From Massilibacteroides sp. (GTDB lineage: Bacteria > Bacteroidota > Bacteroidia > Bacteroidales > Tannerellaceae), in the NCBI RefSeq assembly GCF_028705895.1, contig NZ_JAQWCQ010000001.1, positions 62,001 to 126,000 of the forward strand: DNA of 64,000 nt, written 5' to 3'. Positions within the stretch are counted from its first letter, which is position 1, and each line of letters begins with the position of its first letter. Both the position numbers and the translations under genes were made by a program. The notes below the pieces were generated by a model. That model made no database searches and was not told where the DNA came from. It was given only the letters and a program-made list of their open reading frames with translations. This document shows positions 1 to 64,000 of the stretch, one piece after another.

Positions 1-917
1 AGTATTTTAATCAAATGGTAAAAGACCTGACTGAAGCGATCCCTTATTTATACGATAAGACTAACAATACGGAAAATTGGGGAAAAGTAAATAAGGGCGT
101 TGCTTCTATGTTGTTGATGAAGCTCTATATGAATGACCATCAATATGATAAGGCATTGCCCTATGCTGAGAGTCTAACACAAATGGGGTATTCTCTTGCG
201 GAAGATTATAGTAAAGTGTTTACTGAAGAACATAATAATGAGAATATCTGGTCGGTTCCGAGCGGTGTTCAAATGGGAAATGAATGGTTCTTTTATATGA
301 TACCTCCCACTTGTGCAGAGGTTTGCGGTATAAAAGTAACTCCATATTGGGGTGTAACTATGATGCCCTGGGATTTTTACGATTCATATGCAAAAGACGA
401 TAAGCGTCTTGCTGGTATAGCAGATCGTTATACGGGACCTGATGGTGCTTTTTATTCTCGGGAAGGAAATCAGGGAGAACGCTTACCATACGGAGCAATT
501 ATGGTAAAATATTTATTGCCAAAGGATTTAACAAGTGCCGGAAATATTCCTTTAGTTATATGCAGATATGCAGACGTTATCTTGTCATTGGCTGAAATTG
601 AAAATGAACTGAATGGGCCGACTGATAAGGCTTTAGGTTATCTGAAACAAATCACGGATCGTTCAGGCGTAACTCATACAATCCCATTGGATATCCAAAC
701 AAGCAAAGAGAAATTCAAAGAGTTTCTATTGGCCGAACGAGGTCGCGAACTTTATTTTGAAGGATGGAGACGTCAAGATATGATTCGATTCGGGAAATAT
801 ATCGAATATGGTCAGAAAATGGGTTATCCGGCAAAAGATCATATGGTGTTATTCCCTATTCCTCCAAAAGTGATTATTGAATCGGGAGGTGTAGTTGAGA
901 ATAACCCGGGTTATTAA
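1..917 (+). CDS. SusD/RagB-family nutrient-binding outer membrane lipoprotein, C-terminal part (5' truncated by window edge)
   Basis: ORF 15..917 stays open to base 1 (reads ..YFNQM). C-terminal SusD-like motifs: VICRYADVILSLAEIENELNG, LAERGRELYFEGWRRQDMIRFGKY, LFPIPPKVI. Confidence 0.9.
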   Translation, partial: YFNQMVKDLTEAIPYLYDKTNNTENWGKVNKGVASMLLMKLYMNDHQYDKALPYAESLTQMGYSLAEDYSKVFTEEHNNENIWSVPSGVQMGNEWFFYMIPPTCAEVCGIKVTPYWGVTMMPWDFYDSYAKDDKRLAGIADRYTGPDGAFYSREGNQGERLPYGAIMVKYLLPKDLTSAGNIPLVICRYADVILSLAEIENELNGPTDKALGYLKQITDRSGVTHTIPLDIQTSKEKFKEFLLAERGRELYFEGWRRQDMIRFGKYIEYGQKMGYPAKDHMVLFPIPPKVIIESGGVVENNPGY

Positions 918-1026
918 TTTTTATGTTCATGTAATTATAGAGATATGGAAAGTTTGATAATTGAATGAAATCAAGAATCTATCTTTCTATATCTCTTTTT
1001 TATTAGAAAAATTAAACCTTATTACC

Positions 1027-2562
1027 ATGATAAAAAAAACATGTACGACACTCTTTCTTTTCCTTCTTAGTTTCTCTATTTATGCCTTTGGCGTAGAAGA
1101 TAAGAAGAAGGTTGATGATATTATATCCGTGATAAAATTCAAGGTTAAGAATGACGGATCGCAAATTGGTTCAGAACTGAACGAATTGGTGAAAAAGAGT
1201 TACGGGAAAACACTCTATTTCCCTGCTGGTGTTTATAACCTTACGGAGCCGATCGTTCTTCCGTTTGATTATACCAAGAATGTTAATATTGTATTTGATA
1301 AGAACGCATTGATCAAGACTGACCTGCAGTTAGAGGCCTTGCTGAAGATCGGTTATTCAGAAATGTCAACGCCGGATGTAACGCATCGTCGTTTTTCGTA
1401 TATTGAAGGTGGGATGTTCGATTGTTCTAATGTGGATAATGGCATACTGGTGAATGGGCTTAAGCAATTGGTTTCATTAAGAGCGATGAGTTTGTTTAAA
1501 GGACGCAAAACACATATCCGGATACATGTTACCGACGACTTTAGAGGAACCGGCAGTTGTGATACGAAGATTGATAATATAACCATACAAGGAATATCTT
1601 CTAATGAAGAGGTGTATGGTATCTATATTGATCATTCATGCTGTGATATTAAAATGTCTAATACATTTATTTATGCAACTAAATATGGAATTGTAACAAA
1701 ATCGGCCGGTCTTATTTTGAATCATGTTCATATTCTCTCCATGAATACTGGCGGCGGTCTGGATATAGGAAAAGAAAATTTCCGGAAAACAGAAGGAATA
1801 CGTGTGGAAACAGGAGGTTTCTTTGTTTTTAATGAAGTTTATTTCGATACGATTGATAAGTCTATTGTTTTGGCAAAAGATGTGAACCCCACTCTGATTC
1901 TTGATAAAAACATCTTTTATTCTTATTTGAAGAATTTTGGTACGTCTTTTATTTATAAAGATCATGGAGCTGTAGAACCGTTTCAGGTGAAAATCTCCAA
2001 TAGTATAATTGAGGTAGCGAAGCAAGGCTATAAGATATTTGATATCAATCCGGGAGTGATAGGTAAAGATGTAGAAGAAAATTTTACTTTTGTAAATTGC
2101 GCTATGCGTACTCCTCAGTTGTTAAGTCCTTTCGACTTATCTTTGTTGCAGCGCATAAAAGGAAAGAGAAGCGATGCTGTGTTAGTGGCTGATCAACGTC
2201 TGCCGGAAGGTGATTGGTCTGCTTTAGGAGCTGTACTTGCATCTCTTGTACATAGTACGTTAAGAATTGATCTGACTGATGATTGCGCAATCGAATTAAG
2301 TGTGCGATTTGAAAAAGGGAAAACACCCCGTATCAATAGTAAAATCTCAGGTGAATCAAATGCTCTTTCTTTTCAGATCGGATATGCCGTTAAGGGTGAC
2401 TATTGCGTATTGTTCATTAAACCTAAATATGGTTCGGTAAATCCTTTTATAAGTGACTTGTTGGGATACGGATCATTTCTGTCCACTCCATCAAAGAACA
2501 GGAACTATTCTTTGTCGGATTATGGGATAACGGAAGCCTCGATATTAATTGTAGAAAAATAA
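1027..2562 (+). CDS. Secreted right-handed beta-helix / pectate-lyase-superfamily-like protein
   Basis: Signal peptide at internal Met (MIKKTCTTLFLFLLSFSIYAFG), preferred over the ORF-track start at 961. N-terminus VKNDGSQIGSELNELVKKSYGKTLYFPAGVYNLTEPI resembles pectate-lyase/GH28-type beta-helix N-termini. Catalytic identity not established. Confidence 0.65.
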   Translation: MIKKTCTTLFLFLLSFSIYAFGVEDKKKVDDIISVIKFKVKNDGSQIGSELNELVKKSYGKTLYFPAGVYNLTEPIVLPFDYTKNVNIVFDKNALIKTDLQLEALLKIGYSEMSTPDVTHRRFSYIEGGMFDCSNVDNGILVNGLKQLVSLRAMSLFKGRKTHIRIHVTDDFRGTGSCDTKIDNITIQGISSNEEVYGIYIDHSCCDIKMSNTFIYATKYGIVTKSAGLILNHVHILSMNTGGGLDIGKENFRKTEGIRVETGGFFVFNEVYFDTIDKSIVLAKDVNPTLILDKNIFYSYLKNFGTSFIYKDHGAVEPFQVKISNSIIEVAKQGYKIFDINPGVIGKDVEENFTFVNCAMRTPQLLSPFDLSLLQRIKGKRSDAVLVADQRLPEGDWSALGAVLASLVHSTLRIDLTDDCAIELSVRFEKGKTPRINSKISGESNALSFQIGYAVKGDYCVLFIKPKYGSVNPFISDLLGYGSFLSTPSKNRNYSLSDYGITEASILIVEK

Positions 2563-2593
2563 ACTATTATAAACTTATTGATCACTCATTTAT

Positions 2594-3628
2594 ATGAAAC
2601 GTTTTTACTTTGTATTACTTTCTTCTTTATGCTTGTTGTTGGCAAGCTGTAGGCAATCTGCTACAAAACAGACCAAGAGTTATACCAATCCGTTGATGAC
2701 GACGGACAGTGCGAAGTTGTTTATTGCTGATCCTTTTGTTTATCAACACGATAGTGTTTACTATATGACGGGAACTACGGTTCTTCCGGAAGGAGAAGGG
2801 TTTGCTTGTTATACTTCGACTGATTTGATTACCTGGAATTATAAGGGTGTTCTTTATAAGAAACCGGAGAATCATATCGGGAGTTTTGCTTTTTGGGCAC
2901 CGGAAGTGGAGTATTATAAAGGTAAATTCTATATGACGTATAGTTGTTATGTTAAAGGGGTTGATCGTATGTTGACCTGTCTTGCCGTTAGTGATAAACC
3001 GGAAGGTCCTTTTGTTGACCTTTATACTCCTTGGTTTGATTTGGGCTATTCGGCTATCGATGCGGATATATTTGTGGATGACGATGATACGCCTTATTTA
3101 TATATTAGCAAGAATGTAACGTATGAGGGGCCGATCGGTACCGGTGAATTATACGCTGCCAAATTGAAGAAGGATCTTTCCGGGCTTGACGGAGATGTGG
3201 TCTTTGTGTCTTCCGCTTCACAGGACTGGGAAAAGGTAAACTGGAGTAAGAACAGATGTAATGAAGGGGCTTTTGTCTTTAAAAGAGGAGACACGTATTA
3301 TATGACTTATTCTGCGAATGATACGGGCTATGAATATTATGGAGTTGGGGTGTCTTATGCAAAGAATCCGTTAGGCCCTTGGGCAAAGAGTGAAGATAAT
3401 CCCCTGATGACGACCGATCTTTCAAAGGGTGTGTCATCGCCCGGCCATAATTCGATTGTTGAAGCTCCTGACGGGGAACTGTATATAATTTATCATCGCC
3501 ACGCGGATCCGCAATGCCAGAAACCAAACTGGGATCGTGTGGTTTGTATGGATCGTCTGTATTTCGACGAAAATGGGAAGTTGCGGGTTAACGGACCAAC
3601 GAATACGCCTCAGCAGGTTGGTTGGTAA
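2594..3628 (+). CDS. Glycoside hydrolase family 43-type lipoprotein
   Basis: Lipobox LLLASC; five-bladed propeller GH43-like motifs IADPFVYQHDSVYYMTGTT, FWAPEVEYYKGKFYMTYS, IVEAPDGELYIIYHRH. Confidence 0.85.
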   Translation: MKRFYFVLLSSLCLLLASCRQSATKQTKSYTNPLMTTDSAKLFIADPFVYQHDSVYYMTGTTVLPEGEGFACYTSTDLITWNYKGVLYKKPENHIGSFAFWAPEVEYYKGKFYMTYSCYVKGVDRMLTCLAVSDKPEGPFVDLYTPWFDLGYSAIDADIFVDDDDTPYLYISKNVTYEGPIGTGELYAAKLKKDLSGLDGDVVFVSSASQDWEKVNWSKNRCNEGAFVFKRGDTYYMTYSANDTGYEYYGVGVSYAKNPLGPWAKSEDNPLMTTDLSKGVSSPGHNSIVEAPDGELYIIYHRHADPQCQKPNWDRVVCMDRLYFDENGKLRVNGPTNTPQQVGW

Positions 3629-3665
3629 TCTGTGCTTAATCAAAGAATAGTTTAAATAGAATGTA

Positions 3666-5759
3666 ATGAAAATAGTACTATCTGTTCTAAGTTTGTTGTT
3701 TTCGGCCGTAGCATTTTCACAATCTCCGGTCGATCAATCTTTCTCAAAGAAAGACCTTTTTGCATTAGGCTCCTATTATTATCCGGAACAATGGAACGAA
3801 TCTCAATGGGAAAGAGATTTGAAGAAGATGTCTGAAATGGGAATCCAATTTACTCACTTTGGCGAATTTGCATGGGGTATGTTGGAGCCGGAAGAGGGTA
3901 AATATGATTTTGAATGGTTGGATAAGGCTGTTTCCTTAGCAGAAAAGTATGGGTTGAAGGTGATTATGTGTACGCCAAGTCCGACACCACCCGTTTGGTT
4001 GTCGAAAAACTATCCGGACATTCTGACACAGCGGGATAATGGCGTGAATATTCAGCACGGTCGTCGCCAGCATGCTTCCTGGAGTAGTGATCGTTATCGG
4101 GCTTATGTTGAAAATATTGTATCAAAACTGGCAGAACATTACGGCAAGAATCCTACAGTTATAGGGTGGCAGATAGATAACGAACCCGGACATTACGGAT
4201 TGGTGGACTATAGTCAGAATGCACAAGGGAAGTTCCGGCTCTGGTTACAAAAGAAATACGGAACGATTGAGAAATTGAATGAGGTTTGGGGAAATAGTTT
4301 CTGGAGTGAAACTTATCAGACATTCGATCAGATACGACTTCCGAATCAACAGGAACTTCCGGAGAAACCGAACCCCCACGCGATGCTTGATATGAATCGT
4401 TTTATGGCGGATGAACTGGCCGGATTTGTGAATATGCAGGCGGATGTGTTGCGCCGGAAAATAGATTCGATGCAATGGATAACAACGAATTTGATTCCGA
4501 TTTTTAATCCGGTTGATCCTGTAAGGATAGACCATACCGATTTCTTGACCTATACGCGTTATTTAGTGACCGGCCATAAACAGGGAATCGGAGAACAGGG
4601 TTTTCGCTTAGGAATACCTGAAGATATCGGTTTCTCTAATGACCAATTTCGGAATACCGTCGGCAAAACTTATGGTGTCATGGAATTGCAGCCGGGACAA
4701 GTGAACTGGGGTATTTATAATCCACAACCAATGCCCGGAGCTGTACGTATGTGGGTATATCATGTATTTGCCGGAGGAGGACGATTTGTCTGCAATTATC
4801 GTTTCCGCCAACCGCTAAAAGGAAGTGAACAGTATCATTACGGTATGATTATGACAGATGGCGTAACTATGTCTCCCGGAGGAGAAGAATACGTGCAGAC
4901 GGCCCGTGAGATTAAGCAACTACGTAAAGCTTATGATCCGAAAAAGAAGATGCCGAAAGAATTATCCTCTCGGCGGATAGGCCTGTTGTTTGATATGAAT
5001 AATTACTGGGAAACGGAATTTCAGAAACAAACAGATCAATGGTCAACAATGACTCATGTGCACAAATACTATAATGTACTTAAAGGATTGGGGGCTCCTG
5101 TTGATGTTATTTCAGAAAAAGAAGATTTCTCAGCATATCCCTTCTTAATTGCTCTAGCTTATCAATTGTTAGATAGCGGATTAGTGGATCGGTGGACAGA
5201 TTATGTAAAACAAGGAGGACATTTAATTCTGACTTGCCGTACGGCTCAGAAAGACCGTGACGCAAAACTTTGGGAGGCTCCTTTAGCGGCTCCTATCCAT
5301 GATCTGGCGGGAATTGACAAACTCTTTTACGATCACCTGCCCTGGAATAGATATGGCAAAATTGATTTTGAAGGAAAGCAATATGATTGGAATAACTGGG
5401 CGGATGTAATCATTTCTCAGAAAGGCACGGATAACTGGGCTACTTATGCCGATCAATTTTATAAGAATTCGGCTTCCGTAACACATCGCAAGCTTGGCAA
5501 AGGAACTGTGACTTATATAGGAGCTGATACAGATGACGGTAAACTGGAGAAAGATGTTTTACGTCGCGTATATACCGAAGCAAAAGTAGCTGTAGAGGAG
5601 ATTCCTTATGGCGTAGTCAAAGAATGGCGTGATGGTTTCTATATTGCCTTGAATTATACATCGGATGTTCAGCAAATAACTCTTCCTGCAAATTCGGAAA
5701 TACTGATAGGCAGTACTTCCCTTGAACCTGCAGGTGTTCTTGTCTGGAAAGTAGAGTAA
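3666..5759 (+). CDS. Beta-galactosidase, glycoside hydrolase family 42
   Basis: Signal peptide; FALGSYYYPEQWNESQWERDLKKMSEMGIQFTHFGEFAWGMLEPEEGKYDFEWLD, PSPTPPVWLSKNYPDIL, IGWQIDNEPGH: classic GH42. Confidence 0.92.
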   Translation: MKIVLSVLSLLFSAVAFSQSPVDQSFSKKDLFALGSYYYPEQWNESQWERDLKKMSEMGIQFTHFGEFAWGMLEPEEGKYDFEWLDKAVSLAEKYGLKVIMCTPSPTPPVWLSKNYPDILTQRDNGVNIQHGRRQHASWSSDRYRAYVENIVSKLAEHYGKNPTVIGWQIDNEPGHYGLVDYSQNAQGKFRLWLQKKYGTIEKLNEVWGNSFWSETYQTFDQIRLPNQQELPEKPNPHAMLDMNRFMADELAGFVNMQADVLRRKIDSMQWITTNLIPIFNPVDPVRIDHTDFLTYTRYLVTGHKQGIGEQGFRLGIPEDIGFSNDQFRNTVGKTYGVMELQPGQVNWGIYNPQPMPGAVRMWVYHVFAGGGRFVCNYRFRQPLKGSEQYHYGMIMTDGVTMSPGGEEYVQTAREIKQLRKAYDPKKKMPKELSSRRIGLLFDMNNYWETEFQKQTDQWSTMTHVHKYYNVLKGLGAPVDVISEKEDFSAYPFLIALAYQLLDSGLVDRWTDYVKQGGHLILTCRTAQKDRDAKLWEAPLAAPIHDLAGIDKLFYDHLPWNRYGKIDFEGKQYDWNNWADVIISQKGTDNWATYADQFYKNSASVTHRKLGKGTVTYIGADTDDGKLEKDVLRRVYTEAKVAVEEIPYGVVKEWRDGFYIALNYTSDVQQITLPANSEILIGSTSLEPAGVLVWKVE

Positions 5760-5770
5760 CGAACTTCAAT

Positions 5771-6397
5771 CTAAAGGCTGCAGAAGAACGGAACAAAAAA
5801 CGGGACGGAGAGATCTACTAATATTCCATGAAAGATGGAGATGAATACCATATCTTTGCCGCAATAACGGGTGATAACAGGCAATGTGGTATCCATCGTG
5901 GTAGCTCCGCCGGCACAGATTGGAGCTAATCGCCCGAAATACTTTACAAATAGAGGAGCTCCGAGTAGCGCTATTATTTCCCGGAAGATATTGGCCATAA
6001 GTGCTATTGTTCCTAATTCTGCTGCAACCTGTACGCCAAGTGAGGCTTCCTTTAGTTCGGTGATCAGGATAGAGGATAACGAGTAGTAGGCAAAGCCGCT
6101 GCCGACAGCAAGACAATCATACATACTCCACCGGCTGATCAATAAGCTGACCAAAGCTGATGCAATCAGCGTTCCCACTATTGTTGCCATGGGAACTAAC
6201 AATAGATGAGGACGAATACTGCTGAGTATTTCTTTTAATTTCTTGTCGCTACCAATGCTAAGGCCAACCTGAAACATCAGGAAATAAAGTACATAAACAG
6301 TAAAATTCTGTTCCAGTAATGATGAGGGTAATAGCTTAGTCCACCCCAACAAGCAACCTAAAACGAAAAAACCTACAATGATAAGACTACCTTTCAT
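5771..6397 (-). CDS. LysO-family (DUF340) membrane transporter, C-terminal-type subunit
   Basis: Hydrophobic protein MKGSLIIVGFFVLGCLLG...VGLSIGSDKK...; pairs with an upstream short LysO N-terminal-type ORF. Confidence 0.8.
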   Translation of the reverse strand: MKGSLIIVGFFVLGCLLGWTKLLPSSLLEQNFTVYVLYFLMFQVGLSIGSDKKLKEILSSIRPHLLLVPMATIVGTLIASALVSLLISRWSMYDCLAVGSGFAYYSLSSILITELKEASLGVQVAAELGTIALMANIFREIIALLGAPLFVKYFGRLAPICAGGATTMDTTLPVITRYCGKDMVFISIFHGILVDLSVPFFVPFFCSL

Positions 6398-6675
6398 ATG
6401 TTGCTCTCTTTTCTCTTGAAGAAAAATCTATAAACTACCCAAGCTGCCACTACGCTGCCCAATGTTCCTGCAAGAGCAATTAAGAAAGCCTCCAAGCCAA
6501 GCGTTCCCAGATTGTTCATAATCGTTTCATTCGTGCCGACAGATATACCCAACAGAAAAAGCAGAAGATAGATAGTGTAAGAAATACTTGCGTTTAGCTT
6601 TTGAAGAAAGGCTATCTTCCGAAACAGATAGCCAATCCCAATGCCTCCAAACATGATTCCGATAATAATAAACAT
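6394..6675 (-). CDS. LysO-family transporter, N-terminal-type subunit
   Basis: 93 aa, three or more TM helices, LLLFLLGISVGTNETIMNNLGTLGLEAFLIALAGTLGSV; 4-nt overlap with the downstream LysO-like ORF. Confidence 0.78.
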   Translation of the reverse strand: MFIIIGIMFGGIGIGYLFRKIAFLQKLNASISYTIYLLLFLLGISVGTNETIMNNLGTLGLEAFLIALAGTLGSVVAAWVVYRFFFKRKESNI

Positions 6676-6681
6676 GTACGT

Positions 6682-7041
6682 TTATTTTTTTGCCGGTTTA
6701 CAAGTAAAAGGAATATCCATACCTCCTCCGGTAGCTTGTCCTTCCAATTCGTTTTTCCCTTTAAGCTTTAGCGTAATGTCAATCGCTTGCCCATCAATAT
6801 ATAAACTACAGGTGTAGCCCTCTTTCTCCTTCTTGATTTCTTTGATTGCAGCAGTATATTCTTGGATTTTTACTTCTCCGGTCAGTTTTCCGTCCTTTTC
6901 CTTAATCAGAAAAGTTCCCTTTTCATAGCCATAAGGAGCATCCGGTGCGGAATATTCCCAAAGATTTACAATGTCTTTGTTTTGTGCTTGCAGCGCTACG
7001 CAAAGAAATAAGCTGCAGATAATGATCATTAACTTTTTCAT
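6682..7041 (-). CDS. Small secreted protein of unknown function (119 aa)
   Basis: Signal peptide MKKLMIIICSLFLCVALQAQ followed by a predicted beta-rich domain; immediately upstream of the LysO pair. Confidence 0.75.
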   Translation of the reverse strand: MKKLMIIICSLFLCVALQAQNKDIVNLWEYSAPDAPYGYEKGTFLIKEKDGKLTGEVKIQEYTAAIKEIKKEKEGYTCSLYIDGQAIDITLKLKGKNELEGQATGGGMDIPFTCKPAKK

Positions 7042-7192
7042 AAAATACAGATATTAAAATAAGACAACTAAAAATTTGTTTCAAATATAACTTAAAACTC
7101 TTAGAGTTACTGTTTGTTCTGTGGTGAACTTGGCGTTATCTTTTATATATTTGCTTGACTTTGTTGTCTAAATTAGCTGTAAAATCAAAAAT

Positions 7193-10100
7193 ATGAAAAT
7201 AGAAACCCTACGCTTTGTTCTTTTATCTGTTTTATGTTGCTTCCTGTTTGTTGACGCTTCAGGACAAAAAGCAGGTCTTCCTTCTGTTGTCGAGCTAAAT
7301 AAACCGTTCGGAGAGAAAGATAAAACTGCCTTTCGCTCGCCTGCTAAAGTTCATTACCCCGAAACCTGGTTTCATTATATCGGAGGAAATGTTTCTTTAC
7401 CGGGGATTACTGCAGATTTGGAAAATATCGCTGCGGCGGGTATTTCGGGAGTGCAACTTTTCCATGGACAATTTGGAGGAGCATGGCCTGGCGTAGATCC
7501 TCAGATAGCTTGTCTTAGTCCTTTGTGGGATAATGCTGTTAAATATACAGCAGAGGAATGTCGCCGTTTAGGTCTTCGTTTTACTATGCAGAATTGTCCC
7601 GGTTGGGCGATGTCGGGCGGACCGTGGATTAAACCGTCAAATGCGATGCGCCATTTGACCTTTAGTCGGACAGATATTCGTTCTCAATCTTCCGTTCAAC
7701 TGTCTTTGCCTGTCCCCGCACTGGCTGCCGACGATTGGCGGGATTATAAGGATATAGTTGTGTTGGCTTTCCCTACGCCGCTGGATGATAGCGGTGACGT
7801 TTTAAAGCCTTCAGTGATTGATAGCAACCGGGATCTGAATTGGGAAGAGTGTCTTGGAGGAGATCTTAAAACACCGCTAAAGTTGGCTCCTACAACGAGT
7901 AGTGATCCTCATTGGATAGACGTGACTTTCCCGGAATCCGTGAAAGTGAGAACACTGGAACTTCCTTCAATTAATAGTTTTAATCACGGATGGTGTTATG
8001 AACCGGGTGTAACCGTAACGATGCAGGCTCTTTTACCAGACGGTACCACCAGAACGGTATTACATTCGGACGTACCTTCGGGTAGTTGGCAAGATGATTT
8101 TCCTATGTCGATAGCCTGTCCCGAAGTTGAAGGAGTAACTAAATACCGGATTTCTATCGTAAACAAGCATGATCTGTCTCTTAAATCGTTACGTTTATTT
8201 TCCGCTGCCCGAAAAAACAATTGGGAGTCGGAAGCGGGGTGGACATTGCGTGGTTTTGAAAGAACCGGAGAACACGTAAATCAGTCCCTTGAGGCATATC
8301 TACGGGCTGATCAGATTTATGATATTTCTGATAATATGAGTGATGACGGCACACTTAAATGGCAACCTCCGTTTACGGGAAAATGGACGGTTTTACGAGT
8401 AGGACATATAAACACAGGCCAGAAAAATGCTCCTGCACCTCCAGAAGGTACAGGTTGGGAGTGTGATAAACTATCAGAAGAAGGACCAAACGTTCATTTT
8501 GCCGGATATATTGGTCGTCTTACAGGCGGGGTTTTGCAAAATGGTCTGCTGAAGGGGATGCTATTGGATAGTTGGGAGTGTAAAACGCAAACCTGGACTA
8601 CGAATATGGAACAGGTATTTGAAGATAAAAGTGGTTATCCTTTGCGTGAATGGTTACCTGCTGTATTCGGCTATGTTGTGAAAGACCCGGAAACAACAGC
8701 TCGCTTTCTACTTGATTGGCGTTCTACGATTGGTGATCTGTTTGCGAATAAATTCTATGGACGAATGTCGGAATTGGCAAAAGAGAATAATCTGACTATT
8801 TCTTATGAAACAGCCGCCGGAGATGTTTTTCCTGCAGATATTCTGGAATACTTTAAATATGCAGATATCCCCATGTGTGAATTCTGGCATCCTTTAGGCG
8901 AAAACTATGTGGGGTCGTTAAACTTTAAACCGATAAAACCGACAACTTCGGCAGCACGTTTATATGGAAAACCGCGTGTTTCAGCAGAAGCTTTTACTTC
9001 TTTTAATCTAACATGGGATGAACGATGGGAAATGCTGAAAGAAGTGGCGAATGTAAATATGGCACAAGGAGTAACACACCTGGTTTTTCACACCTACACC
9101 CATAATCCTCGTACCGATTTCTTACCACCTGGAACATCCTTTGGTTCAAGTATCGGAACGCCTTTCCTACGTGGACAAACCTGGTGGAAATATATGCCGG
9201 AATTTACCGGTTGGCTTTCTCGTTGTAGTTACTTGTTAGAACGGGGTAAACCTGTTTCAGATGTCTTATGGTATCTTGGCGATGAAATAAGTCATAAGCC
9301 GGATCAAGACGCACCGTTTCCACAAGGATTCAAGTATGATTATTGTAACCCGGATGTCTTGTTGAACAGACTAAGTGTTCAAAATGGAATGCTTGTCACC
9401 CCTGAAGGAGTCAGCTATAAAGTTCTGTGGATTCCCGACAACGAGAGAATGAGACCAGAAACGTTAGAGAAAATCTATTCATTGATTCAAGAAGGAGCTA
9501 CTGTTGTCGGAAATGCCCCCAAAGGATTAGCCACTTTAATTGGTGGAGATACGTCGCAGAAAAGATTTGATGCTGCTGTCAAAAACATTTGGGGCAGTTC
9601 TCAAAAGAAAGAGATCCAACATTTAGGAAAAGGAAAACTTGTTTCTGGTTTAGATCTGGACACCGCATTAAGTAAATTAGGTATCCTTCCTGATGTAGTG
9701 GGAGGGAATGCCCTATGGTTACATCGTCAGACTGATGGAGCTGATTGGTATTTTGTGGCTTCTCCGCAAGGAGAGGGCTTTAAGGGAACATTAGATTTCC
9801 GTTGCGTAGGACAGGTTGATCTGTGGGATCCTGTTACAGGTGATATTACTCCGGTAAAAGGAGCAAGAAAAGGAGATTACACATCAGTAAGTCTGGTATT
9901 GCCTAAGGCCGGATCTTGTTTCCTTGTATTTACGCCAAACAAAAAAGAAAGAGAAATCCCCGAGTTTGATACCGAAAAAACACTTCTTCAGGATATGCAA
10001 TGGACGTTGTCTTTTCCGCAAGGCTGGGGGGCACCTGCCTCATTGCAGATAACATCGCTCCAACCCTGGAAAGATTTAGATCTATCGGCAGAAGGGAAGG

Positions 10101-10465
10101 CTTTTTCAGGAACAGTGACCTATTCTACCACTTTTGATCTGAAAACGGTGAAACCGGAAATGAAATTTGTTCTTGACCTTGGAGATGTCAGCATGATTGC
10201 AAGTGTCTCAGTAAATGGGACGCATCTACGTACATTATGGGCATCACCTTATAAACTCGACTTGACAGATGCTATAAAAAAAGGGCAGAATACACTTATG
10301 ATTGAGGTGACCAGTACTTGGTTTAACCGTCTTGTTTATGACGCCGGGCAACTGGAGGATAAGCGTAAAACGTGGACAATAAATGGACCCGGTAAAGATG
10401 CTTCCTTAAAAGATTACGGATTGTTAGGCCCTGTAACGTTATCTGTAAAAAGTAAAAGGAAATGA
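7193..10465 (+). CDS. Glycosyl hydrolase, GH106-like (alpha-L-rhamnosidase type)
   Basis: 1090 aa with signal peptide; PETWFHYIGGNVSLPGITADLENIAAAGISGVQLFHG, CPGWAMSGGPWIKP, C-terminal jelly-roll NTLMIEVTSTWFNRLVYDA. Confidence 0.82.
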   Translation: MKIETLRFVLLSVLCCFLFVDASGQKAGLPSVVELNKPFGEKDKTAFRSPAKVHYPETWFHYIGGNVSLPGITADLENIAAAGISGVQLFHGQFGGAWPGVDPQIACLSPLWDNAVKYTAEECRRLGLRFTMQNCPGWAMSGGPWIKPSNAMRHLTFSRTDIRSQSSVQLSLPVPALAADDWRDYKDIVVLAFPTPLDDSGDVLKPSVIDSNRDLNWEECLGGDLKTPLKLAPTTSSDPHWIDVTFPESVKVRTLELPSINSFNHGWCYEPGVTVTMQALLPDGTTRTVLHSDVPSGSWQDDFPMSIACPEVEGVTKYRISIVNKHDLSLKSLRLFSAARKNNWESEAGWTLRGFERTGEHVNQSLEAYLRADQIYDISDNMSDDGTLKWQPPFTGKWTVLRVGHINTGQKNAPAPPEGTGWECDKLSEEGPNVHFAGYIGRLTGGVLQNGLLKGMLLDSWECKTQTWTTNMEQVFEDKSGYPLREWLPAVFGYVVKDPETTARFLLDWRSTIGDLFANKFYGRMSELAKENNLTISYETAAGDVFPADILEYFKYADIPMCEFWHPLGENYVGSLNFKPIKPTTSAARLYGKPRVSAEAFTSFNLTWDERWEMLKEVANVNMAQGVTHLVFHTYTHNPRTDFLPPGTSFGSSIGTPFLRGQTWWKYMPEFTGWLSRCSYLLERGKPVSDVLWYLGDEISHKPDQDAPFPQGFKYDYCNPDVLLNRLSVQNGMLVTPEGVSYKVLWIPDNERMRPETLEKIYSLIQEGATVVGNAPKGLATLIGGDTSQKRFDAAVKNIWGSSQKKEIQHLGKGKLVSGLDLDTALSKLGILPDVVGGNALWLHRQTDGADWYFVASPQGEGFKGTLDFRCVGQVDLWDPVTGDITPVKGARKGDYTSVSLVLPKAGSCFLVFTPNKKEREIPEFDTEKTLLQDMQWTLSFPQGWGAPASLQITSLQPWKDLDLSAEGKAFSGTVTYSTTFDLKTVKPEMKFVLDLGDVSMIASVSVNGTHLRTLWASPYKLDLTDAIKKGQNTLMIEVTSTWFNRLVYDAGQLEDKRKTWTINGPGKDASLKDYGLLGPVTLSVKSKRK

Positions 10466-10602
10466 AGAAAGAAAGGCAATATAAAGAACCAACTTATAAA
10501 GTGGGACCGAAAACCGGTAAAATTCTGTTGTATGTTTTGTTTCTGCTAAGAATTATTCTTTTTGCAGCTTGTGTCTGGGGTTTATACCTTCTTTTTGGTT
10601 AG
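10462..10602 (+). CDS. Small single-TM protein (46 aa), not in supplied ORF track
   Basis: ATG at 10462 overlaps the TGA of the GH106-like gene (ATGA); reads MKKERQYKEPTYKVGPKTGKILLYVLFLLRIILFAACVWGLYLLFG*. Confidence 0.55.
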   Translation: MKKERQYKEPTYKVGPKTGKILLYVLFLLRIILFAACVWGLYLLFG

Positions 10603-10702
10603 AGAACGAAAATACATCGTTTTTCTTCCTATTTTTGCCTGATATTAAACCAAACGGTCTTGTTTACCGTTATCATGTAAAGACAAGAATTCAAAGGTGT
10701 GT

Positions 10703-13700
10703 ATGAATAAGTGGGTGAAACGAATAGGCATAGTCTGTTTAATACCGGTAGTCTTGGTATTGATTGTCTCGTCGCTCCTTTATATTCCGGCTATTCAGTC
10801 TTATACAGTAAAGAAGGTGACGGATTATGCTTCAGAAGCATCTGGTTTCTTGATTTCGATAGACCGTATCCGGCTCTCTTTTCCATTAAACCTTTCTGTT
10901 CATGGAATAGAAGTACAATCGTCCTCTTTAGATTCTATTCTTTCAATTCAGGAGCTTTCTGTCTCTGTAAAACCTCTTCCCTTATTAAAAAAAGAAGTAT
11001 CTGTTAACGGTGTAAAAGTTGAAAATGCAACTCTAAACACGCTTGACTTGATTGATGGGATGGTTGTCAAAGGCAAAATTGGCTCTCTTTTTCTGAAAGC
11101 GGAGCATATTAATTTGGAAACTGAAAATGCAGTATTGGATTTGGCTGAACTTTCACAAACCGATCTTACTTTAGAAATAACAGGCAAACCAAAAGAAGAT
11201 ACGACAACTACGGCAGTAAACTGGCAAATAGACCTCAAAAAGGTTCTTGTAGATGATTTTAATTTTTCCTTTAAGACGTATGAAGACTCTATGTTGATTT
11301 CTTCTTCTCTCTCCAATACCCTTTTGAGTAATGGTTTACTGGATTTAGGAAAAGAGCAATATTCAATTGAACATGTAAGTCTGAACGACGGGACGTTAAA
11401 CTATAATATGAATTCAAAAGTTCCGGAATCAGGGTTTGATTCGGATCATATTGAATTAACGGACGTTGGATTTTCTCTTGATTCTATCTTTTATAAAGAG
11501 AAAGAAATTAATGCCGTTATTAGAGATTTCAGATTAAAAGAACGGTCGGGATTAGAAATAGTATCCTTGAATGGTGCTGTTCGTGCGGACACTACTTCGA
11601 TTGTGATACCGGAAATTCTTTTAAAAACACCTTATTCGGAGGCCCGTTTGCTTGCATCTATGCCTTGGAGTGTGCTTGATGAGCAGTCAACCGGTACGTT
11701 AAGAGCACTCTTTTCTGCTTTTGTAGGAAAGGAGGATGTGCTTCTTTTCTCGGGTATTCCGGTTTCAGCCCCTTTTGCAACGGCTTATCCTGACCGCGAC
11801 TTGGTGCTTACTGCCGGTGTTGAAGGTAATTTAGTTGATCTGAAAATTAAACAGGCAAAGGTTGAATTAGACAGTGCCTTTACATTAAATGCATTCGGGA
11901 AAATACAAAACATGACAGATAGTATCGGTCGCTCGGGAGAGTTGACCTTTGATGCTTCGACGGATAAATTAGACTTTCTGTTAACTTTGTTTGATGCCGA
12001 AACACAACAAAGTCTGAATCTTCCCCCGGGTATGACGCTGAACGGTAATGCAAGTTTGAAGAGCCAGGTATATCAAACAGATTTTTTGTTTACTGAGAAT
12101 ACCGGAAAAATAGCTCTTGAGGCTACTTATAATACTAAAAATGATGCCTATGAAGCGGTTCTGAAGGTTGATAGCCTTGAACCTGTCCATTTTATGCCGC
12201 AGGATTCTCTGTATTGGTTGACAGCCTTTGTGGAAGCCAAAGGAAAAGGTACGGATCTTTATTCTAAACGCACTTATGCAGACTTAAATGGCAAGATCAC
12301 GGATATTCGTTATGGAGAAAGATCAGTTTCTGATGTCTCTCTGAAGGGGATGTTTAAGGAACATCAGTTTGAGGCCACATTGGATAGCCGGTATCCTTTG
12401 GCGAGGATGACATTGACTTTGTCGGGTTTGTTGGAAAGAAACAAACTTGAAGGGATGTTGATCGCGGATGTGGAAAACATAGACCTTCAGGGATTCCATC
12501 TGACGGAAAACCCGTTTTCGACCTCTTTCCAGCTGTTTACTGAAATAAAGTCCGACTTTAATAAAGATCATTTACTCGATATGACTTTGGGTAATTGGGA
12601 AATGACTACATCAAGTCAACAGTTTAAGCCGAAAACACTTACATTACATGTTCAAAGCAATCCGGATACAAGTCGGGTTTCTTTCCATGCCGGAGATTTA
12701 GGAATTGTTCTTACCGGTACATCGGACTTGATGACGATACAGGAAAAATTGGCAAAGGCGCAGGAAAACGTAAGGCGACAAATAGAACAGGATTCGACGA
12801 TCCATACGGAAGTGTTGCGCCCCGATCTACCTGAAATGTTATTGACTGTGACAGCCAGAAAAGATAATCCGGTATATAATATTTTGCAGTATTTTTTCAA
12901 TTTGTCTTTCACCGGTATAGATATGACTGCCTCTACTTCGCCGGAAAGCGGAATGAGCTTTGATGCCGGTGTATATACCATTATCCGTGATAGCATGTTG
13001 ATAGATACAGTCCGGTTGGCTGTACGGCAAGATACATTAGGATTGCTCTATAATGCGGATGTGATTAAGAAAAAATATCTGAATCAAGAGGCTTTTGCCG
13101 GTGGGGTGTATGGTAAGATTCGTGATTATTATGGTGATGCACAGCTTTATTATAGAGATCAACGTGGAAACATCGGATTAGAACTCGGGATAAGAGCCGA
13201 TAAAGTAGAAGAGGGAATAAAACTGAGCCTTTTCCCTGAAGAACCAATCTTGTTCTTTCATCCATTTTCTTTGAATGAGGATAATTATATTCATATAAAA
13301 AATAAAAAGGATATAGACGCAAACCTGAAACTTACAGGTAATAATAATGCGTCGCTTTGGATTCACTCTATGCCGCTTGAAGGGGTTATGGAAGAACTGC
13401 ATATGGAATTGAGCCAGATTGACTTATCGCTTATGTCAAAAGGCTTTTCTTTTATGCCGAATTTGCAGGGATTATTGAATCTGGACTTACAGTATGCCCC
13501 TATGGATGATTCGTATATGTTGGTGGCCGATGCTAATATTGATAATCTGCTATATGAACGTGGGCGTGTTGGTGAGCTGATGTTTAATGGGGTGTTTCTT
13601 CCGTTAGATAAGCAAAATTCACAGGTGGATATGCACTTCTATCGTGATCGGGAAGAAGTTGTACAGTTAACAGCATTATATACGGCAGGGAAAAAAGACC

Positions 13701-15286
13701 GGATTGAAGGTGAGGCAAATATTACGGATCTTCCGTTAGATATGATTACCCCGTTTATTCCTGATAAGATGGCATCATTGGGTGGAAAACTGAAGGGGAA
13801 TCTCGCTGTGAGCGGAACGACCGACTTGCCTTTGATAAACGGAACTTTATTAACGGATAGTGCATCTGTCTATGTCTCTGCGGCAACATCAACTTATCGT
13901 TTTGAGAATAAGGAGGTGAGTATTAAAAATAACTTGTTGTCATTCAATAAATATAAAGTATTTGCCTCGGGAGATAATCCATTTGTTTTAGATGGAACAA
14001 TCAATATGAACGATCCGGAAAAAATGATGGCGGACTTAACCATGACTGCTGATAATCTCCAATTACTTAATGTGAAGCGAAATAAAGAAAGTCTTGTTTA
14101 CGGAAAGATGTTCGTGAATCTGAACTCCACATTGAAAGGTCCATTAAACTCACTTAAAATGCGTGGTAACCTGCGGGTATTGGGAAATACGGATGTGACA
14201 TATGTAATGGTTGAATCCCCTTTGACCGTGCAGGATCGGTTAGATGGATTAGTTACTTTTACGTCTTTTGCAGATACGTTGTTTAATAAACGCAGAAGGC
14301 CAATGGGGGCTCTTTCCGCAGGAGGAGTAGATATGTTGATGACTATTCGTGTAGATCCTGCCGTACAATTGAAAGTTGATTTAACCCCTAATCGCTCCAG
14401 TTATGTGGAACTTGAGGGAGGGGGAGATCTGACATTTCAATATACACCATTAGGTGATATGCTGTTTAACGGTAGATACACGCTTACGGGAGGCGAAGTA
14501 AGGTACGAACTTCCCATTGTGTCAGCCAAGAATTTTACCATCAAGGAAGGTAGTTATGTAGAATGGAGCGGAGAAATGATGAATCCGCGTTTGAATCTGA
14601 CAGCTACAGAGAGAATACGTACTTCTGTTACACCTGAAGGACAATCTTCCCGACTTGTGAATTTTGACGTCGGAATAAAGATCCAGCAGACTATGGAAAA
14701 TATGGCACTTGATTTTACTTTGGAAGCACCGGAAGATATGAGTATGCAGACAGAACTAACAACAAAAGGAGCCGATGAACGACGAAAACTGGCTGTCGGA
14801 CTATTGGTTACGGGAATGTATGTCGATAAAAATAGTACAGCATCAGGTATGAATATGGGATCTGCCTTGAATAGTTTCTTACAGAATGAAATAAATAATA
14901 TAGCGGGAAGTGCTCTTAAGACAGTCGATATTTCTTTTGGAATGGATACGTATGACGGAGATCGGACGGACTATTCTTTCCGTTTTGCTAAACGGTTTTA
15001 TAATGATCGGATTCGGATCGTAGTAGGCGGACGTCTTTCTTCCGGTGAGGATGTTGGAGAAACACAGTCTGACAATTTTATTGACAATGTATCTATAGAG
15101 TATAAATTAGATGAAAGCGGTAGCCGGTATGTTAAATTGTTCCATAATAAAAATTACGAAAGCATGCTGGAAGGGGAGATTATTGAGACCGGAGTTGGGG
15201 TGGTGTTAAAACGCCGGATGGTTAAATTTTCTGAACTCTTTGATTTCAGAAAAAAGAAAACAGAACCTGTAACTGAAGAAGAATGA
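10703..15286 (+). CDS. TamB / DUF490-family translocation and assembly module protein
   Basis: About 1527 aa, N-terminal TM then AsmA-like repeats; C-terminal NFTIKEGSYVEWSGEMMNPRLNLTATERIRTSVT typical of TamB. Confidence 0.9.
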   Translation: MNKWVKRIGIVCLIPVVLVLIVSSLLYIPAIQSYTVKKVTDYASEASGFLISIDRIRLSFPLNLSVHGIEVQSSSLDSILSIQELSVSVKPLPLLKKEVSVNGVKVENATLNTLDLIDGMVVKGKIGSLFLKAEHINLETENAVLDLAELSQTDLTLEITGKPKEDTTTTAVNWQIDLKKVLVDDFNFSFKTYEDSMLISSSLSNTLLSNGLLDLGKEQYSIEHVSLNDGTLNYNMNSKVPESGFDSDHIELTDVGFSLDSIFYKEKEINAVIRDFRLKERSGLEIVSLNGAVRADTTSIVIPEILLKTPYSEARLLASMPWSVLDEQSTGTLRALFSAFVGKEDVLLFSGIPVSAPFATAYPDRDLVLTAGVEGNLVDLKIKQAKVELDSAFTLNAFGKIQNMTDSIGRSGELTFDASTDKLDFLLTLFDAETQQSLNLPPGMTLNGNASLKSQVYQTDFLFTENTGKIALEATYNTKNDAYEAVLKVDSLEPVHFMPQDSLYWLTAFVEAKGKGTDLYSKRTYADLNGKITDIRYGERSVSDVSLKGMFKEHQFEATLDSRYPLARMTLTLSGLLERNKLEGMLIADVENIDLQGFHLTENPFSTSFQLFTEIKSDFNKDHLLDMTLGNWEMTTSSQQFKPKTLTLHVQSNPDTSRVSFHAGDLGIVLTGTSDLMTIQEKLAKAQENVRRQIEQDSTIHTEVLRPDLPEMLLTVTARKDNPVYNILQYFFNLSFTGIDMTASTSPESGMSFDAGVYTIIRDSMLIDTVRLAVRQDTLGLLYNADVIKKKYLNQEAFAGGVYGKIRDYYGDAQLYYRDQRGNIGLELGIRADKVEEGIKLSLFPEEPILFFHPFSLNEDNYIHIKNKKDIDANLKLTGNNNASLWIHSMPLEGVMEELHMELSQIDLSLMSKGFSFMPNLQGLLNLDLQYAPMDDSYMLVADANIDNLLYERGRVGELMFNGVFLPLDKQNSQVDMHFYRDREEVVQLTALYTAGKKDRIEGEANITDLPLDMITPFIPDKMASLGGKLKGNLAVSGTTDLPLINGTLLTDSASVYVSAATSTYRFENKEVSIKNNLLSFNKYKVFASGDNPFVLDGTINMNDPEKMMADLTMTADNLQLLNVKRNKESLVYGKMFVNLNSTLKGPLNSLKMRGNLRVLGNTDVTYVMVESPLTVQDRLDGLVTFTSFADTLFNKRRRPMGALSAGGVDMLMTIRVDPAVQLKVDLTPNRSSYVELEGGGDLTFQYTPLGDMLFNGRYTLTGGEVRYELPIVSAKNFTIKEGSYVEWSGEMMNPRLNLTATERIRTSVTPEGQSSRLVNFDVGIKIQQTMENMALDFTLEAPEDMSMQTELTTKGADERRKLAVGLLVTGMYVDKNSTASGMNMGSALNSFLQNEINNIAGSALKTVDISFGMDTYDGDRTDYSFRFAKRFYNDRIRIVVGGRLSSGEDVGETQSDNFIDNVSIEYKLDESGSRYVKLFHNKNYESMLEGEIIETGVGVVLKRRMVKFSELFDFRKKKTEPVTEEE

Positions 15287-17595
15287 GGTCAAAAATTAAA
15301 ATAGTCGTGTCGTTAAGTCTGATGATTGTCCTTCTGGCTTCTTGTTATACTACTCGTAATTTACCGGAAGGAGAAGTCTTATATACGGGTATAAAGAATC
15401 TGACTATAGACGATACGGAAAATACAAAGGCAAGCGAAACGGCGAAAGAAGAGATAGAAGCAGCGTTAGCGTATGCTCCCAATAACGCTTTTTTAGGAAG
15501 TTCGAGTGTCCGTACTCCTTTTCCTGTTGGGCTGTGGGTGTATAATGCATTTGTTAACAGAAAAGGAGCGGTCAACAAATGGATATTCGAAACAATGGGA
15601 GCTGAACCTGTTCTTATTAGTGCAGTCAACCCCGAAATACGCGTGAGAGTAGCCAAAAATCTGTTGAACGAACATGGCTTCTTCAATGGTACGGCATCAT
15701 ATGAAATAATACCCGACAAGAAAGATTCTCTGAAAGCAAAGATAAATTATAACATTGTTATGAATGAAGCTTATACGTATGATAGCATCCGGCACATACG
15801 TTTTCGTCATCGTGCGGATACGATCATGCAAATGTATAAGCACCGGCAAATTATAAAACCCGGAGATAACTTTAATGTAATGAGCTTAGAAGAAGAACGT
15901 CAACGTATCTCTACCTTGTTGCGTAATGAAGGGTATTACTACTTTCGTCCTGAACATATCGTTTATCAGGCGGATACAACTATTTCTCCGGGCAAAGTCT
16001 CTCTTAGAGTGATGCGTAATCAGAGTATGCCTCGAAACGCGTTGCGCCCATGGAAAATAGGCAAAGTCTCTGTTTCGCTATACGGTTATGAAAATGAGAA
16101 GCCTACCGACTCGCTCCTTTACAAAGACCTGATGATTTATTACGAAGGTAAATTGCGCATACGACCAACTGTCCTTTATCGGCAGTTAAAGTTTAAAAGC
16201 GGAAATTATTACTCTGAAAGAAGACAGGAACGTACGCAGGAGTCTTTCTCCAAGTTAGGGATATTCCGTTATACGGATATGCAGTATATGCCAAGAGATA
16301 CGTCTCGAAGATGCGATACGCTTGATTTACATATAAGCACAATTTATGACTATCCGTTGGATGGAGAATTGGAATTTAACTTTAAAGCGAAAAGCAATGA
16401 TCATATGGGGCCGGGAACCGTTTTTAGTCTGACAAAAAGAAATCTTTTCGGTGGAGGAGAGTCCTTGACAGGAAGCGTAAACGGATCTTATGAGTGGCAG
16501 ACCGGACGAAGAATTGATGATGCGGGAGGTGTTATAAATAGCTATGAATTCGGGGCCAGTCTTGCCCTGACTTTCCCCCGTGTGGTTTTCCCCGGATTAC
16601 TATATAAAGGGTTGGATAATTATTCAAGTACTACCTTCCGTTTGAATGGTAACCAATTGAACCGAGCGCATTTCTTTAAAATGCTATCGTTGGGAGGAAG
16701 CTTGACTTACGAATATCGGCCGACACGGAAAAGTCAACATATAATAACCCCATTCCGGTTGTCGTATAATAAGCTGACCGATCCGACTCCCGCTTACGAT
16801 ACCCTTTCTGCTGCTAATCCGGCATTGAGGCAGAGTCTTCAGGATCAGTTTATTCCTGCGATATATTATTCGTACACCTATGATAGCCCGGTTAGAAAAT
16901 GGCGGGATCGCATCTGGTGGGAGTTTTCAGTAACCGAAGCCGGTAATCTGATTTCCGGTATTTATGCGTTGAATGGAAAAAGTTTCAACAAACGGGATAA
17001 GACGATTCTGGGGAATCCGTATGCGCAATTCGTGAAACTAACAAATGAATTAAGATACAATCGTTGGATAGACCGGAATCAATCAGTTGTAGGTCGTATT
17101 ATGGTTGGTGCGATTTATAGCTATGGAAATGCCCGCATCTCACCGTATAATGAACAGTTTTTTGTAGGAGGCTCCAACAGTCTGAGAGCTTTTACGATAC
17201 GAAGTATAGGGCCGGGTCGTTTTGTTCCGGATAAGAACAATCGGTATGCCTATATCGATCAGACGGGAGATTTTAAAATAGAAGCGAATCTTGAATATCG
17301 ATTCCGTTTGTTAGGAGATCTGCAAGGCGCCCTTTTTCTCGATGCAGGAAATGTCTGGCTGTTAAGGCAAGATGAAAATCGTCCCGGAGGATATTTGTCT
17401 GACGGAAATTTACTCAAGGATCTGGCTTTAGGCACAGGAGCCGGAGTACGTTATGATATGGATTTTCTTGTGGTTCGATTTGATGTCGGAGTCGGGCTTC
17501 ACCTTCCCTATGACACCGGAAAAAAAGGCTATTATAATATCCCGAAATTTAAAGATGGGCTTGGTTTTCACTTAGCGATAGGTTACCCATTCTAA
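15283..17595 (+). CDS. BamA/TamA-family (Omp85) outer membrane assembly protein
   Basis: Lipobox LLASC; POTRA-like region; C-terminal barrel with GGSNSLRAFTIRSIGPG and LFLDAGNVW; ATGA overlap with tamB. Confidence 0.92.
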   Translation: MRSKIKIVVSLSLMIVLLASCYTTRNLPEGEVLYTGIKNLTIDDTENTKASETAKEEIEAALAYAPNNAFLGSSSVRTPFPVGLWVYNAFVNRKGAVNKWIFETMGAEPVLISAVNPEIRVRVAKNLLNEHGFFNGTASYEIIPDKKDSLKAKINYNIVMNEAYTYDSIRHIRFRHRADTIMQMYKHRQIIKPGDNFNVMSLEEERQRISTLLRNEGYYYFRPEHIVYQADTTISPGKVSLRVMRNQSMPRNALRPWKIGKVSVSLYGYENEKPTDSLLYKDLMIYYEGKLRIRPTVLYRQLKFKSGNYYSERRQERTQESFSKLGIFRYTDMQYMPRDTSRRCDTLDLHISTIYDYPLDGELEFNFKAKSNDHMGPGTVFSLTKRNLFGGGESLTGSVNGSYEWQTGRRIDDAGGVINSYEFGASLALTFPRVVFPGLLYKGLDNYSSTTFRLNGNQLNRAHFFKMLSLGGSLTYEYRPTRKSQHIITPFRLSYNKLTDPTPAYDTLSAANPALRQSLQDQFIPAIYYSYTYDSPVRKWRDRIWWEFSVTEAGNLISGIYALNGKSFNKRDKTILGNPYAQFVKLTNELRYNRWIDRNQSVVGRIMVGAIYSYGNARISPYNEQFFVGGSNSLRAFTIRSIGPGRFVPDKNNRYAYIDQTGDFKIEANLEYRFRLLGDLQGALFLDAGNVWLLRQDENRPGGYLSDGNLLKDLALGTGAGVRYDMDFLVVRFDVGVGLHLPYDTGKKGYYNIPKFKDGLGFHLAIGYPF

Positions 17596-17652
17596 AAAAA
17601 AACATACATTTGTGTCAGTTTGAATAAATTGAACAATAAACAAGAATACAAA

Positions 17653-18612
17653 ATGGCAAATTTCTTTACTTCCTTATTTTCCTCGTCCGTAGAGGAAACT
17701 ACCGACGGAATGAGTAAAAGCGACCGCAAAAAGTTTGATATATTAAAATATGACGGAGTACGGGCTCAGAAAATTGGGAAACTGCCTTATGCAATAAAAT
17801 GTTTTACGGAGGCATTGGCAATAAATGATGATTTGGAAACAATGAGTTATTTAGTTGGAGCCTATACTATGATACACGAACCGGAGAAAGCGCTTGACGT
17901 ATTAGACCAGATGATAAAGTTGGATCCGGAATTACTGACAACACTTTTTACGCGCGTCAGCGTGTTGTTTATGTTGAATAGAGAAAAAGAGGCGATAGAA
18001 GAATGTCTTCATATAATAACCCTGGAACCTTCTAATCATCTTGCTTATTATTTAATGGCGAAAGCAAAGAAGAACTTAGCTGATATGGATGGCGCTCTGG
18101 ATGATATAACAAAAGGAATCGCTGTAAACGAAGACTTTTCAGATGCTTATTTGCTCCGTGCTGAAATTTGGTTGGCGAAGGAAAATGGAAATACAGCTCT
18201 TGATGATATCGAACACGTTATCTCCAAAGAGGGTGAAGAAGAGAATGCTTACTTGTTAAGAGCAAAAATTCATATGTTTTTGAATAATCTTCCAGCTGCT
18301 GAAGAAGATTATAATAAAGTACTTGAACTGAATCCGTTTAATGAAGAGGGTGCTTTGAAGTTGATCGATCTGTTGATTTTGACAGAACGATATGAAGATG
18401 CTTTAATCGCTGTAGATGAGTTGATAGAATTGTCCCCTTCGCTATCAGATGCTTATACGAGACGAGGAAAGATAAAACAACTAACCGGAGACGAGAATGC
18501 TGCTGAGGCGGACATGCAAAAAGCAGAAGAACTACGTAATGTGCAGATTGAACATGGAGGACAGGTTGATTTCAGTAATCTTAATAAAGGGGCACATAAC
18601 GTCTTTGGATAA
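17653..18612 (+). CDS. Tetratricopeptide repeat protein
   Basis: Repeated TPR signatures (AIKCFTEALAINDDLE, AEEDYNKVLELNPFNEEGAL). Start MANFFTSLF favoured over 17620 because TACATTTG (17605-17612) looks like a -7 element. Confidence 0.88.
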   Translation: MANFFTSLFSSSVEETTDGMSKSDRKKFDILKYDGVRAQKIGKLPYAIKCFTEALAINDDLETMSYLVGAYTMIHEPEKALDVLDQMIKLDPELLTTLFTRVSVLFMLNREKEAIEECLHIITLEPSNHLAYYLMAKAKKNLADMDGALDDITKGIAVNEDFSDAYLLRAEIWLAKENGNTALDDIEHVISKEGEEENAYLLRAKIHMFLNNLPAAEEDYNKVLELNPFNEEGALKLIDLLILTERYEDALIAVDELIELSPSLSDAYTRRGKIKQLTGDENAAEADMQKAEELRNVQIEHGGQVDFSNLNKGAHNVFG

Positions 18613-18674
18613 TAGAAATGTAACAAAAGCAACTTTTGCCAGCGAGAAAAAATGACTAAAAAATAGTATCTGCA

Positions 18675-18705
18675 TTTGTTTATCCCAAAAAAGACCTTAA
18701 CTTTG
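18675..18705 (+). promoter_or_regulatory. Bacteroidales sigma-ABfr-type promoter of rpmH
   Basis: TTTG (18675-18678), 19 nt spacer, TAACTTTG (18698-18705): exact match to TTTG-N19-TAnnTTTG. Confidence 0.75.
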
Positions 18706-18759
18706 CAGCCCGAATCGCTTGTGTAAGAAGAAAAAAGATAATAATAAATAGAGAATAAG

Positions 18760-18912
18760 ATGAAAAGAACATTCCAACCTTCCAACAGGAAAAGAAAGAA
18801 CAAACATGGCTTTCGTTCAAGAATGGCTACGGCTAACGGACGCAGAGTATTGGCCGCTCGTCGTGCAAAAGGAAGAGCTAAACTTACTGTATCTGACGAA
18901 TACAACGGATAA
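18760..18912 (+). CDS. rpmH: 50S ribosomal protein bL34
   Basis: [50 protein letters not shown]; below the ORF-track length cutoff. Confidence 0.98.
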
Positions 18913-18941
18913 TCCGAAGATCGTTTGATTAATGAATAAAG

Positions 18942-18972
18942 AAAGGTATCCTCAAAAGGGATGCCTTTTTTG
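18942..18972 (+). terminator. Rho-independent terminator after rpmH
   Basis: AAAGGTATCCTC-AAAA-GGGATGCCTTTTTT hairpin with T-tract. Confidence 0.75.
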
Positions 18973-19129
18973 CTTATCTGCATTCAATCACATAGCCCGC
19001 TATGCTCATTCACAGGCTCTAAAAAAACGCGCAGAAACGCGAGCGTAATTTTCTCAAATCAGAGAGGGCTTTACGATTGCCCTTTTCAGCCGATAACAAC
19101 ACACAAAAAAATGGATAGTACACAAAGAA

Positions 19130-19148
19130 AAATATAAAGGTTATTTTG
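19130..19148 (+). repeat. Direct repeat copy A: AAAATATAAAGGTTATTTT
   Basis: Identical 19-mer at 19749-19767; related to the hairpin arms at 52259-52311. Confidence 0.8.
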
Positions 19149-19223
19149 GATCAGGCAAAATATCCGGTTGTTATGGTAATCATCCATCGTGATACGTCTA
19201 TACTGCAAACTGGCATTTTAAAG

Positions 19224-19511
19224 ACCAATGTCATCAACTCAAACTTCTTGCTCCACTTTAGTCTTACTATTCATCGAATAATTCCGGCTGAAAGCCGAGT
19301 ATATATCAGCCCAACACAACGTGTTGGGTAATAGGACACCCTTCCTTTGCGGCCTGAAAGGACAGTATAAACCTGTCCTAACATCTGCTATGTTGCCCCT
19401 TCAGGGCGCGAGACTCGTTCTACATCCTTCCCAACGCGTTGCGTTGGGTTATAATATAGCAGGTTTTCAGCCTTAAAACCAAACTGTATAGCTTAAGTTG
19501 ATGACATTGGT
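19224..19511. mobile_element. MITE/REP-like non-coding element with terminal inverted repeats
   Basis: 16-bp perfect inverted repeats ACCAATGTCATCAACT (19224-19239) and AGTTGATGACATTGGT (19496-19511) enclose several nested palindromes; no ORF of transposase type inside. Confidence 0.6.
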
Positions 19512-19748
19512 TTAGAAACTACGCTGAGCAGAGGCTTCCAATAAAATCAATCCCGCTCATATTGCTGATTTACAATACATTAAAATCAATCGAATAGTTT
19601 TTATTTTTGTGTTTTGTTTTGACAAATAGATACTTTTTTCGTTCTTTTGCTTACGCGTAAAAAATGCCCATCCTTGTTTTTTTGATTTATAGCATCGTTT
19701 TAGACCAATAAATATTGTATTTAGACTAAAACAGCCCGTTTTTTACCG

Positions 19749-19788
19749 AAAATATAAAGGTTATTTTTTGAAAAATATCCTTTATATT
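19749..19788. repeat. AT-rich hairpin repeat (AATATAAAGG-W-TATTTTT arms)
   Basis: 19751-19768 and 19771-19788 are inverted repeats with one mismatch; contains the second copy of the 19-bp direct repeat. Confidence 0.75.
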
Positions 19789-20141
19789 CAAAAAAAGAAT
19801 AGAATCTTTTTCCAAAAAGAATAGGGAGATTTTATCCATTGCCTTTTTTTGTTCAATTTTGATAATTCAAAAAAACAGGCATGCCGTATCGTGCGTTTTA
19901 AGTGCGGTTTTTCGGTGTTTGTTTTTCGGGTACATATATTGTCATTTTATTTAATAAAGCGTGTTAAAACAACGCTATTGAAGCCGACGACAATTTGTCT
20001 GAAAATGACAAGTTTTGCTATTATTTTGTTTTTTACTTCGCTTTTTTATATTTGCTGTCCACGATTTGTTTTAACCTATCGAGGTAATCCCATTAAAAAA
20101 CGACATAATCCAAGTGTATAACAACCGGAGTTTCGGACTGA

Positions 20142-20227
20142 AAAGGATATAATTGGACCTTTATATTTTCGGGTAAAATATGTTTCTGATTATCAGTGAT
20201 TTACAAAACGCCTTTTGGGGTGGAATT
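20142..20227. repeat. Dispersed repeat related to 52261-52360
   Basis: Shares AAAGGATATAATTGGA, CCTTTATATTTT, TGATTATCA and CTTTTGGGG-type blocks in the same order with the 52.3 kb region. Confidence 0.6.
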
Positions 20228-20419
20228 CAAGCCTTTTTTCTTTAGATATACCAACCGGATATTCTACTTGTCCGCCTCTTTCTGTAAAAGACTTTTCACT
20301 TTCTGAAAACACCTCTGTTTGGTACCTAATTCCGAATTAAAAGATGTGTTTGCCGGAGGTATTGCTCCTATGTAATGTTTTTTTTCTACTTTTGTCATGC
20401 TTATTATAAAAGAATAGGA

Positions 20420-21046
20420 ATGAAGGATTTTCTTGTTAAGCTGATAAAGAACCCTTTTGTGGTTAATTTTCTTTTGATGTTTGCAGTTTTTGGTCTACTC
20501 ATTTTCGGAACGTTGAAGTGGTTAGACCGTTATACTCATCATAATGAAGTGGTGGTAGTGCCGGATGTGAAAGGCCTTACAATAGAAGACGCAGCATCTT
20601 TCTTTGAAAATAATGGCTTACGATATGATATTATAGATTCTGTTTTCTCTAAGGACGTAGCTCCGGGAACAATTGTGGAATTGAAGCCGAATGCAGGTTC
20701 GAAAGTAAAGGAAGGGCGTATTGTATTTATTACGCTTAATGCCTTAGGGGCGCAGATGGAAACAATACCTGATGTGGAAGATATGTCCTTTCGTCAGGCT
20801 TACGCTTTGCTTAGAGCACGCGGGTTTGAAACTGTGGAGATCGAGTACGTGCCTGGTGATTTTAAAGATTTAGCCATGGCGGTGGAATTACGTGGTCGCG
20901 TATTACGTAGCGGAGAAAAGGTGCCTTTGACTTCTCCTTTGATTCTGAAGGTTAGCAATGGTGAAGACGAAGTACTCCCTGAAGATTCTTTGGGGTTGGA
21001 CCAGCCTGTGAAGTCTTTGGATAGTGAAGACGAGAAGTGGTTTTGA
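20420..21046 (+). CDS. PASTA-domain-containing membrane protein
   Basis: Start MKDFLVKLIKNP; N-terminal TM; PASTA repeats VVPDVKGLTIEDAASFFENNGLRYDII..., IPDVEDMSFRQAYALLRARGF. Confidence 0.9.
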   Translation: MKDFLVKLIKNPFVVNFLLMFAVFGLLIFGTLKWLDRYTHHNEVVVVPDVKGLTIEDAASFFENNGLRYDIIDSVFSKDVAPGTIVELKPNAGSKVKEGRIVFITLNALGAQMETIPDVEDMSFRQAYALLRARGFETVEIEYVPGDFKDLAMAVELRGRVLRSGEKVPLTSPLILKVSNGEDEVLPEDSLGLDQPVKSLDSEDEKWF

Positions 21047-21047
21047 T

Positions 21048-22121
21048 ATGGATGATTTCATAGAAGATATAGACGATCTGGAAGATGACGGTGTGTTTGA
21101 CCCTGCCTCAGAACCGGAAGAATCTATGTATGAACATTTTCGCTTTACCGCAGACAAAGGACAATCTTTGTTGCGCGTTGATAAGTTCTTAGTGGATCGG
21201 ATGATGGGGGCAACACGAAACCGGATTCAGTTAGCTGCCGAAGCAGGTTGTATTCTGGTGAACGGGGCGCCTGTAAAAAGCAATTATCGGGTTAAACCCT
21301 TAGATGTAGTGTCGCTTGTTATGGCACGTCCCCGACGTGAACTTGAAATTATTCCCGAAGATATTCCTCTTAATATAATGTATGAAGATGCGGATTTATT
21401 AGTTGTAAACAAACCCGCAGGATTGGTTGTGCATCCCGGACATGGAAACTATACCGGTACGTTGGTGAATGCATTGGCCTGGTATTTAAAAGATGACCCG
21501 GCTTATGACCCCTCTGATCCGAGACTTGGATTAGTGCATCGGATTGATAAAGATACATCCGGTCTGTTAGTTGTCGCCAAGAAACCGGAGGCAAAGGCTG
21601 ATCTGAGTCTGCAGTTCTTTAATAAGACAACAGAACGGACATATCATGCTTTGGTCTGGGGTATTATCCGTGAAGAAGAGGGCATAATCGAAGGAAATAT
21701 TGCCCGCAATCCTCGTGACAGGATGCAGATGATGGTTTTCCCCGAAGGCGATCAGGGTAAATCAGCAGTAACACATTACCGGGTGCTGGAACGTTTAGGT
21801 TATGTAACGCTTGTGGAATGTCGTCTGGAGACAGGACGTACTCATCAGATACGTGTACACATGAAATATATCGGGCATACCTTATTTAATGATGAACGTT
21901 ATGGCGGCCACGATATATTGAAGGGAACTACATTTGCAAAATATAAACAATTTGTGCAGAACTGCTTCATGCAATGTCCGAGACAGGCTTTGCATGCCAA
22001 AACGTTAGGCTTCAGGCATCCCTCGACAGGAGAAAACATGTCTTTCGACTCGGAAATCCCAGTCGATATGGAAGGGCTGATACAACGTTGGCGTATGTAT
22101 GCAAATACTAAAGATTTATAA
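21048..22121 (+). CDS. RluA/RluD-family pseudouridine synthase
   Basis: S4 domain LLRVDKFLVDRM; catalytic HRIDKDTSGLLVVAK; GRTHQIRVHMKYIGHTLFND. Confidence 0.95.
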   Translation: MDDFIEDIDDLEDDGVFDPASEPEESMYEHFRFTADKGQSLLRVDKFLVDRMMGATRNRIQLAAEAGCILVNGAPVKSNYRVKPLDVVSLVMARPRRELEIIPEDIPLNIMYEDADLLVVNKPAGLVVHPGHGNYTGTLVNALAWYLKDDPAYDPSDPRLGLVHRIDKDTSGLLVVAKKPEAKADLSLQFFNKTTERTYHALVWGIIREEEGIIEGNIARNPRDRMQMMVFPEGDQGKSAVTHYRVLERLGYVTLVECRLETGRTHQIRVHMKYIGHTLFNDERYGGHDILKGTTFAKYKQFVQNCFMQCPRQALHAKTLGFRHPSTGENMSFDSEIPVDMEGLIQRWRMYANTKDL

Positions 22122-22122
22122 A

Positions 22123-23109
22123 ATGAAGAAGAATGTTGCCATTGTTGCGGGAGGAGACTCCTCCGAAATTGTTATTTCATTAAAGAGTGCGGCAGGACTC
22201 TCAACTTTCATTGATAAAGAAAGATATAATCTGTATATTGCAATCCTGAAAAAGAGTGAATGGGTTGTACAACTGCCGGATGGAACAAACACAGCGATCG
22301 ACAAAAATGACTTCAGTTTTCAGGAAAACGGATTCATTAAAAAGTTCGATTTTGCATATATAACGATTCACGGCACTCCTGGAGAGGATGGCCGTTTGCA
22401 AGGTTATTTTGATATGATCGGAATGCCCTATTCTTCTTGTAATGCTTTGGTGAGTGCTATTACATTTAATAAATATGTATGTAATGGCTATCTGAGAGGC
22501 TTTGGGGTGAAGGTGGCAGATTCAATTCGTCTGTTCAGAGGGCAGACTGCCGATACAGATGAAGTGGTAGCTCGTTTAGGCTTGCCTTTGTTTGTGAAAC
22601 CCAATGTTGGCGGAAGTAGTTTTGGTACAACAAAAGTGAAAGCGGCTGCCGGATTGCAGGATGCGATAGCGAAGGCTTTTGCGGAAGGCGATGAGGTGAT
22701 CATGGAGCAGTTTGTTGCCGGAAAAGAAGTGACAAGTGGTTGTTACAAAACAAAAGAGAGCTCAGTTTTGTTGCCTTTAACAGAGGTGGTGACCGGAAAC
22801 GATTTTTTTGATTTTGATGCAAAATACAATGGACAGGTAGAAGAAATAACGCCTGCTCGTATATCTGTTGAGATGACAAAAAAGATACAAAACGAGACAT
22901 CGCGAATTTATGATTTGTTAGGCGCATCGGGGATTATTCGGATTGACTATATTATTCCTCAGAATGGAGAGCCGGTTATGCTGGAGGTAAATACCACTCC
23001 GGGCATGACTGCTACCAGTTTTATTCCACAACAAATCCGTGCTGCCGGATTGGATATAAAAAACGTCATGACGGAGATAATTGAAGATGTATTGCTAAAA
23101 AGAAAGTAA
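22123..23109 (+). CDS. ddl: D-alanine--D-alanine ligase
   Basis: MKKNVAIVAGGDSSEIVISLKSA; LPLFVKPNVGGSSFGTTKV; MLEVNTTPGMTATSFIPQQ. Confidence 0.94.
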   Translation: MKKNVAIVAGGDSSEIVISLKSAAGLSTFIDKERYNLYIAILKKSEWVVQLPDGTNTAIDKNDFSFQENGFIKKFDFAYITIHGTPGEDGRLQGYFDMIGMPYSSCNALVSAITFNKYVCNGYLRGFGVKVADSIRLFRGQTADTDEVVARLGLPLFVKPNVGGSSFGTTKVKAAAGLQDAIAKAFAEGDEVIMEQFVAGKEVTSGCYKTKESSVLLPLTEVVTGNDFFDFDAKYNGQVEEITPARISVEMTKKIQNETSRIYDLLGASGIIRIDYIIPQNGEPVMLEVNTTPGMTATSFIPQQIRAAGLDIKNVMTEIIEDVLLKRK

Positions 23110-23125
23110 AAAATAAATATAGATT

Positions 23126-24289
23126 ATGGATAAAGAATCGGTACCCTTAAATTTCGACGAGATTCGTCCCGTGAATAACGACGAAGTAAAAGGCGCGATA
23201 GAGGAGTTAATTACTAACGAAGATTTTGAAAGAGCTTTTCGCTATTTGAAACCAGACTTGGACTGGGAGGCTTTCTCTAAAGTTATGAGGGCTTGCAAGA
23301 CGAAGGAAGAGTTTAAGGCGTTGTTGTCTTATGATGCGGTTTCTACAGTTGCCCGGAAAACAACCTTTTCGTTAACAGTCTCCGGAAAGACCCGTTTGCC
23401 GGAAGATAATTCTCCTTGTACGTTTATTTCCAATCATCGGGATATTGTGCTTGATGCCGCGTTCCTGAATGTGATGCTTTATGACGTTGGTTATGGCATG
23501 ACTCAGATAGCTATCGGGGATAATCTGTTAATCCGTCCCTGGATTAAAACCTTAGTTCGCTTAAATAATAGCTTTATCGTAAAGCGTGGAGTTTCTGTCC
23601 GTCAGATGCTTGAGGTGAGTGGAACCCTTTCTGCCTATATCCATCATACGATCAAAGAAACGAAAGAATCTGTATGGATTGCTCAGCGAGAAGGACGAGC
23701 TAAAGATTCGGATGACAAAACGCAGGCCAGTATTCTTAAAATGCTGAACATGGGAGGAGATGCCGGCATATTAACAAATCTGATGTCTCTTAATATTGTG
23801 CCCGTATCTATCTCATATGAATACGATCCTTGTGATTTTCTGAAAGCGCAGGAATTCCAACAAAAACGTGATAACCCTGATTTCGTAAAATCACAACGCG
23901 ATGACCTGTTGAGTATGGAGACCGGTATATTATATGATAAAGGACGAGTACATTTTACAATGTGTTCTCCAATCAATGAAAAACTACAGAATCTGGACCC
24001 GGACATGGATAAGGCGGAATTATATTCCTCTGTGGCTACAATTATAGACAAAGAGATCTATAAGCACTATCGTTTCTATCCCGGCAACTATGTGGCCTAT
24101 GATCTGCTGTACGAAACACGAGATTTCGAGACTAATTATAGTCTTAAGGATAAAGCGGAGTTTGAAGATTATTTGCAGAAGCAATTAGATAAAATTGTAA
24201 TACCGGATAAAGATGTACCATTTCTTAGAAAAAAAATATTAGAAATGTATTCCAATCCACTAAAAAATAACGTAGAAACAGCCGACTGA
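23126..24289 (+). CDS. 1-acyl-glycerol-3-phosphate acyltransferase-family protein
   Basis: PlsC-type motifs CTFISNHRDIVLDAAFLN (H-x4-D) and WIAQREGRAKD. Confidence 0.85.
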   Translation: MDKESVPLNFDEIRPVNNDEVKGAIEELITNEDFERAFRYLKPDLDWEAFSKVMRACKTKEEFKALLSYDAVSTVARKTTFSLTVSGKTRLPEDNSPCTFISNHRDIVLDAAFLNVMLYDVGYGMTQIAIGDNLLIRPWIKTLVRLNNSFIVKRGVSVRQMLEVSGTLSAYIHHTIKETKESVWIAQREGRAKDSDDKTQASILKMLNMGGDAGILTNLMSLNIVPVSISYEYDPCDFLKAQEFQQKRDNPDFVKSQRDDLLSMETGILYDKGRVHFTMCSPINEKLQNLDPDMDKAELYSSVATIIDKEIYKHYRFYPGNYVAYDLLYETRDFETNYSLKDKAEFEDYLQKQLDKIVIPDKDVPFLRKKILEMYSNPLKNNVETAD

Positions 24290-24348
24290 TCTCACTTCCT
24301 TTAAATTACCTGTTGTACGTTTTTATGGTGGAACAAGTCTCCCTCATC

Positions 24349-24365
24349 GGGGGGGGAGGGAGGGG
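24349..24365 (+). other. G-quadruplex-capable G tract
   Basis: GGGGGGGGAGGGAGGGG: at least four G3 runs with short loops, in AT-rich intergenic DNA. Confidence 0.6.
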
Positions 24366-24453
24366 TTTGTCCTCAAAACCATAGGTTTCGTACAGGAATC
24401 CCTTAAAAACAGATAAAAAATGGGGAGATGATGCGGAAAATTATCATTAAATG

Positions 24454-24484
24454 GTTGCTCATATAAAAGTTATCATTAATTTTG
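24454..24484 (+). promoter_or_regulatory. Putative promoter of the S-layer-like gene
   Basis: GTTG (24454-24457), N19, TAATTTTG (24477-24484); implies a 5' UTR of about 110 nt before ATG 24603. Confidence 0.5.
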
Positions 24485-24602
24485 CTACGTGAAAAGACAT
24501 TTGTTTTGTAAGTTCTTCATAAGAACGATTTGCTCTTAACTGTTGTTTTTTGCTTGAATTATAAGAATTTGTATTTCTATTATTAATATTAATTTATCAA
24601 TT

Positions 24603-27600
24603 ATGAAGAAAAAGTTTTTTACTTTATTAGCTGCTGCAGCATTCCTTTTAGGAACCGCTGTGCCTGCTTTTTCTGCTGTACCCCATACTACTATTGCGTC
24701 AGGAGCGATGGTTGGGGGAGATGCGGCAAATATGGTGGTTGGTGCAAATAGAGGTTTGTATCACATTACCAATGTGGATACGGCGGGTGTTCCTCAGGGT
24801 GTTTTGTATGTGGATAATACAGGAAACACGGGAGCTGTTTCTATTGAAAATCCTCTTACAAGCTCGAAGTTCTTGATGGAGTCATTATGGTGTGTGGAGA
24901 TAACGACTGAAGCACAAGGGAAAAATCCATCTTTCAGCTTTTTGAATAAGGCTTATGGAGATAATTTGCGCGCGGAAGAAAAAGCAGTTTCTTCTTTGAC
25001 TTTAGATGGAACATTAAGTGACTGGAAATTTTCTAATGTTTATGGCGAAAATGTTGCATTAGAAAAAGTACAACCTCTTTATTCTTATATTAATGGTAGC
25101 CAGGCAATTGTTTTGGTGGAGGGCGCTGGTGGTGTTGGTACGGTTGGAACAGCTATCGCTGACGTGACTGAAATCGAAGCTAAGGCAAATTCATTCAATC
25201 CAGCTATTAGCACAATAGGAGGTGGAAATGCTACGATGCTTTTCTTTACATTGAATGAGGCTACTCCTATCGTTCTTACTGCAGATCAATTCAATACGAA
25301 GTTGGGCATTGAGCCAACAGCTACAGGTCAGAAGTTGACTTTTGATCCTGATAGAAACGTGGGTTCTAACCCGTTTACAGAAAATGTATTGAAGGCTACA
25401 AATGTTGCAACTAATACTGGTGGTGCTGATTGGTATTTGAATTTGCAAAATACAGATGGTAAATATCTTCGCGTAGATACCTCTGTGGTTAATAATACTG
25501 GTAACTACTTCTTGACATTCAAATTTACTGATAGAATTGAAGATGGAACACTCCCTGCTGGTCAGTTGCATCCTGTAAACTTGACAAATCAGTATGCTTT
25601 CCGTTTTGTTTATTTCCCATCTCATGATAGCTTGATTATTAATGTTAAAGATGTTCTTCAGTCAAGTAAGACTTTGGAAAGTGCGCTTACTCCTGTTAAG
25701 TTGTTCTGGGAAATCGATGCTTTACTTGGTGTGGGTGCTCATGGCGATAGTGAAGGAAAATTACAATCTTCAGACGATGTTTATTCTGACACTCGATTGA
25801 TTGACTTTACTTATGTGGTTCTTCAGGATTTGAATAACAATAAAGTTGTAACTATCGGTGAGCTTCCTTCTCAAACTCGTATTTCTTTAGGCCTGGGAGA
25901 TTGTAAAGCTGCTGTAAATAAAACTTCATTGCAAGGTTTGTATACAATTCAAAATAAGGAAGGTAAATATTTGCAAGTTCCTATCTATACAGATACACTT
26001 ATGACTGGTAAAAGAGTTGCTCAATGGGTTACTTTAGAGTCTTATGTAGATCCTATGGAATTGCCTTCTTTCCAATGGGTAGTTGAAAAAGTAAGATCTA
26101 ACGATACAGATAATATTTCTTTGATTAAAATCACAAACCGTGAATATGCTAACAATGCTGAAGTTGAAACAATTCAATTGTGGAAAGATAAATCAACGAC
26201 TCTTTTTGATGCTGAATTAGCTGCTAATGCGGTTGGATTTACAGAAGTTCCTGAAGCGAAGAGATTGGATCCATATTTGGGATACAAATATGTTCCTGAA
26301 GATATTGCTAAGTTGAGAACTTATACATTCAATTATCTACACGAATTGGATCAAAACACATACTTGTCTGTAAAGAACAGCCAAAGCGATTCTTTATTAT
26401 ATGTTCAAAAAGATAATGCTGACGGTTTTGAATTAGTCCCTTACCACCATAGCTATACAGCTGCTAATGGTTGGAGTGTAAAACCAGTTGATTATGGTTA
26501 TACTGGAAGCATTGAAAAAATCAATAACAAAGCTTATGCTGCGAAGTTGGTAAGAACTGCTTATGTGTTGAAAATTAAAGAAGGAAACAAGATCTATAAC
26601 ACAAATAAAGTTGTAGTTGTTGATAAAGAAGGTCGTTACGCTGTAACTCCTGATAACAACAACGCGATTTCCGCAGGTGATAGTGCTGTATTCTATCTGA
26701 AAGCAAATAATACTAAAGATGGTATTAACTACTATGCATTGGTTGATACTGCTTCGTTTACAAAGAATAATTTTGTTCAAAACGGTAACCTTGATAGAGT
26801 AACTGTTAAGGGAGGTGTGACTGATCACAATTTGTGGTTGAAAGTTCAGAACCATTATGAAGTTAGAACTTCTGCATTTGCTGTAGAACCTAACGAAGAG
26901 CCTTTATACAGAAGGTTCAACAGAACGGTTGATGGAATTGAAAATGGTGCTACTAATTTCTATGATGATGTAGATCTACCTGTAAACTTGAGATTCTTCC
27001 GCGTGAACAACGAAAGCGAATTCTTGTATGAAGATGAGCACCATCCTAAGTATTCTGAAGGGAAAGGTATTAACTTCCTTGGTTATAGACACGAAGCTGA
27101 CTTTTCAATCAAAGACGAGCTTAGCGAAGATTTAATCAAAGAGCGTACTACGTTATTTGTAGATACTGCATTCGTTAACAGACCTGCAACTGAGGGTGCT
27201 GAATTTGATACCCCAAAACCTCAATATCTGATTGGTGTTGGTGTCTATGAAGTAGAAGGATTTACAACTGAAATTCCTTGTGAGCCCTCAGTTACAACTC
27301 CAAGTTACTATCGTGGTCGTTACCTAATCAATGCAACTGACTCAGTTTACGGTGCAACTCGTAATTCTTTGACAAACTGGACAAGCAAATGGCAAGGAGG
27401 ATGGGGAACCTCGAATATTGATCATTCAAAAGATAACAATAAAGATGGTATCAACGATTATATCTGGGATACTAAATGGGAACGTTTAGCATTTGTTGAT
27501 GCAGTTCGTTTGTATGACACGCTTTACGTATTGAATGGTGCTACTGAATATGCAGATCCTATTGACTTTGCAAAATTAAAAACTGATAAAAGAGTACATG

Positions 27601-28094
27601 CTATCCGTTTAGATAATAACTTCCATAAAGATGTTGTATGGCAGTTCCGTCTGATTGATACTGAAAAAGGTGTTGAATACAAAGATCAGGTTCAAAACTT
27701 CCTAATCGAATCTGAAACAACAAAACGTGGTCAGCAAGAAATGCTTGCCCCGATGACTGGTGGTTGGGTTAAAGTGCAGAATGGTGTTCCTGTAATCAGC
27801 CGTGGTAACTATACCGACGCTATTACTGACGCTGAAAAATTCAATGTTGTAGCAAGTGATGCTCAGGCTGTAAGCAATGAAGATATTAACGTAACTGACG
27901 TTAATGTAGTTGCTGGAAATGGTGAAGTTACTATCTACAATGCTGCAGGTAAAACTGTTGCTATCAGCAATATCTTAGGACAAACTATTGTTAACACAGT
28001 TATTACTTCTGACAACGCTACTATCGCTGCTCCTAAGGGTATCGTAGTGGTTGCTGTTCAAGGTGAAAAAGCTGTTAAAGCAATTGTAAAATAA
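24603..28094 (+). CDS. Large secreted surface-layer-like protein (DUF6383-type C-terminus)
   Basis: Signal peptide MKKKFFTLLAAAAFLLGTAVPAFSA; conserved-looking C-terminal module VAGNGEVTIYNAAGKTVAISNILGQTIVNTVITSDNATIAAPKGIVVVAVQGEKAVKAIVK, resembling Parabacteroides/Tannerella S-layer-type tails. Confidence 0.7.
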   Translation: MKKKFFTLLAAAAFLLGTAVPAFSAVPHTTIASGAMVGGDAANMVVGANRGLYHITNVDTAGVPQGVLYVDNTGNTGAVSIENPLTSSKFLMESLWCVEITTEAQGKNPSFSFLNKAYGDNLRAEEKAVSSLTLDGTLSDWKFSNVYGENVALEKVQPLYSYINGSQAIVLVEGAGGVGTVGTAIADVTEIEAKANSFNPAISTIGGGNATMLFFTLNEATPIVLTADQFNTKLGIEPTATGQKLTFDPDRNVGSNPFTENVLKATNVATNTGGADWYLNLQNTDGKYLRVDTSVVNNTGNYFLTFKFTDRIEDGTLPAGQLHPVNLTNQYAFRFVYFPSHDSLIINVKDVLQSSKTLESALTPVKLFWEIDALLGVGAHGDSEGKLQSSDDVYSDTRLIDFTYVVLQDLNNNKVVTIGELPSQTRISLGLGDCKAAVNKTSLQGLYTIQNKEGKYLQVPIYTDTLMTGKRVAQWVTLESYVDPMELPSFQWVVEKVRSNDTDNISLIKITNREYANNAEVETIQLWKDKSTTLFDAELAANAVGFTEVPEAKRLDPYLGYKYVPEDIAKLRTYTFNYLHELDQNTYLSVKNSQSDSLLYVQKDNADGFELVPYHHSYTAANGWSVKPVDYGYTGSIEKINNKAYAAKLVRTAYVLKIKEGNKIYNTNKVVVVDKEGRYAVTPDNNNAISAGDSAVFYLKANNTKDGINYYALVDTASFTKNNFVQNGNLDRVTVKGGVTDHNLWLKVQNHYEVRTSAFAVEPNEEPLYRRFNRTVDGIENGATNFYDDVDLPVNLRFFRVNNESEFLYEDEHHPKYSEGKGINFLGYRHEADFSIKDELSEDLIKERTTLFVDTAFVNRPATEGAEFDTPKPQYLIGVGVYEVEGFTTEIPCEPSVTTPSYYRGRYLINATDSVYGATRNSLTNWTSKWQGGWGTSNIDHSKDNNKDGINDYIWDTKWERLAFVDAVRLYDTLYVLNGATEYADPIDFAKLKTDKRVHAIRLDNNFHKDVVWQFRLIDTEKGVEYKDQVQNFLIESETTKRGQQEMLAPMTGGWVKVQNGVPVISRGNYTDAITDAEKFNVVASDAQAVSNEDINVTDVNVVAGNGEVTIYNAAGKTVAISNILGQTIVNTVITSDNATIAAPKGIVVVAVQGEKAVKAIVK

Positions 28095-28138
28095 TAGAAC
28101 AGAGTTTATAATCAAATAATTCTAAATTATCATCAATG

Positions 28139-28156
28139 GCTCTCTTTCGGGAGAGC
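28139..28156 (+). terminator. Hairpin just downstream of the S-layer-like gene
   Basis: GCTCTC-TTTCGG-GAGAGC; no strong T-tract, so it may act as an mRNA 3' stabiliser. Confidence 0.4.
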
Positions 28157-28258
28157 TATTAAAGTACCCTGTGAAGGAGAAAGGTGATACATTAATATTA
28201 AGTGTTAAAATAAAGTTCTAACTGTCGGTATATCTGTGAAGAAGGAAGACAGAAAAGA

Positions 28259-28293
28259 TAGAGGCTACCCAAAAGGTAGCCTCTATTCATTTT
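28259..28293 (+). terminator. Rho-independent terminator
   Basis: TAGAGGCTACC-CAAAA-GGTAGCCTCTA (11-bp stem) followed by TTCATTTTT. Confidence 0.75.
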
Positions 28294-28361
28294 TACCTAT
28301 TCTACATATGCGTTACTTCTTACTTCCTTGTTTTTTTGTTTATCTTTGTTCCTGAAAATTG

Positions 28362-28528
28362 GGTGTAATGATTTCTTATTCAGGAAATCTTAGTAAAAGG
28401 GAATCCGGTGTAAGTCCGGAGCTGTGCCCGTAGCTGTAAGTTCTAATAATAATGTCGGCATTCTTCATAGCCACTGTCTTCGGATGGGAAGGCGCCGACA
28501 AATGGAACCAGCCAGAAAACCTGCCCAT
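28362..28528 (+). ncRNA. Cobalamin (B12) riboswitch
   Basis: Conserved core AAAAGGGAATCCGGTGTAAGTCCGGAGCTGTGCCCGTAGCTGTAA ... GCCACTGT...GGGAAGGCGCCGAC...AGCCAGAAAACCTGCC, about 50 nt upstream of a TonB receptor. Confidence 0.95.
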
Positions 28529-28578
28529 ATTTGTTTTATGCGTGACCTCGGGTAAAGGGAACGATAAATCAAAATTCT

Positions 28579-30573
28579 ATGCGTGCTTTTTACTATAAAA
28601 GACTTCTATGCCTGATTGGATGGCTCTTGTTTGCTCTTTCTGCTTATGCACAGCAGGTAGATACCACCAAGTTATACAAACTTTCCGGAGTTGAAGTGGT
28701 CGAAAAAGCACGTGTTTCAACTACCCGAACAAGCAATCCTGTCCAAATAATGACTTCTACATCCATTGAACGACTCGGTATGCAGGATTTGACAGAAGCT
28801 GTTAAACGTTTTTCCGGTGTTACAGTGAAAGATTATGGGGGAATAGGCGGCTTGAAGACTGTCTCAATCAGAGGTTTTGGTGCACAACACACGGCCGTAA
28901 GTTATGATGGAATAACGATTACTGATGCTCAAAGCGGACAAATCGATCTTAGTCGGTTCTCTTTAGATAATGTTGAGCAGGTATCCTTAACGATCGGACA
29001 AAGTGATGATATTTTCCAGACTGCGCGTATGTATGCCTCAGTAGGGGCTCTCTCTATTCGTACGAACAGACCTTCGTTTAAAAATAAGGACTATAATTTT
29101 CGTGCTAAAATAGGAGGGGGAGCATTCGGTTTGTTTACACCCTCTTTGCAATATGACTACAAGTTAAATGATCGTTTCTCGCTTTCTGCCAGAGCCGATT
29201 GGATTAGTGCAAAAGGAGAATATCCGTTTACACTAAAGAATGGTAAGCTGGTAACAGAGGAAAAACGTACGAATAGCGATGTTCAATCTTTACGATTAGA
29301 AGGCAATCTTTATGGTTCTATTAAAGGAGGTGAGTTAACCGCGAAATTGTATTATTTTGATTCAGAGAGGGGATTGCCCGGATCAATTATCTATTACAAC
29401 GATTATGCGAAAGAACGATTATGGGATAATAATTTCTTTGGACAAGTGAATTTTTGTAAATCCCTAAGCGATCAATTTACTATTCAATCTTCGACAAAAT
29501 ATAGCTATGGCTACAATAAGTACAGAAATATTGATAACAAATATCCCGATGGCCTGCAAATTGACCGGAACACACAGCAAGAGTATTATCTTTCCGTAGG
29601 TGCATTGTATAACCCCATAGAATCTTTTTCGGTTTCGTTAACCTCAGATTTATCGTATAATGATTTGGAAAACAATTTTACAAATGCGGCTTTACCCCAG
29701 AGGCTTACTTCTCTCTCTGTATTGGCTGCGCAATATCAGACAACGCGATTGACTCTTACGGGGAGTTTGCTTGGTACGTTTATTACAGATGAAGTAAAAT
29801 CCGGAGATAAACCGGCTGATCGTAAACGCCTTTCGCCGGCGGCCAGCTTGTCCTGGCGTCCATTTGAAGAGACAAATTTTCGTATCCGGGCATCTTTTAA
29901 AGATATATTCCGGGTTCCAACGTTTACTGATTTGTATTATCTCCGTGTAGGTAATACAAAATTAAGACCCGAAAGAGCTTTACAATACAATCTGGGGATA
30001 ACATGGAGTGGGGAGTCTTCCCTTTTTCGGTATATGAGTGCCTCTGCAGACATTTATTATAATAAATCTGAGGATAAGATTGTTGCTTCTCCGACGATGT
30101 ATGTCTGGAAGATGATTAATCTTGGAGAAGTTGAAAGTAAAGGAGTGGATATAAATCTGCAGACGGAAATGCCGTTGAACTCCCATATGGCAGTGTTGCT
30201 GACAACGAATTACAGCTATCAGCATGCAATAGATGTGACTGATAAAGAAAGCAAGTATTACCGACATCAAATTCAATATACCCCAAGACATACCGGAACA
30301 GGGTCTGTTACGTTCGAAAATCCGTTTGTGAATCTGACTTATAGTCTGATGGCAGTTGACAAACGTTATTCTTTATCTCAGAATATTCCGGATAATAGAA
30401 TTGACGGTTATGTAGAACAAAATATATCCCTAAACCGTACATTCAGGTTGGGTCGTACATCTTTACGTTTGCAAGGTGAAATCCTGAATCTTGAAGATCG
30501 AACCTATGATGTGATAAAATATTATCCTATGCCGGGACGCTCCTGGCGTTTAAATGCAATACTGACATTTTAA
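28579..30573 (+). CDS. btuB: TonB-dependent outer membrane receptor, BtuB-like (cobalamin uptake)
   Basis: Plug domain (TSIERLGMQDLTEAVKRFSGVTVKDYGGIGGLKTVSIRGFGAQHTAVSYDG), beta-barrel, riboswitch upstream. Confidence 0.88.
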   Translation: MRAFYYKRLLCLIGWLLFALSAYAQQVDTTKLYKLSGVEVVEKARVSTTRTSNPVQIMTSTSIERLGMQDLTEAVKRFSGVTVKDYGGIGGLKTVSIRGFGAQHTAVSYDGITITDAQSGQIDLSRFSLDNVEQVSLTIGQSDDIFQTARMYASVGALSIRTNRPSFKNKDYNFRAKIGGGAFGLFTPSLQYDYKLNDRFSLSARADWISAKGEYPFTLKNGKLVTEEKRTNSDVQSLRLEGNLYGSIKGGELTAKLYYFDSERGLPGSIIYYNDYAKERLWDNNFFGQVNFCKSLSDQFTIQSSTKYSYGYNKYRNIDNKYPDGLQIDRNTQQEYYLSVGALYNPIESFSVSLTSDLSYNDLENNFTNAALPQRLTSLSVLAAQYQTTRLTLTGSLLGTFITDEVKSGDKPADRKRLSPAASLSWRPFEETNFRIRASFKDIFRVPTFTDLYYLRVGNTKLRPERALQYNLGITWSGESSLFRYMSASADIYYNKSEDKIVASPTMYVWKMINLGEVESKGVDINLQTEMPLNSHMAVLLTTNYSYQHAIDVTDKESKYYRHQIQYTPRHTGTGSVTFENPFVNLTYSLMAVDKRYSLSQNIPDNRIDGYVEQNISLNRTFRLGRTSLRLQGEILNLEDRTYDVIKYYPMPGRSWRLNAILTF

Positions 30574-30588
30574 AACAGAAAAAAGAAA

Positions 30589-31686
30589 ATGAAAAAGAAA
30601 ATTTATTTTTTATTATTAGCAATTTTTTTTGTGTCTCCTTTTTTGTTTGTCTCATGTAGTGATGATGATGACGATCCGGACATAAATCCTGATCCGGAAT
30701 TAACGACTTCAGGTGTTTATATTCTGAACAATGGTTCGTATGGACAAAATAATTCTACACTTGATTATTATAATCCGGAAACAAATGAACTAACTAAGAA
30801 GGTGTTTAATACTTCCAACGGTAGAGGGTTAGGCGATACCGCAAATGATTTGTTAGTTTATGGTTCAAAGATGTATATTGTTGTTAATGTTTCAAGTACT
30901 ATTGAAATAACGGACCTGGAAGCCGGTTCACTTCAAACTATTTCACTTACGAGAGATGAACAGCCTCAGCAACCACGTTTTGCGCAACCTCATAAAGGTA
31001 AGGTGTATGTGACGACATATGATGGTTATGTGGTGAAAATAGATACAACAAGCCTGGAAGTTGAAGGACAGGTTGAAGTCGGTCTTGGCGCAGAGCAGTT
31101 GAGTATAGTAGGTGATAAATTATATACTGCCGTATCGGGATATATGACTCCGATGACAAAGGTTGCAGAAGTTGATCTTACTACCTTTACAAAAACGAAA
31201 GATTTTGAAGTTATTGTTGCTCCGCGTTGGATGCAGGCGGATAAAAATGGAAATCTCTATGTGATGTCTGCCGGAAATTATGCTGACATAAAACAAACCG
31301 TACAGAAATTAGATACGAAAACCGGAGAAACTAAAGTGATTTGTGAAGACGAATATGTTTCTATGACGTTGGCCGGAGATTATTTATATATCATTTCTGC
31401 AAAAACAGATTCTGAAACTTGGTCTCCCATAGATGCGAAATATTTAAAATATAACGTAGAAACAGAGACGATGGAAGAAAAAGAATTTGTCAATTCTTCT
31501 GTGGAAATAAACTACCCTACGTATTTAGATGTAGATCCTGTAACTGAGCAAATTTATATTACTGCAGGCTTGGCTACGAATACTGGTGATGTCTATATTG
31601 TTTCTCCGGAGGGTGACTTAGTGAATAAAGTAGAACTTTCCGGGTATAATCCGGTATGTTCACGCTTCTTAACGATCCTTGAATGA
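30589..31686 (+). CDS. YncE/DUF5074-type beta-propeller surface lipoprotein, BtuG-like
   Basis: Lipobox VSCSDDDDDPD with acidic export-type signal; propeller-like repeats; sits between the btuB-like and btuF-like genes. Confidence 0.75.
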   Translation: MKKKIYFLLLAIFFVSPFLFVSCSDDDDDPDINPDPELTTSGVYILNNGSYGQNNSTLDYYNPETNELTKKVFNTSNGRGLGDTANDLLVYGSKMYIVVNVSSTIEITDLEAGSLQTISLTRDEQPQQPRFAQPHKGKVYVTTYDGYVVKIDTTSLEVEGQVEVGLGAEQLSIVGDKLYTAVSGYMTPMTKVAEVDLTTFTKTKDFEVIVAPRWMQADKNGNLYVMSAGNYADIKQTVQKLDTKTGETKVICEDEYVSMTLAGDYLYIISAKTDSETWSPIDAKYLKYNVETETMEEKEFVNSSVEINYPTYLDVDPVTEQIYITAGLATNTGDVYIVSPEGDLVNKVELSGYNPVCSRFLTILE

Positions 31687-32810
31687 AAAAATATCCATCA
31701 ATAATTACGCTGTTTCTCTCCATTCTTCTCTTTTCATGTGGAGGGAAACAGGGGAAAACGGTTGGAGAAGTGACATCTCTGGATTCAATCCGTTATGCTA
31801 CCGGCTTCACTGTTTCAGCGTTTGATAATTATACAGTTGCGGAGATTATTAATCCATGGGATACCGCTACGATTTTACAACGTTATATTTTAGTTGATAG
31901 AAATCAACCTGTTCCTGCGGGCTTGCCGGAGGGTAGGATTGTTCGGGTCCCTGTACAAAATCTTGCGGTATATAGTGCCGTTCATATTGCCTTTATTGAC
32001 CTGTTAGGTGAAATTGACCGGGTGATAGGCGTTTGTGAACCGCAATACATGAATACACCTGCCATACATGAAGGAATAACGAACGGAAGGATCGCAGATT
32101 TAGGTGAGTCGGTTTCCCCCAATGTTGAGCGGATAGTTGATATTAATACGGAAGTGATAATTACATCGCCATTCCAGAATATGAGTTATGGAGCGGTAGA
32201 GAAATTGGGTATTCCTATTATTGAAGGGGCGGACTATATGGAAAATTCACCTTTGGGACGTGCCGAATGGATTCGTTTTTATGGACTTCTGTTTGATAAG
32301 GTAGAACTGGCAGATTCTCTTTTTAAAGAAACAGAGAGTCGATATGTCGCCTTGAAAGAGAAGGTGGCTGATATAAAGACTAAGCCTACCGTTCTTCCTG
32401 AGAAACGGTATGGCGCAACGTGGTTTGTTCCTGCCGGGGAAAGTTATATGGCACAACTATATGCTGATGCGGGAGGCGACTATATCTTTAAAGATACGGA
32501 AGGCGCAGGAAGTGTACCGATGTCTTTCGAAGCGATACTTGATCAGGCAATTCATGCAGACTTCTGGCTGATTAAATACCACGACGCGAAAGACCTGACT
32601 TATGCAGGCCTTCGCGGGGAGTATACACCCTATGAGAATTTCGATGCCTTTAAGAAACGATCCGTATATGCGTCTAATTCGGCAAAAGTTCCTTACTACG
32701 AAGAGACTCCTCTTCATCCGGACTATTTATTGGCCGATCTTGCCAGAATATTCCATCCGGAACTATTCCCGGAATATACACTTCGTTATTTTCATGCGTT
32801 AGAAGACTAA
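31683..32810 (+). CDS. ABC transporter substrate-binding lipoprotein, BtuF-like
   Basis: Lipobox LLFSCGG; periplasmic binding protein features (RIADLGESVSPNVERIVDINTEVIITSPFQN); 4-nt overlap with the BtuG-like gene. Confidence 0.85.
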   Translation: MKKYPSIITLFLSILLFSCGGKQGKTVGEVTSLDSIRYATGFTVSAFDNYTVAEIINPWDTATILQRYILVDRNQPVPAGLPEGRIVRVPVQNLAVYSAVHIAFIDLLGEIDRVIGVCEPQYMNTPAIHEGITNGRIADLGESVSPNVERIVDINTEVIITSPFQNMSYGAVEKLGIPIIEGADYMENSPLGRAEWIRFYGLLFDKVELADSLFKETESRYVALKEKVADIKTKPTVLPEKRYGATWFVPAGESYMAQLYADAGGDYIFKDTEGAGSVPMSFEAILDQAIHADFWLIKYHDAKDLTYAGLRGEYTPYENFDAFKKRSVYASNSAKVPYYEETPLHPDYLLADLARIFHPELFPEYTLRYFHALED

Positions 32811-32811
32811 C

Positions 32812-34182
32812 TCAGGCGCGTCCATTGAGCATACCGTAGAAATATAGCGGTTTGAGGATATATACCTTCAACAACCAAGCCGCCCATTGCTCCTTAGATA
32901 CGTCTAATAACGAGAATGGAAATGTAGAATCCTGTTTCTTATCGTAATCAAACTCGCACAATAATACATGTCCGTAGTCAGTTACGATAGGGCAGGCTGC
33001 ATATCCGTTGTATTTTTCAACAGGCTCTTTTCCTTCCATTAACGAGATCAGGTTTTTCGCAGCTAAGGGAACTTGTTTACGAATAGCAGCTGAAGTCTTG
33101 CTGGTAGGCATGTTTGCACAGTCGCCGAGCGAAACAATATTTGAATACTTGGTATGCACCATTGTATGTTTATCAACTGTGATCCATGCCTGAGGTTCGC
33201 TCATGTCATCCGTATTGCAAAGACTCGACTCGCGCGTAAAGTCAGGAGCCGTCATAGGAGGCGTGAAGTGTAGAAAATCATAACTTTCTGTAAACGGAGT
33301 ATATCTCTTTTCTTCCCCTACGGTTTCTATCTTTTCAAAATGTACCGTTTTACTTAATGTATCTATTCCTTTTACCCTCGTCAGCAAATTGATAGGGATA
33401 TTACGCTCCTTGTAAATTTCCAACAGACGCGGAGTATATAAGGGCACATCGTAAAGCTGCTTAGATGCGGTAAAGAAATCTAATTGAAGATTCTCTCTCT
33501 TCTTCTGTTTTCTTGCCTGATGTTCGGTCAGTAAGCATATCTTTTTAGGAGCCCCGCCACATTTGTGTTTGGTAAACGTATCCGTGAAAATACCACGTCC
33601 CCCTTTTCTGACAAACTCCTGCATAGCTTTCCATGTCTTCTGCGCTCCCTCAAAATCATAGATTGTATGTGCGTTGCCCTCGCCTAAAGTCTCCCTTGTA
33701 ATACCTTCAATATTATTGATCTGCAAACCCGGCGTCAGAACAAGAAAATCGTAAGATAAAGAGCCGTTTTTGTTCGTAGAAACCTGATTCATCACCGGAT
33801 CAATCGCTTTCACAGAATCTTTAACCCACTTAACTCCTTTGGGAATACAGTTTTTCTGTTCTTTCCATACTTCATCCGGAGTATATACACCTGATGCAAT
33901 TAAAGTAAAGCCCGGTTGATAAAACTGTCGGTCACTCGGGTCGATCAGGGTAATATCCGGTTCGTCTAACCAACGCTGAAGACGAGCAGCCATACTTATA
34001 CCTGCAGCACCTCCGCCAACGACTACTATTTTACCTTTCGCTTTGCTTGAAAAAGCTTTTGCATCATTCGATGGAAGCAATGTTAAGACTCCCGCCGCCG
34101 CCATTGCTTTCAGAAAGTGACGACGATCTATTCCCATTTTTGCAAATGAACTTGTCATTTGGCTGTCGATTCCGTTTATCAT
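32812..34182 (-). CDS. Sulfide:quinone oxidoreductase-like FAD/NAD-dependent flavoprotein with Tat signal
   Basis: Twin-arginine motif DRRHFLKAMAAAGVLTLLPS; GKIVVVGGGAAGISMAARL; SQR-type Cys motifs KNCIPKG, KCGGAPKK, YAACPIVTDYG. Confidence 0.82.
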   Translation of the reverse strand: MINGIDSQMTSSFAKMGIDRRHFLKAMAAAGVLTLLPSNDAKAFSSKAKGKIVVVGGGAAGISMAARLQRWLDEPDITLIDPSDRQFYQPGFTLIASGVYTPDEVWKEQKNCIPKGVKWVKDSVKAIDPVMNQVSTNKNGSLSYDFLVLTPGLQINNIEGITRETLGEGNAHTIYDFEGAQKTWKAMQEFVRKGGRGIFTDTFTKHKCGGAPKKICLLTEHQARKQKKRENLQLDFFTASKQLYDVPLYTPRLLEIYKERNIPINLLTRVKGIDTLSKTVHFEKIETVGEEKRYTPFTESYDFLHFTPPMTAPDFTRESSLCNTDDMSEPQAWITVDKHTMVHTKYSNIVSLGDCANMPTSKTSAAIRKQVPLAAKNLISLMEGKEPVEKYNGYAACPIVTDYGHVLLCEFDYDKKQDSTFPFSLLDVSKEQWAAWLLKVYILKPLYFYGMLNGRA

Positions 34183-34332
34183 ACTAATTTAGATTCACAT
34201 TATTTGGCTGCAAAGAAACGCGTAAAAGACATTTCATCCTAAAAAAACACTACTACATTACTTGCTCAAACCCTTTAAATAAGGCTTATAATCATGTTTT
34301 TTTATTCTCATGCGCCAAATATAGAGTATTGT

Positions 34333-34398
34333 GAAATTTTAAGGCGCCTCAACAAACGTGTCGAAGAGCCTCAACTTATGTTTCCAGGCGCCTCAACT
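34333..34398 (-). repeat. Three tandem 22-bp-spaced GTTGAGGC boxes
   Basis: On the minus strand: AGTTGAGGCGCCTGGAAACATA / AGTTGAGGCTCTTCGACACGTT / TGTTGAGGCGCCTTAAAATTTC. Confidence 0.75.
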
Positions 34399-34484
34399 TT
34401 TAAAACCAAGCTCCTTGAAATTTTTCTTTACTTGTCTTACTGAAAAATTAAACTATTTATAAAAAGGAATCTTCGTTATTCCTC

Positions 34485-34516
34485 TTTGGAAAAAGTTGGA
34501 TTTTCTTCTACATTTG
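34485..34516 (+). promoter_or_regulatory. Promoter of the tricorn-like gene
   Basis: TTTG (34485-34488), N20, TACATTTG (34509-34516). Confidence 0.6.
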
Positions 34517-34538
34517 TATAGAACTAAAAGAATTCAAT

Positions 34539-37500
34539 ATGATTAAAAAATTAATCCTCAATTTATGTCTTTTTACAGTAGCTCCTTTTCTGACGTTTGC
34601 CTCAGAGGAAGCGCGTCTTTTGCGCTTTCCGTCAACGAACGGGAGTGAGATTGTCTTTTCCTTTGGAGGAGATTTGTATCAAGTATCCGTGAATGGTGGT
34701 GAAGCAAAACGATTAACCTCACATGTTGGTTATGAAATGTTCCCGCGTTTTTCTCCGGATGGCAAAACGATTGCTTTTACAGGGCAGTATGACGGAAATA
34801 CAGAAGTGTTTACTATCCCTTCAACAGGTGGCGAACCCTTGCGGATAACTTATACGGCGACCAATCGTCGTGATGATCTTGGTGATCGCATGGGGCCGAA
34901 TAATATCGTGATGGGTTGGACTCCTGACGGACAACGTATTGTATATCGTAACAGAATCAGTGATGGGTTTACTGGTAAATTATATACGGTAGAAAATGAA
35001 GGCGGATTGTCTGAAGCTATTCCGCTTCCGGAAGGTGGTTTCTGTTGCTACTCGCCGGATGGGAAACGTTTAGCTTATAATCGCGTAATGCGTGAATTCC
35101 GTACCTGGAAATATTACAAAGGGGGGATGGCCGATGATGTATGGATATATGACCCGGCAAAGAAAACGGTTGAAAATATTACGGAAAACAATGCGCAGGA
35201 TATCATGCCGATGTGGATTGGGGATGAAATATTCTTTATCTCAGATCGTGACCGTACTATGAATATTTTCGTGTACAACACCAAAACGAAACAAACATCC
35301 AAAGTAACAAACTTTACGGACTATGATGTGAAATTTCCAAGTGCGAACGGAAATACGATTGTTTTTGAAAATGGGGGATATATCTACAAATTAGATGTAA
35401 CTGCCAAGAAGCCCGAAAAAGTAAATATCCGTCTGACATCCGATAATGTGTATGCCCGCAATGCCATTAAAAATGGAGTTGACTATATAACCAATATCAG
35501 TCTTTCACCTGGAGGCGAAAGATTGGTTGTGACTGCACGAGGTGAAGTGTTCAATCTGGCAGCAGATAAAGGCGTTACCAAAAATATTACACGTTCGCCC
35601 GGCGCTCATGACAGGGAAGCACAATGGTCGCCTGATGGTAAATATATCGCTTATATCTCAGATGCAACAGGCGAAACTGAACTTTATCTGCAACCCGCCG
35701 AAGGGGGTGAACCTGTACAGATCACTAAAAATAATGACACCTATATCCGCTCGTTTGAATGGAGTCCGGATGCTGCTACAATTGTATATACAGATCGCGA
35801 AAATCGGATTAACTTATTGACTGTTGCTACGAAACAGGTCGCTACGGTTTTAAAAGATCCTCTTGGTGAAATAAGAGATGTAACGTTCTCTCCGGATAAT
35901 AAATGGTTAACCTATTCTCGTATTGCAGAAAACGATTACAATATTGTTTATGTTTACGATATCGCAGCAAAGAAAGAATATCCGGTAACAGACAAATGGT
36001 ATGCTTCCTATTCTCCTGTTTTCAGTACAGATGGTAAGTATCTTATTTTTACCTCTGCAAGAGATTTTAATCCGACGTATGGTTCTCTTGAATGGAATCA
36101 CGTATATAATAATATGAATGGTGTTTATCTGGCCTTATTAACTAAAGACACTCCTTCTCCCTTCTTACAGGAAGATGCAGTCGTTAAAACTGCGTCGAAA
36201 AACGAAGATAAAAAAGGGGATGCGGGGAAAAATGATACAGATAAAAAAGATGCTGCTGCTAAATCAGCTGCTTCAACAGTAAAGATTGATCCGGAAGGAC
36301 TGAGTGAACGTATTGTTAAATTACCCATCGATCCTTCCCGTTATGGAAATTTCTATTCGGATGGTTCCAAAGTATATTATTGGGGTAGGGGGGCAACTCG
36401 TGTTTACGACCTGAAAAAGCAAAAAGAAGAAATTGTTGCAGAAGGTGTGTATATGGGAGTTGAACCAGGAAGCAAGAAAGCCGTGTTCCTAAAAGGTAAA
36501 TCATTCTATGTAACTGATATTCCTTCTGGAAAAGCTAATTTAGAGGATGCTGTGGATCTTTCAAATATGAAGATATCGGTTGACTTTACTCAGGAATGGC
36601 CTCAGATATTTGATGAAGTTTGGCGTGCTTTCCGTGATGGATTTTATGTTGATAATATGCATGGACTGGATTGGAAAGCAATAAAACAGAAATACAGTGT
36701 ATTGCTGCCGTATGTGAAGACGCGTTTAGACCTGAATTACGTGATTGGCGAAATGATCTCAGAATTAAATTGTGGTCATGCTTATGCAAATCCGGGGGAA
36801 ACCGAGCGTCCGGAACGTATCGCTACCGGTTTGTTGGGGGCAGAAATATCACGCGATAAAAGTGGCTTTTTCCGCTTAGAGAAAATCTTGCAAGGCGCGT
36901 CCTGGAGTAAAGATTTACGCTCTCCGTTGACCGAAGCCGGCATTGATGCTAAAGTAGGTGAGTATATTGTCGCTATCGACGGAGTGCCGACTAATACAGT
37001 GAAAGACCTGTATTCATTATTAGTAGGTAAAGCCAATGTGCCAACTGAAATTCTATTAAACTCTAAACCCCAAACGGCAGGTGCAAGAAAAATTGTAATC
37101 AGTCCCCTTGAAGAAGAATACTCTTTATATCACTACAACTGGGTGCAAAATAATATCCGTAAAGTGGACGAAGCTACGGACGGAAAAGTCGGTTATATCT
37201 ATATACCGGATATGGGGGTAGAAGGACTGAACGAATTTTCCCGTTATTTCTATCCGCAATTAGATAAGGAAGGCTTGATAATTGATGATCGTGCCAATGG
37301 CGGAGGAAACGTATCGCCAATGATTCTCGAACGCTTAGCCCGCGAACCGTATCGTCTGACTATGCGTCGTGGTTCAAGTCGTATCGGTACAGTGCCGGAT
37401 GCTGTTCAAGTTGGTCCGAAAGTTTGTCTGATTAATAAATATTCAGCTTCAGACGGTGATTTATTCCCTTGGGGATTCAAAGCATTAGGCTTGGGTAAGT

Positions 37501-37790
37501 TAATCGGAACACGTACTTGGGGAGGAATCGTTGGTATAAGCGGGCCACTTCCCTACATGGACGGAACAGATATCCGTGTACCTTTCTTTACCAGTTTTGA
37601 TGCCAAAACAGGAGAATGGATTATTGAAAACCACGGAGTAGATCCGGATATCTATATTGATAATGATCCTATCAAAGAATGGAACGGAGAAGACGAACAG
37701 TTGAACCGGGCTATTGAAGAAGTGATGAAAGACGTCAAGACCCGTAAACCTTTACATAAGGTACCTGCCCCAAGAAATTGGAGCAAATAA
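34539..37790 (+). CDS. Tricorn-protease-like S41 peptidase with beta-propeller and PDZ domains
   Basis: WD40/TolB-type repeats (FSPDGKTIAFTG), C1-type region, PDZ, S41-type C-terminus (DRANGGGNVSPMILERL, NKYSASDGDLFPWGFKALGLGKLIGTRTWGGIVG). Confidence 0.93.
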   Translation: MIKKLILNLCLFTVAPFLTFASEEARLLRFPSTNGSEIVFSFGGDLYQVSVNGGEAKRLTSHVGYEMFPRFSPDGKTIAFTGQYDGNTEVFTIPSTGGEPLRITYTATNRRDDLGDRMGPNNIVMGWTPDGQRIVYRNRISDGFTGKLYTVENEGGLSEAIPLPEGGFCCYSPDGKRLAYNRVMREFRTWKYYKGGMADDVWIYDPAKKTVENITENNAQDIMPMWIGDEIFFISDRDRTMNIFVYNTKTKQTSKVTNFTDYDVKFPSANGNTIVFENGGYIYKLDVTAKKPEKVNIRLTSDNVYARNAIKNGVDYITNISLSPGGERLVVTARGEVFNLAADKGVTKNITRSPGAHDREAQWSPDGKYIAYISDATGETELYLQPAEGGEPVQITKNNDTYIRSFEWSPDAATIVYTDRENRINLLTVATKQVATVLKDPLGEIRDVTFSPDNKWLTYSRIAENDYNIVYVYDIAAKKEYPVTDKWYASYSPVFSTDGKYLIFTSARDFNPTYGSLEWNHVYNNMNGVYLALLTKDTPSPFLQEDAVVKTASKNEDKKGDAGKNDTDKKDAAAKSAASTVKIDPEGLSERIVKLPIDPSRYGNFYSDGSKVYYWGRGATRVYDLKKQKEEIVAEGVYMGVEPGSKKAVFLKGKSFYVTDIPSGKANLEDAVDLSNMKISVDFTQEWPQIFDEVWRAFRDGFYVDNMHGLDWKAIKQKYSVLLPYVKTRLDLNYVIGEMISELNCGHAYANPGETERPERIATGLLGAEISRDKSGFFRLEKILQGASWSKDLRSPLTEAGIDAKVGEYIVAIDGVPTNTVKDLYSLLVGKANVPTEILLNSKPQTAGARKIVISPLEEEYSLYHYNWVQNNIRKVDEATDGKVGYIYIPDMGVEGLNEFSRYFYPQLDKEGLIIDDRANGGGNVSPMILERLAREPYRLTMRRGSSRIGTVPDAVQVGPKVCLINKYSASDGDLFPWGFKALGLGKLIGTRTWGGIVGISGPLPYMDGTDIRVPFFTSFDAKTGEWIIENHGVDPDIYIDNDPIKEWNGEDEQLNRAIEEVMKDVKTRKPLHKVPAPRNWSK

Positions 37791-37794
37791 AAAT

Positions 37795-37835
37795 AAAAAA
37801 AGAAGGTGTCTCACGACACCTTTCTTTTTTTCATT
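37795..37835. terminator. Terminator after the tricorn-like gene
   Basis: AGAAGGTGTC-TCAC-GACACCTTTCTTTTTTT with A-tract on the other side. Confidence 0.8.
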
Positions 37836-38141
37836 ACCACAGACTAATTACCAAACTATAAAAAAAAGTTATTGTTATATCTTTCCATTACAAAGATTCA
37901 TTCTATTTTTCAAACAATAATGCTCTCGATTTCGCAGAAAATGTTCCAAAAGACGCATAAATAACTCCTTGGATAAACGTCAATTTTATTTTTGTTAATA
38001 TTTTGTAAATAAACTACCTTGTTATGCAAGGTATTGTGTTTTTGCATACTTTTGTTCTGAGAATAAAAAAGTGACTATTTGCTGTAACATTTCTTGCATT
38101 GTTTGCGTCTTATTATATAAAAGCTTAAATACGATATTAGA

Positions 38142-38822
38142 ATGATTCAATTAAGAGGGATTAACAAAACGTATTTCAATGGAGCTCCATTGCATGTACT
38201 CAAAGGAATCGACTTAGATATAAAAACAGGAGAAATGGTTTCTATTATGGGAGCCTCCGGTTCCGGAAAATCTACATTATTAAATATATTAGGAATCCTC
38301 GATACTTATGATACGGGAACTTACACGCTTGACGGACATCTTATTCAAGATTTAAGTGAAAGTCGCGCTGCTGAGTTCAGAAATAAAATGATCGGGTTTA
38401 TTTTTCAGTCTTTTAATCTGATCTCTTTCAAGAATGCCATGGAAAATGTTGCACTTCCACTCTATTATCAAGGTATAAAACGTAAGAAAAGAAACCAGAT
38501 GGCACTGGACTATTTAGAGATGGTAGGACTAAAGGATTGGGCGCATCATATGCCCAGTGAAATGTCCGGAGGACAAAAACAGCGGGTTGCAATTGCGCGC
38601 GCTTTAATTGCCCAGCCACGTGTGATTCTGGCCGATGAACCTACCGGAGCCTTAGATAGTGTGACCACTGTAGAGGTAATGGAACTTCTTCGTAAAGTAA
38701 ACAAGGAGGGAATGACCATGATTATTGTTACGCACGAACAATCCGTTGCAGATGCTACCGATAGGATCATTCGGGTGAAAGACGGAATAATTGAAAACGA
38801 AGAACAAGCGCTCTATGTTTGA
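38142..38822 (+). CDS. ABC transporter ATP-binding protein (MacB/LolD type)
   Basis: Walker [10 protein letters not shown], signature [15 protein letters not shown], Walker [14 protein letters not shown]. Confidence 0.96.
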
Positions 38823-40089
38823 TTTTGAGAATACACGTGAAATCTGGAGTACGATAAAGAAAAACAAACTCAGGACATTTCTGACGGGTTTTTCCGTTGC
38901 TTGGGGGATTTTTATGCTGATCGTATTGCTTGGTGCAAGTAATGGATTGCGCAATGGTATCATGTATAATTTCCGGAATATGGCAGATAACAAAGTAAAT
39001 GTATGGGCTCGCTATACCACCCTGCCTTATGACGGACTGCCAACTAACCGTAGGATTCAATTCACAGAAGAGGATTTAGCCGCGATTAGTAATGAACATC
39101 CTGAGATAGACTTGAAATCGGCCACTATTTATAGATCAGATACGATCAGCTTTGGCGAAGAATATGTTACAGGTAGTCTGAATGGTGTATTTCCTGCACA
39201 TGCAAAAATTAATTTCATAACAATGAATGCAGGCAACGGACGTTTCCTGAATGATCTGGATATTTATGGAAGACGGAAAGTAATCGTAATCAGTCCCCGT
39301 ATGGCAGAAGTTCTTTTCCGTGAGATAAGCCCGTTAGGACAATACGTGAAAATAGGTGCGGGAATGTTTCAGGTTGTCGGTGTTTATCATGATGAAGATA
39401 AAAGTAATGACTCTCCCGCATATATTCCATTCTCTACAGGACAGCTTTTATATAATAAAGGATATGGGTTAAGTAACTTGATGTTTACAGTAAAAGGAGT
39501 GCTGACCGAAGAAGATAATAAAGCTTTTGAAGATAGATTCAGAGCGTCAATGGCTAAAAGGCATCGATTTGATCCTGCGGACAAGAATGCAATCGGCATG
39601 TGGAGTACTGCCAATGAATTTCGGATGATGAATGGAATGATGAACGGGATTACATTTTTTGTGTGGATTGTCGGTATCGGAACTTTGATGGCTGGAATTG
39701 TGGGCGTAAGTAATATCATGTTGATAACCGTCAGAGAGCGTACACGTGAATTTGGCATCCGCAAAGCGATAGGAGCTAAACCATCTTCTATCCTTCAACT
39801 GATAATCTTCGAATCGATTATGGTTACTGCTGTATTTGGGTATGTCGGGATGCTTGGTGGTATCGGGTTAACAGAAATTATAAATTATGGTATGGAGATG
39901 TCGCAGGCAGGTGCTTCTACCGGAGGAAATATGGGTGAGAATACATCTATTTTCCGAAATCCGACGGTAAGTCTTGGGATTTCGATCTCAGCCACTTTGT
40001 TAATCATTATTGCAGGTGTACTTGCGGGTTATTTCCCGGCGCGTAAGGCCGTCAAAGTATCGGCTGTAGAAGCCATGAGGTATGAATAA
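38815..40089 (+). CDS. MacB-type ABC transporter permease (first)
   Basis: N-terminal TM plus periplasmic core domain, C-terminal FtsX domain ([30 protein letters not shown]). Start at 38815 ([11 protein letters not shown]), or 38791. Confidence 0.92.
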
Positions 40090-40113
40090 AAACAGAAAAA
40101 ACGAACTACGAAT

Positions 40114-41370
40114 ATGTTTGATGCAGATAGGTGGGTAGAAATATGGGTAACCATCACCCGCAATAAAACACGCAGTATTCTGACTTGCTTTGGGGTATTT
40201 TGGGGTATCCTGATGTTGGTTCTCTTGCTCGGTTCAGGTACGGGTATGAAAAACGGTATGTTTGCCGGATTAGACGGATTTGCTACAAATTCTGTGTTTA
40301 TGTGGTCTGATCGTACCAGTGAAGCCTATAAGGGGTTTAACAAAGGGAGATTCTGGGACCTCAGAAACAGGGATGTGGAAGGAATGAAAAAGAATATTCC
40401 CGGAATTGAATATCTTTCTCCTATCATTTGGGGAAACAGATCGGAAAAAAATGTTGTCTTCGGACAGAAAACAGGCACCTATACGGTTAAAGGGGTATAT
40501 CCTGAGTACTTTAATATTGAGAGCCAGAAAATACATTACGGACGTTTATTCAACGAAATAGACCAGATTTCTAAAAGAAAAGTATGTCTTATCGGATCAG
40601 ATATAAATAACGTGTTGTTTAACGGAGCAAATTCTTGCGGTGAATATATTCGTGCTAATGGAATTTATTATCAGGTGATCGGGGTTGTTGAAGCGAAGGG
40701 TAACATTAGTATTGGCGGGCGTTCGACAGAATGTGTCTTTGTTCCGTTTTCTACTATGCAGCAGACCTTAAATCAGGGGGATATCCTTCATTTCCTCTGC
40801 ATGAGCATTAAGCGTGAATACAACGTGAAGCAAGTGATAGATGAGTGCACAGCCTTGGTTAAATCCAATAATGAAATTGCGCCATCCGATCCACAGGCCA
40901 TTGGTGTTGTGAATCTGGCAGCACAGTTTGCTACTTTCGATATGTTGTTTACGGGAATAGATATCCTTGTATGGCTTGTCGGTATGGGAACTTTGTTAGC
41001 GGGAATAATCGGAGTAAGTAACATTATGATGGTAACCGTAAAAGAGCGAACAAAAGAAATCGGTGTCCGTCGGGCGTTAGGAGCAAAGCCCTGGAATATA
41101 ATCTCTCAGGTTATGAGCGAAAGCCTTTTACTTACGGCATTGGCCGGATTGATGGGACTGAGTTTGGGGGTCTTTATCTTAGACATGGTAGATAAAGTTC
41201 TTTCGGCACAAGCGGAATCAGGAGGTACGTTCTTCCGTAATCCGGGAGTGAGTATTGATACAGCTATAGCAGCCACTATTATTCTTTTGATAAGTGGTCT
41301 TTTAGCCGGACTTATCCCTGCCTGGAGAGCTATGCAGATCAAAGCCATCGACGCAATCAGAGAAGAATAA
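40114..41370 (+). CDS. MacB-type ABC transporter permease (second, paralogous)
   Basis: Same architecture: VSNIMMVTVKERTKEIGVRRALGAKPWNII. Confidence 0.92.
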   Translation: MFDADRWVEIWVTITRNKTRSILTCFGVFWGILMLVLLLGSGTGMKNGMFAGLDGFATNSVFMWSDRTSEAYKGFNKGRFWDLRNRDVEGMKKNIPGIEYLSPIIWGNRSEKNVVFGQKTGTYTVKGVYPEYFNIESQKIHYGRLFNEIDQISKRKVCLIGSDINNVLFNGANSCGEYIRANGIYYQVIGVVEAKGNISIGGRSTECVFVPFSTMQQTLNQGDILHFLCMSIKREYNVKQVIDECTALVKSNNEIAPSDPQAIGVVNLAAQFATFDMLFTGIDILVWLVGMGTLLAGIIGVSNIMMVTVKERTKEIGVRRALGAKPWNIISQVMSESLLLTALAGLMGLSLGVFILDMVDKVLSAQAESGGTFFRNPGVSIDTAIAATIILLISGLLAGLIPAWRAMQIKAIDAIREE

Positions 41371-41410
41371 TTAAAATATAGAAAATAATAAATAAAACAG
41401 ATACATCATC

Positions 41411-42532
41411 ATGAAGAATCGCATCGTAAAGAAAATCCTACGTATCGTGTTACTTGTTCTCGTAGGAGCGGCAGTAATCGGAACATTCTATTTCTTGTGG
41501 AAAAAGGCTCAACCCGTAATAACGGTCTATGAGGTTGTTACCCCGGCTAATGATACGATAAAAACCAAGACAGTGGCAACAGGAAATGTTGAACCTCGTT
41601 ATGAAGTGCTTATCAAACCTCAGATTTCAGGTATTATATCTGAACTGACTAAGGAAGCCGGACAGATGATCAAAGAAGGAGAGATTATAGCACGTATTAA
41701 GGTTATTCCGGAAATGGTGCAATTGAACAGTGCCGAGTCTCGCGTTAATATTGCTAATATATCGCTTAAACAAGTAGAAGAAGTTTACCAGCGTGATGAA
41801 CAATTATTTAATAGCGGAGTGGTTTCAAGAGAAGATTTTGAAACGTCAAAGGCCAGCTTTCTAAAAGCAAAAGAAGAACGTGATAACGCGCAGAGTGCAT
41901 TGGAAATTATCCGCGACGGTATTGCGAAAAACTCAAAAGTGGCCAGTACTACTCAGATACGAAGTACGATCACAGGTATGATTCTTGATGTGCCGGTGAA
42001 GGTTGGAAACTCCGTGATCCAGTCAAATAACTTTAATGATGGAACGACGATTGCGACAGTCGCCAATATGAACGACATGATCTTCAGAGGAAATGTAGAT
42101 GAAACTGAGATTGGTCGTATCCACGAAGGTATGCCGATCAAACTGACGATCGGGGCAATGGAAAGTGCCACATTCGATGCTGTGCTTGAATATGTGTCGC
42201 CTAAAGGAGTCGAAAAGAACGGAGCAATTCAGTTCGAGATCAAAGCAGCTGTTACTATTCCGGATGAAACATTTATTCGTGCAGGATATAGCGCGAATGC
42301 AGAAATTGTACTGAAACAAGCTTACGATGTATTAGCTATCCCTGAAAACTGTGTGGAATTTTCCGGAGATTCTGCCTTTGTACAACTTGTTACACAAGAA
42401 ACACCGGAGCAGAAATTTGAAAAGAAATACATTAAGACAGGCTTGTCTGATGGGATAAAAATTGAGATTTTAGAAGGACTTACTTCTGCAGATAAGATAC
42501 GTGGTTCAGCAATTGATCCGAACAAAAAATAA
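41411..42532 (+). CDS. HlyD/RND-type periplasmic adaptor
   Basis: N-terminal TM, biotinyl-lipoyl-like hairpin (VEPRYEVLIKPQISGIISELTKEAGQMIKEGEIIARI). Confidence 0.92.
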   Translation: MKNRIVKKILRIVLLVLVGAAVIGTFYFLWKKAQPVITVYEVVTPANDTIKTKTVATGNVEPRYEVLIKPQISGIISELTKEAGQMIKEGEIIARIKVIPEMVQLNSAESRVNIANISLKQVEEVYQRDEQLFNSGVVSREDFETSKASFLKAKEERDNAQSALEIIRDGIAKNSKVASTTQIRSTITGMILDVPVKVGNSVIQSNNFNDGTTIATVANMNDMIFRGNVDETEIGRIHEGMPIKLTIGAMESATFDAVLEYVSPKGVEKNGAIQFEIKAAVTIPDETFIRAGYSANAEIVLKQAYDVLAIPENCVEFSGDSAFVQLVTQETPEQKFEKKYIKTGLSDGIKIEILEGLTSADKIRGSAIDPNKK

Positions 42533-42555
42533 TAACCAATCAGAATCAGCGTAAG

Positions 42556-43899
42556 ATGAAAAAAATAGTATATATCCTTCCCGCTCTCCTGCTTTCCTGG
42601 AACGTAGGAGCGCAGGAAAGCGTAAAAAAATGGACATTAGAAGAATGCATCAATCATGCGATTGCTAATAATATTGATTTAAAGCAACAGGAACAACAGC
42701 GGGCTGCAAGCGAGGTAGATCTGAATACGAGTAAAAACAGCTGGTTGCCTGATCTGAATGCTTCATTAGGGCAGAATTTTGACTTCGGTCGGTCTCCATC
42801 CAAAGACGGAACGATTGTGGATCGAAATTCGTCAAACTCTTCTGCTTATATTGGAATAAGCATGCCGATATTTGATGGCTTTAAGATCAGGAACGATATA
42901 GCGGCACGTAAATTAGACCTGCAAGCGGCAACAGAAACGCTGAATAAAGCGAAAGAAGATCTGGCTATTGGAGTTGCATCTTATTTCTTGCAGGTTCTTT
43001 ATAATAAAGAAATGCTGACCGTTGCTGAACTACAGCTCGATCTTACTTCTCGTCAGGTAGTACGTACTGAAGAATTAGTAAAAGCCGGTCGTGTTCCTCT
43101 ATCTAATTTATACGATATAAAGGCTCAATTAGCAAAGGAAGAAGCGACGTTAGTGGAAGCCCGGAATAATGTAAATCTGGCTTTACTGGATCTTGCTCAG
43201 GGATTAGAACTCGAACGGGAGACATCTTATTTCGATATCGAAGCACCTACAATAGATGATGCGGTTGAAAAATACATCAGTAGCATTCTACCTCCGACCA
43301 ATGTATATGAAAGTGCCGTAGCTGTTAAACCTCAGATTAAATCTCAGGAGTATCTATTAGAAAGCAGTAAAAAAACATTGAAGATTGCTCAGGCCGGTTA
43401 TTTGCCTAAGCTTAATCTTAACGCAAGTTATAGTAACGGATATTATCATTATAGTGGTGATGATGTAACAAACGTACCGTTTAATGATCAGTTAAAACAA
43501 AACGAACGGAAAACGATCGGGTTTAGCCTTTCAATCCCTATTTTCAATCGTTTTCAGGTACGCAACAGTGTTCGCAGCGCAAGAATTAATATCATTAACA
43601 GAGAGTTGGCATTAGAGAACAGCAAGAAGGTACTTTATAAAGAAATCCAACAAGCGTATCATAACGCTACAGCTTCACAAGAAAAGTATATAGCCGCAGG
43701 AAAGGCTGTTGATGCCGGTAAAGAAGCTCTTTCATATGCAGAAGAGAAGTATAAAACAGGAAAAAGCTCTGTCTATGAATTTAACGAAGCAAAAACAAAA
43801 TATGCGCAGAGTCTCGCAGAACAAGCACAAGCAAAATATAACTTTATATTTCGGGCAAAAATCCTGGACTTTTATAACGGGAGCCCGATTACTCTTTAA
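42556..43899 (+). CDS. TolC-family outer membrane efflux protein
   Basis: Signal peptide; WTLEECINHAIANNIDLKQQEQQRAASEVDL; two OEP repeats. Confidence 0.94.
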   Translation: MKKIVYILPALLLSWNVGAQESVKKWTLEECINHAIANNIDLKQQEQQRAASEVDLNTSKNSWLPDLNASLGQNFDFGRSPSKDGTIVDRNSSNSSAYIGISMPIFDGFKIRNDIAARKLDLQAATETLNKAKEDLAIGVASYFLQVLYNKEMLTVAELQLDLTSRQVVRTEELVKAGRVPLSNLYDIKAQLAKEEATLVEARNNVNLALLDLAQGLELERETSYFDIEAPTIDDAVEKYISSILPPTNVYESAVAVKPQIKSQEYLLESSKKTLKIAQAGYLPKLNLNASYSNGYYHYSGDDVTNVPFNDQLKQNERKTIGFSLSIPIFNRFQVRNSVRSARINIINRELALENSKKVLYKEIQQAYHNATASQEKYIAAGKAVDAGKEALSYAEEKYKTGKSSVYEFNEAKTKYAQSLAEQAQAKYNFIFRAKILDFYNGSPITL

Positions 43900-43923
43900 G
43901 ATTTGTTGATAAATACACATTCT

Positions 43924-43956
43924 AAAAAGGCCCCTCTGCGATAGAGCGGCCTTTTT
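43924..43956. terminator. Terminator between the tolC-like gene and nagB (convergent)
   Basis: AAAAAGGCC-CCTCTGCGATAGAGC-GGCCTTTTT. Confidence 0.75.
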
Positions 43957-43979
43957 GCATTATACTCAATATTATTCCT

Positions 43980-44792
43980 TTATTTCAATAAACTATCCGG
44001 GCAGAGATTAGCTCCTTCAATATCTTTGAAATAATTGTAAGTACCTACTTTTAGTTCGGCACAAGCAGCCTCATCGCAAACGATGATGCCTTTCTCGTGC
44101 AACTGAAGGGCTGTTATTGTCCACATTTGGTTTACGGCTCCTTCTACAGCCTGTTGCAATGCACGTGCCTTTCCGTGTCCGTTTACCATGATCAACACTT
44201 CTTTTGCATCGAGTATTGTTCCTACACCAACGGTTACAGAAGTTTTAGGTACTTTATTTATATCATTGTCAAAAAAGCGAGAATTCGCAATAATCGTATC
44301 AGCGGTTAATGTCTTAACTCTGGTACGTGAAGACAATGAAGATCCGGGTTCGTTAAAGGCAATATGTCCGTCAGGTCCAATACCTCCAAGGAACAGATCC
44401 ACCCCTCCGGCAGCTTTCATTTTTGCTTCGTAAGCAGCACATTCAGCCGCAAGATCCGGTGCGTTTCCGTTCAGAATATTCACATTGGCCGGATTGATAT
44501 CCACATGATTAAAGAAGTTGGTCCACATAAACGTGTGATAACTCTGCGGATGATCTTTCGGCAACCCAACATATTCATCCATATTGAATGTGATCACATT
44601 CTTAAACGATACTTTACCTTGTTTATTTAATTCGATCAGGCGTTTGTACATTCCTAAAGGAGATGAACCTGTCGGTAAACCAAGTACAAAAGGTTTTTCT
44701 GCGGTAGGATTTGCTTTGTTTATTTTTGCCGCTACGTAATTACCTGCCCAGGCAGATATTTGCCCATAGTCCGGCTCAATGATCAATCTCAT
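43980..44792 (-). CDS. nagB: Glucosamine-6-phosphate deaminase
   Basis: [79 protein letters not shown]. Confidence 0.97.
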
Positions 44793-44818
44793 AGTATTTG
44801 TGTTTTTTGTTGATAAAA

Positions 44819-46012
44819 TTAATTCCCTTTTACTTTTTCGGCTACGGCTTTTCCTAATTCAAGACAAGCTTCATAATTTGCTTCGGCAAGCGCATGCTTT
44901 TGTTCAACAGGTATTCCGGTTGTTTCCCAACCCATTTTCTCGCCAAAAGCAGCTAATTTCTTTACAGCAGCGCCAGACCAGGTAAATGAACCGAAATAAC
45001 TATACACGCGATTCTTTACTTCACGAATTTCAATCTTGTCCAAAATCGATTCGATTTCCGGAAATACCTGATTAGAATAAGTTGGTGAACCAATTATTAA
45101 CCCTTTATATTTGAATACGTCGCGTAGTATTTCAGAACCACTACTCTTGCTGACATTGTGTAAGACAATGTTTTTAATACCATTCTCGGAAAGAGCAAAG
45201 GCGATTGTTTCCGCCATCTGTTCGGTATTACCATACATACTGCCGTAAATCATCGTTACTCCTTCTTCTCCTTCATAACGGCTTAAACGATCATATGTAC
45301 CAATGGCCTCTTTTACATGTTCACGCCATACGGGGCCATGCGTAGAACAAATCGTCTTTACTTCTATCTTGCTTAATTTCTGCAACGCGCGTTGTACCGG
45401 ATTTCCGTATTTCCCTACGATACAAGCATAATAACGGCACATTTCGTCCCAATGGTGCGTCAGGTTTATTTCTGAGTCAATTACCCCTCCGTCTAAAGTG
45501 CCGAAAGTACCGAAAGCATCAGCAGAGAATAAAATCTTCTCTGTTGTTTCGTAGGCAAACATAACCTCCGGCCAGTGAACCATCGGAGCCATGTAGAAAA
45601 CAAATTCATGCTTCCCGGTATTCAATACAGAGCCTTCTTTTACTTCGTACAAACCGGTTGTAATGCCATGATAACCTTGCAACATGTTGAATGTCGTCTT
45701 GTTACCGACTATTTGCACGTCCGGATATTGCTGACGTAACAGGCGAATACTCCCTGCGTGATCCGGTTCCATGTGATTTACGATCAAATAATCCAGCGGA
45801 CGTCCGTTCAATGCATCCGCCACTTTTTTCAGAAACACATCGGAATAGCATACATCTACCGTATCTACGAGTACACTTTTTTCATCTACAATCAAGTAAG
45901 AGTTGTAAGTAACACCATAGGGCAAAGGCCAAAGATTTTCGAACGCTGCTTTCTGGCGATCATTTACTCCTACATAATAAATGCTGTCTGCTATTTCTTT
46001 TAACTTATACAT
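44819..46012 (-). CDS. FprA-family A-type flavoprotein (flavodiiron protein)
   Basis: Metallo-beta-lactamase-like domain HMEPDHAGS plus flavodoxin domain [18 protein letters not shown]. Confidence 0.94.
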
Positions 46013-46025
46013 ATATAACTAATTA

Positions 46026-46841
46026 TTATTTTGTCTTGAGTGCCCGCCAAATACTCCAGCATCCTAACAGTACAAAAGGAATACTCAGCAATTGTCCCAT
46101 ATTCAGAGTCATATTCGCTTCAAAAGCTTCCTGGTCGTTTTTCAGATATTCAATGAAGAAACGGCTAACAAAAATTCCTAACATAAAAACTCCGAATATA
46201 AGTCCTTCCTTCTTATATGCATCTTTCTTAAAATATAACCACATACATATAGCAAATGTTATAAGATAACATCCCGCTTCGTATAATTGTGTCGGGTGAC
46301 TCGGCGCAGAAAAGATCGGTTCAGCTCCTTGTTTCCACGCATGCAGGTTTTCAATAAACCGAAAACCCCACGGTTTGTCCGTAGGGTGTCCATATACTTC
46401 GTGATTCATCAGGTTGCCGAGGCGTATCATGGCTGCTACAAGTCCGGTGGGTACCACCAATTTGTCGAATGTCCACATCATACTCTTGTGCGTCACCCGT
46501 TTCGAGTAGAAATACGTTCCGATGATAATCCCCAGTGTACCTCCATGACTGGCCAATCCTCCTTCCCATACTTTCAGTATCTCAATCGGGTTTGCGAGAT
46601 AATATTCCGGAGCATAAAACAAGCAGTGGCCTAAACGAGCACCTATTACAGTACCCAGCATGGTATAGATAAAAAGAGAATCCAACCAAGCCGGAGGAAG
46701 TTTTTCGTTCTTCCACATTTTGGCTACAATCCAGTAACCGATAGCAAATCCGACTGCAAAGGCTAATCCATACCAACGTATCTCGCGAGAGCCGATGGTA
46801 AAGATTGCCGGATCAACAGTCCATGTGATGAATGATAACAT
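46026..46841 (-). CDS. lgt: Prolipoprotein diacylglyceryl transferase
   Basis: REIRWYGLAFAVGFAIGYW; MIRLGNLMNHEVYGHPTDKPWGFRF; HPTQLYEA. Confidence 0.96.
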   Translation of the reverse strand: MLSFITWTVDPAIFTIGSREIRWYGLAFAVGFAIGYWIVAKMWKNEKLPPAWLDSLFIYTMLGTVIGARLGHCLFYAPEYYLANPIEILKVWEGGLASHGGTLGIIIGTYFYSKRVTHKSMMWTFDKLVVPTGLVAAMIRLGNLMNHEVYGHPTDKPWGFRFIENLHAWKQGAEPIFSAPSHPTQLYEAGCYLITFAICMWLYFKKDAYKKEGLIFGVFMLGIFVSRFFIEYLKNDQEAFEANMTLNMGQLLSIPFVLLGCWSIWRALKTK

Positions 46842-46843
46842 AG

Positions 46844-47740
46844 TTAAACTAATCTTTTAATTAAAACTTCTTTATCTCCGAAGAGCATATCAATTACCGG
46901 AATCTCTATCATCGTATAAGCTCCTGGAGCTTGTTTCATACTGGCACGAGCCACTGCAACTAATATTTGCGCAGTCAATGCCGGATTATTGATCTTCATG
47001 TTAAAATCGACCAATTGGTTCTGTGTCTTACCTGAAACTCCTTTACGGGTAAGATGTACGCCGTGTCCCATATCAAGTAAATTATCAACAGACTCAACCT
47101 GCATAACATGTGTTTCATCATGCGCAAAATAGTCGTCCGCTTTAATTGCAGCAGCAACCTGTTTAAAGTCATAACCCTCTTTTACTTCGATATATACCAT
47201 ACGACGATGAATGCCTGTACCCACAGGTATAGTCATACTTAAAGCCGCCTTAACTCCTTCAATCGCCTTTACGGCAACAGTATGTCCCATACTCATTCCC
47301 GGTCCGAAATTCGTATAGGTAATTCCTTTCGGAACCATCGCTTCAAGTAAAGCACGAACCACAGAATCACTTCCCGGATCCCAACCGGCAGAAATGATAG
47401 AAACGGCATTATGCGCTTTCGCTACTTCATTCAACGAACGACGTAACTCAACGATACCACCATGTATATCAAAACTATCAACCGTATTTATGCCTAAAGC
47501 AAGCATTTCTTTTGCAAATGCTTCCACTTGTCTTGTCGGAGTGGCCAATACTGCAACATCAACTTTATCAAGTTCTGTTATCTTATCTGTTACCTTATAC
47601 GGTTTTAACTCCAACGGAACATCCTGAGGGTTGCGTCTTACAACTCCCGCTACTTCGAAATCTTCGCTGGCTTCTAATGCCTCAAGTACGTATCGGCCAA
47701 TATTTCCATAACCGACAATGGCTGCTCTAATCTTTTTCAT
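46844..47740 (-). CDS. ddh: Meso-diaminopimelate D-dehydrogenase
   Basis: MKKIRAAIVGYGNIGRYVLEALEASEDFEVAGVVRR; SAGWDPGSDSVVRALLEAM; FGPGMSMGHTVAVKAI. Confidence 0.95.
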   Translation of the reverse strand: MKKIRAAIVGYGNIGRYVLEALEASEDFEVAGVVRRNPQDVPLELKPYKVTDKITELDKVDVAVLATPTRQVEAFAKEMLALGINTVDSFDIHGGIVELRRSLNEVAKAHNAVSIISAGWDPGSDSVVRALLEAMVPKGITYTNFGPGMSMGHTVAVKAIEGVKAALSMTIPVGTGIHRRMVYIEVKEGYDFKQVAAAIKADDYFAHDETHVMQVESVDNLLDMGHGVHLTRKGVSGKTQNQLVDFNMKINNPALTAQILVAVARASMKQAPGAYTMIEIPVIDMLFGDKEVLIKRLV

Positions 47741-47818
47741 GTAATACTTACGTTGTGTTTGTGTTAGGCTACAAAGTTAACGATAAATCAGAGCCCACCA
47801 ACGGTTGAATTTCTTGTT

Positions 47819-48814
47819 TTACTTTTTTATATAATCCTTAGGAAAAGTAGTCTCCTGAGTTACGCCCGCAGCTGTGCGTATCCAGGTACGGAATCCACGC
47901 TCTCCTTCTGTTAATTCAATAACGCGCGCTCCATTCGGAAGATCGTTATATACCGTATCTCCTCCTGAATAACGGCCATAGGCTAATATAATTCCATGCC
48001 AGTTAACGGCATAATCGTTATTATGATCGTGACCGACAAACGTTCCCATCACGTCTCCGGATTGTTTCATTGCAGTGAACATACCCGTGTTTAGTTGAGG
48101 AGGACAAGATTTTTCGCGACGGATGCCATATAACTGAGCTGCTTCATCAGATGCCGCCTGTGCATATTCCGGTAACGGTATATGGAAAAAGGCTAATGCA
48201 GGTAATGGAGTTCCGTTATTGTTTTTTGTAAATTCCGCACTTTGTTTTAAATACCAGTTAATCTGATCAAAATTAAAGAATCCGTATCCTTTCACTCCTT
48301 CAATTGTAGAATAAGCATGTGAGTCAAGGCAATAAAGAACAGCTTCATCCTTAGAGCCCGAAGAACCTTTTACCTTTAAGATGTAATTTCCTACCCCCGA
48401 CAGGTTCGGCTCATCTGCAGTCAGACTATTCGGAAATTCGTCCGAAATTTTTATTAATTCTTCGCGGCTGACTTCAAACTCGTCATCATGGTTCCCGAAA
48501 AGAATTGAAAACGGAATATCATGACTTGCTACTGCTTTCAATACTGACCTTAGATTCTCTACAGCCGGTTTGCTATAGATAATATCACCTGTCAGAATGA
48601 TCATGTCCGGTTTTTCGTCTTTAATCACCTGATCAATGCGTTCGAAAGCTATCGCCGAATTCGGGTCCTGATATTTTACATGCAGATCGGTGAACTGTAC
48701 TACCTTAAATTTTTTGTTGCCGTTAAACTTCAATTGAGTTTTTTGGGCGAATACGGATACTCCCATGCTTGCCACGAGCAGCAGAGAAAATAATAAGCTG
48801 AATTTCTGTTTCAT
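47819..48814 (-). CDS. Secreted metallophosphoesterase
   Basis: Signal peptide; VVQFTDLHV, ILTGDIIY, FGNHDDE, FVGHDHNND. Confidence 0.92.
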   Translation of the reverse strand: MKQKFSLLFSLLLVASMGVSVFAQKTQLKFNGNKKFKVVQFTDLHVKYQDPNSAIAFERIDQVIKDEKPDMIILTGDIIYSKPAVENLRSVLKAVASHDIPFSILFGNHDDEFEVSREELIKISDEFPNSLTADEPNLSGVGNYILKVKGSSGSKDEAVLYCLDSHAYSTIEGVKGYGFFNFDQINWYLKQSAEFTKNNNGTPLPALAFFHIPLPEYAQAASDEAAQLYGIRREKSCPPQLNTGMFTAMKQSGDVMGTFVGHDHNNDYAVNWHGIILAYGRYSGGDTVYNDLPNGARVIELTEGERGFRTWIRTAAGVTQETTFPKDYIKK

Positions 48815-48844
48815 TTTTTGTTTTGTTTTAGCGTTTTGTTTAAG

Positions 48845-49837
48845 TTATTTTTTATCAAAAAAAGCGTCAAAAGCATGGGCTGAAGGGCGAAAATCCAGTC
48901 GTTTTACAAATTCGCAGGATTCTTTTGCCCCATGCTCCCTGTCCATTGCACTGTCTTCCCATTCTACAGACAAAGGACCTTGATAATTTATTGTATTCAA
49001 AGCACGTATAATCTCTTCAAAATTAATCCGTCCACGACCTACGCTTCTGAAATTCCAGAAACGACGCGGATCACCGAATGTAACGTAACCACCAAACACC
49101 CCTGCTTCCTTGGGCGTGTCGCTCCAATAGACATCTTTCATATGCACATGGAATATCCGGTCGGAAAAACGGTAAATAAATTCGACATAATCTACTCCCT
49201 GATATCCCAGATGACTCGGATCGTAATTAAACCCGAAAGCCGGATGGTAATTTACCGCTTTCAATGCACGTTCCGCCGTAACGATGTCAAAAGCTATTTC
49301 AGTAGGATGTACCTCAAGAGCAAAACGAACGCCCAATTTCTGATAAGCATCTAAAATCGGAGTAAAGCGTTTTGCAAAATCTTCAAAACCTCTGTTCACC
49401 ATTCCTTCCGTTACAGGCGGGAAAGAGTATAAATAATGCCAGATAGAACTGCCGGTAAATCCTACGACAGTCTTCAATCCCAGTTGAGCTGCAACCTCTC
49501 CTGTTCGTATCAACTCAGCCGCTGCACGTTGGCGAACCCCTTCCGGATCTCCGTCTCCATAAATATAATCGGGCAATATAGCCTTGTGTCGTTCATCAAT
49601 AATATCACAAACAGCCTGACCGATCAGATGGCTGGATATGGTATGTAATTGTAGATTGTATTTTTTCAGTAAAGCCTTTATGTCATCAAAATAAGCCGGT
49701 TCTTTACTATGAATATCCAAGTGGTCAGGAAGTCCGAGCTCAAGCCCGTCATATCCAAAACTCTTTGCCTTTTCACAAACGGTTTCTAAATCAAGGTCTC
49801 CCCATTGTAGGGAATACAAAGTTACAGGACGTGCCAT
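48845..49837 (-). CDS. Sugar phosphate isomerase/epimerase (xylose isomerase-like TIM barrel)
   Basis: AKSFGYDGLELGLPDHLD; FNYDPSHLGYQGVDYVEFIYRFSDRIFHVHMKDV; GPLSVEWEDSAMDREHGA. Confidence 0.9.
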   Translation of the reverse strand: MARPVTLYSLQWGDLDLETVCEKAKSFGYDGLELGLPDHLDIHSKEPAYFDDIKALLKKYNLQLHTISSHLIGQAVCDIIDERHKAILPDYIYGDGDPEGVRQRAAAELIRTGEVAAQLGLKTVVGFTGSSIWHYLYSFPPVTEGMVNRGFEDFAKRFTPILDAYQKLGVRFALEVHPTEIAFDIVTAERALKAVNYHPAFGFNYDPSHLGYQGVDYVEFIYRFSDRIFHVHMKDVYWSDTPKEAGVFGGYVTFGDPRRFWNFRSVGRGRINFEEIIRALNTINYQGPLSVEWEDSAMDREHGAKESCEFVKRLDFRPSAHAFDAFFDKK

Positions 49838-50003
49838 GTTATTCGTGTGTTTTAGCTGGTTAATAAAATCAGATTTTTACAAATCTAATAATTAATGTAT
49901 TGTCAGCGGGGGATTCTATTCTTAATATTTTAAAAATTGAAAAAGATACATTTACTTTGTGCCCTGAAAGAATATTTTATAATCAAAACCAAACGAAGAA
50001 AAA

Positions 50004-50942
50004 ATGAGTATTTTACGTTTTATTATTGCAGGCATTCTTATGACTGCTGTTCTGTTGTTTTCCTGTTCTGAAAAAGAAAAAAACATCTCCGTTCACGAAT
50101 TACACAAGATCTGTATTGAGCTAAAAAAGGATATCAGCATCTTGCCTTTTACCACCACAAAGAGTATTCCATCATATAATCCTGCCGATCCGCGTTCTGC
50201 TGCCGAACAAGAAAATCCGGCGTTGTTTTCAAAGATAGAATACATTGTATATCATAAAGAGAGCGGAGCTATTGTTAAACATCACACGCTGACTGATGAA
50301 AATTCGGACGACTTCGGGGATTATGTATATGACGAGCTCGAACTGGGGGAATATACCATCGTTTTGTTTGCTCATTCTGCATCTGATATAACGTTGACCG
50401 GTAATCTGTTGACTACCACAGAGGTTTCCGATTCTTTCTACGCACTTGAAGAAGTAAACATCGAACGTAATAACGATGGAAGTCCGATAGAAATGGTCTT
50501 GAAACGTATTGTTTCACGAGTTGAATTGGTGGGTGTTAAGAAAATGCCTGCCGATGCATCAAAATTTGTGTTGGAGATAGCAGAACAATATAATCAAGCT
50601 GATTTAAAAACGGGTGAGGGTGTTACTCCCAGATTATTACGTAAAGAATATGTAATTGCAGGAGGAACAGAACCTGAAGATAATTCGTTGTATATGTTCC
50701 ATACGTTTGTGCCCAAACCTTTACAAGGAGACACCAGTTTTCTGAGTAAAATCAAACTAATTACGCTCAATGCACAGGAAGACACCTTGCATACCATAGA
50801 CCTTCATTCCGTTCCGGTCATGAGAAACCGCATCACACGTTATACCGGAAGCTTATATGCTCCGAACACCATAGACAATACATTGCAATTAGAGATTGAA
50901 GATTATGGTCTTTGGAAAGATACGATACAGGTGCCTTTTTAA
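50004..50942 (+). CDS. FimB/Mfa2-family fimbrial anchor-like lipoprotein
   Basis: Lipobox LLFSCSE; YDELELGEYTIVLFAHSAS and VLKRIVSRVELVGVKKMP pattern of FimB/Mfa2-type proteins. Confidence 0.7.
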   Translation: MSILRFIIAGILMTAVLLFSCSEKEKNISVHELHKICIELKKDISILPFTTTKSIPSYNPADPRSAAEQENPALFSKIEYIVYHKESGAIVKHHTLTDENSDDFGDYVYDELELGEYTIVLFAHSASDITLTGNLLTTTEVSDSFYALEEVNIERNNDGSPIEMVLKRIVSRVELVGVKKMPADASKFVLEIAEQYNQADLKTGEGVTPRLLRKEYVIAGGTEPEDNSLYMFHTFVPKPLQGDTSFLSKIKLITLNAQEDTLHTIDLHSVPVMRNRITRYTGSLYAPNTIDNTLQLEIEDYGLWKDTIQVPF

Positions 50943-50949
50943 AAACCAC

Positions 50950-51753
50950 CTAATTCTCTTTTCCGTATAAGTCCTGCATGATAAGTCCCGCAAGTGTAAA
51001 TCCGAAAATAGCGGTTGTATGTGCCATCGTTCCGTTAATCCGGGCTTTCAGACTGCACCATTCATGGTTGACTAAATCGGGATCTCCCGGCCCATTATTC
51101 GTTTTGGGGCATAGGCATTTCTCTGTGCCGCAAGACGAATTTGAGCCTTTATTCTCTAAAAGTTCCTCACTGAAAACACACTTGAACTTTTTGGCCGGCT
51201 TTTCTCCTTTTTTCATCTTCCGCCTTAAAGCAGCCGCAAGCGGACATCCCTTTACCTTCCAGAATTCAGCAACCTGTATCTTCAACGGATCTAACTTTAA
51301 GGCAGCTCCCATAGAAGAAATAAAGACGGCGTTTGTCCGGGTAGCCCGGCGTATCAAATCCGCTTTATTCTCCAAACTGTCGATCGCGTCAACAATATAA
51401 TCGTAGGAGTCTAACTGAAATGAAGCGGCGGTATCGGCTTCGTAGATTTGCTGAAGAGCCGTAATCTCCGCTTTCGGATTAATTTCCATCAAACGGGCTT
51501 TCAGGACATCAACCTTGACCTGCCCGACAGTCTTCGTCGTAGCCATCAGTTGCCGGTTAATGTTTGTTACACAAACCCTGTCGGAATCGACGATTGTCAG
51601 ATGACGAATCCCTGATCGTATCAGGCTTTCGGCGCACCAACTGCCAACTCCGCCAACACCGAAAATAACAACTCTGGCATTACCGATTCTATCCATCACC
51701 GTGTTGCCCACTAATAATTCGGTACGATTAAACAAGCCGCGTTCTATACCCAT
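50950..51753 (-). CDS. tcdA: tRNA threonylcarbamoyladenosine dehydratase (ThiF/E1-like)
   Basis: MGIERGLFNRTELLVGNTVMDRIGNARVVIFGVGGVGSWCAESLIRSGI; the C-terminal Cys-rich loop matches this family. The ORF track start at 51807 is probably too far upstream. Confidence 0.9.
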   Translation of the reverse strand: MGIERGLFNRTELLVGNTVMDRIGNARVVIFGVGGVGSWCAESLIRSGIRHLTIVDSDRVCVTNINRQLMATTKTVGQVKVDVLKARLMEINPKAEITALQQIYEADTAASFQLDSYDYIVDAIDSLENKADLIRRATRTNAVFISSMGAALKLDPLKIQVAEFWKVKGCPLAAALRRKMKKGEKPAKKFKCVFSEELLENKGSNSSCGTEKCLCPKTNNGPGDPDLVNHEWCSLKARINGTMAHTTAIFGFTLAGLIMQDLYGKEN

Positions 51754-51963
51754 TTTTCTTTTTTCTGAATTCGGAATGCAAAAGTACAATAAATCCGAAC
51801 GTTGCAAAATAGCGGGAATACGTAATTCACAAAGGCTTACAGCATTTGTCTTTTTTATGTTCGCGTTAAATTTTATTCACAAAAAGGAAGCATCCATTAA
51901 ATCACTACACATGTTATATTTGTGACGACAGATTAATAAAAACAACTAAACAGGTATTAAACG

Positions 51964-52182
51964 ATGAAAAAGTTAATGATTTCAGCCATTATGGCATTTG
52001 CACTTATGACATCAGTTAGCGTAATGGCGCAAGACAATAAGAAGAAAGATGCTGACACCAAGGCAAAAACAGAAGCTTGCTGTAAAAAAGACGCAGATAA
52101 GAAAGGAGATAAAAAAGATTGCTGCAAGAAAGAAGGAGATAAGAAAGCTTGTTGCTCTAAAAAAGAAGAGCCAAAGAAATAA
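51964..52182 (+). CDS. Secreted Lys-rich small protein with three vicinal Cys pairs (72 aa)
   Basis: Signal peptide MKKLMISAIMAFALMTSVSVMAQ then DNKKKDADTKAKTEACCKKDADKKGDKKDCCKKEGDKKACCSKKEEPKK; followed by a strong terminator. Confidence 0.8.
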   Translation: MKKLMISAIMAFALMTSVSVMAQDNKKKDADTKAKTEACCKKDADKKGDKKDCCKKEGDKKACCSKKEEPKK

Positions 52183-52199
52183 GTTTTATTTGACAAATA

Positions 52200-52236
52200 C
52201 AAAAGCCCGGAGCCTCGTCGTTTCCGGGCTTTTTTT
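52200..52236 (+). terminator. Rho-independent terminator
   Basis: AAAAGCCCGGA...TTCCGGGCTTTTTTT. Confidence 0.85.
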
Positions 52237-52252
52237 GCATAGTATTTGACGA

Positions 52253-52317
52253 AAAAAAATAAAGGATATAATTGGAAAAATAAAGGATATTTTTCCAATT
52301 ATAACCTTTATATTTTT
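52253..52317. repeat. Long near-perfect inverted repeat (AT-rich hairpin)
   Basis: Left 52259-52280 ATAAAGGATATAATTGGAAAAA pairs with right 52290-52311 TTTTTCCAATTATAACCTTTAT (1 mismatch in 22 bp), extendable to 28 bp with 2 mismatches; 9-nt loop. Confidence 0.9.
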
Positions 52318-52598
52318 AGGGGTATTTTATTCGTTGATTATCAACGTGTTTTGTTTTGCTGTTTTTGGGGCGATTTAACCCTGTTTTATCCACTTCTAAC
52401 CGTCTTTTATTTTACCTGATGATACGTCCGGCAGATTCTCACGCATTGACTCATTTTTTGTATATATGGTATAGGGAATTGGGACAAGGCTATGGTGTAT
52501 GTCTGAAGGTTTTTCCAATAAATGAATTAACTTTAAATCCGAATCTGACTCAAGATCCGGGTTGGTAATAATGCAATACTAATAAACCTTTGAAGTAT

Positions 52599-53504
52599 AT
52601 GAAAAAACAAATAATAATTTCTCTACTATCTCTTCTGCTTTTCGGTTTGCTGATTTCTTCTTGTACTGAAAAACCGCAAATGATACGAATTGGTTTGATT
52701 GCTGATATACAGTATTGTGATTGTGATACGCGGGGAAGCCGTTTTTATAGGAATTCTTTGCCGAAGTTAGAAGCGGCTGTTGACGATATAAACCGGGAAA
52801 ATGTTGATTTTACGGTTAATCTTGGCGACTTGGTTGACCGGGATACGGAAAACAATCTGAGGGCTATCCTGAGCCGGTTGGGAAACTTGGAGAAGATGGT
52901 TTATAATACAACGGGGAATCACGATTATGATGGTGTTGTTGATAATGATGCCTTGTATAAAGAACTTGGAATGCCGTCCGCTTATTATTCTTTCAAGAAG
53001 GGAAGCTGGCGTTTTATTATGCTGAATACGAATGAAGTTGCTTCTTATGCTAATGTAGCAGGTACGGAATTAGAGTCCGAACTGACCGAAATGCAGGAAC
53101 GTATCCGCAAAACAGGAAGGAAGAATGGTGCATCTTATAATGGGGGAATAAGCCGGCAACAAATGAATTGGTTAAAACAAGAACTTGAGACTGCGCAAAA
53201 GAAAAAAGAATATGTGATCGTCTTTTCGCATCACCCATTGTATGCGGCTTCGGGATTAACAGCGTTGAATGATCTTGAAATTCTTGAAGTGCTTGCGTCT
53301 TTCTCTTGTGTAAAAGCAGGGATAAGCGGTCATCATCATCCGGGAGATTTCGGTACCTATAAAGAGATTCCTTTTATTACAACCGAAGGTATGATAGAGA
53401 CGGAAAATGAAAATGCTTATGGCGTTTTAGAATTAACAGCTGATCAGATTCTTCTGAAAGGAAAAGGGCGCACAAAATCTTACGATTTGCCCATAAAGCA
53501 ATAA
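52599..53504 (+). CDS. Metallophosphoesterase lipoprotein
   Basis: Lipobox LISSCTE; IGLIADIQYCD, NLGDLVDRD, TGNHDYDG, FSHHPLY, GISGHHHPG. Confidence 0.92.
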   Translation: MKKQIIISLLSLLLFGLLISSCTEKPQMIRIGLIADIQYCDCDTRGSRFYRNSLPKLEAAVDDINRENVDFTVNLGDLVDRDTENNLRAILSRLGNLEKMVYNTTGNHDYDGVVDNDALYKELGMPSAYYSFKKGSWRFIMLNTNEVASYANVAGTELESELTEMQERIRKTGRKNGASYNGGISRQQMNWLKQELETAQKKKEYVIVFSHHPLYAASGLTALNDLEILEVLASFSCVKAGISGHHHPGDFGTYKEIPFITTEGMIETENENAYGVLELTADQILLKGKGRTKSYDLPIKQ

Positions 53505-53604
53505 GGTTCGTTATTAACCTATAGTTCTTGTCTCGATAATTGGGTGTTACTAATCTGTATTATTATCTTTGCACCCGTCGAAATAAAATAAGTAACAGAT
53601 AATT

Positions 53605-54591
53605 ATGGAAACAGTAGTTAGTGGTATCCGTCCGACGGGTAACCTGCACTTGGGGAATTACTTCGGTGCGGTAAAGAGTTTTTTGCAGATGCAACATGAG
53701 TATAATTGTTTTTTCTTTATCGCCGATTGGCACTCATTGACTACACATCCTCATCCTGATAATATCCGTAAAAGTGTTAAGACCATCCTTGCTGAATACT
53801 TAGCTTGTGGCATTGATCCGGACAAAGCGACAATTTATATCCAAAGTGATGTCCGTGAAGTGGCTGAGCTTTATCTCTACCTGAATATGAATGCTTATCT
53901 GGGAGAATTAGAACGCGTAACTTCTTTTAAAGATAAAGTTCGTTCACAACCTAATAATGTAAATGCGGGACTTCTGACTTATCCTTCGTTGATGGCGGCT
54001 GATATTATTATTCACAAAGCGGTGAAAGTGCCCGTTGGTAAAGACCAGGAACAAAACATGGAAATGGCACGTAAGTTTGCCCGCCGTTTTAATAATATAT
54101 ATGGTGTTGACTATTTTCCTGAACCCGCTTCTTTCCATTTGAGCGAAAAAGCGGTAAAGGTTCCGGGATTAGACGGTTCGGGAAAGATGGGTAAAAGTGA
54201 AGGCAATGCAATTTACCTGATAGACGACGAGAAAACAATCAAAAGCAAGGTGATGAAAGCGGTTACTGATTCAGGCCCGACCGAACCGAATAGCGAGAAG
54301 CCGGAGCCAATAGCTAACCTGTTCATGATGATGGATATCGTATCTACTCCGGATACGTATAATTTCTTCAATGAAAAATACAATGCTTGCGAAATCCGTT
54401 ACGGAGATATGAAAAAGCAGTTAGCAGAAGATATTAATTTGTTCTGTAAGCCGATTCGTGAACGTATCAACGATATCCTGGCTGATGATACATTCCTTGA
54501 ACGTATTGCCCGGGAAGGTGCTGAAAAATCTGCCGAAAGTGCAGCAAAGACATTACGCGAAGTGCGTGAGATCATTGGTTTCAGACCTTGA
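53605..54591 (+). CDS. trpS: Tryptophan--tRNA ligase
   Basis: SGIRPTGNLHLGNYFGAVKSF, VPVGKDQEQNMEMARKFARRFN, GKMGKSEGNAIYL (KMSKS-like). Confidence 0.97.
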   Translation: METVVSGIRPTGNLHLGNYFGAVKSFLQMQHEYNCFFFIADWHSLTTHPHPDNIRKSVKTILAEYLACGIDPDKATIYIQSDVREVAELYLYLNMNAYLGELERVTSFKDKVRSQPNNVNAGLLTYPSLMAADIIIHKAVKVPVGKDQEQNMEMARKFARRFNNIYGVDYFPEPASFHLSEKAVKVPGLDGSGKMGKSEGNAIYLIDDEKTIKSKVMKAVTDSGPTEPNSEKPEPIANLFMMMDIVSTPDTYNFFNEKYNACEIRYGDMKKQLAEDINLFCKPIRERINDILADDTFLERIAREGAEKSAESAAKTLREVREIIGFRP

Positions 54592-54608
54592 TCAAACGAT
54601 AAGAAGAT

Positions 54609-55703
54609 TTATTTTCTAAGATCTTTAAAGAAGGTGTCCATCATGCGTTGAGCGGCAACAAACGAGCTAACCTGATCGTTTAATACTTGTTGTTCAACGT
54701 CTTTGATGGTTGCTTGTACAGCCTCATTCTGATAAAAGGCATTTCTCAACGATTCATTAATGCTTTCGTACATCCAGTATTTAGCTTGTTCGTTTCGTTT
54801 CAGGAAGAAATAGTTGTTGTCACGGGTAAACCGCATATATTCATCAACCATATCCCATATTTTCTTGATTCCGATATTATAATAGCCGGAATAAGTAAGC
54901 ACTTGAGGTGTCCAGCCGGATGCTGCGGGTGGAAAAAGATGAAGCGCGTTTTTGTATTGACTGGCTGCTAATTTCGCTTTGTCAATATTATCTCCGTCTG
55001 CTTTGTTTATAATTATGCCGTCTGCCATTTCCATGATACCACGCTTGATTCCCTGTAGTTCATCTCCGGTTCCGGCTAATTGAATAAGCAGAAAGAAATC
55101 AACCATGGAATGGACAGCGGTCTCGCTTTGTCCCACTCCTACAGTCTCAACAAAGATTGTATCAAATCCTGCTGCCTCACAAAGAATAATCGTCTCCCGG
55201 GTTTTACGCGCCACACCTCCAAGAGATCCTGCCGAGGGAGAAGGGCGGATAAAGGCATTCTTCTGGCGTGAGAGTTCTTCCATGCGTGTTTTATCTCCAA
55301 GAATACTTCCCTTGGATCGTTCACTGCTGGGGTCTATTGCCAATACGGCTAACTTGCGCCCTTGTCCAAGTAAATGCATACCGAACGTATCTATCGATGT
55401 GCTTTTTCCCGCACCGGGAACGCCCGTTATACCGATACGCATGGACTTTCCTGCATGAGGAAGGCATTTTTCAATAATCTCCTGTGCTAAGGCATGGTGC
55501 GCAGGAAGGGAACTTTCTACTAAAGTAACCGCCTGACTAAGAATCGTTATATTACCATCTAATATCCCATTGACATATTCATCCGCAGAATATTCTCTGC
55601 GTTGCAGTCTTTTTCTTAAATATGGATTGATGGTTGGCATCGATGCCACTCCTTTATTTACTTTCAACCCTTTGTACTGGTCGTCGTTCTCAGGATGTTG
55701 CAT
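54609..55703 (-). CDS. meaB: Methylmalonyl-CoA mutase-associated GTPase MeaB
   Basis: GITGVPGAGKSTSIDTFGMHLLGQGRKLAVLAIDPSSERSKGSILGDKTRM; FVETVGVGQSETAVHSMVD. Confidence 0.95.
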   Translation of the reverse strand: MQHPENDDQYKGLKVNKGVASMPTINPYLRKRLQRREYSADEYVNGILDGNITILSQAVTLVESSLPAHHALAQEIIEKCLPHAGKSMRIGITGVPGAGKSTSIDTFGMHLLGQGRKLAVLAIDPSSERSKGSILGDKTRMEELSRQKNAFIRPSPSAGSLGGVARKTRETIILCEAAGFDTIFVETVGVGQSETAVHSMVDFFLLIQLAGTGDELQGIKRGIMEMADGIIINKADGDNIDKAKLAASQYKNALHLFPPAASGWTPQVLTYSGYYNIGIKKIWDMVDEYMRFTRDNNYFFLKRNEQAKYWMYESINESLRNAFYQNEAVQATIKDVEQQVLNDQVSSFVAAQRMMDTFFKDLRK

Positions 55704-55715
55704 AATGTTTGAGAT

Positions 55716-56816
55716 TTATTTTTCGGCGGTAACTTTGATTAACCGTACCGGCCCGTTGGCATCATTACAAACAATGGTGACCGTTGATTCGAGCTTTGCT
55801 TTAAAATCTTTAGGTCTGATTGTTATTTTAAATGTAGCAGAAGATTGTGGTTTGATTTCTTTTTTACCTCCACTGATATCGATAAAATCATCGTCGGAAG
55901 TAACGCTGTAAATTATTAACGAGGATTTTCCTTTGTTTTCAACCGTAAACGTGCGTGATTCCTTTCCCCCGATTCCTAAAATAGAAGTCTTGGTTTCTAC
56001 TTTCCCAAAATCAACTAAGGTCGTCGGAATGTTAACAAACGGAGCATTTTGTTTCTGGTAGGGAGTACGTTTATTAAAGTTATCAATAATATTTGCTCCT
56101 AAATTAATGTCCTGTACCACTTCTTCATCTCCTTCGGACTGTACTTTTATCGGAATTAAACTATGATAACGTCCTTTTTTTCCATATCCTCCTCCATTAA
56201 ACAAGAAAACAAGTTCTCCCATTTCTCCCGGCTTGAGCGTCGTTGGTCGTGCTTCTGCCGTAATGAAAAGGGGTAGTTGGTCAAATTTTATTGTAAGAGG
56301 GGTTGTTCCGTCATTCTTCACTTCTATCTTTTCTGCTCTGGTTTCATCTAAGCGGATTGAATTAAAAGCGACTGTTTTGGAAAGCATTTTCAGGGAACCG
56401 ATAGCATAAGGATAAGTACGGATTTGCTCTTGCGGTTTTTTTCGTTCTACCTCACCTTCTATAGTCATAACAAAACGCCTTGGCTCTGTATTACTAAAGA
56501 TGGAGATTATTTTGTAGAACTTACCGGGGCGGCCTTCCGGATCATACCATATTTTAATTTCTTTAGTTTCACCGGGTGGAACAGGTTCTTTAGACCATTC
56601 GGGTAGTGTACAACCACAAGAGGTGGTAATACGATCAATAACTAAAGGATTTTGTCCGGTATTCTTAATAACAAATACATGTTCAACCCTACCTTCTTCT
56701 TCTTTTACTACTCCGAATTTATAATTGGGATTGGTTACGCTGATTGTTGTTTTCTGCTGCGCAAAAAGAGAAGACGTGGAAAGTATAAGACTAATAAATA
56801 AGAATAGATGTTTCAC
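55716..56816 (-). CDS. DUF1573-domain secreted protein (long)
   Basis: Signal peptide; KFGVVKEEEGRVEHVFVIKNTGQNPLVIDRITTSCGCTLPEWSKEPVPPGE. Confidence 0.88.
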   Translation of the reverse strand: MKHLFLFISLILSTSSLFAQQKTTISVTNPNYKFGVVKEEEGRVEHVFVIKNTGQNPLVIDRITTSCGCTLPEWSKEPVPPGETKEIKIWYDPEGRPGKFYKIISIFSNTEPRRFVMTIEGEVERKKPQEQIRTYPYAIGSLKMLSKTVAFNSIRLDETRAEKIEVKNDGTTPLTIKFDQLPLFITAEARPTTLKPGEMGELVFLFNGGGYGKKGRYHSLIPIKVQSEGDEEVVQDINLGANIIDNFNKRTPYQKQNAPFVNIPTTLVDFGKVETKTSILGIGGKESRTFTVENKGKSSLIIYSVTSDDDFIDISGGKKEIKPQSSATFKITIRPKDFKAKLESTVTIVCNDANGPVRLIKVTAEK

Positions 56817-56851
56817 CTTTTATGATCGTATTTAGGTGAGGCATAGCTCAA

Positions 56852-57229
56852 TTACTGAACTTCGCCTCTGATCGTTAATACAAAACTTCCTGTTTTGCCA
56901 TTACTGTAAACAGATATTGTTTTAGCAAATGGACCTGGACGACCTTTAGGATCAAAAGTAATTTTAATCTCGCCTTCTTTTCCTGCAGCGATCGGTTCTT
57001 TTGTCCAGTTAGGAGTCGTACATCCGCAAGAAGCGATTACACGTGTAATAACTAAAGGAGCATCTCCCTGGTTCTTAATCTTAAATGTATGGGTTACTGT
57101 TCCGTTATCTTCCTGAATAGTTCCGAAGTCATGCGTTGTTACTTCGGCTGCAATAACGGCTTTGTTTTGAGCAAAAGCTCCCCCCGTCATTAAAAGTAAA
57201 GACATGAAAATAAATACAATCTGTTTCAT
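56852..57229 (-). CDS. DUF1573-domain secreted protein (short)
   Basis: Signal peptide; HDFGTIQEDNGTVTHTFKIKNQGDAPLVITRVIASCGCTTPNWTKEPI. Confidence 0.9.
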   Translation of the reverse strand: MKQIVFIFMSLLLMTGGAFAQNKAVIAAEVTTHDFGTIQEDNGTVTHTFKIKNQGDAPLVITRVIASCGCTTPNWTKEPIAAGKEGEIKITFDPKGRPGPFAKTISVYSNGKTGSFVLTIRGEVQ

Positions 57230-57302
57230 ACGTTCTTTCTTTTTTATAATTAATTACTTGCAAAGTTAATAAAATACAGAGACTCTATTGTCCCGTGAAG
57301 GT

Positions 57303-60300
57303 TTAATCTTTTATAATTAAACAATATCCATCGGTATGCGAACCGTATTCCGGAGCATATAAACATTGAATGTCCGCCGGACCGGATGCGTATTCTCCGG
57401 ATCGTGAAACGTAAACTCCATACTCCAGAACAACGGTTCCTTCCGGCAAACGGTCAAAGAAGAAATGTTCCGAGGCATCTTTGGACGTTTTATAGAAAGA
57501 AACTCCATCCCTGTATTGAGTACCTGAAACTTGTTCCACAGGTTCAAAACATCCTGCACGCAGATCTTTCAAATGTACATAAGTCATTTCTTGTTTAGCG
57601 CGGATTGTTAATCTGACCACGACCTTTTCTCCCACGCGAAGGTTTTCTCCGTCTTTAATAGAAACCAACGTTTTTCCTTCCGAAGAGACTCGTTCAACAA
57701 ACAATTTCTTGTCTATACTTAAATCTCCCGCGCTCTTCATTACCTGATCTGCTAGTACAAAAAATTGATGATACAAAGCTCCCCAGGCTGGGGCAGAACC
57801 TTCTTTCTTAACTATCACTTTATCTTCGGCTTTGATTTCTGAAGTGTTTTTTGATTTCTTTATATACCCAATTCCAACATTGCCTGTCTTGCTATCGATC
57901 GTTTCATTTCCCCAAGTGACCGTCACCTGATTATTCTCAGACAACCAGCCTTTACCGGTAAGAAGCAAAGCGTAGATGGCATTCAGAGTTGCAGGAGTTG
58001 TTTCCCAGCCCTGCGTACGTTTTTGGTTAAGCAACCATTGCTTCATCCCTTCTACTTCTGCTTCAATAGGGTTGATCTCAGCAAAAGCAATCATTAACAA
58101 GGTGTGAGTTTCAATTGGAGAGACCGGAGAAAAGCCATTTCTGCGGTTATTTGCCCAGAAGAATCCTTGTTCCTCCGATTTTGTTGCCGTACGTTTGAAC
58201 CAGTTCATGATCGTTTGCGCCTGTTCTTTCTTTCTGTTCCTATGCAATAATAAAGCTGTCTGAACTTTCATTCGTAATGGTAATTTCTGCCATTGCTTTT
58301 CTGCCTGATCCGTATAGAAACGAATAGCCTCACGCGTCTCTGATGCTTCCGGAATATCCCGGTAAGTGCTACGCATAAGAATATAAGCTAATTGTGTTTC
58401 TGACGGAGTCGTGTTTTTCCAATTCTTATTGACTTTCTTCAATAACTCGAAATCTTTCTGAATCTGTAGGTCTAAGAACTTCAACGCATTCATCTGCATT
58501 TCTTTTTCTTCCTGTCCGTATTGTACAGCATTCAGACGTACTAAGTCGGCCATTCCTTGAAGAATAGAAACGGTTATGATTCGATCAGCCCCGAACCCGC
58601 TAAACCAACCCCAGGCTCCATCCTCACGCTGGAGACGAATTAACTCCTGCAATGCTTGTGCACGTTGACCGTCTGCCCGGTTCATATCAAAAAGCAGATT
58701 TAAACGTTGGATTTGTTCCGTTTCATTCTCAGCTTCCAGCACCCAGGGTGTTTCTTCAAGAATCACATTTTTCAGTTCTTCGTTTTTCTCTAAATTAGAA
58801 AGTAGGGAAGAAGCGTCCCCCTTTTTTGCAGCCCATTGATCAATGACTGTTTTAATACGTGGGTTCGCTTTGACGATTGAAGAGGCTAACGTATTACTAT
58901 AATACGATGCAAACCAAGCAGAAACACTGTTGTTCACCGGAGTTGAAAGGTTAGGCAAGGCTTGTACGGCATACCAGATTGGATTTGCACTAATCTCCAA
59001 GGTTTGTTTGTATGGGCGATCGTTTGTATTATTTTGTTTTGTTATATGAATTTCTTTCTCTCCTTCTCCTTTCAAATATATTGGTGTACTTTCTGTGAGT
59101 AACACTTCATTAGACAGTACCGGTAATAGATGTTGTTCGCCGTCACTTACCGTTTCCGTATCGGCAACAATACGAACACCCAGTAAATCTTTACCTGAAA
59201 CAATCGGAATCGTCCAACTTGCAACGGTTTGTTTACCTGCTGCTAAGTCAAAAGGATAAGCCGATTTCGATAAACAAAGAATCGGCTCTTCTGTTTTGGG
59301 GTCAAATATTTCCAGACGAACTCGTCCGGATAAATCGTCATCCGAACGATTAATTACCTGTGTACTGATCGTTACTTCATCACCCTGACGAACAAAACGC
59401 GGAAGATTAGGTAAAACCATCAATGGTTTACTTGAGATAAGCTCTTTTGTGAATCGCCCGTATTTCACGTCTTTTGTATGAGCTAAAGCCTGAAGTTTCC
59501 AGGTCGTATTGCTTTCGGGTAAAGTGAAATTGACCGTAAAGTTACCTTCACTATCCGTTCTCAGTACAGGATAGAAGAAAGCCGTCTCATTGAAATTCTG
59601 TCTTAGTGGGGTTTCTTTCTTTATTTCCCCTGCGCCAAGTTCCTTGTTGGACGGACTTGGAGCAACCGGTGACGCATTTTCCTCAACGACTGACTCGGTC
59701 AAAACCATATCAGACTCCATCTCAACGGCTTGGTTTTTCATTGCTCCTAAAGAAGCTGACTGGCGTGTAGCAAAAGCGTAGGTTGTCAACATGGCTTGTT
59801 GCCAATTGAACCTGCTATATTCAAATTCGGGCACTTTTTTGTAATCAATCTTTCCATAATCAGAGCTGACATGAAACCAATAAGCCCCATTGTTCCTGAA
59901 AGCCGAAGCATATATATAAGGATAAGTGATCGGTGAAAAGTTCCAATTAAAAGGCTGAATTGCATCAAGCGAAGCATCGTACATGGAAGCAAGAACCTCA
60001 GCTGCTGCAGGTAAAGAATCCGGATTAAGAACTCTGAAAGTCCAGCTTTCCTTATTGCCGGGTATGAGTTTGTCACGGAAAGTCTCTGTTTTAATTGTCA
60101 ACTCTTTACTGGGGCGTTGTTTGTTAATTATGACCTGACGTGTATATAGTTTACCTTCTTTGATGAACGTAAACAATGCCGCAGCACCATCACCGTATTT
60201 CTCAAGGAACGGCACAATAATCTCGCGGTTTTCATTGGACAACTCCATTCGCTTACGTTCCACCACTTTGTTGTTCACATATAATTCATAAAGCACATAG

Positions 60301-62909
60301 GCCTTTTTATGCGATGTGCCAAATACGAACTGGACTTCTTGGCCAGGCAAACAGGAAAGACTATTTTCTGTAATCCAGATATCCGAAAAAACAGGAGGCC
60401 GTTTGTCTTTATCTGTGTAGAGAATAACATCCTGTTCCAGTTCGACCTGACGTCCTTTACTGTCTGTTGCCTCTAAACGAATCCGGTAATTGCCCGAATG
60501 TAAATCAGCAAATACTTTTGCATTAATTGGTGATTCTGTCGTGAATTTGTCTGAAATCACTTCTTCACCCTGTATCGTTTTAAGATCTTCTCCCTTTTTT
60601 GCCCTCTCTTGTTTTAATGCATAAATACGATATATCCCTTCTGCTTTTGTCGGTTCCCCATTCAATGTGTGAGCATTTATCCGAACTGACAGATTCTCCT
60701 TTTTCATTATGTCCCGTAAAGACGTTGACAAGACAATACTACTGCTACCTACTGAAAAGGACGAATTTGTTTCTTGCGTTTCCCCCTTGCTATCACTCAA
60801 CGTTGCAATCACTTCATAAGAGGCATAGGCAGGAAAACCCAGTAGTTGTTCTTGTTTTGTCGGTACAAATTCAAACTGGAATCCACCATTTTCATCTAAT
60901 TGCGTTTCGCCGGACAATAACTGAGTTTCCTGAAAATAGGAAGAATTGGAATAGAAACGGAATGGACGAAGAATTACCCGATAATTAACCTTTCCGCTTT
61001 GCAGTGGTACTCCCGAAAAAGTTTGTGCTTTCCCCTTAATCGTAACCGTATCTCCAAAAGCAACCTCGTCTTTTATAGAATTGATCTCCACATTAAACGT
61101 CGGACGTTTATATTCTTCAACACGAAAATACTGTGTCTCATTTTCCGCAGATAAAGAAAATGAACCATTCAATCCATATTTAGGCAAAGTAAACTCTCCA
61201 TGAAATGATCCAAACTCATTGGTCGTAAAATCACGAGTGGCAACTTCCTTATGGTTTGCATCACGAAGAATGACTGTTAGCGTTTTATTCGCAACGACAG
61301 ACTGGTTTTCTTTTTCACTATCATAAACAATACCTTTAACATAGACATTCTGTCCCGGACGATATAGCCCCCTGTCTGTAAAGAGTGATACTTTTGTTTT
61401 TGTGTCTGTGTTTCCGCCAGAATAGCTACTCCCTAAATAAATAGAAGAAAGAGGAGTATTCGTGTCACCTTTATATACGGCTCTGAAGTAGCGGATATCT
61501 TTTTTCTCCGGTACTCTTGCAATACCATTTAAATCCGTTTGAAGGGAGTCAACGATAATTGGCTTGTTTTGTTTATTGCTATACAATAAAACAGTTCCCT
61601 TTTCAATAGGCTTTCCGGAATATAAGTCCGTAACCAAAATATCCGCACCTCCTGCAGAAGTAGAACGAGAAACAGCCATTACTTTACTAACGAACATGTA
61701 ATTCGTAGATTCTAAAAGCTTATCAGGCACCGTTATTTCATAAAAATAGATTCCTCCTTCATCTAAGCCGGTTATCCAGATTGATGTATCCACACGCTGA
61801 TATGTATTCGGAGTCTCTAAAGACGCGCGAATCTGGCGCACTAACTTTCTGTTTCCTTTGCTTTTTTCTTTTTGTTGGGCTGTCCAGTAATCATAACTGT
61901 TTACCTCTTCAGGTGTTAAATCCGTTTCATATACCTTGATGTTTATCGAATGTACATTCTTGTAATTAAGTCCAAGTTTTACTTCATGACCCGGGTAGGC
62001 AACTGCCGGCAAGGATACTTGCAGTTCCGGGTTTTGAATAGATCCGATTTTATTTTTAAAATAGTTGATGCGTTCATAAGACGGATAACGATCCACTGCC
62101 TGCTGACATAGTTCAATAATATCTTTATAAATTGTACTTTCCTGTGTATTAGCCGAATAATAAGTCGTCATTTCTAATCCCTCTACTTTGCGAATCCATA
62201 CTTCCGCTGCAAAATCATAAGAAGAAAACTGATCATACAAACTGTCTAACGATGCAAAATACGACTTCTTGTTTTCCTCATTATAAAAGGACCCTCTGTT
62301 TTTGAATGAGAGATAATCTAATTCAGCCAACAAAAGCGCTTTCGGATTATTGGCTTTCTTTTTATAAGCGATTAGAGTACGGTATAATTCATCAGATGGA
62401 TTTACTTCCAAAGCACGATAGATCAGGTAGTCGTATAAAGTAGGACGTAAAGCCTCATCCTTTCCGACTTCAAGAATGTCCGCGTAGTTGCTTATAGGCA
62501 CTTGTTGCAAAAGTTGTGCAGGTTGTAGGGAGAGAGAATACTCTTCTTCAATCTTTTCCTTAAAAATAGTAGAAGTCCATTCATTTATATCTTCGGGAAT
62601 GTATCCGATGATTGGACTACGCTGTCTGTATTTCCACCCATGCGTTCCTTCAAAACTGGCGTACATCTCCGCAATAAGAGAATGAAGAATCGCAGCTTCT
62701 TCTGCTTTCTCACAAGAGGCTGCGCGAGTTTCCACTTCTTTAATTAAAGCTGGATAACGAGCTTCATCAATCTCGGTTTCCCCTTTAATTCGTTCAACTA
62801 ATTCTTTTATAGAAAAGGGAGTTTCTTTCTTCTTATTTGTCTGTGCTGTCATTTGTAACGGTAAACTACAAAGTAGTGCATATATAAGCGTTATTGCTAT
62901 CTTCTTCAT
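57303..62909 (-). CDS. Alpha-2-macroglobulin family protein (MG domains), secreted, no CxEQ thioester motif seen
   Basis: About 1868 aa; signal peptide MKKIAITLIYALLCSLPLQMTAQ; FTDRGLYRPGQNVYVKGIVYD; FYPVLRTDSEGNFTVNFTLPESNTTWKLQALAHTKD. Confidence 0.93.
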   Translation of the reverse strand: MKKIAITLIYALLCSLPLQMTAQTNKKKETPFSIKELVERIKGETEIDEARYPALIKEVETRAASCEKAEEAAILHSLIAEMYASFEGTHGWKYRQRSPIIGYIPEDINEWTSTIFKEKIEEEYSLSLQPAQLLQQVPISNYADILEVGKDEALRPTLYDYLIYRALEVNPSDELYRTLIAYKKKANNPKALLLAELDYLSFKNRGSFYNEENKKSYFASLDSLYDQFSSYDFAAEVWIRKVEGLEMTTYYSANTQESTIYKDIIELCQQAVDRYPSYERINYFKNKIGSIQNPELQVSLPAVAYPGHEVKLGLNYKNVHSINIKVYETDLTPEEVNSYDYWTAQQKEKSKGNRKLVRQIRASLETPNTYQRVDTSIWITGLDEGGIYFYEITVPDKLLESTNYMFVSKVMAVSRSTSAGGADILVTDLYSGKPIEKGTVLLYSNKQNKPIIVDSLQTDLNGIARVPEKKDIRYFRAVYKGDTNTPLSSIYLGSSYSGGNTDTKTKVSLFTDRGLYRPGQNVYVKGIVYDSEKENQSVVANKTLTVILRDANHKEVATRDFTTNEFGSFHGEFTLPKYGLNGSFSLSAENETQYFRVEEYKRPTFNVEINSIKDEVAFGDTVTIKGKAQTFSGVPLQSGKVNYRVILRPFRFYSNSSYFQETQLLSGETQLDENGGFQFEFVPTKQEQLLGFPAYASYEVIATLSDSKGETQETNSSFSVGSSSIVLSTSLRDIMKKENLSVRINAHTLNGEPTKAEGIYRIYALKQERAKKGEDLKTIQGEEVISDKFTTESPINAKVFADLHSGNYRIRLEATDSKGRQVELEQDVILYTDKDKRPPVFSDIWITENSLSCLPGQEVQFVFGTSHKKAYVLYELYVNNKVVERKRMELSNENREIIVPFLEKYGDGAAALFTFIKEGKLYTRQVIINKQRPSKELTIKTETFRDKLIPGNKESWTFRVLNPDSLPAAAEVLASMYDASLDAIQPFNWNFSPITYPYIYASAFRNNGAYWFHVSSDYGKIDYKKVPEFEYSRFNWQQAMLTTYAFATRQSASLGAMKNQAVEMESDMVLTESVVEENASPVAPSPSNKELGAGEIKKETPLRQNFNETAFFYPVLRTDSEGNFTVNFTLPESNTTWKLQALAHTKDVKYGRFTKELISSKPLMVLPNLPRFVRQGDEVTISTQVINRSDDDLSGRVRLEIFDPKTEEPILCLSKSAYPFDLAAGKQTVASWTIPIVSGKDLLGVRIVADTETVSDGEQHLLPVLSNEVLLTESTPIYLKGEGEKEIHITKQNNTNDRPYKQTLEISANPIWYAVQALPNLSTPVNNSVSAWFASYYSNTLASSIVKANPRIKTVIDQWAAKKGDASSLLSNLEKNEELKNVILEETPWVLEAENETEQIQRLNLLFDMNRADGQRAQALQELIRLQREDGAWGWFSGFGADRIITVSILQGMADLVRLNAVQYGQEEKEMQMNALKFLDLQIQKDFELLKKVNKNWKNTTPSETQLAYILMRSTYRDIPEASETREAIRFYTDQAEKQWQKLPLRMKVQTALLLHRNRKKEQAQTIMNWFKRTATKSEEQGFFWANNRRNGFSPVSPIETHTLLMIAFAEINPIEAEVEGMKQWLLNQKRTQGWETTPATLNAIYALLLTGKGWLSENNQVTVTWGNETIDSKTGNVGIGYIKKSKNTSEIKAEDKVIVKKEGSAPAWGALYHQFFVLADQVMKSAGDLSIDKKLFVERVSSEGKTLVSIKDGENLRVGEKVVVRLTIRAKQEMTYVHLKDLRAGCFEPVEQVSGTQYRDGVSFYKTSKDASEHFFFDRLPEGTVVLEYGVYVSRSGEYASGPADIQCLYAPEYGSHTDGYCLIIKD

Positions 62910-63036
62910 TTTCCTTTGATTTATTATAAAACAATCTTCCATAAGTATAGATACAAAGATTGTCTAAAAAAGAGTGAATAAACGGTTAATTAGGCATAAA
63001 AGTAAGAAAAATAAGGAGAAGATACGGCTTTTCGTA

Positions 63037-64000
63037 CTATTCTCCCGCATTTTCCGCTAATATATCCGCAAGAGATTGATGCGTTAACTTATGCCTTATC
63101 CAGGCCAGGACATTAAACGTCTTTCGTAATTTCATCTCATATTTGTCATTCTTGATTCTGGTAAAATCTTTCTTATATAATTCCCATAATCTGTTTCGTG
63201 CTTTTTCATACGAGGGAAGAGGATAATCCCGTAAGAATTTAAAAATTATCTTTTCTGTGATATTTGTTTCTTTCTCATAGCGGATACTCCTTTTTATTGC
63301 ACTTATCTCATTCTCTAAAAAAAGCAGATTTTTTAATTCAGCCTGCAATAATAAATTAACCAACCGAGCGGTATTATACGAGGGAAGCATATAAAATTGC
63401 TTTCCGGAGCTCAGTATTTTCTTCATGTATTTTCGTGCCTGAGGAAGATCATTCACATACATATATAATACAACCGAATTGAGGAGTAGTTTGAGTTGAG
63501 GTTCTAAAGCCAAAAGAGCTGTTTTTTTGAACAGACTATCTTCGTTTTCTTTTTTCAGGAATAGGGCAGACTCAAAATCTCCCGTTTGCATGAACCGGTT
63601 TTGTTCGTACAAATAAATTAACGATTTCACATATAAGACAAATTCCTTTGCATAAGAACCCTGTTCAATCTCTCTTAATTTATCAATAAAGAAAGACATT
63701 TCAGCATATAGCCTGGTTATTTCCAGACTATCCAAGACACCTTGTATAGCGCTTAAATAATAAATTGGCGGATTCTGAATCAACTGTTCATTTTTCCCGA
63801 ATAAATCAATGATTTCTTTATAATAGCGGATGGCTAATTTATAATTACCTGAGTTCAGATAATAGGACGATTGAAAAAGAAGGTGAAGTTTTTCAGCCTC
63901 AAACCCTTGATACGAACTATTTCCGATCAGGTGAAGCTCGCTTAATACTAAATCATTCAGAGACTCCTTCTGTTTGTCGGAACGTGCATACCCTTTATGG
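63037..64000 (-). CDS. TPR-like protein, 5' end beyond the window
   Basis: ORF track begins at a TTG (63783), but the frame is open to base 64000 (reads HKGYARSDKQKESLNDLVLSELHLIGNSSYQGFEAEKLHLLFQSSYYLNSGNYKLAIRYYKEIIDLFGKNEQLIQNPP). Confidence 0.7.
   Translation of the reverse strand, partial: HKGYARSDKQKESLNDLVLSELHLIGNSSYQGFEAEKLHLLFQSSYYLNSGNYKLAIRYYKEIIDLFGKNEQLIQNPPIYYLSAIQGVLDSLEITRLYAEMSFFIDKLREIEQGSYAKEFVLYVKSLIYLYEQNRFMQTGDFESALFLKKENEDSLFKKTALLALEPQLKLLLNSVVLYMYVNDLPQARKYMKKILSSGKQFYMLPSYNTARLVNLLLQAELKNLLFLENEISAIKRSIRYEKETNITEKIIFKFLRDYPLPSYEKARNRLWELYKKDFTRIKNDKYEMKLRKTFNVLAWIRHKLTHQSLADILAENAGE

What the first reader, a model, noticed from the sequence alone, without database searches (positions are those of the whole stretch)
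51964..52182. Secreted Lys/Asp-rich peptide with three vicinal cysteine pairs
After signal cleavage the mature ~49 aa is about 40% Lys with ACC-KKDADKKGDKKD-CC-KKEGDKKA-CC-SKK. Repeated CC motifs in a charged, disordered peptide suggest a periplasmic metal-binding (metallothionein-like) or redox-sensing function; the repeated KKxGDKK units look like internal duplication. No family is assigned.
Basis: partly seen in the sequence, partly recalled or inferred. Interest (0 to 1): 0.6.

Follow-up and report, generated by a model that had tools for sequence, protein, structure and literature searches.

The report
Secreted lysine/cysteine-pair peptide family in Bacteroidota
A tiny exported protein made mostly of lysines and pairs of cysteines proves to be a real, evolutionarily guarded gene with relatives across many gut and environmental Bacteroidota; it belongs to no named family, and its build suggests a soft-metal or thiol sponge outside the inner membrane.

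Summary
Window 51964-52182 (+) encodes a 72-aa protein: a signal peptide cut before Gln23, then a 50-aa mature part with 19 Lys, 12 Asp/Glu and six Cys in three CC pairs. It is a single-gene unit with a Bacteroidota -7 box (TATATTTG) and its own terminator. Pfam, NCBIfam and the PDB give no acceptable match. Profile searches found relatives throughout Bacteroidia. Close orthologs show dN/dS mostly 0.01-0.25 and keep nearly every Cys, so the family is translated and the cysteines matter. In 30 non-redundant members CC is enriched (66 vs 27 expected) while CxC (1) and CxxC (2) are almost absent, with almost no His, Arg or aromatics. That is not the metallothionein layout. Context is mixed: the gene sits divergent from an RprXY-like sensor-regulator pair in four families, follows a thioredoxin gene in one flavobacterial genus, and has conserved housekeeping neighbours elsewhere (tcdA-lolD, psd, sufS). 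One relative is fused to an NlpE domain; another lies near a heavy-metal-associated protein. Most likely it is an exported disordered dithiol sponge for soft metals (0.45), with redox or sulfane-sulfur buffering as main rival. Metal binding was not tested.

The parts
51964..52182 (+). gene for the 72-aa secreted Lys/Cys-pair peptide
   Evidence: homologs; purifying selection between related orthologs
51964..52029 (+). signal peptide MKKLMISAIMAFALMTSVSVMA, cut before Gln23 (Bacteroidetes Q-rule)
   Evidence: read from the sequence; Q-rule PMC5837995, PMC10653852; cleavage not measured
52078..52083 (+). CC pair 1 (residues 39-40), in the recurrent context KTE-x-CC-KK
52120..52125 (+). CC pair 2 (residues 53-54)
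52150..52155 (+). CC pair 3 (residues 63-64); with pair 2 forms a 10-aa imperfect repeat
51915..51922 (+). Bacteroidota -7 promoter element TATATTTG, 49 nt upstream of the ATG; no clear -33 element seen
   Evidence: TAnnTTTG 25-70 nt upstream in 17 of 31 family members, 1.0 expected
52205..52236 (+). intrinsic terminator (GCCCGGA ... TCCGGGC then T7), so the gene looks monocistronic
   Evidence: z = -3.8
50950..51753 (-). divergent neighbour, TcdA/HesA-type E1-like enzyme (long form)
   Evidence: best NCBIfam hit TcdA, 155.9 bits, below its 304 cut-off

Best explanation
The gene makes an exported, largely unstructured thiol carrier. It is transcribed alone (inferred from the promoter box and terminator), exported by Sec (inferred), cut before Gln23, and released into the periplasm or beyond. 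There its pairs of adjacent cysteines, each set among lysines, act as separate dithiol sites that bind soft metal ions (Cu(I), Zn, Cd, Ag or As(III)) and so buffer them: a Cys-based counterpart of the disordered metal sponge SilE. Shown here: a real, conserved gene family under purifying selection with a constrained cysteine layout. Inferred: export, disorder, metal binding and buffering.
For: Purifying selection with Cys retention. Cysteine layout across 30 non-redundant members: CC 66 vs 27 expected, CxC 1 vs 27, CxxC 2 vs 26, next Cys typically 7-10 residues away, i.e. discrete dithiol units. Mature parts lack a hydrophobic core; charge-hydropathy puts the window peptide well on the disordered side; single-sequence AlphaFold gives pLDDT 61, pTM 0.42. 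Natural fusion of a CC/K array to an NlpE domain in a Culturomica MAG lipoprotein (PF04170, E = 5.7e-17). In a Paludibacter MAG the gene lies downstream of a TonB receptor and an HMA protein (PF00403, E = 5e-14). A relative in another class carries a sub-threshold YHS/TRASH-like tail. Precedent: SilE is a disordered periplasmic sponge that folds on Ag+ (PMC5008109).
Against: No CPx-ATPase, HMA or NlpE motif was found in 60 neighbourhoods of up to +-6 kb. The fusions are single cases in single genomes; 39 Bacteroidales genomes have NlpE-like matches but no second CC fusion appeared among those inspected. Standard Cu/Zn thiolate motifs (CxC, CxxC) are avoided. No metal-regulator box was identified. 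Both sister species lack the gene, so it is dispensable.
Confidence: 0.45

Rival explanations
1. Envelope redox or sulfane-sulfur buffer: the cysteine pairs cycle between dithiol and disulfide or persulfide, protecting the periplasm from oxidants or reactive sulfur, in some lineages controlled by an RprXY-type two-component system.
For: Gene divergent from an HK plus RprY-like regulator (304.9 bits to NCBIfam RprY, cut-off 370) in six genomes of four families, 0 of 20 control loci; RprY in P. gingivalis is tied to oxidative stress (PMC3646045). In a flavobacterial genus the gene follows thioredoxin (3 genomes), and in one genome also Crp, TauE and an MBL-rhodanese. sufS in 6 neighbourhoods of the window's family; OsmC-like protein next door in two genomes (L170, L215; identified by eye).
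Against: Most neighbours (psd, purM, pckA, nadB, lolD) have no redox theme; no Trx-like CxxC motif; SufS and TcdA act in the cytoplasm while this protein is exported; no regulation shown.
Confidence: 0.27
2. Cationic disordered envelope protein of the Asr kind: lysines bind LPS, nucleic acid or phosphate polymers, or buffer charge or acid stress, and the cysteines merely cross-link it.
For: Lys is nearly always used instead of Arg; Cys-poor or Cys-less Lys-rich exported relatives exist (L004, L017, L073); weak Asr matches in 5 of 27 members (best E 0.00096).
Against: Net charge is usually only about +3 to +16 because Asp/Glu are abundant; Asr cut-off not reached; Cys are among the best conserved mature positions.
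Confidence: 0.15
3. Secreted antimicrobial or signalling peptide.
For: Small, cationic, Cys-rich, exported.
Against: No immunity, transporter or processing gene beside it; purifying rather than diversifying selection; conserved housekeeping locations.
Confidence: 0.04
4. Not a gene: a low-complexity chance ORF.
For: Short and compositionally biased; the frame is also open on the antisense strand (51957-52298).
Against: dN/dS far below 1 in related orthologs with Cys kept; promoter box and terminator conserved; 0 look-alikes in 244 kb of controls.
Confidence: 0.02

Closest known systems
SilE/PcoE periplasmic metal sponges
   Same: Small, exported, predicted disordered, repeated short metal-ligand motifs; SilE soaks up metal ions in the periplasm (PMC5008109).
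   Different: SilE uses His/Met motifs and sits in the sil operon; this family has essentially no His or Met in the mature part, uses CC pairs, and stands alone as a gene. No homology detected.
Bacterial metallothioneins (SmtA, MymT)
   Same: Small, Cys-rich, charged, no hydrophobic core.
   Different: SmtA and MymT are not known as exported proteins (own knowledge); here the protein is exported, CxC/CxxC are avoided, there is no Pfam match, and Cys are spread as separate pairs rather than dense clusters.
Asr (acid resistance repetitive basic protein, NF033636)
   Same: Signal peptide followed by a Lys-rich disordered repeat region; weak sub-threshold profile similarity.
   Different: No conserved Cys in Asr (own knowledge); scores here far below the cut-off.
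NlpE / YHS / TRASH metal-associated domains
   Same: Appear fused to CC/K arrays in single relatives (L155, L267).
   Different: The window protein itself carries no such domain.

Membership tests
Bacterial metallothionein | Matches a metallothionein profile | tested here: not met
   No metallothionein family in Pfam or NCBIfam scans of the window protein or 27 members
Bacterial metallothionein | Cys arranged in CxC/CxxC clusters | tested here: not met
   CxC 1 and CxxC 2 observed against about 27 and 26 expected in 30 members
Bacterial metallothionein | Cytosolic | tested here: not met
   Members inspected have an N-terminal signal peptide by sequence; the scan itself required one, localisation not measured
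Bacterial metallothionein | Binds several metal ions through thiolates | not testable with these tools
   needs ICP-MS or native MS
SilE/PcoE | Disordered in the apo form, exported | tested here: inconclusive
   Charge-hydropathy says disordered; AlphaFold low confidence with a weak helix 23-47
SilE/PcoE | His/Met metal-binding motifs | tested here: not met
   0 His and no Met in the mature window peptide; nearly none in the family
SilE/PcoE | Encoded in a sil/pco/cus-type operon | tested here: not met
   No such genes around the window gene or, by motif scan, in 60 neighbourhoods
Asr | NCBIfam NF033636 above cut-off | tested here: not met
   5 of 27 members match weakly, best E 0.00096
Family described here (Bacteroidota Lys/Cys-pair peptides) | Signal peptide plus Lys-rich mature part with at least 3 Cys, mostly as CC, no His or aromatics | tested here: met
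   single-sequence hits in relatives of the same family; profile hit E = 5.4e-18, though the window sequence is itself in the profile

The most novel reading that the evidence does not exclude
Bacteroidota make their own class of exported vicinal-dithiol peptides, a periplasmic thiol pool for soft metals and reactive sulfur species, controlled in some lineages by RprXY, that stands in for cytosolic metallothionein or glutathione outside the inner membrane.
Probability: 0.3. Interest if true: 0.75.

Novelty: new variant of a known kind. Interest (0 to 1): 0.56.

Why it matters
Metal and thiol buffering in the periplasm of Bacteroidota, dominant gut bacteria, is little described. An unnamed family found across the class, with a cysteine layout opposite to metallothioneins, gives concrete genes to knock out in culturable species such as Dysgonomonas mossii. 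It may also supply a candidate target for the RprXY sensor system, whose signal is unsettled.

Tried and rejected
1) Single-sequence search of named genomes with the window protein found nothing: the family diverges too fast, so alignments were needed. 2) 'Shared tcdA neighbour proves orthology' was weakened: the window's TcdA is a long form, while the canonical TcdA beside relatives such as L005 and L008 is only about 41-43% identical to it; long-form tcdA in 29 other genomes has no CC gene beside it. Both sister species lack the gene. 3) Plasmid origin: no plasmid match. 4) NlpE fusion as a general rule: rejected, only one case. 5) Metal-resistance operon as the general context: rejected by motif scan of 60 neighbourhoods. 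6) Raw tallies (53/393 Bacteroidales, 129/395 Bacteroidia at E <= 0.001) include weak hits that match only the signal peptide; I rely on hits checked by eye. 7) CC enrichment is partly ascertainment because the profile was seeded with CC-bearing sequences; the absence of CxC and CxxC is less affected. 8) Papers on this family: none found.

Full report
Observation. The ORF at 51964-52182 (+) is as described: MKKLMISAIMAFALMTSVSVMA|QDNKKKDADTKAKTEACCKKDADKKGDKKDCCKKEGDKKACCSKKEEPKK. The mature 50 residues hold 19 Lys, 12 Asp/Glu and 6 Cys, all Cys in pairs. Three separate pairs from six Cys has probability 0.0009 by counting, and the ten-residue repeat p = 0.02. The predicted cut before Gln fits the Q-rule of Bacteroidetes exported proteins (PMC5837995, PMC10653852). 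There is no lipobox, so it is not a lipoprotein.

Transcription unit. A Bacteroidota -7 element TATATTTG lies 49 nt before the ATG; 17 of 31 family members have TAnnTTTG 25-70 nt upstream against 1.0 expected from mononucleotide shuffles. A strong terminator follows the stop codon. The genes on either side, a divergent tcdA-like gene and a metallophosphoesterase-like lipoprotein at 52599-53504 (by eye), are therefore not expected to be in the same unit.

Family. A single-sequence search of 125 genomes of the same GTDB family gave 16 with matches, 15 of them Cys-bearing on inspection. An alignment (A1) found 53 of 393 Bacteroidales genomes, and a wider one (A2) 129 of 395 Bacteroidia at E <= 0.001, about 44 at E <= 1e-5 by my count. 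The best loci, read by eye, are exported, Lys-rich and carry 3-11 Cys with few exceptions. One relative lies in another class of the phylum (L267). Named carriers are Dysgonomonas mossii, D. hofstadii, Dysgonomonas sp. PF1-14, and Paludibacter and Culturomica MAGs. Distribution is patchy: both other species of the window's genus lack it.

Selection. In 30-odd comparisons of close orthologs dN/dS was mostly 0.01-0.25 (the highest 0.38), with all or nearly all Cys kept (comparisons are not independent and some dS values are near saturation). One pair has identical aligned proteins despite dS 0.27. The family is therefore translated and the cysteines are under constraint. No close ortholog of the window gene itself was available for this test.

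Cysteine layout. In 30 non-redundant members CC occurs 66 times against 27 expected from shuffles, CxC once against 27, CxxC twice against 26, and spacings 7-10 are enriched. Ala/Glu tend to precede the Cys, Thr/Asp/Lys/Pro to follow it. His, Arg, aromatic and aliphatic residues are nearly absent. This describes discrete dithiol units on a soluble chain that is probably disordered. The profile was seeded with CC sequences, so the CC excess is partly ascertainment.

Context. Neighbours were compared in 60 family loci of up to +-6 kb and 20 control loci from the same genomes. Recurrent neighbours: lolD/tcdA, sufS with rnhB and sufE, psd, purM, and an HK plus OmpR-type regulator; names other than the profiled ones are by eye. 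The kinase-regulator pair is divergent from the peptide gene in six genomes of four families and absent from the controls. Its regulator scores best against NCBIfam RprY (304.9 bits, cut-off 370), so RprY-like rather than RprY. RprY of P. gingivalis is linked to oxidative stress (PMC3646045). In one flavobacterial genus the gene follows thioredoxin in three genomes, and in one of these the cluster also holds Crp, TauE and an MBL-rhodanese protein upstream and an RND efflux system downstream. No metal P-type ATPase, HMA or NlpE motif appeared in the 60 neighbourhoods.

Rare fusions. In Culturomica a lipoprotein carries a CC/K array followed by an NlpE domain (E = 5.7e-17); in Paludibacter the gene lies downstream of a TonB receptor and an HMA protein; in a Flavobacteriales MAG a CC/K tail ends a membrane pyrophosphatase. 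L267 has a sub-threshold YHS/TRASH-like tail. These point to metals but are single cases, mostly from MAGs.

Interpretation. The leading explanation is an exported disordered dithiol sponge for soft metals, working like SilE but with Cys in place of His/Met (PMC5008109). The main rival is redox or sulfane-sulfur buffering, for which the recurrent neighbours speak more than for metals; the two are chemically compatible. The family is not a metallothionein by tested criteria.

Limits. No binding, localisation or expression data were available. AlphaFold on the single sequence is low confidence (pLDDT 61) and its weak helix should not be over-read. Taxon labels of most genomes are anonymous.

Noticed in passing
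window 50950-51753 (-): TcdA/HesA-type enzyme of a long form, about 41% identical to the canonical Bacteroidales TcdA and carrying an extra Cys-containing stretch (CGTEKCLCPK); it is the only TcdA hit in this genome and is also the form seen in several other genera.
   Followed up: partly
L153 591-3146: Membrane-bound pyrophosphatase in a Flavobacteriales MAG with a long Cys/Lys-rich C-terminal tail containing CC repeats.
   Followed up: partly
L155 2983-3582: Lipoprotein with a CC/K array fused to an NlpE domain in a Culturomica MAG; NlpE relatives inspected lack the array.
   Followed up: yes
L170, L174, L176, L185, L188, L215: RprXY-like sensor kinases beside the peptide gene have cysteines in their predicted periplasmic domain, which might read thiol state or metals.
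   Followed up: partly
L102 (sister species G032): Small lipoprotein with repeated HEGHDHSK units, probably metal-binding, in a species that lacks the Cys peptide.
   Followed up: no
L004, L017, L073, L075: Lys-rich small exported proteins with no or one Cys, matched mainly through the signal peptide; in L075 one lies next to a Cys-bearing member.
   Followed up: partly
window 55716-57229 (-): Two adjacent exported proteins sharing a CGCTxPxW motif (DUF1573-like by eye).
   Followed up: no
window 57303-62942 (-): 1879-aa exported protein resembling bacterial alpha-2-macroglobulin by eye.
   Followed up: no
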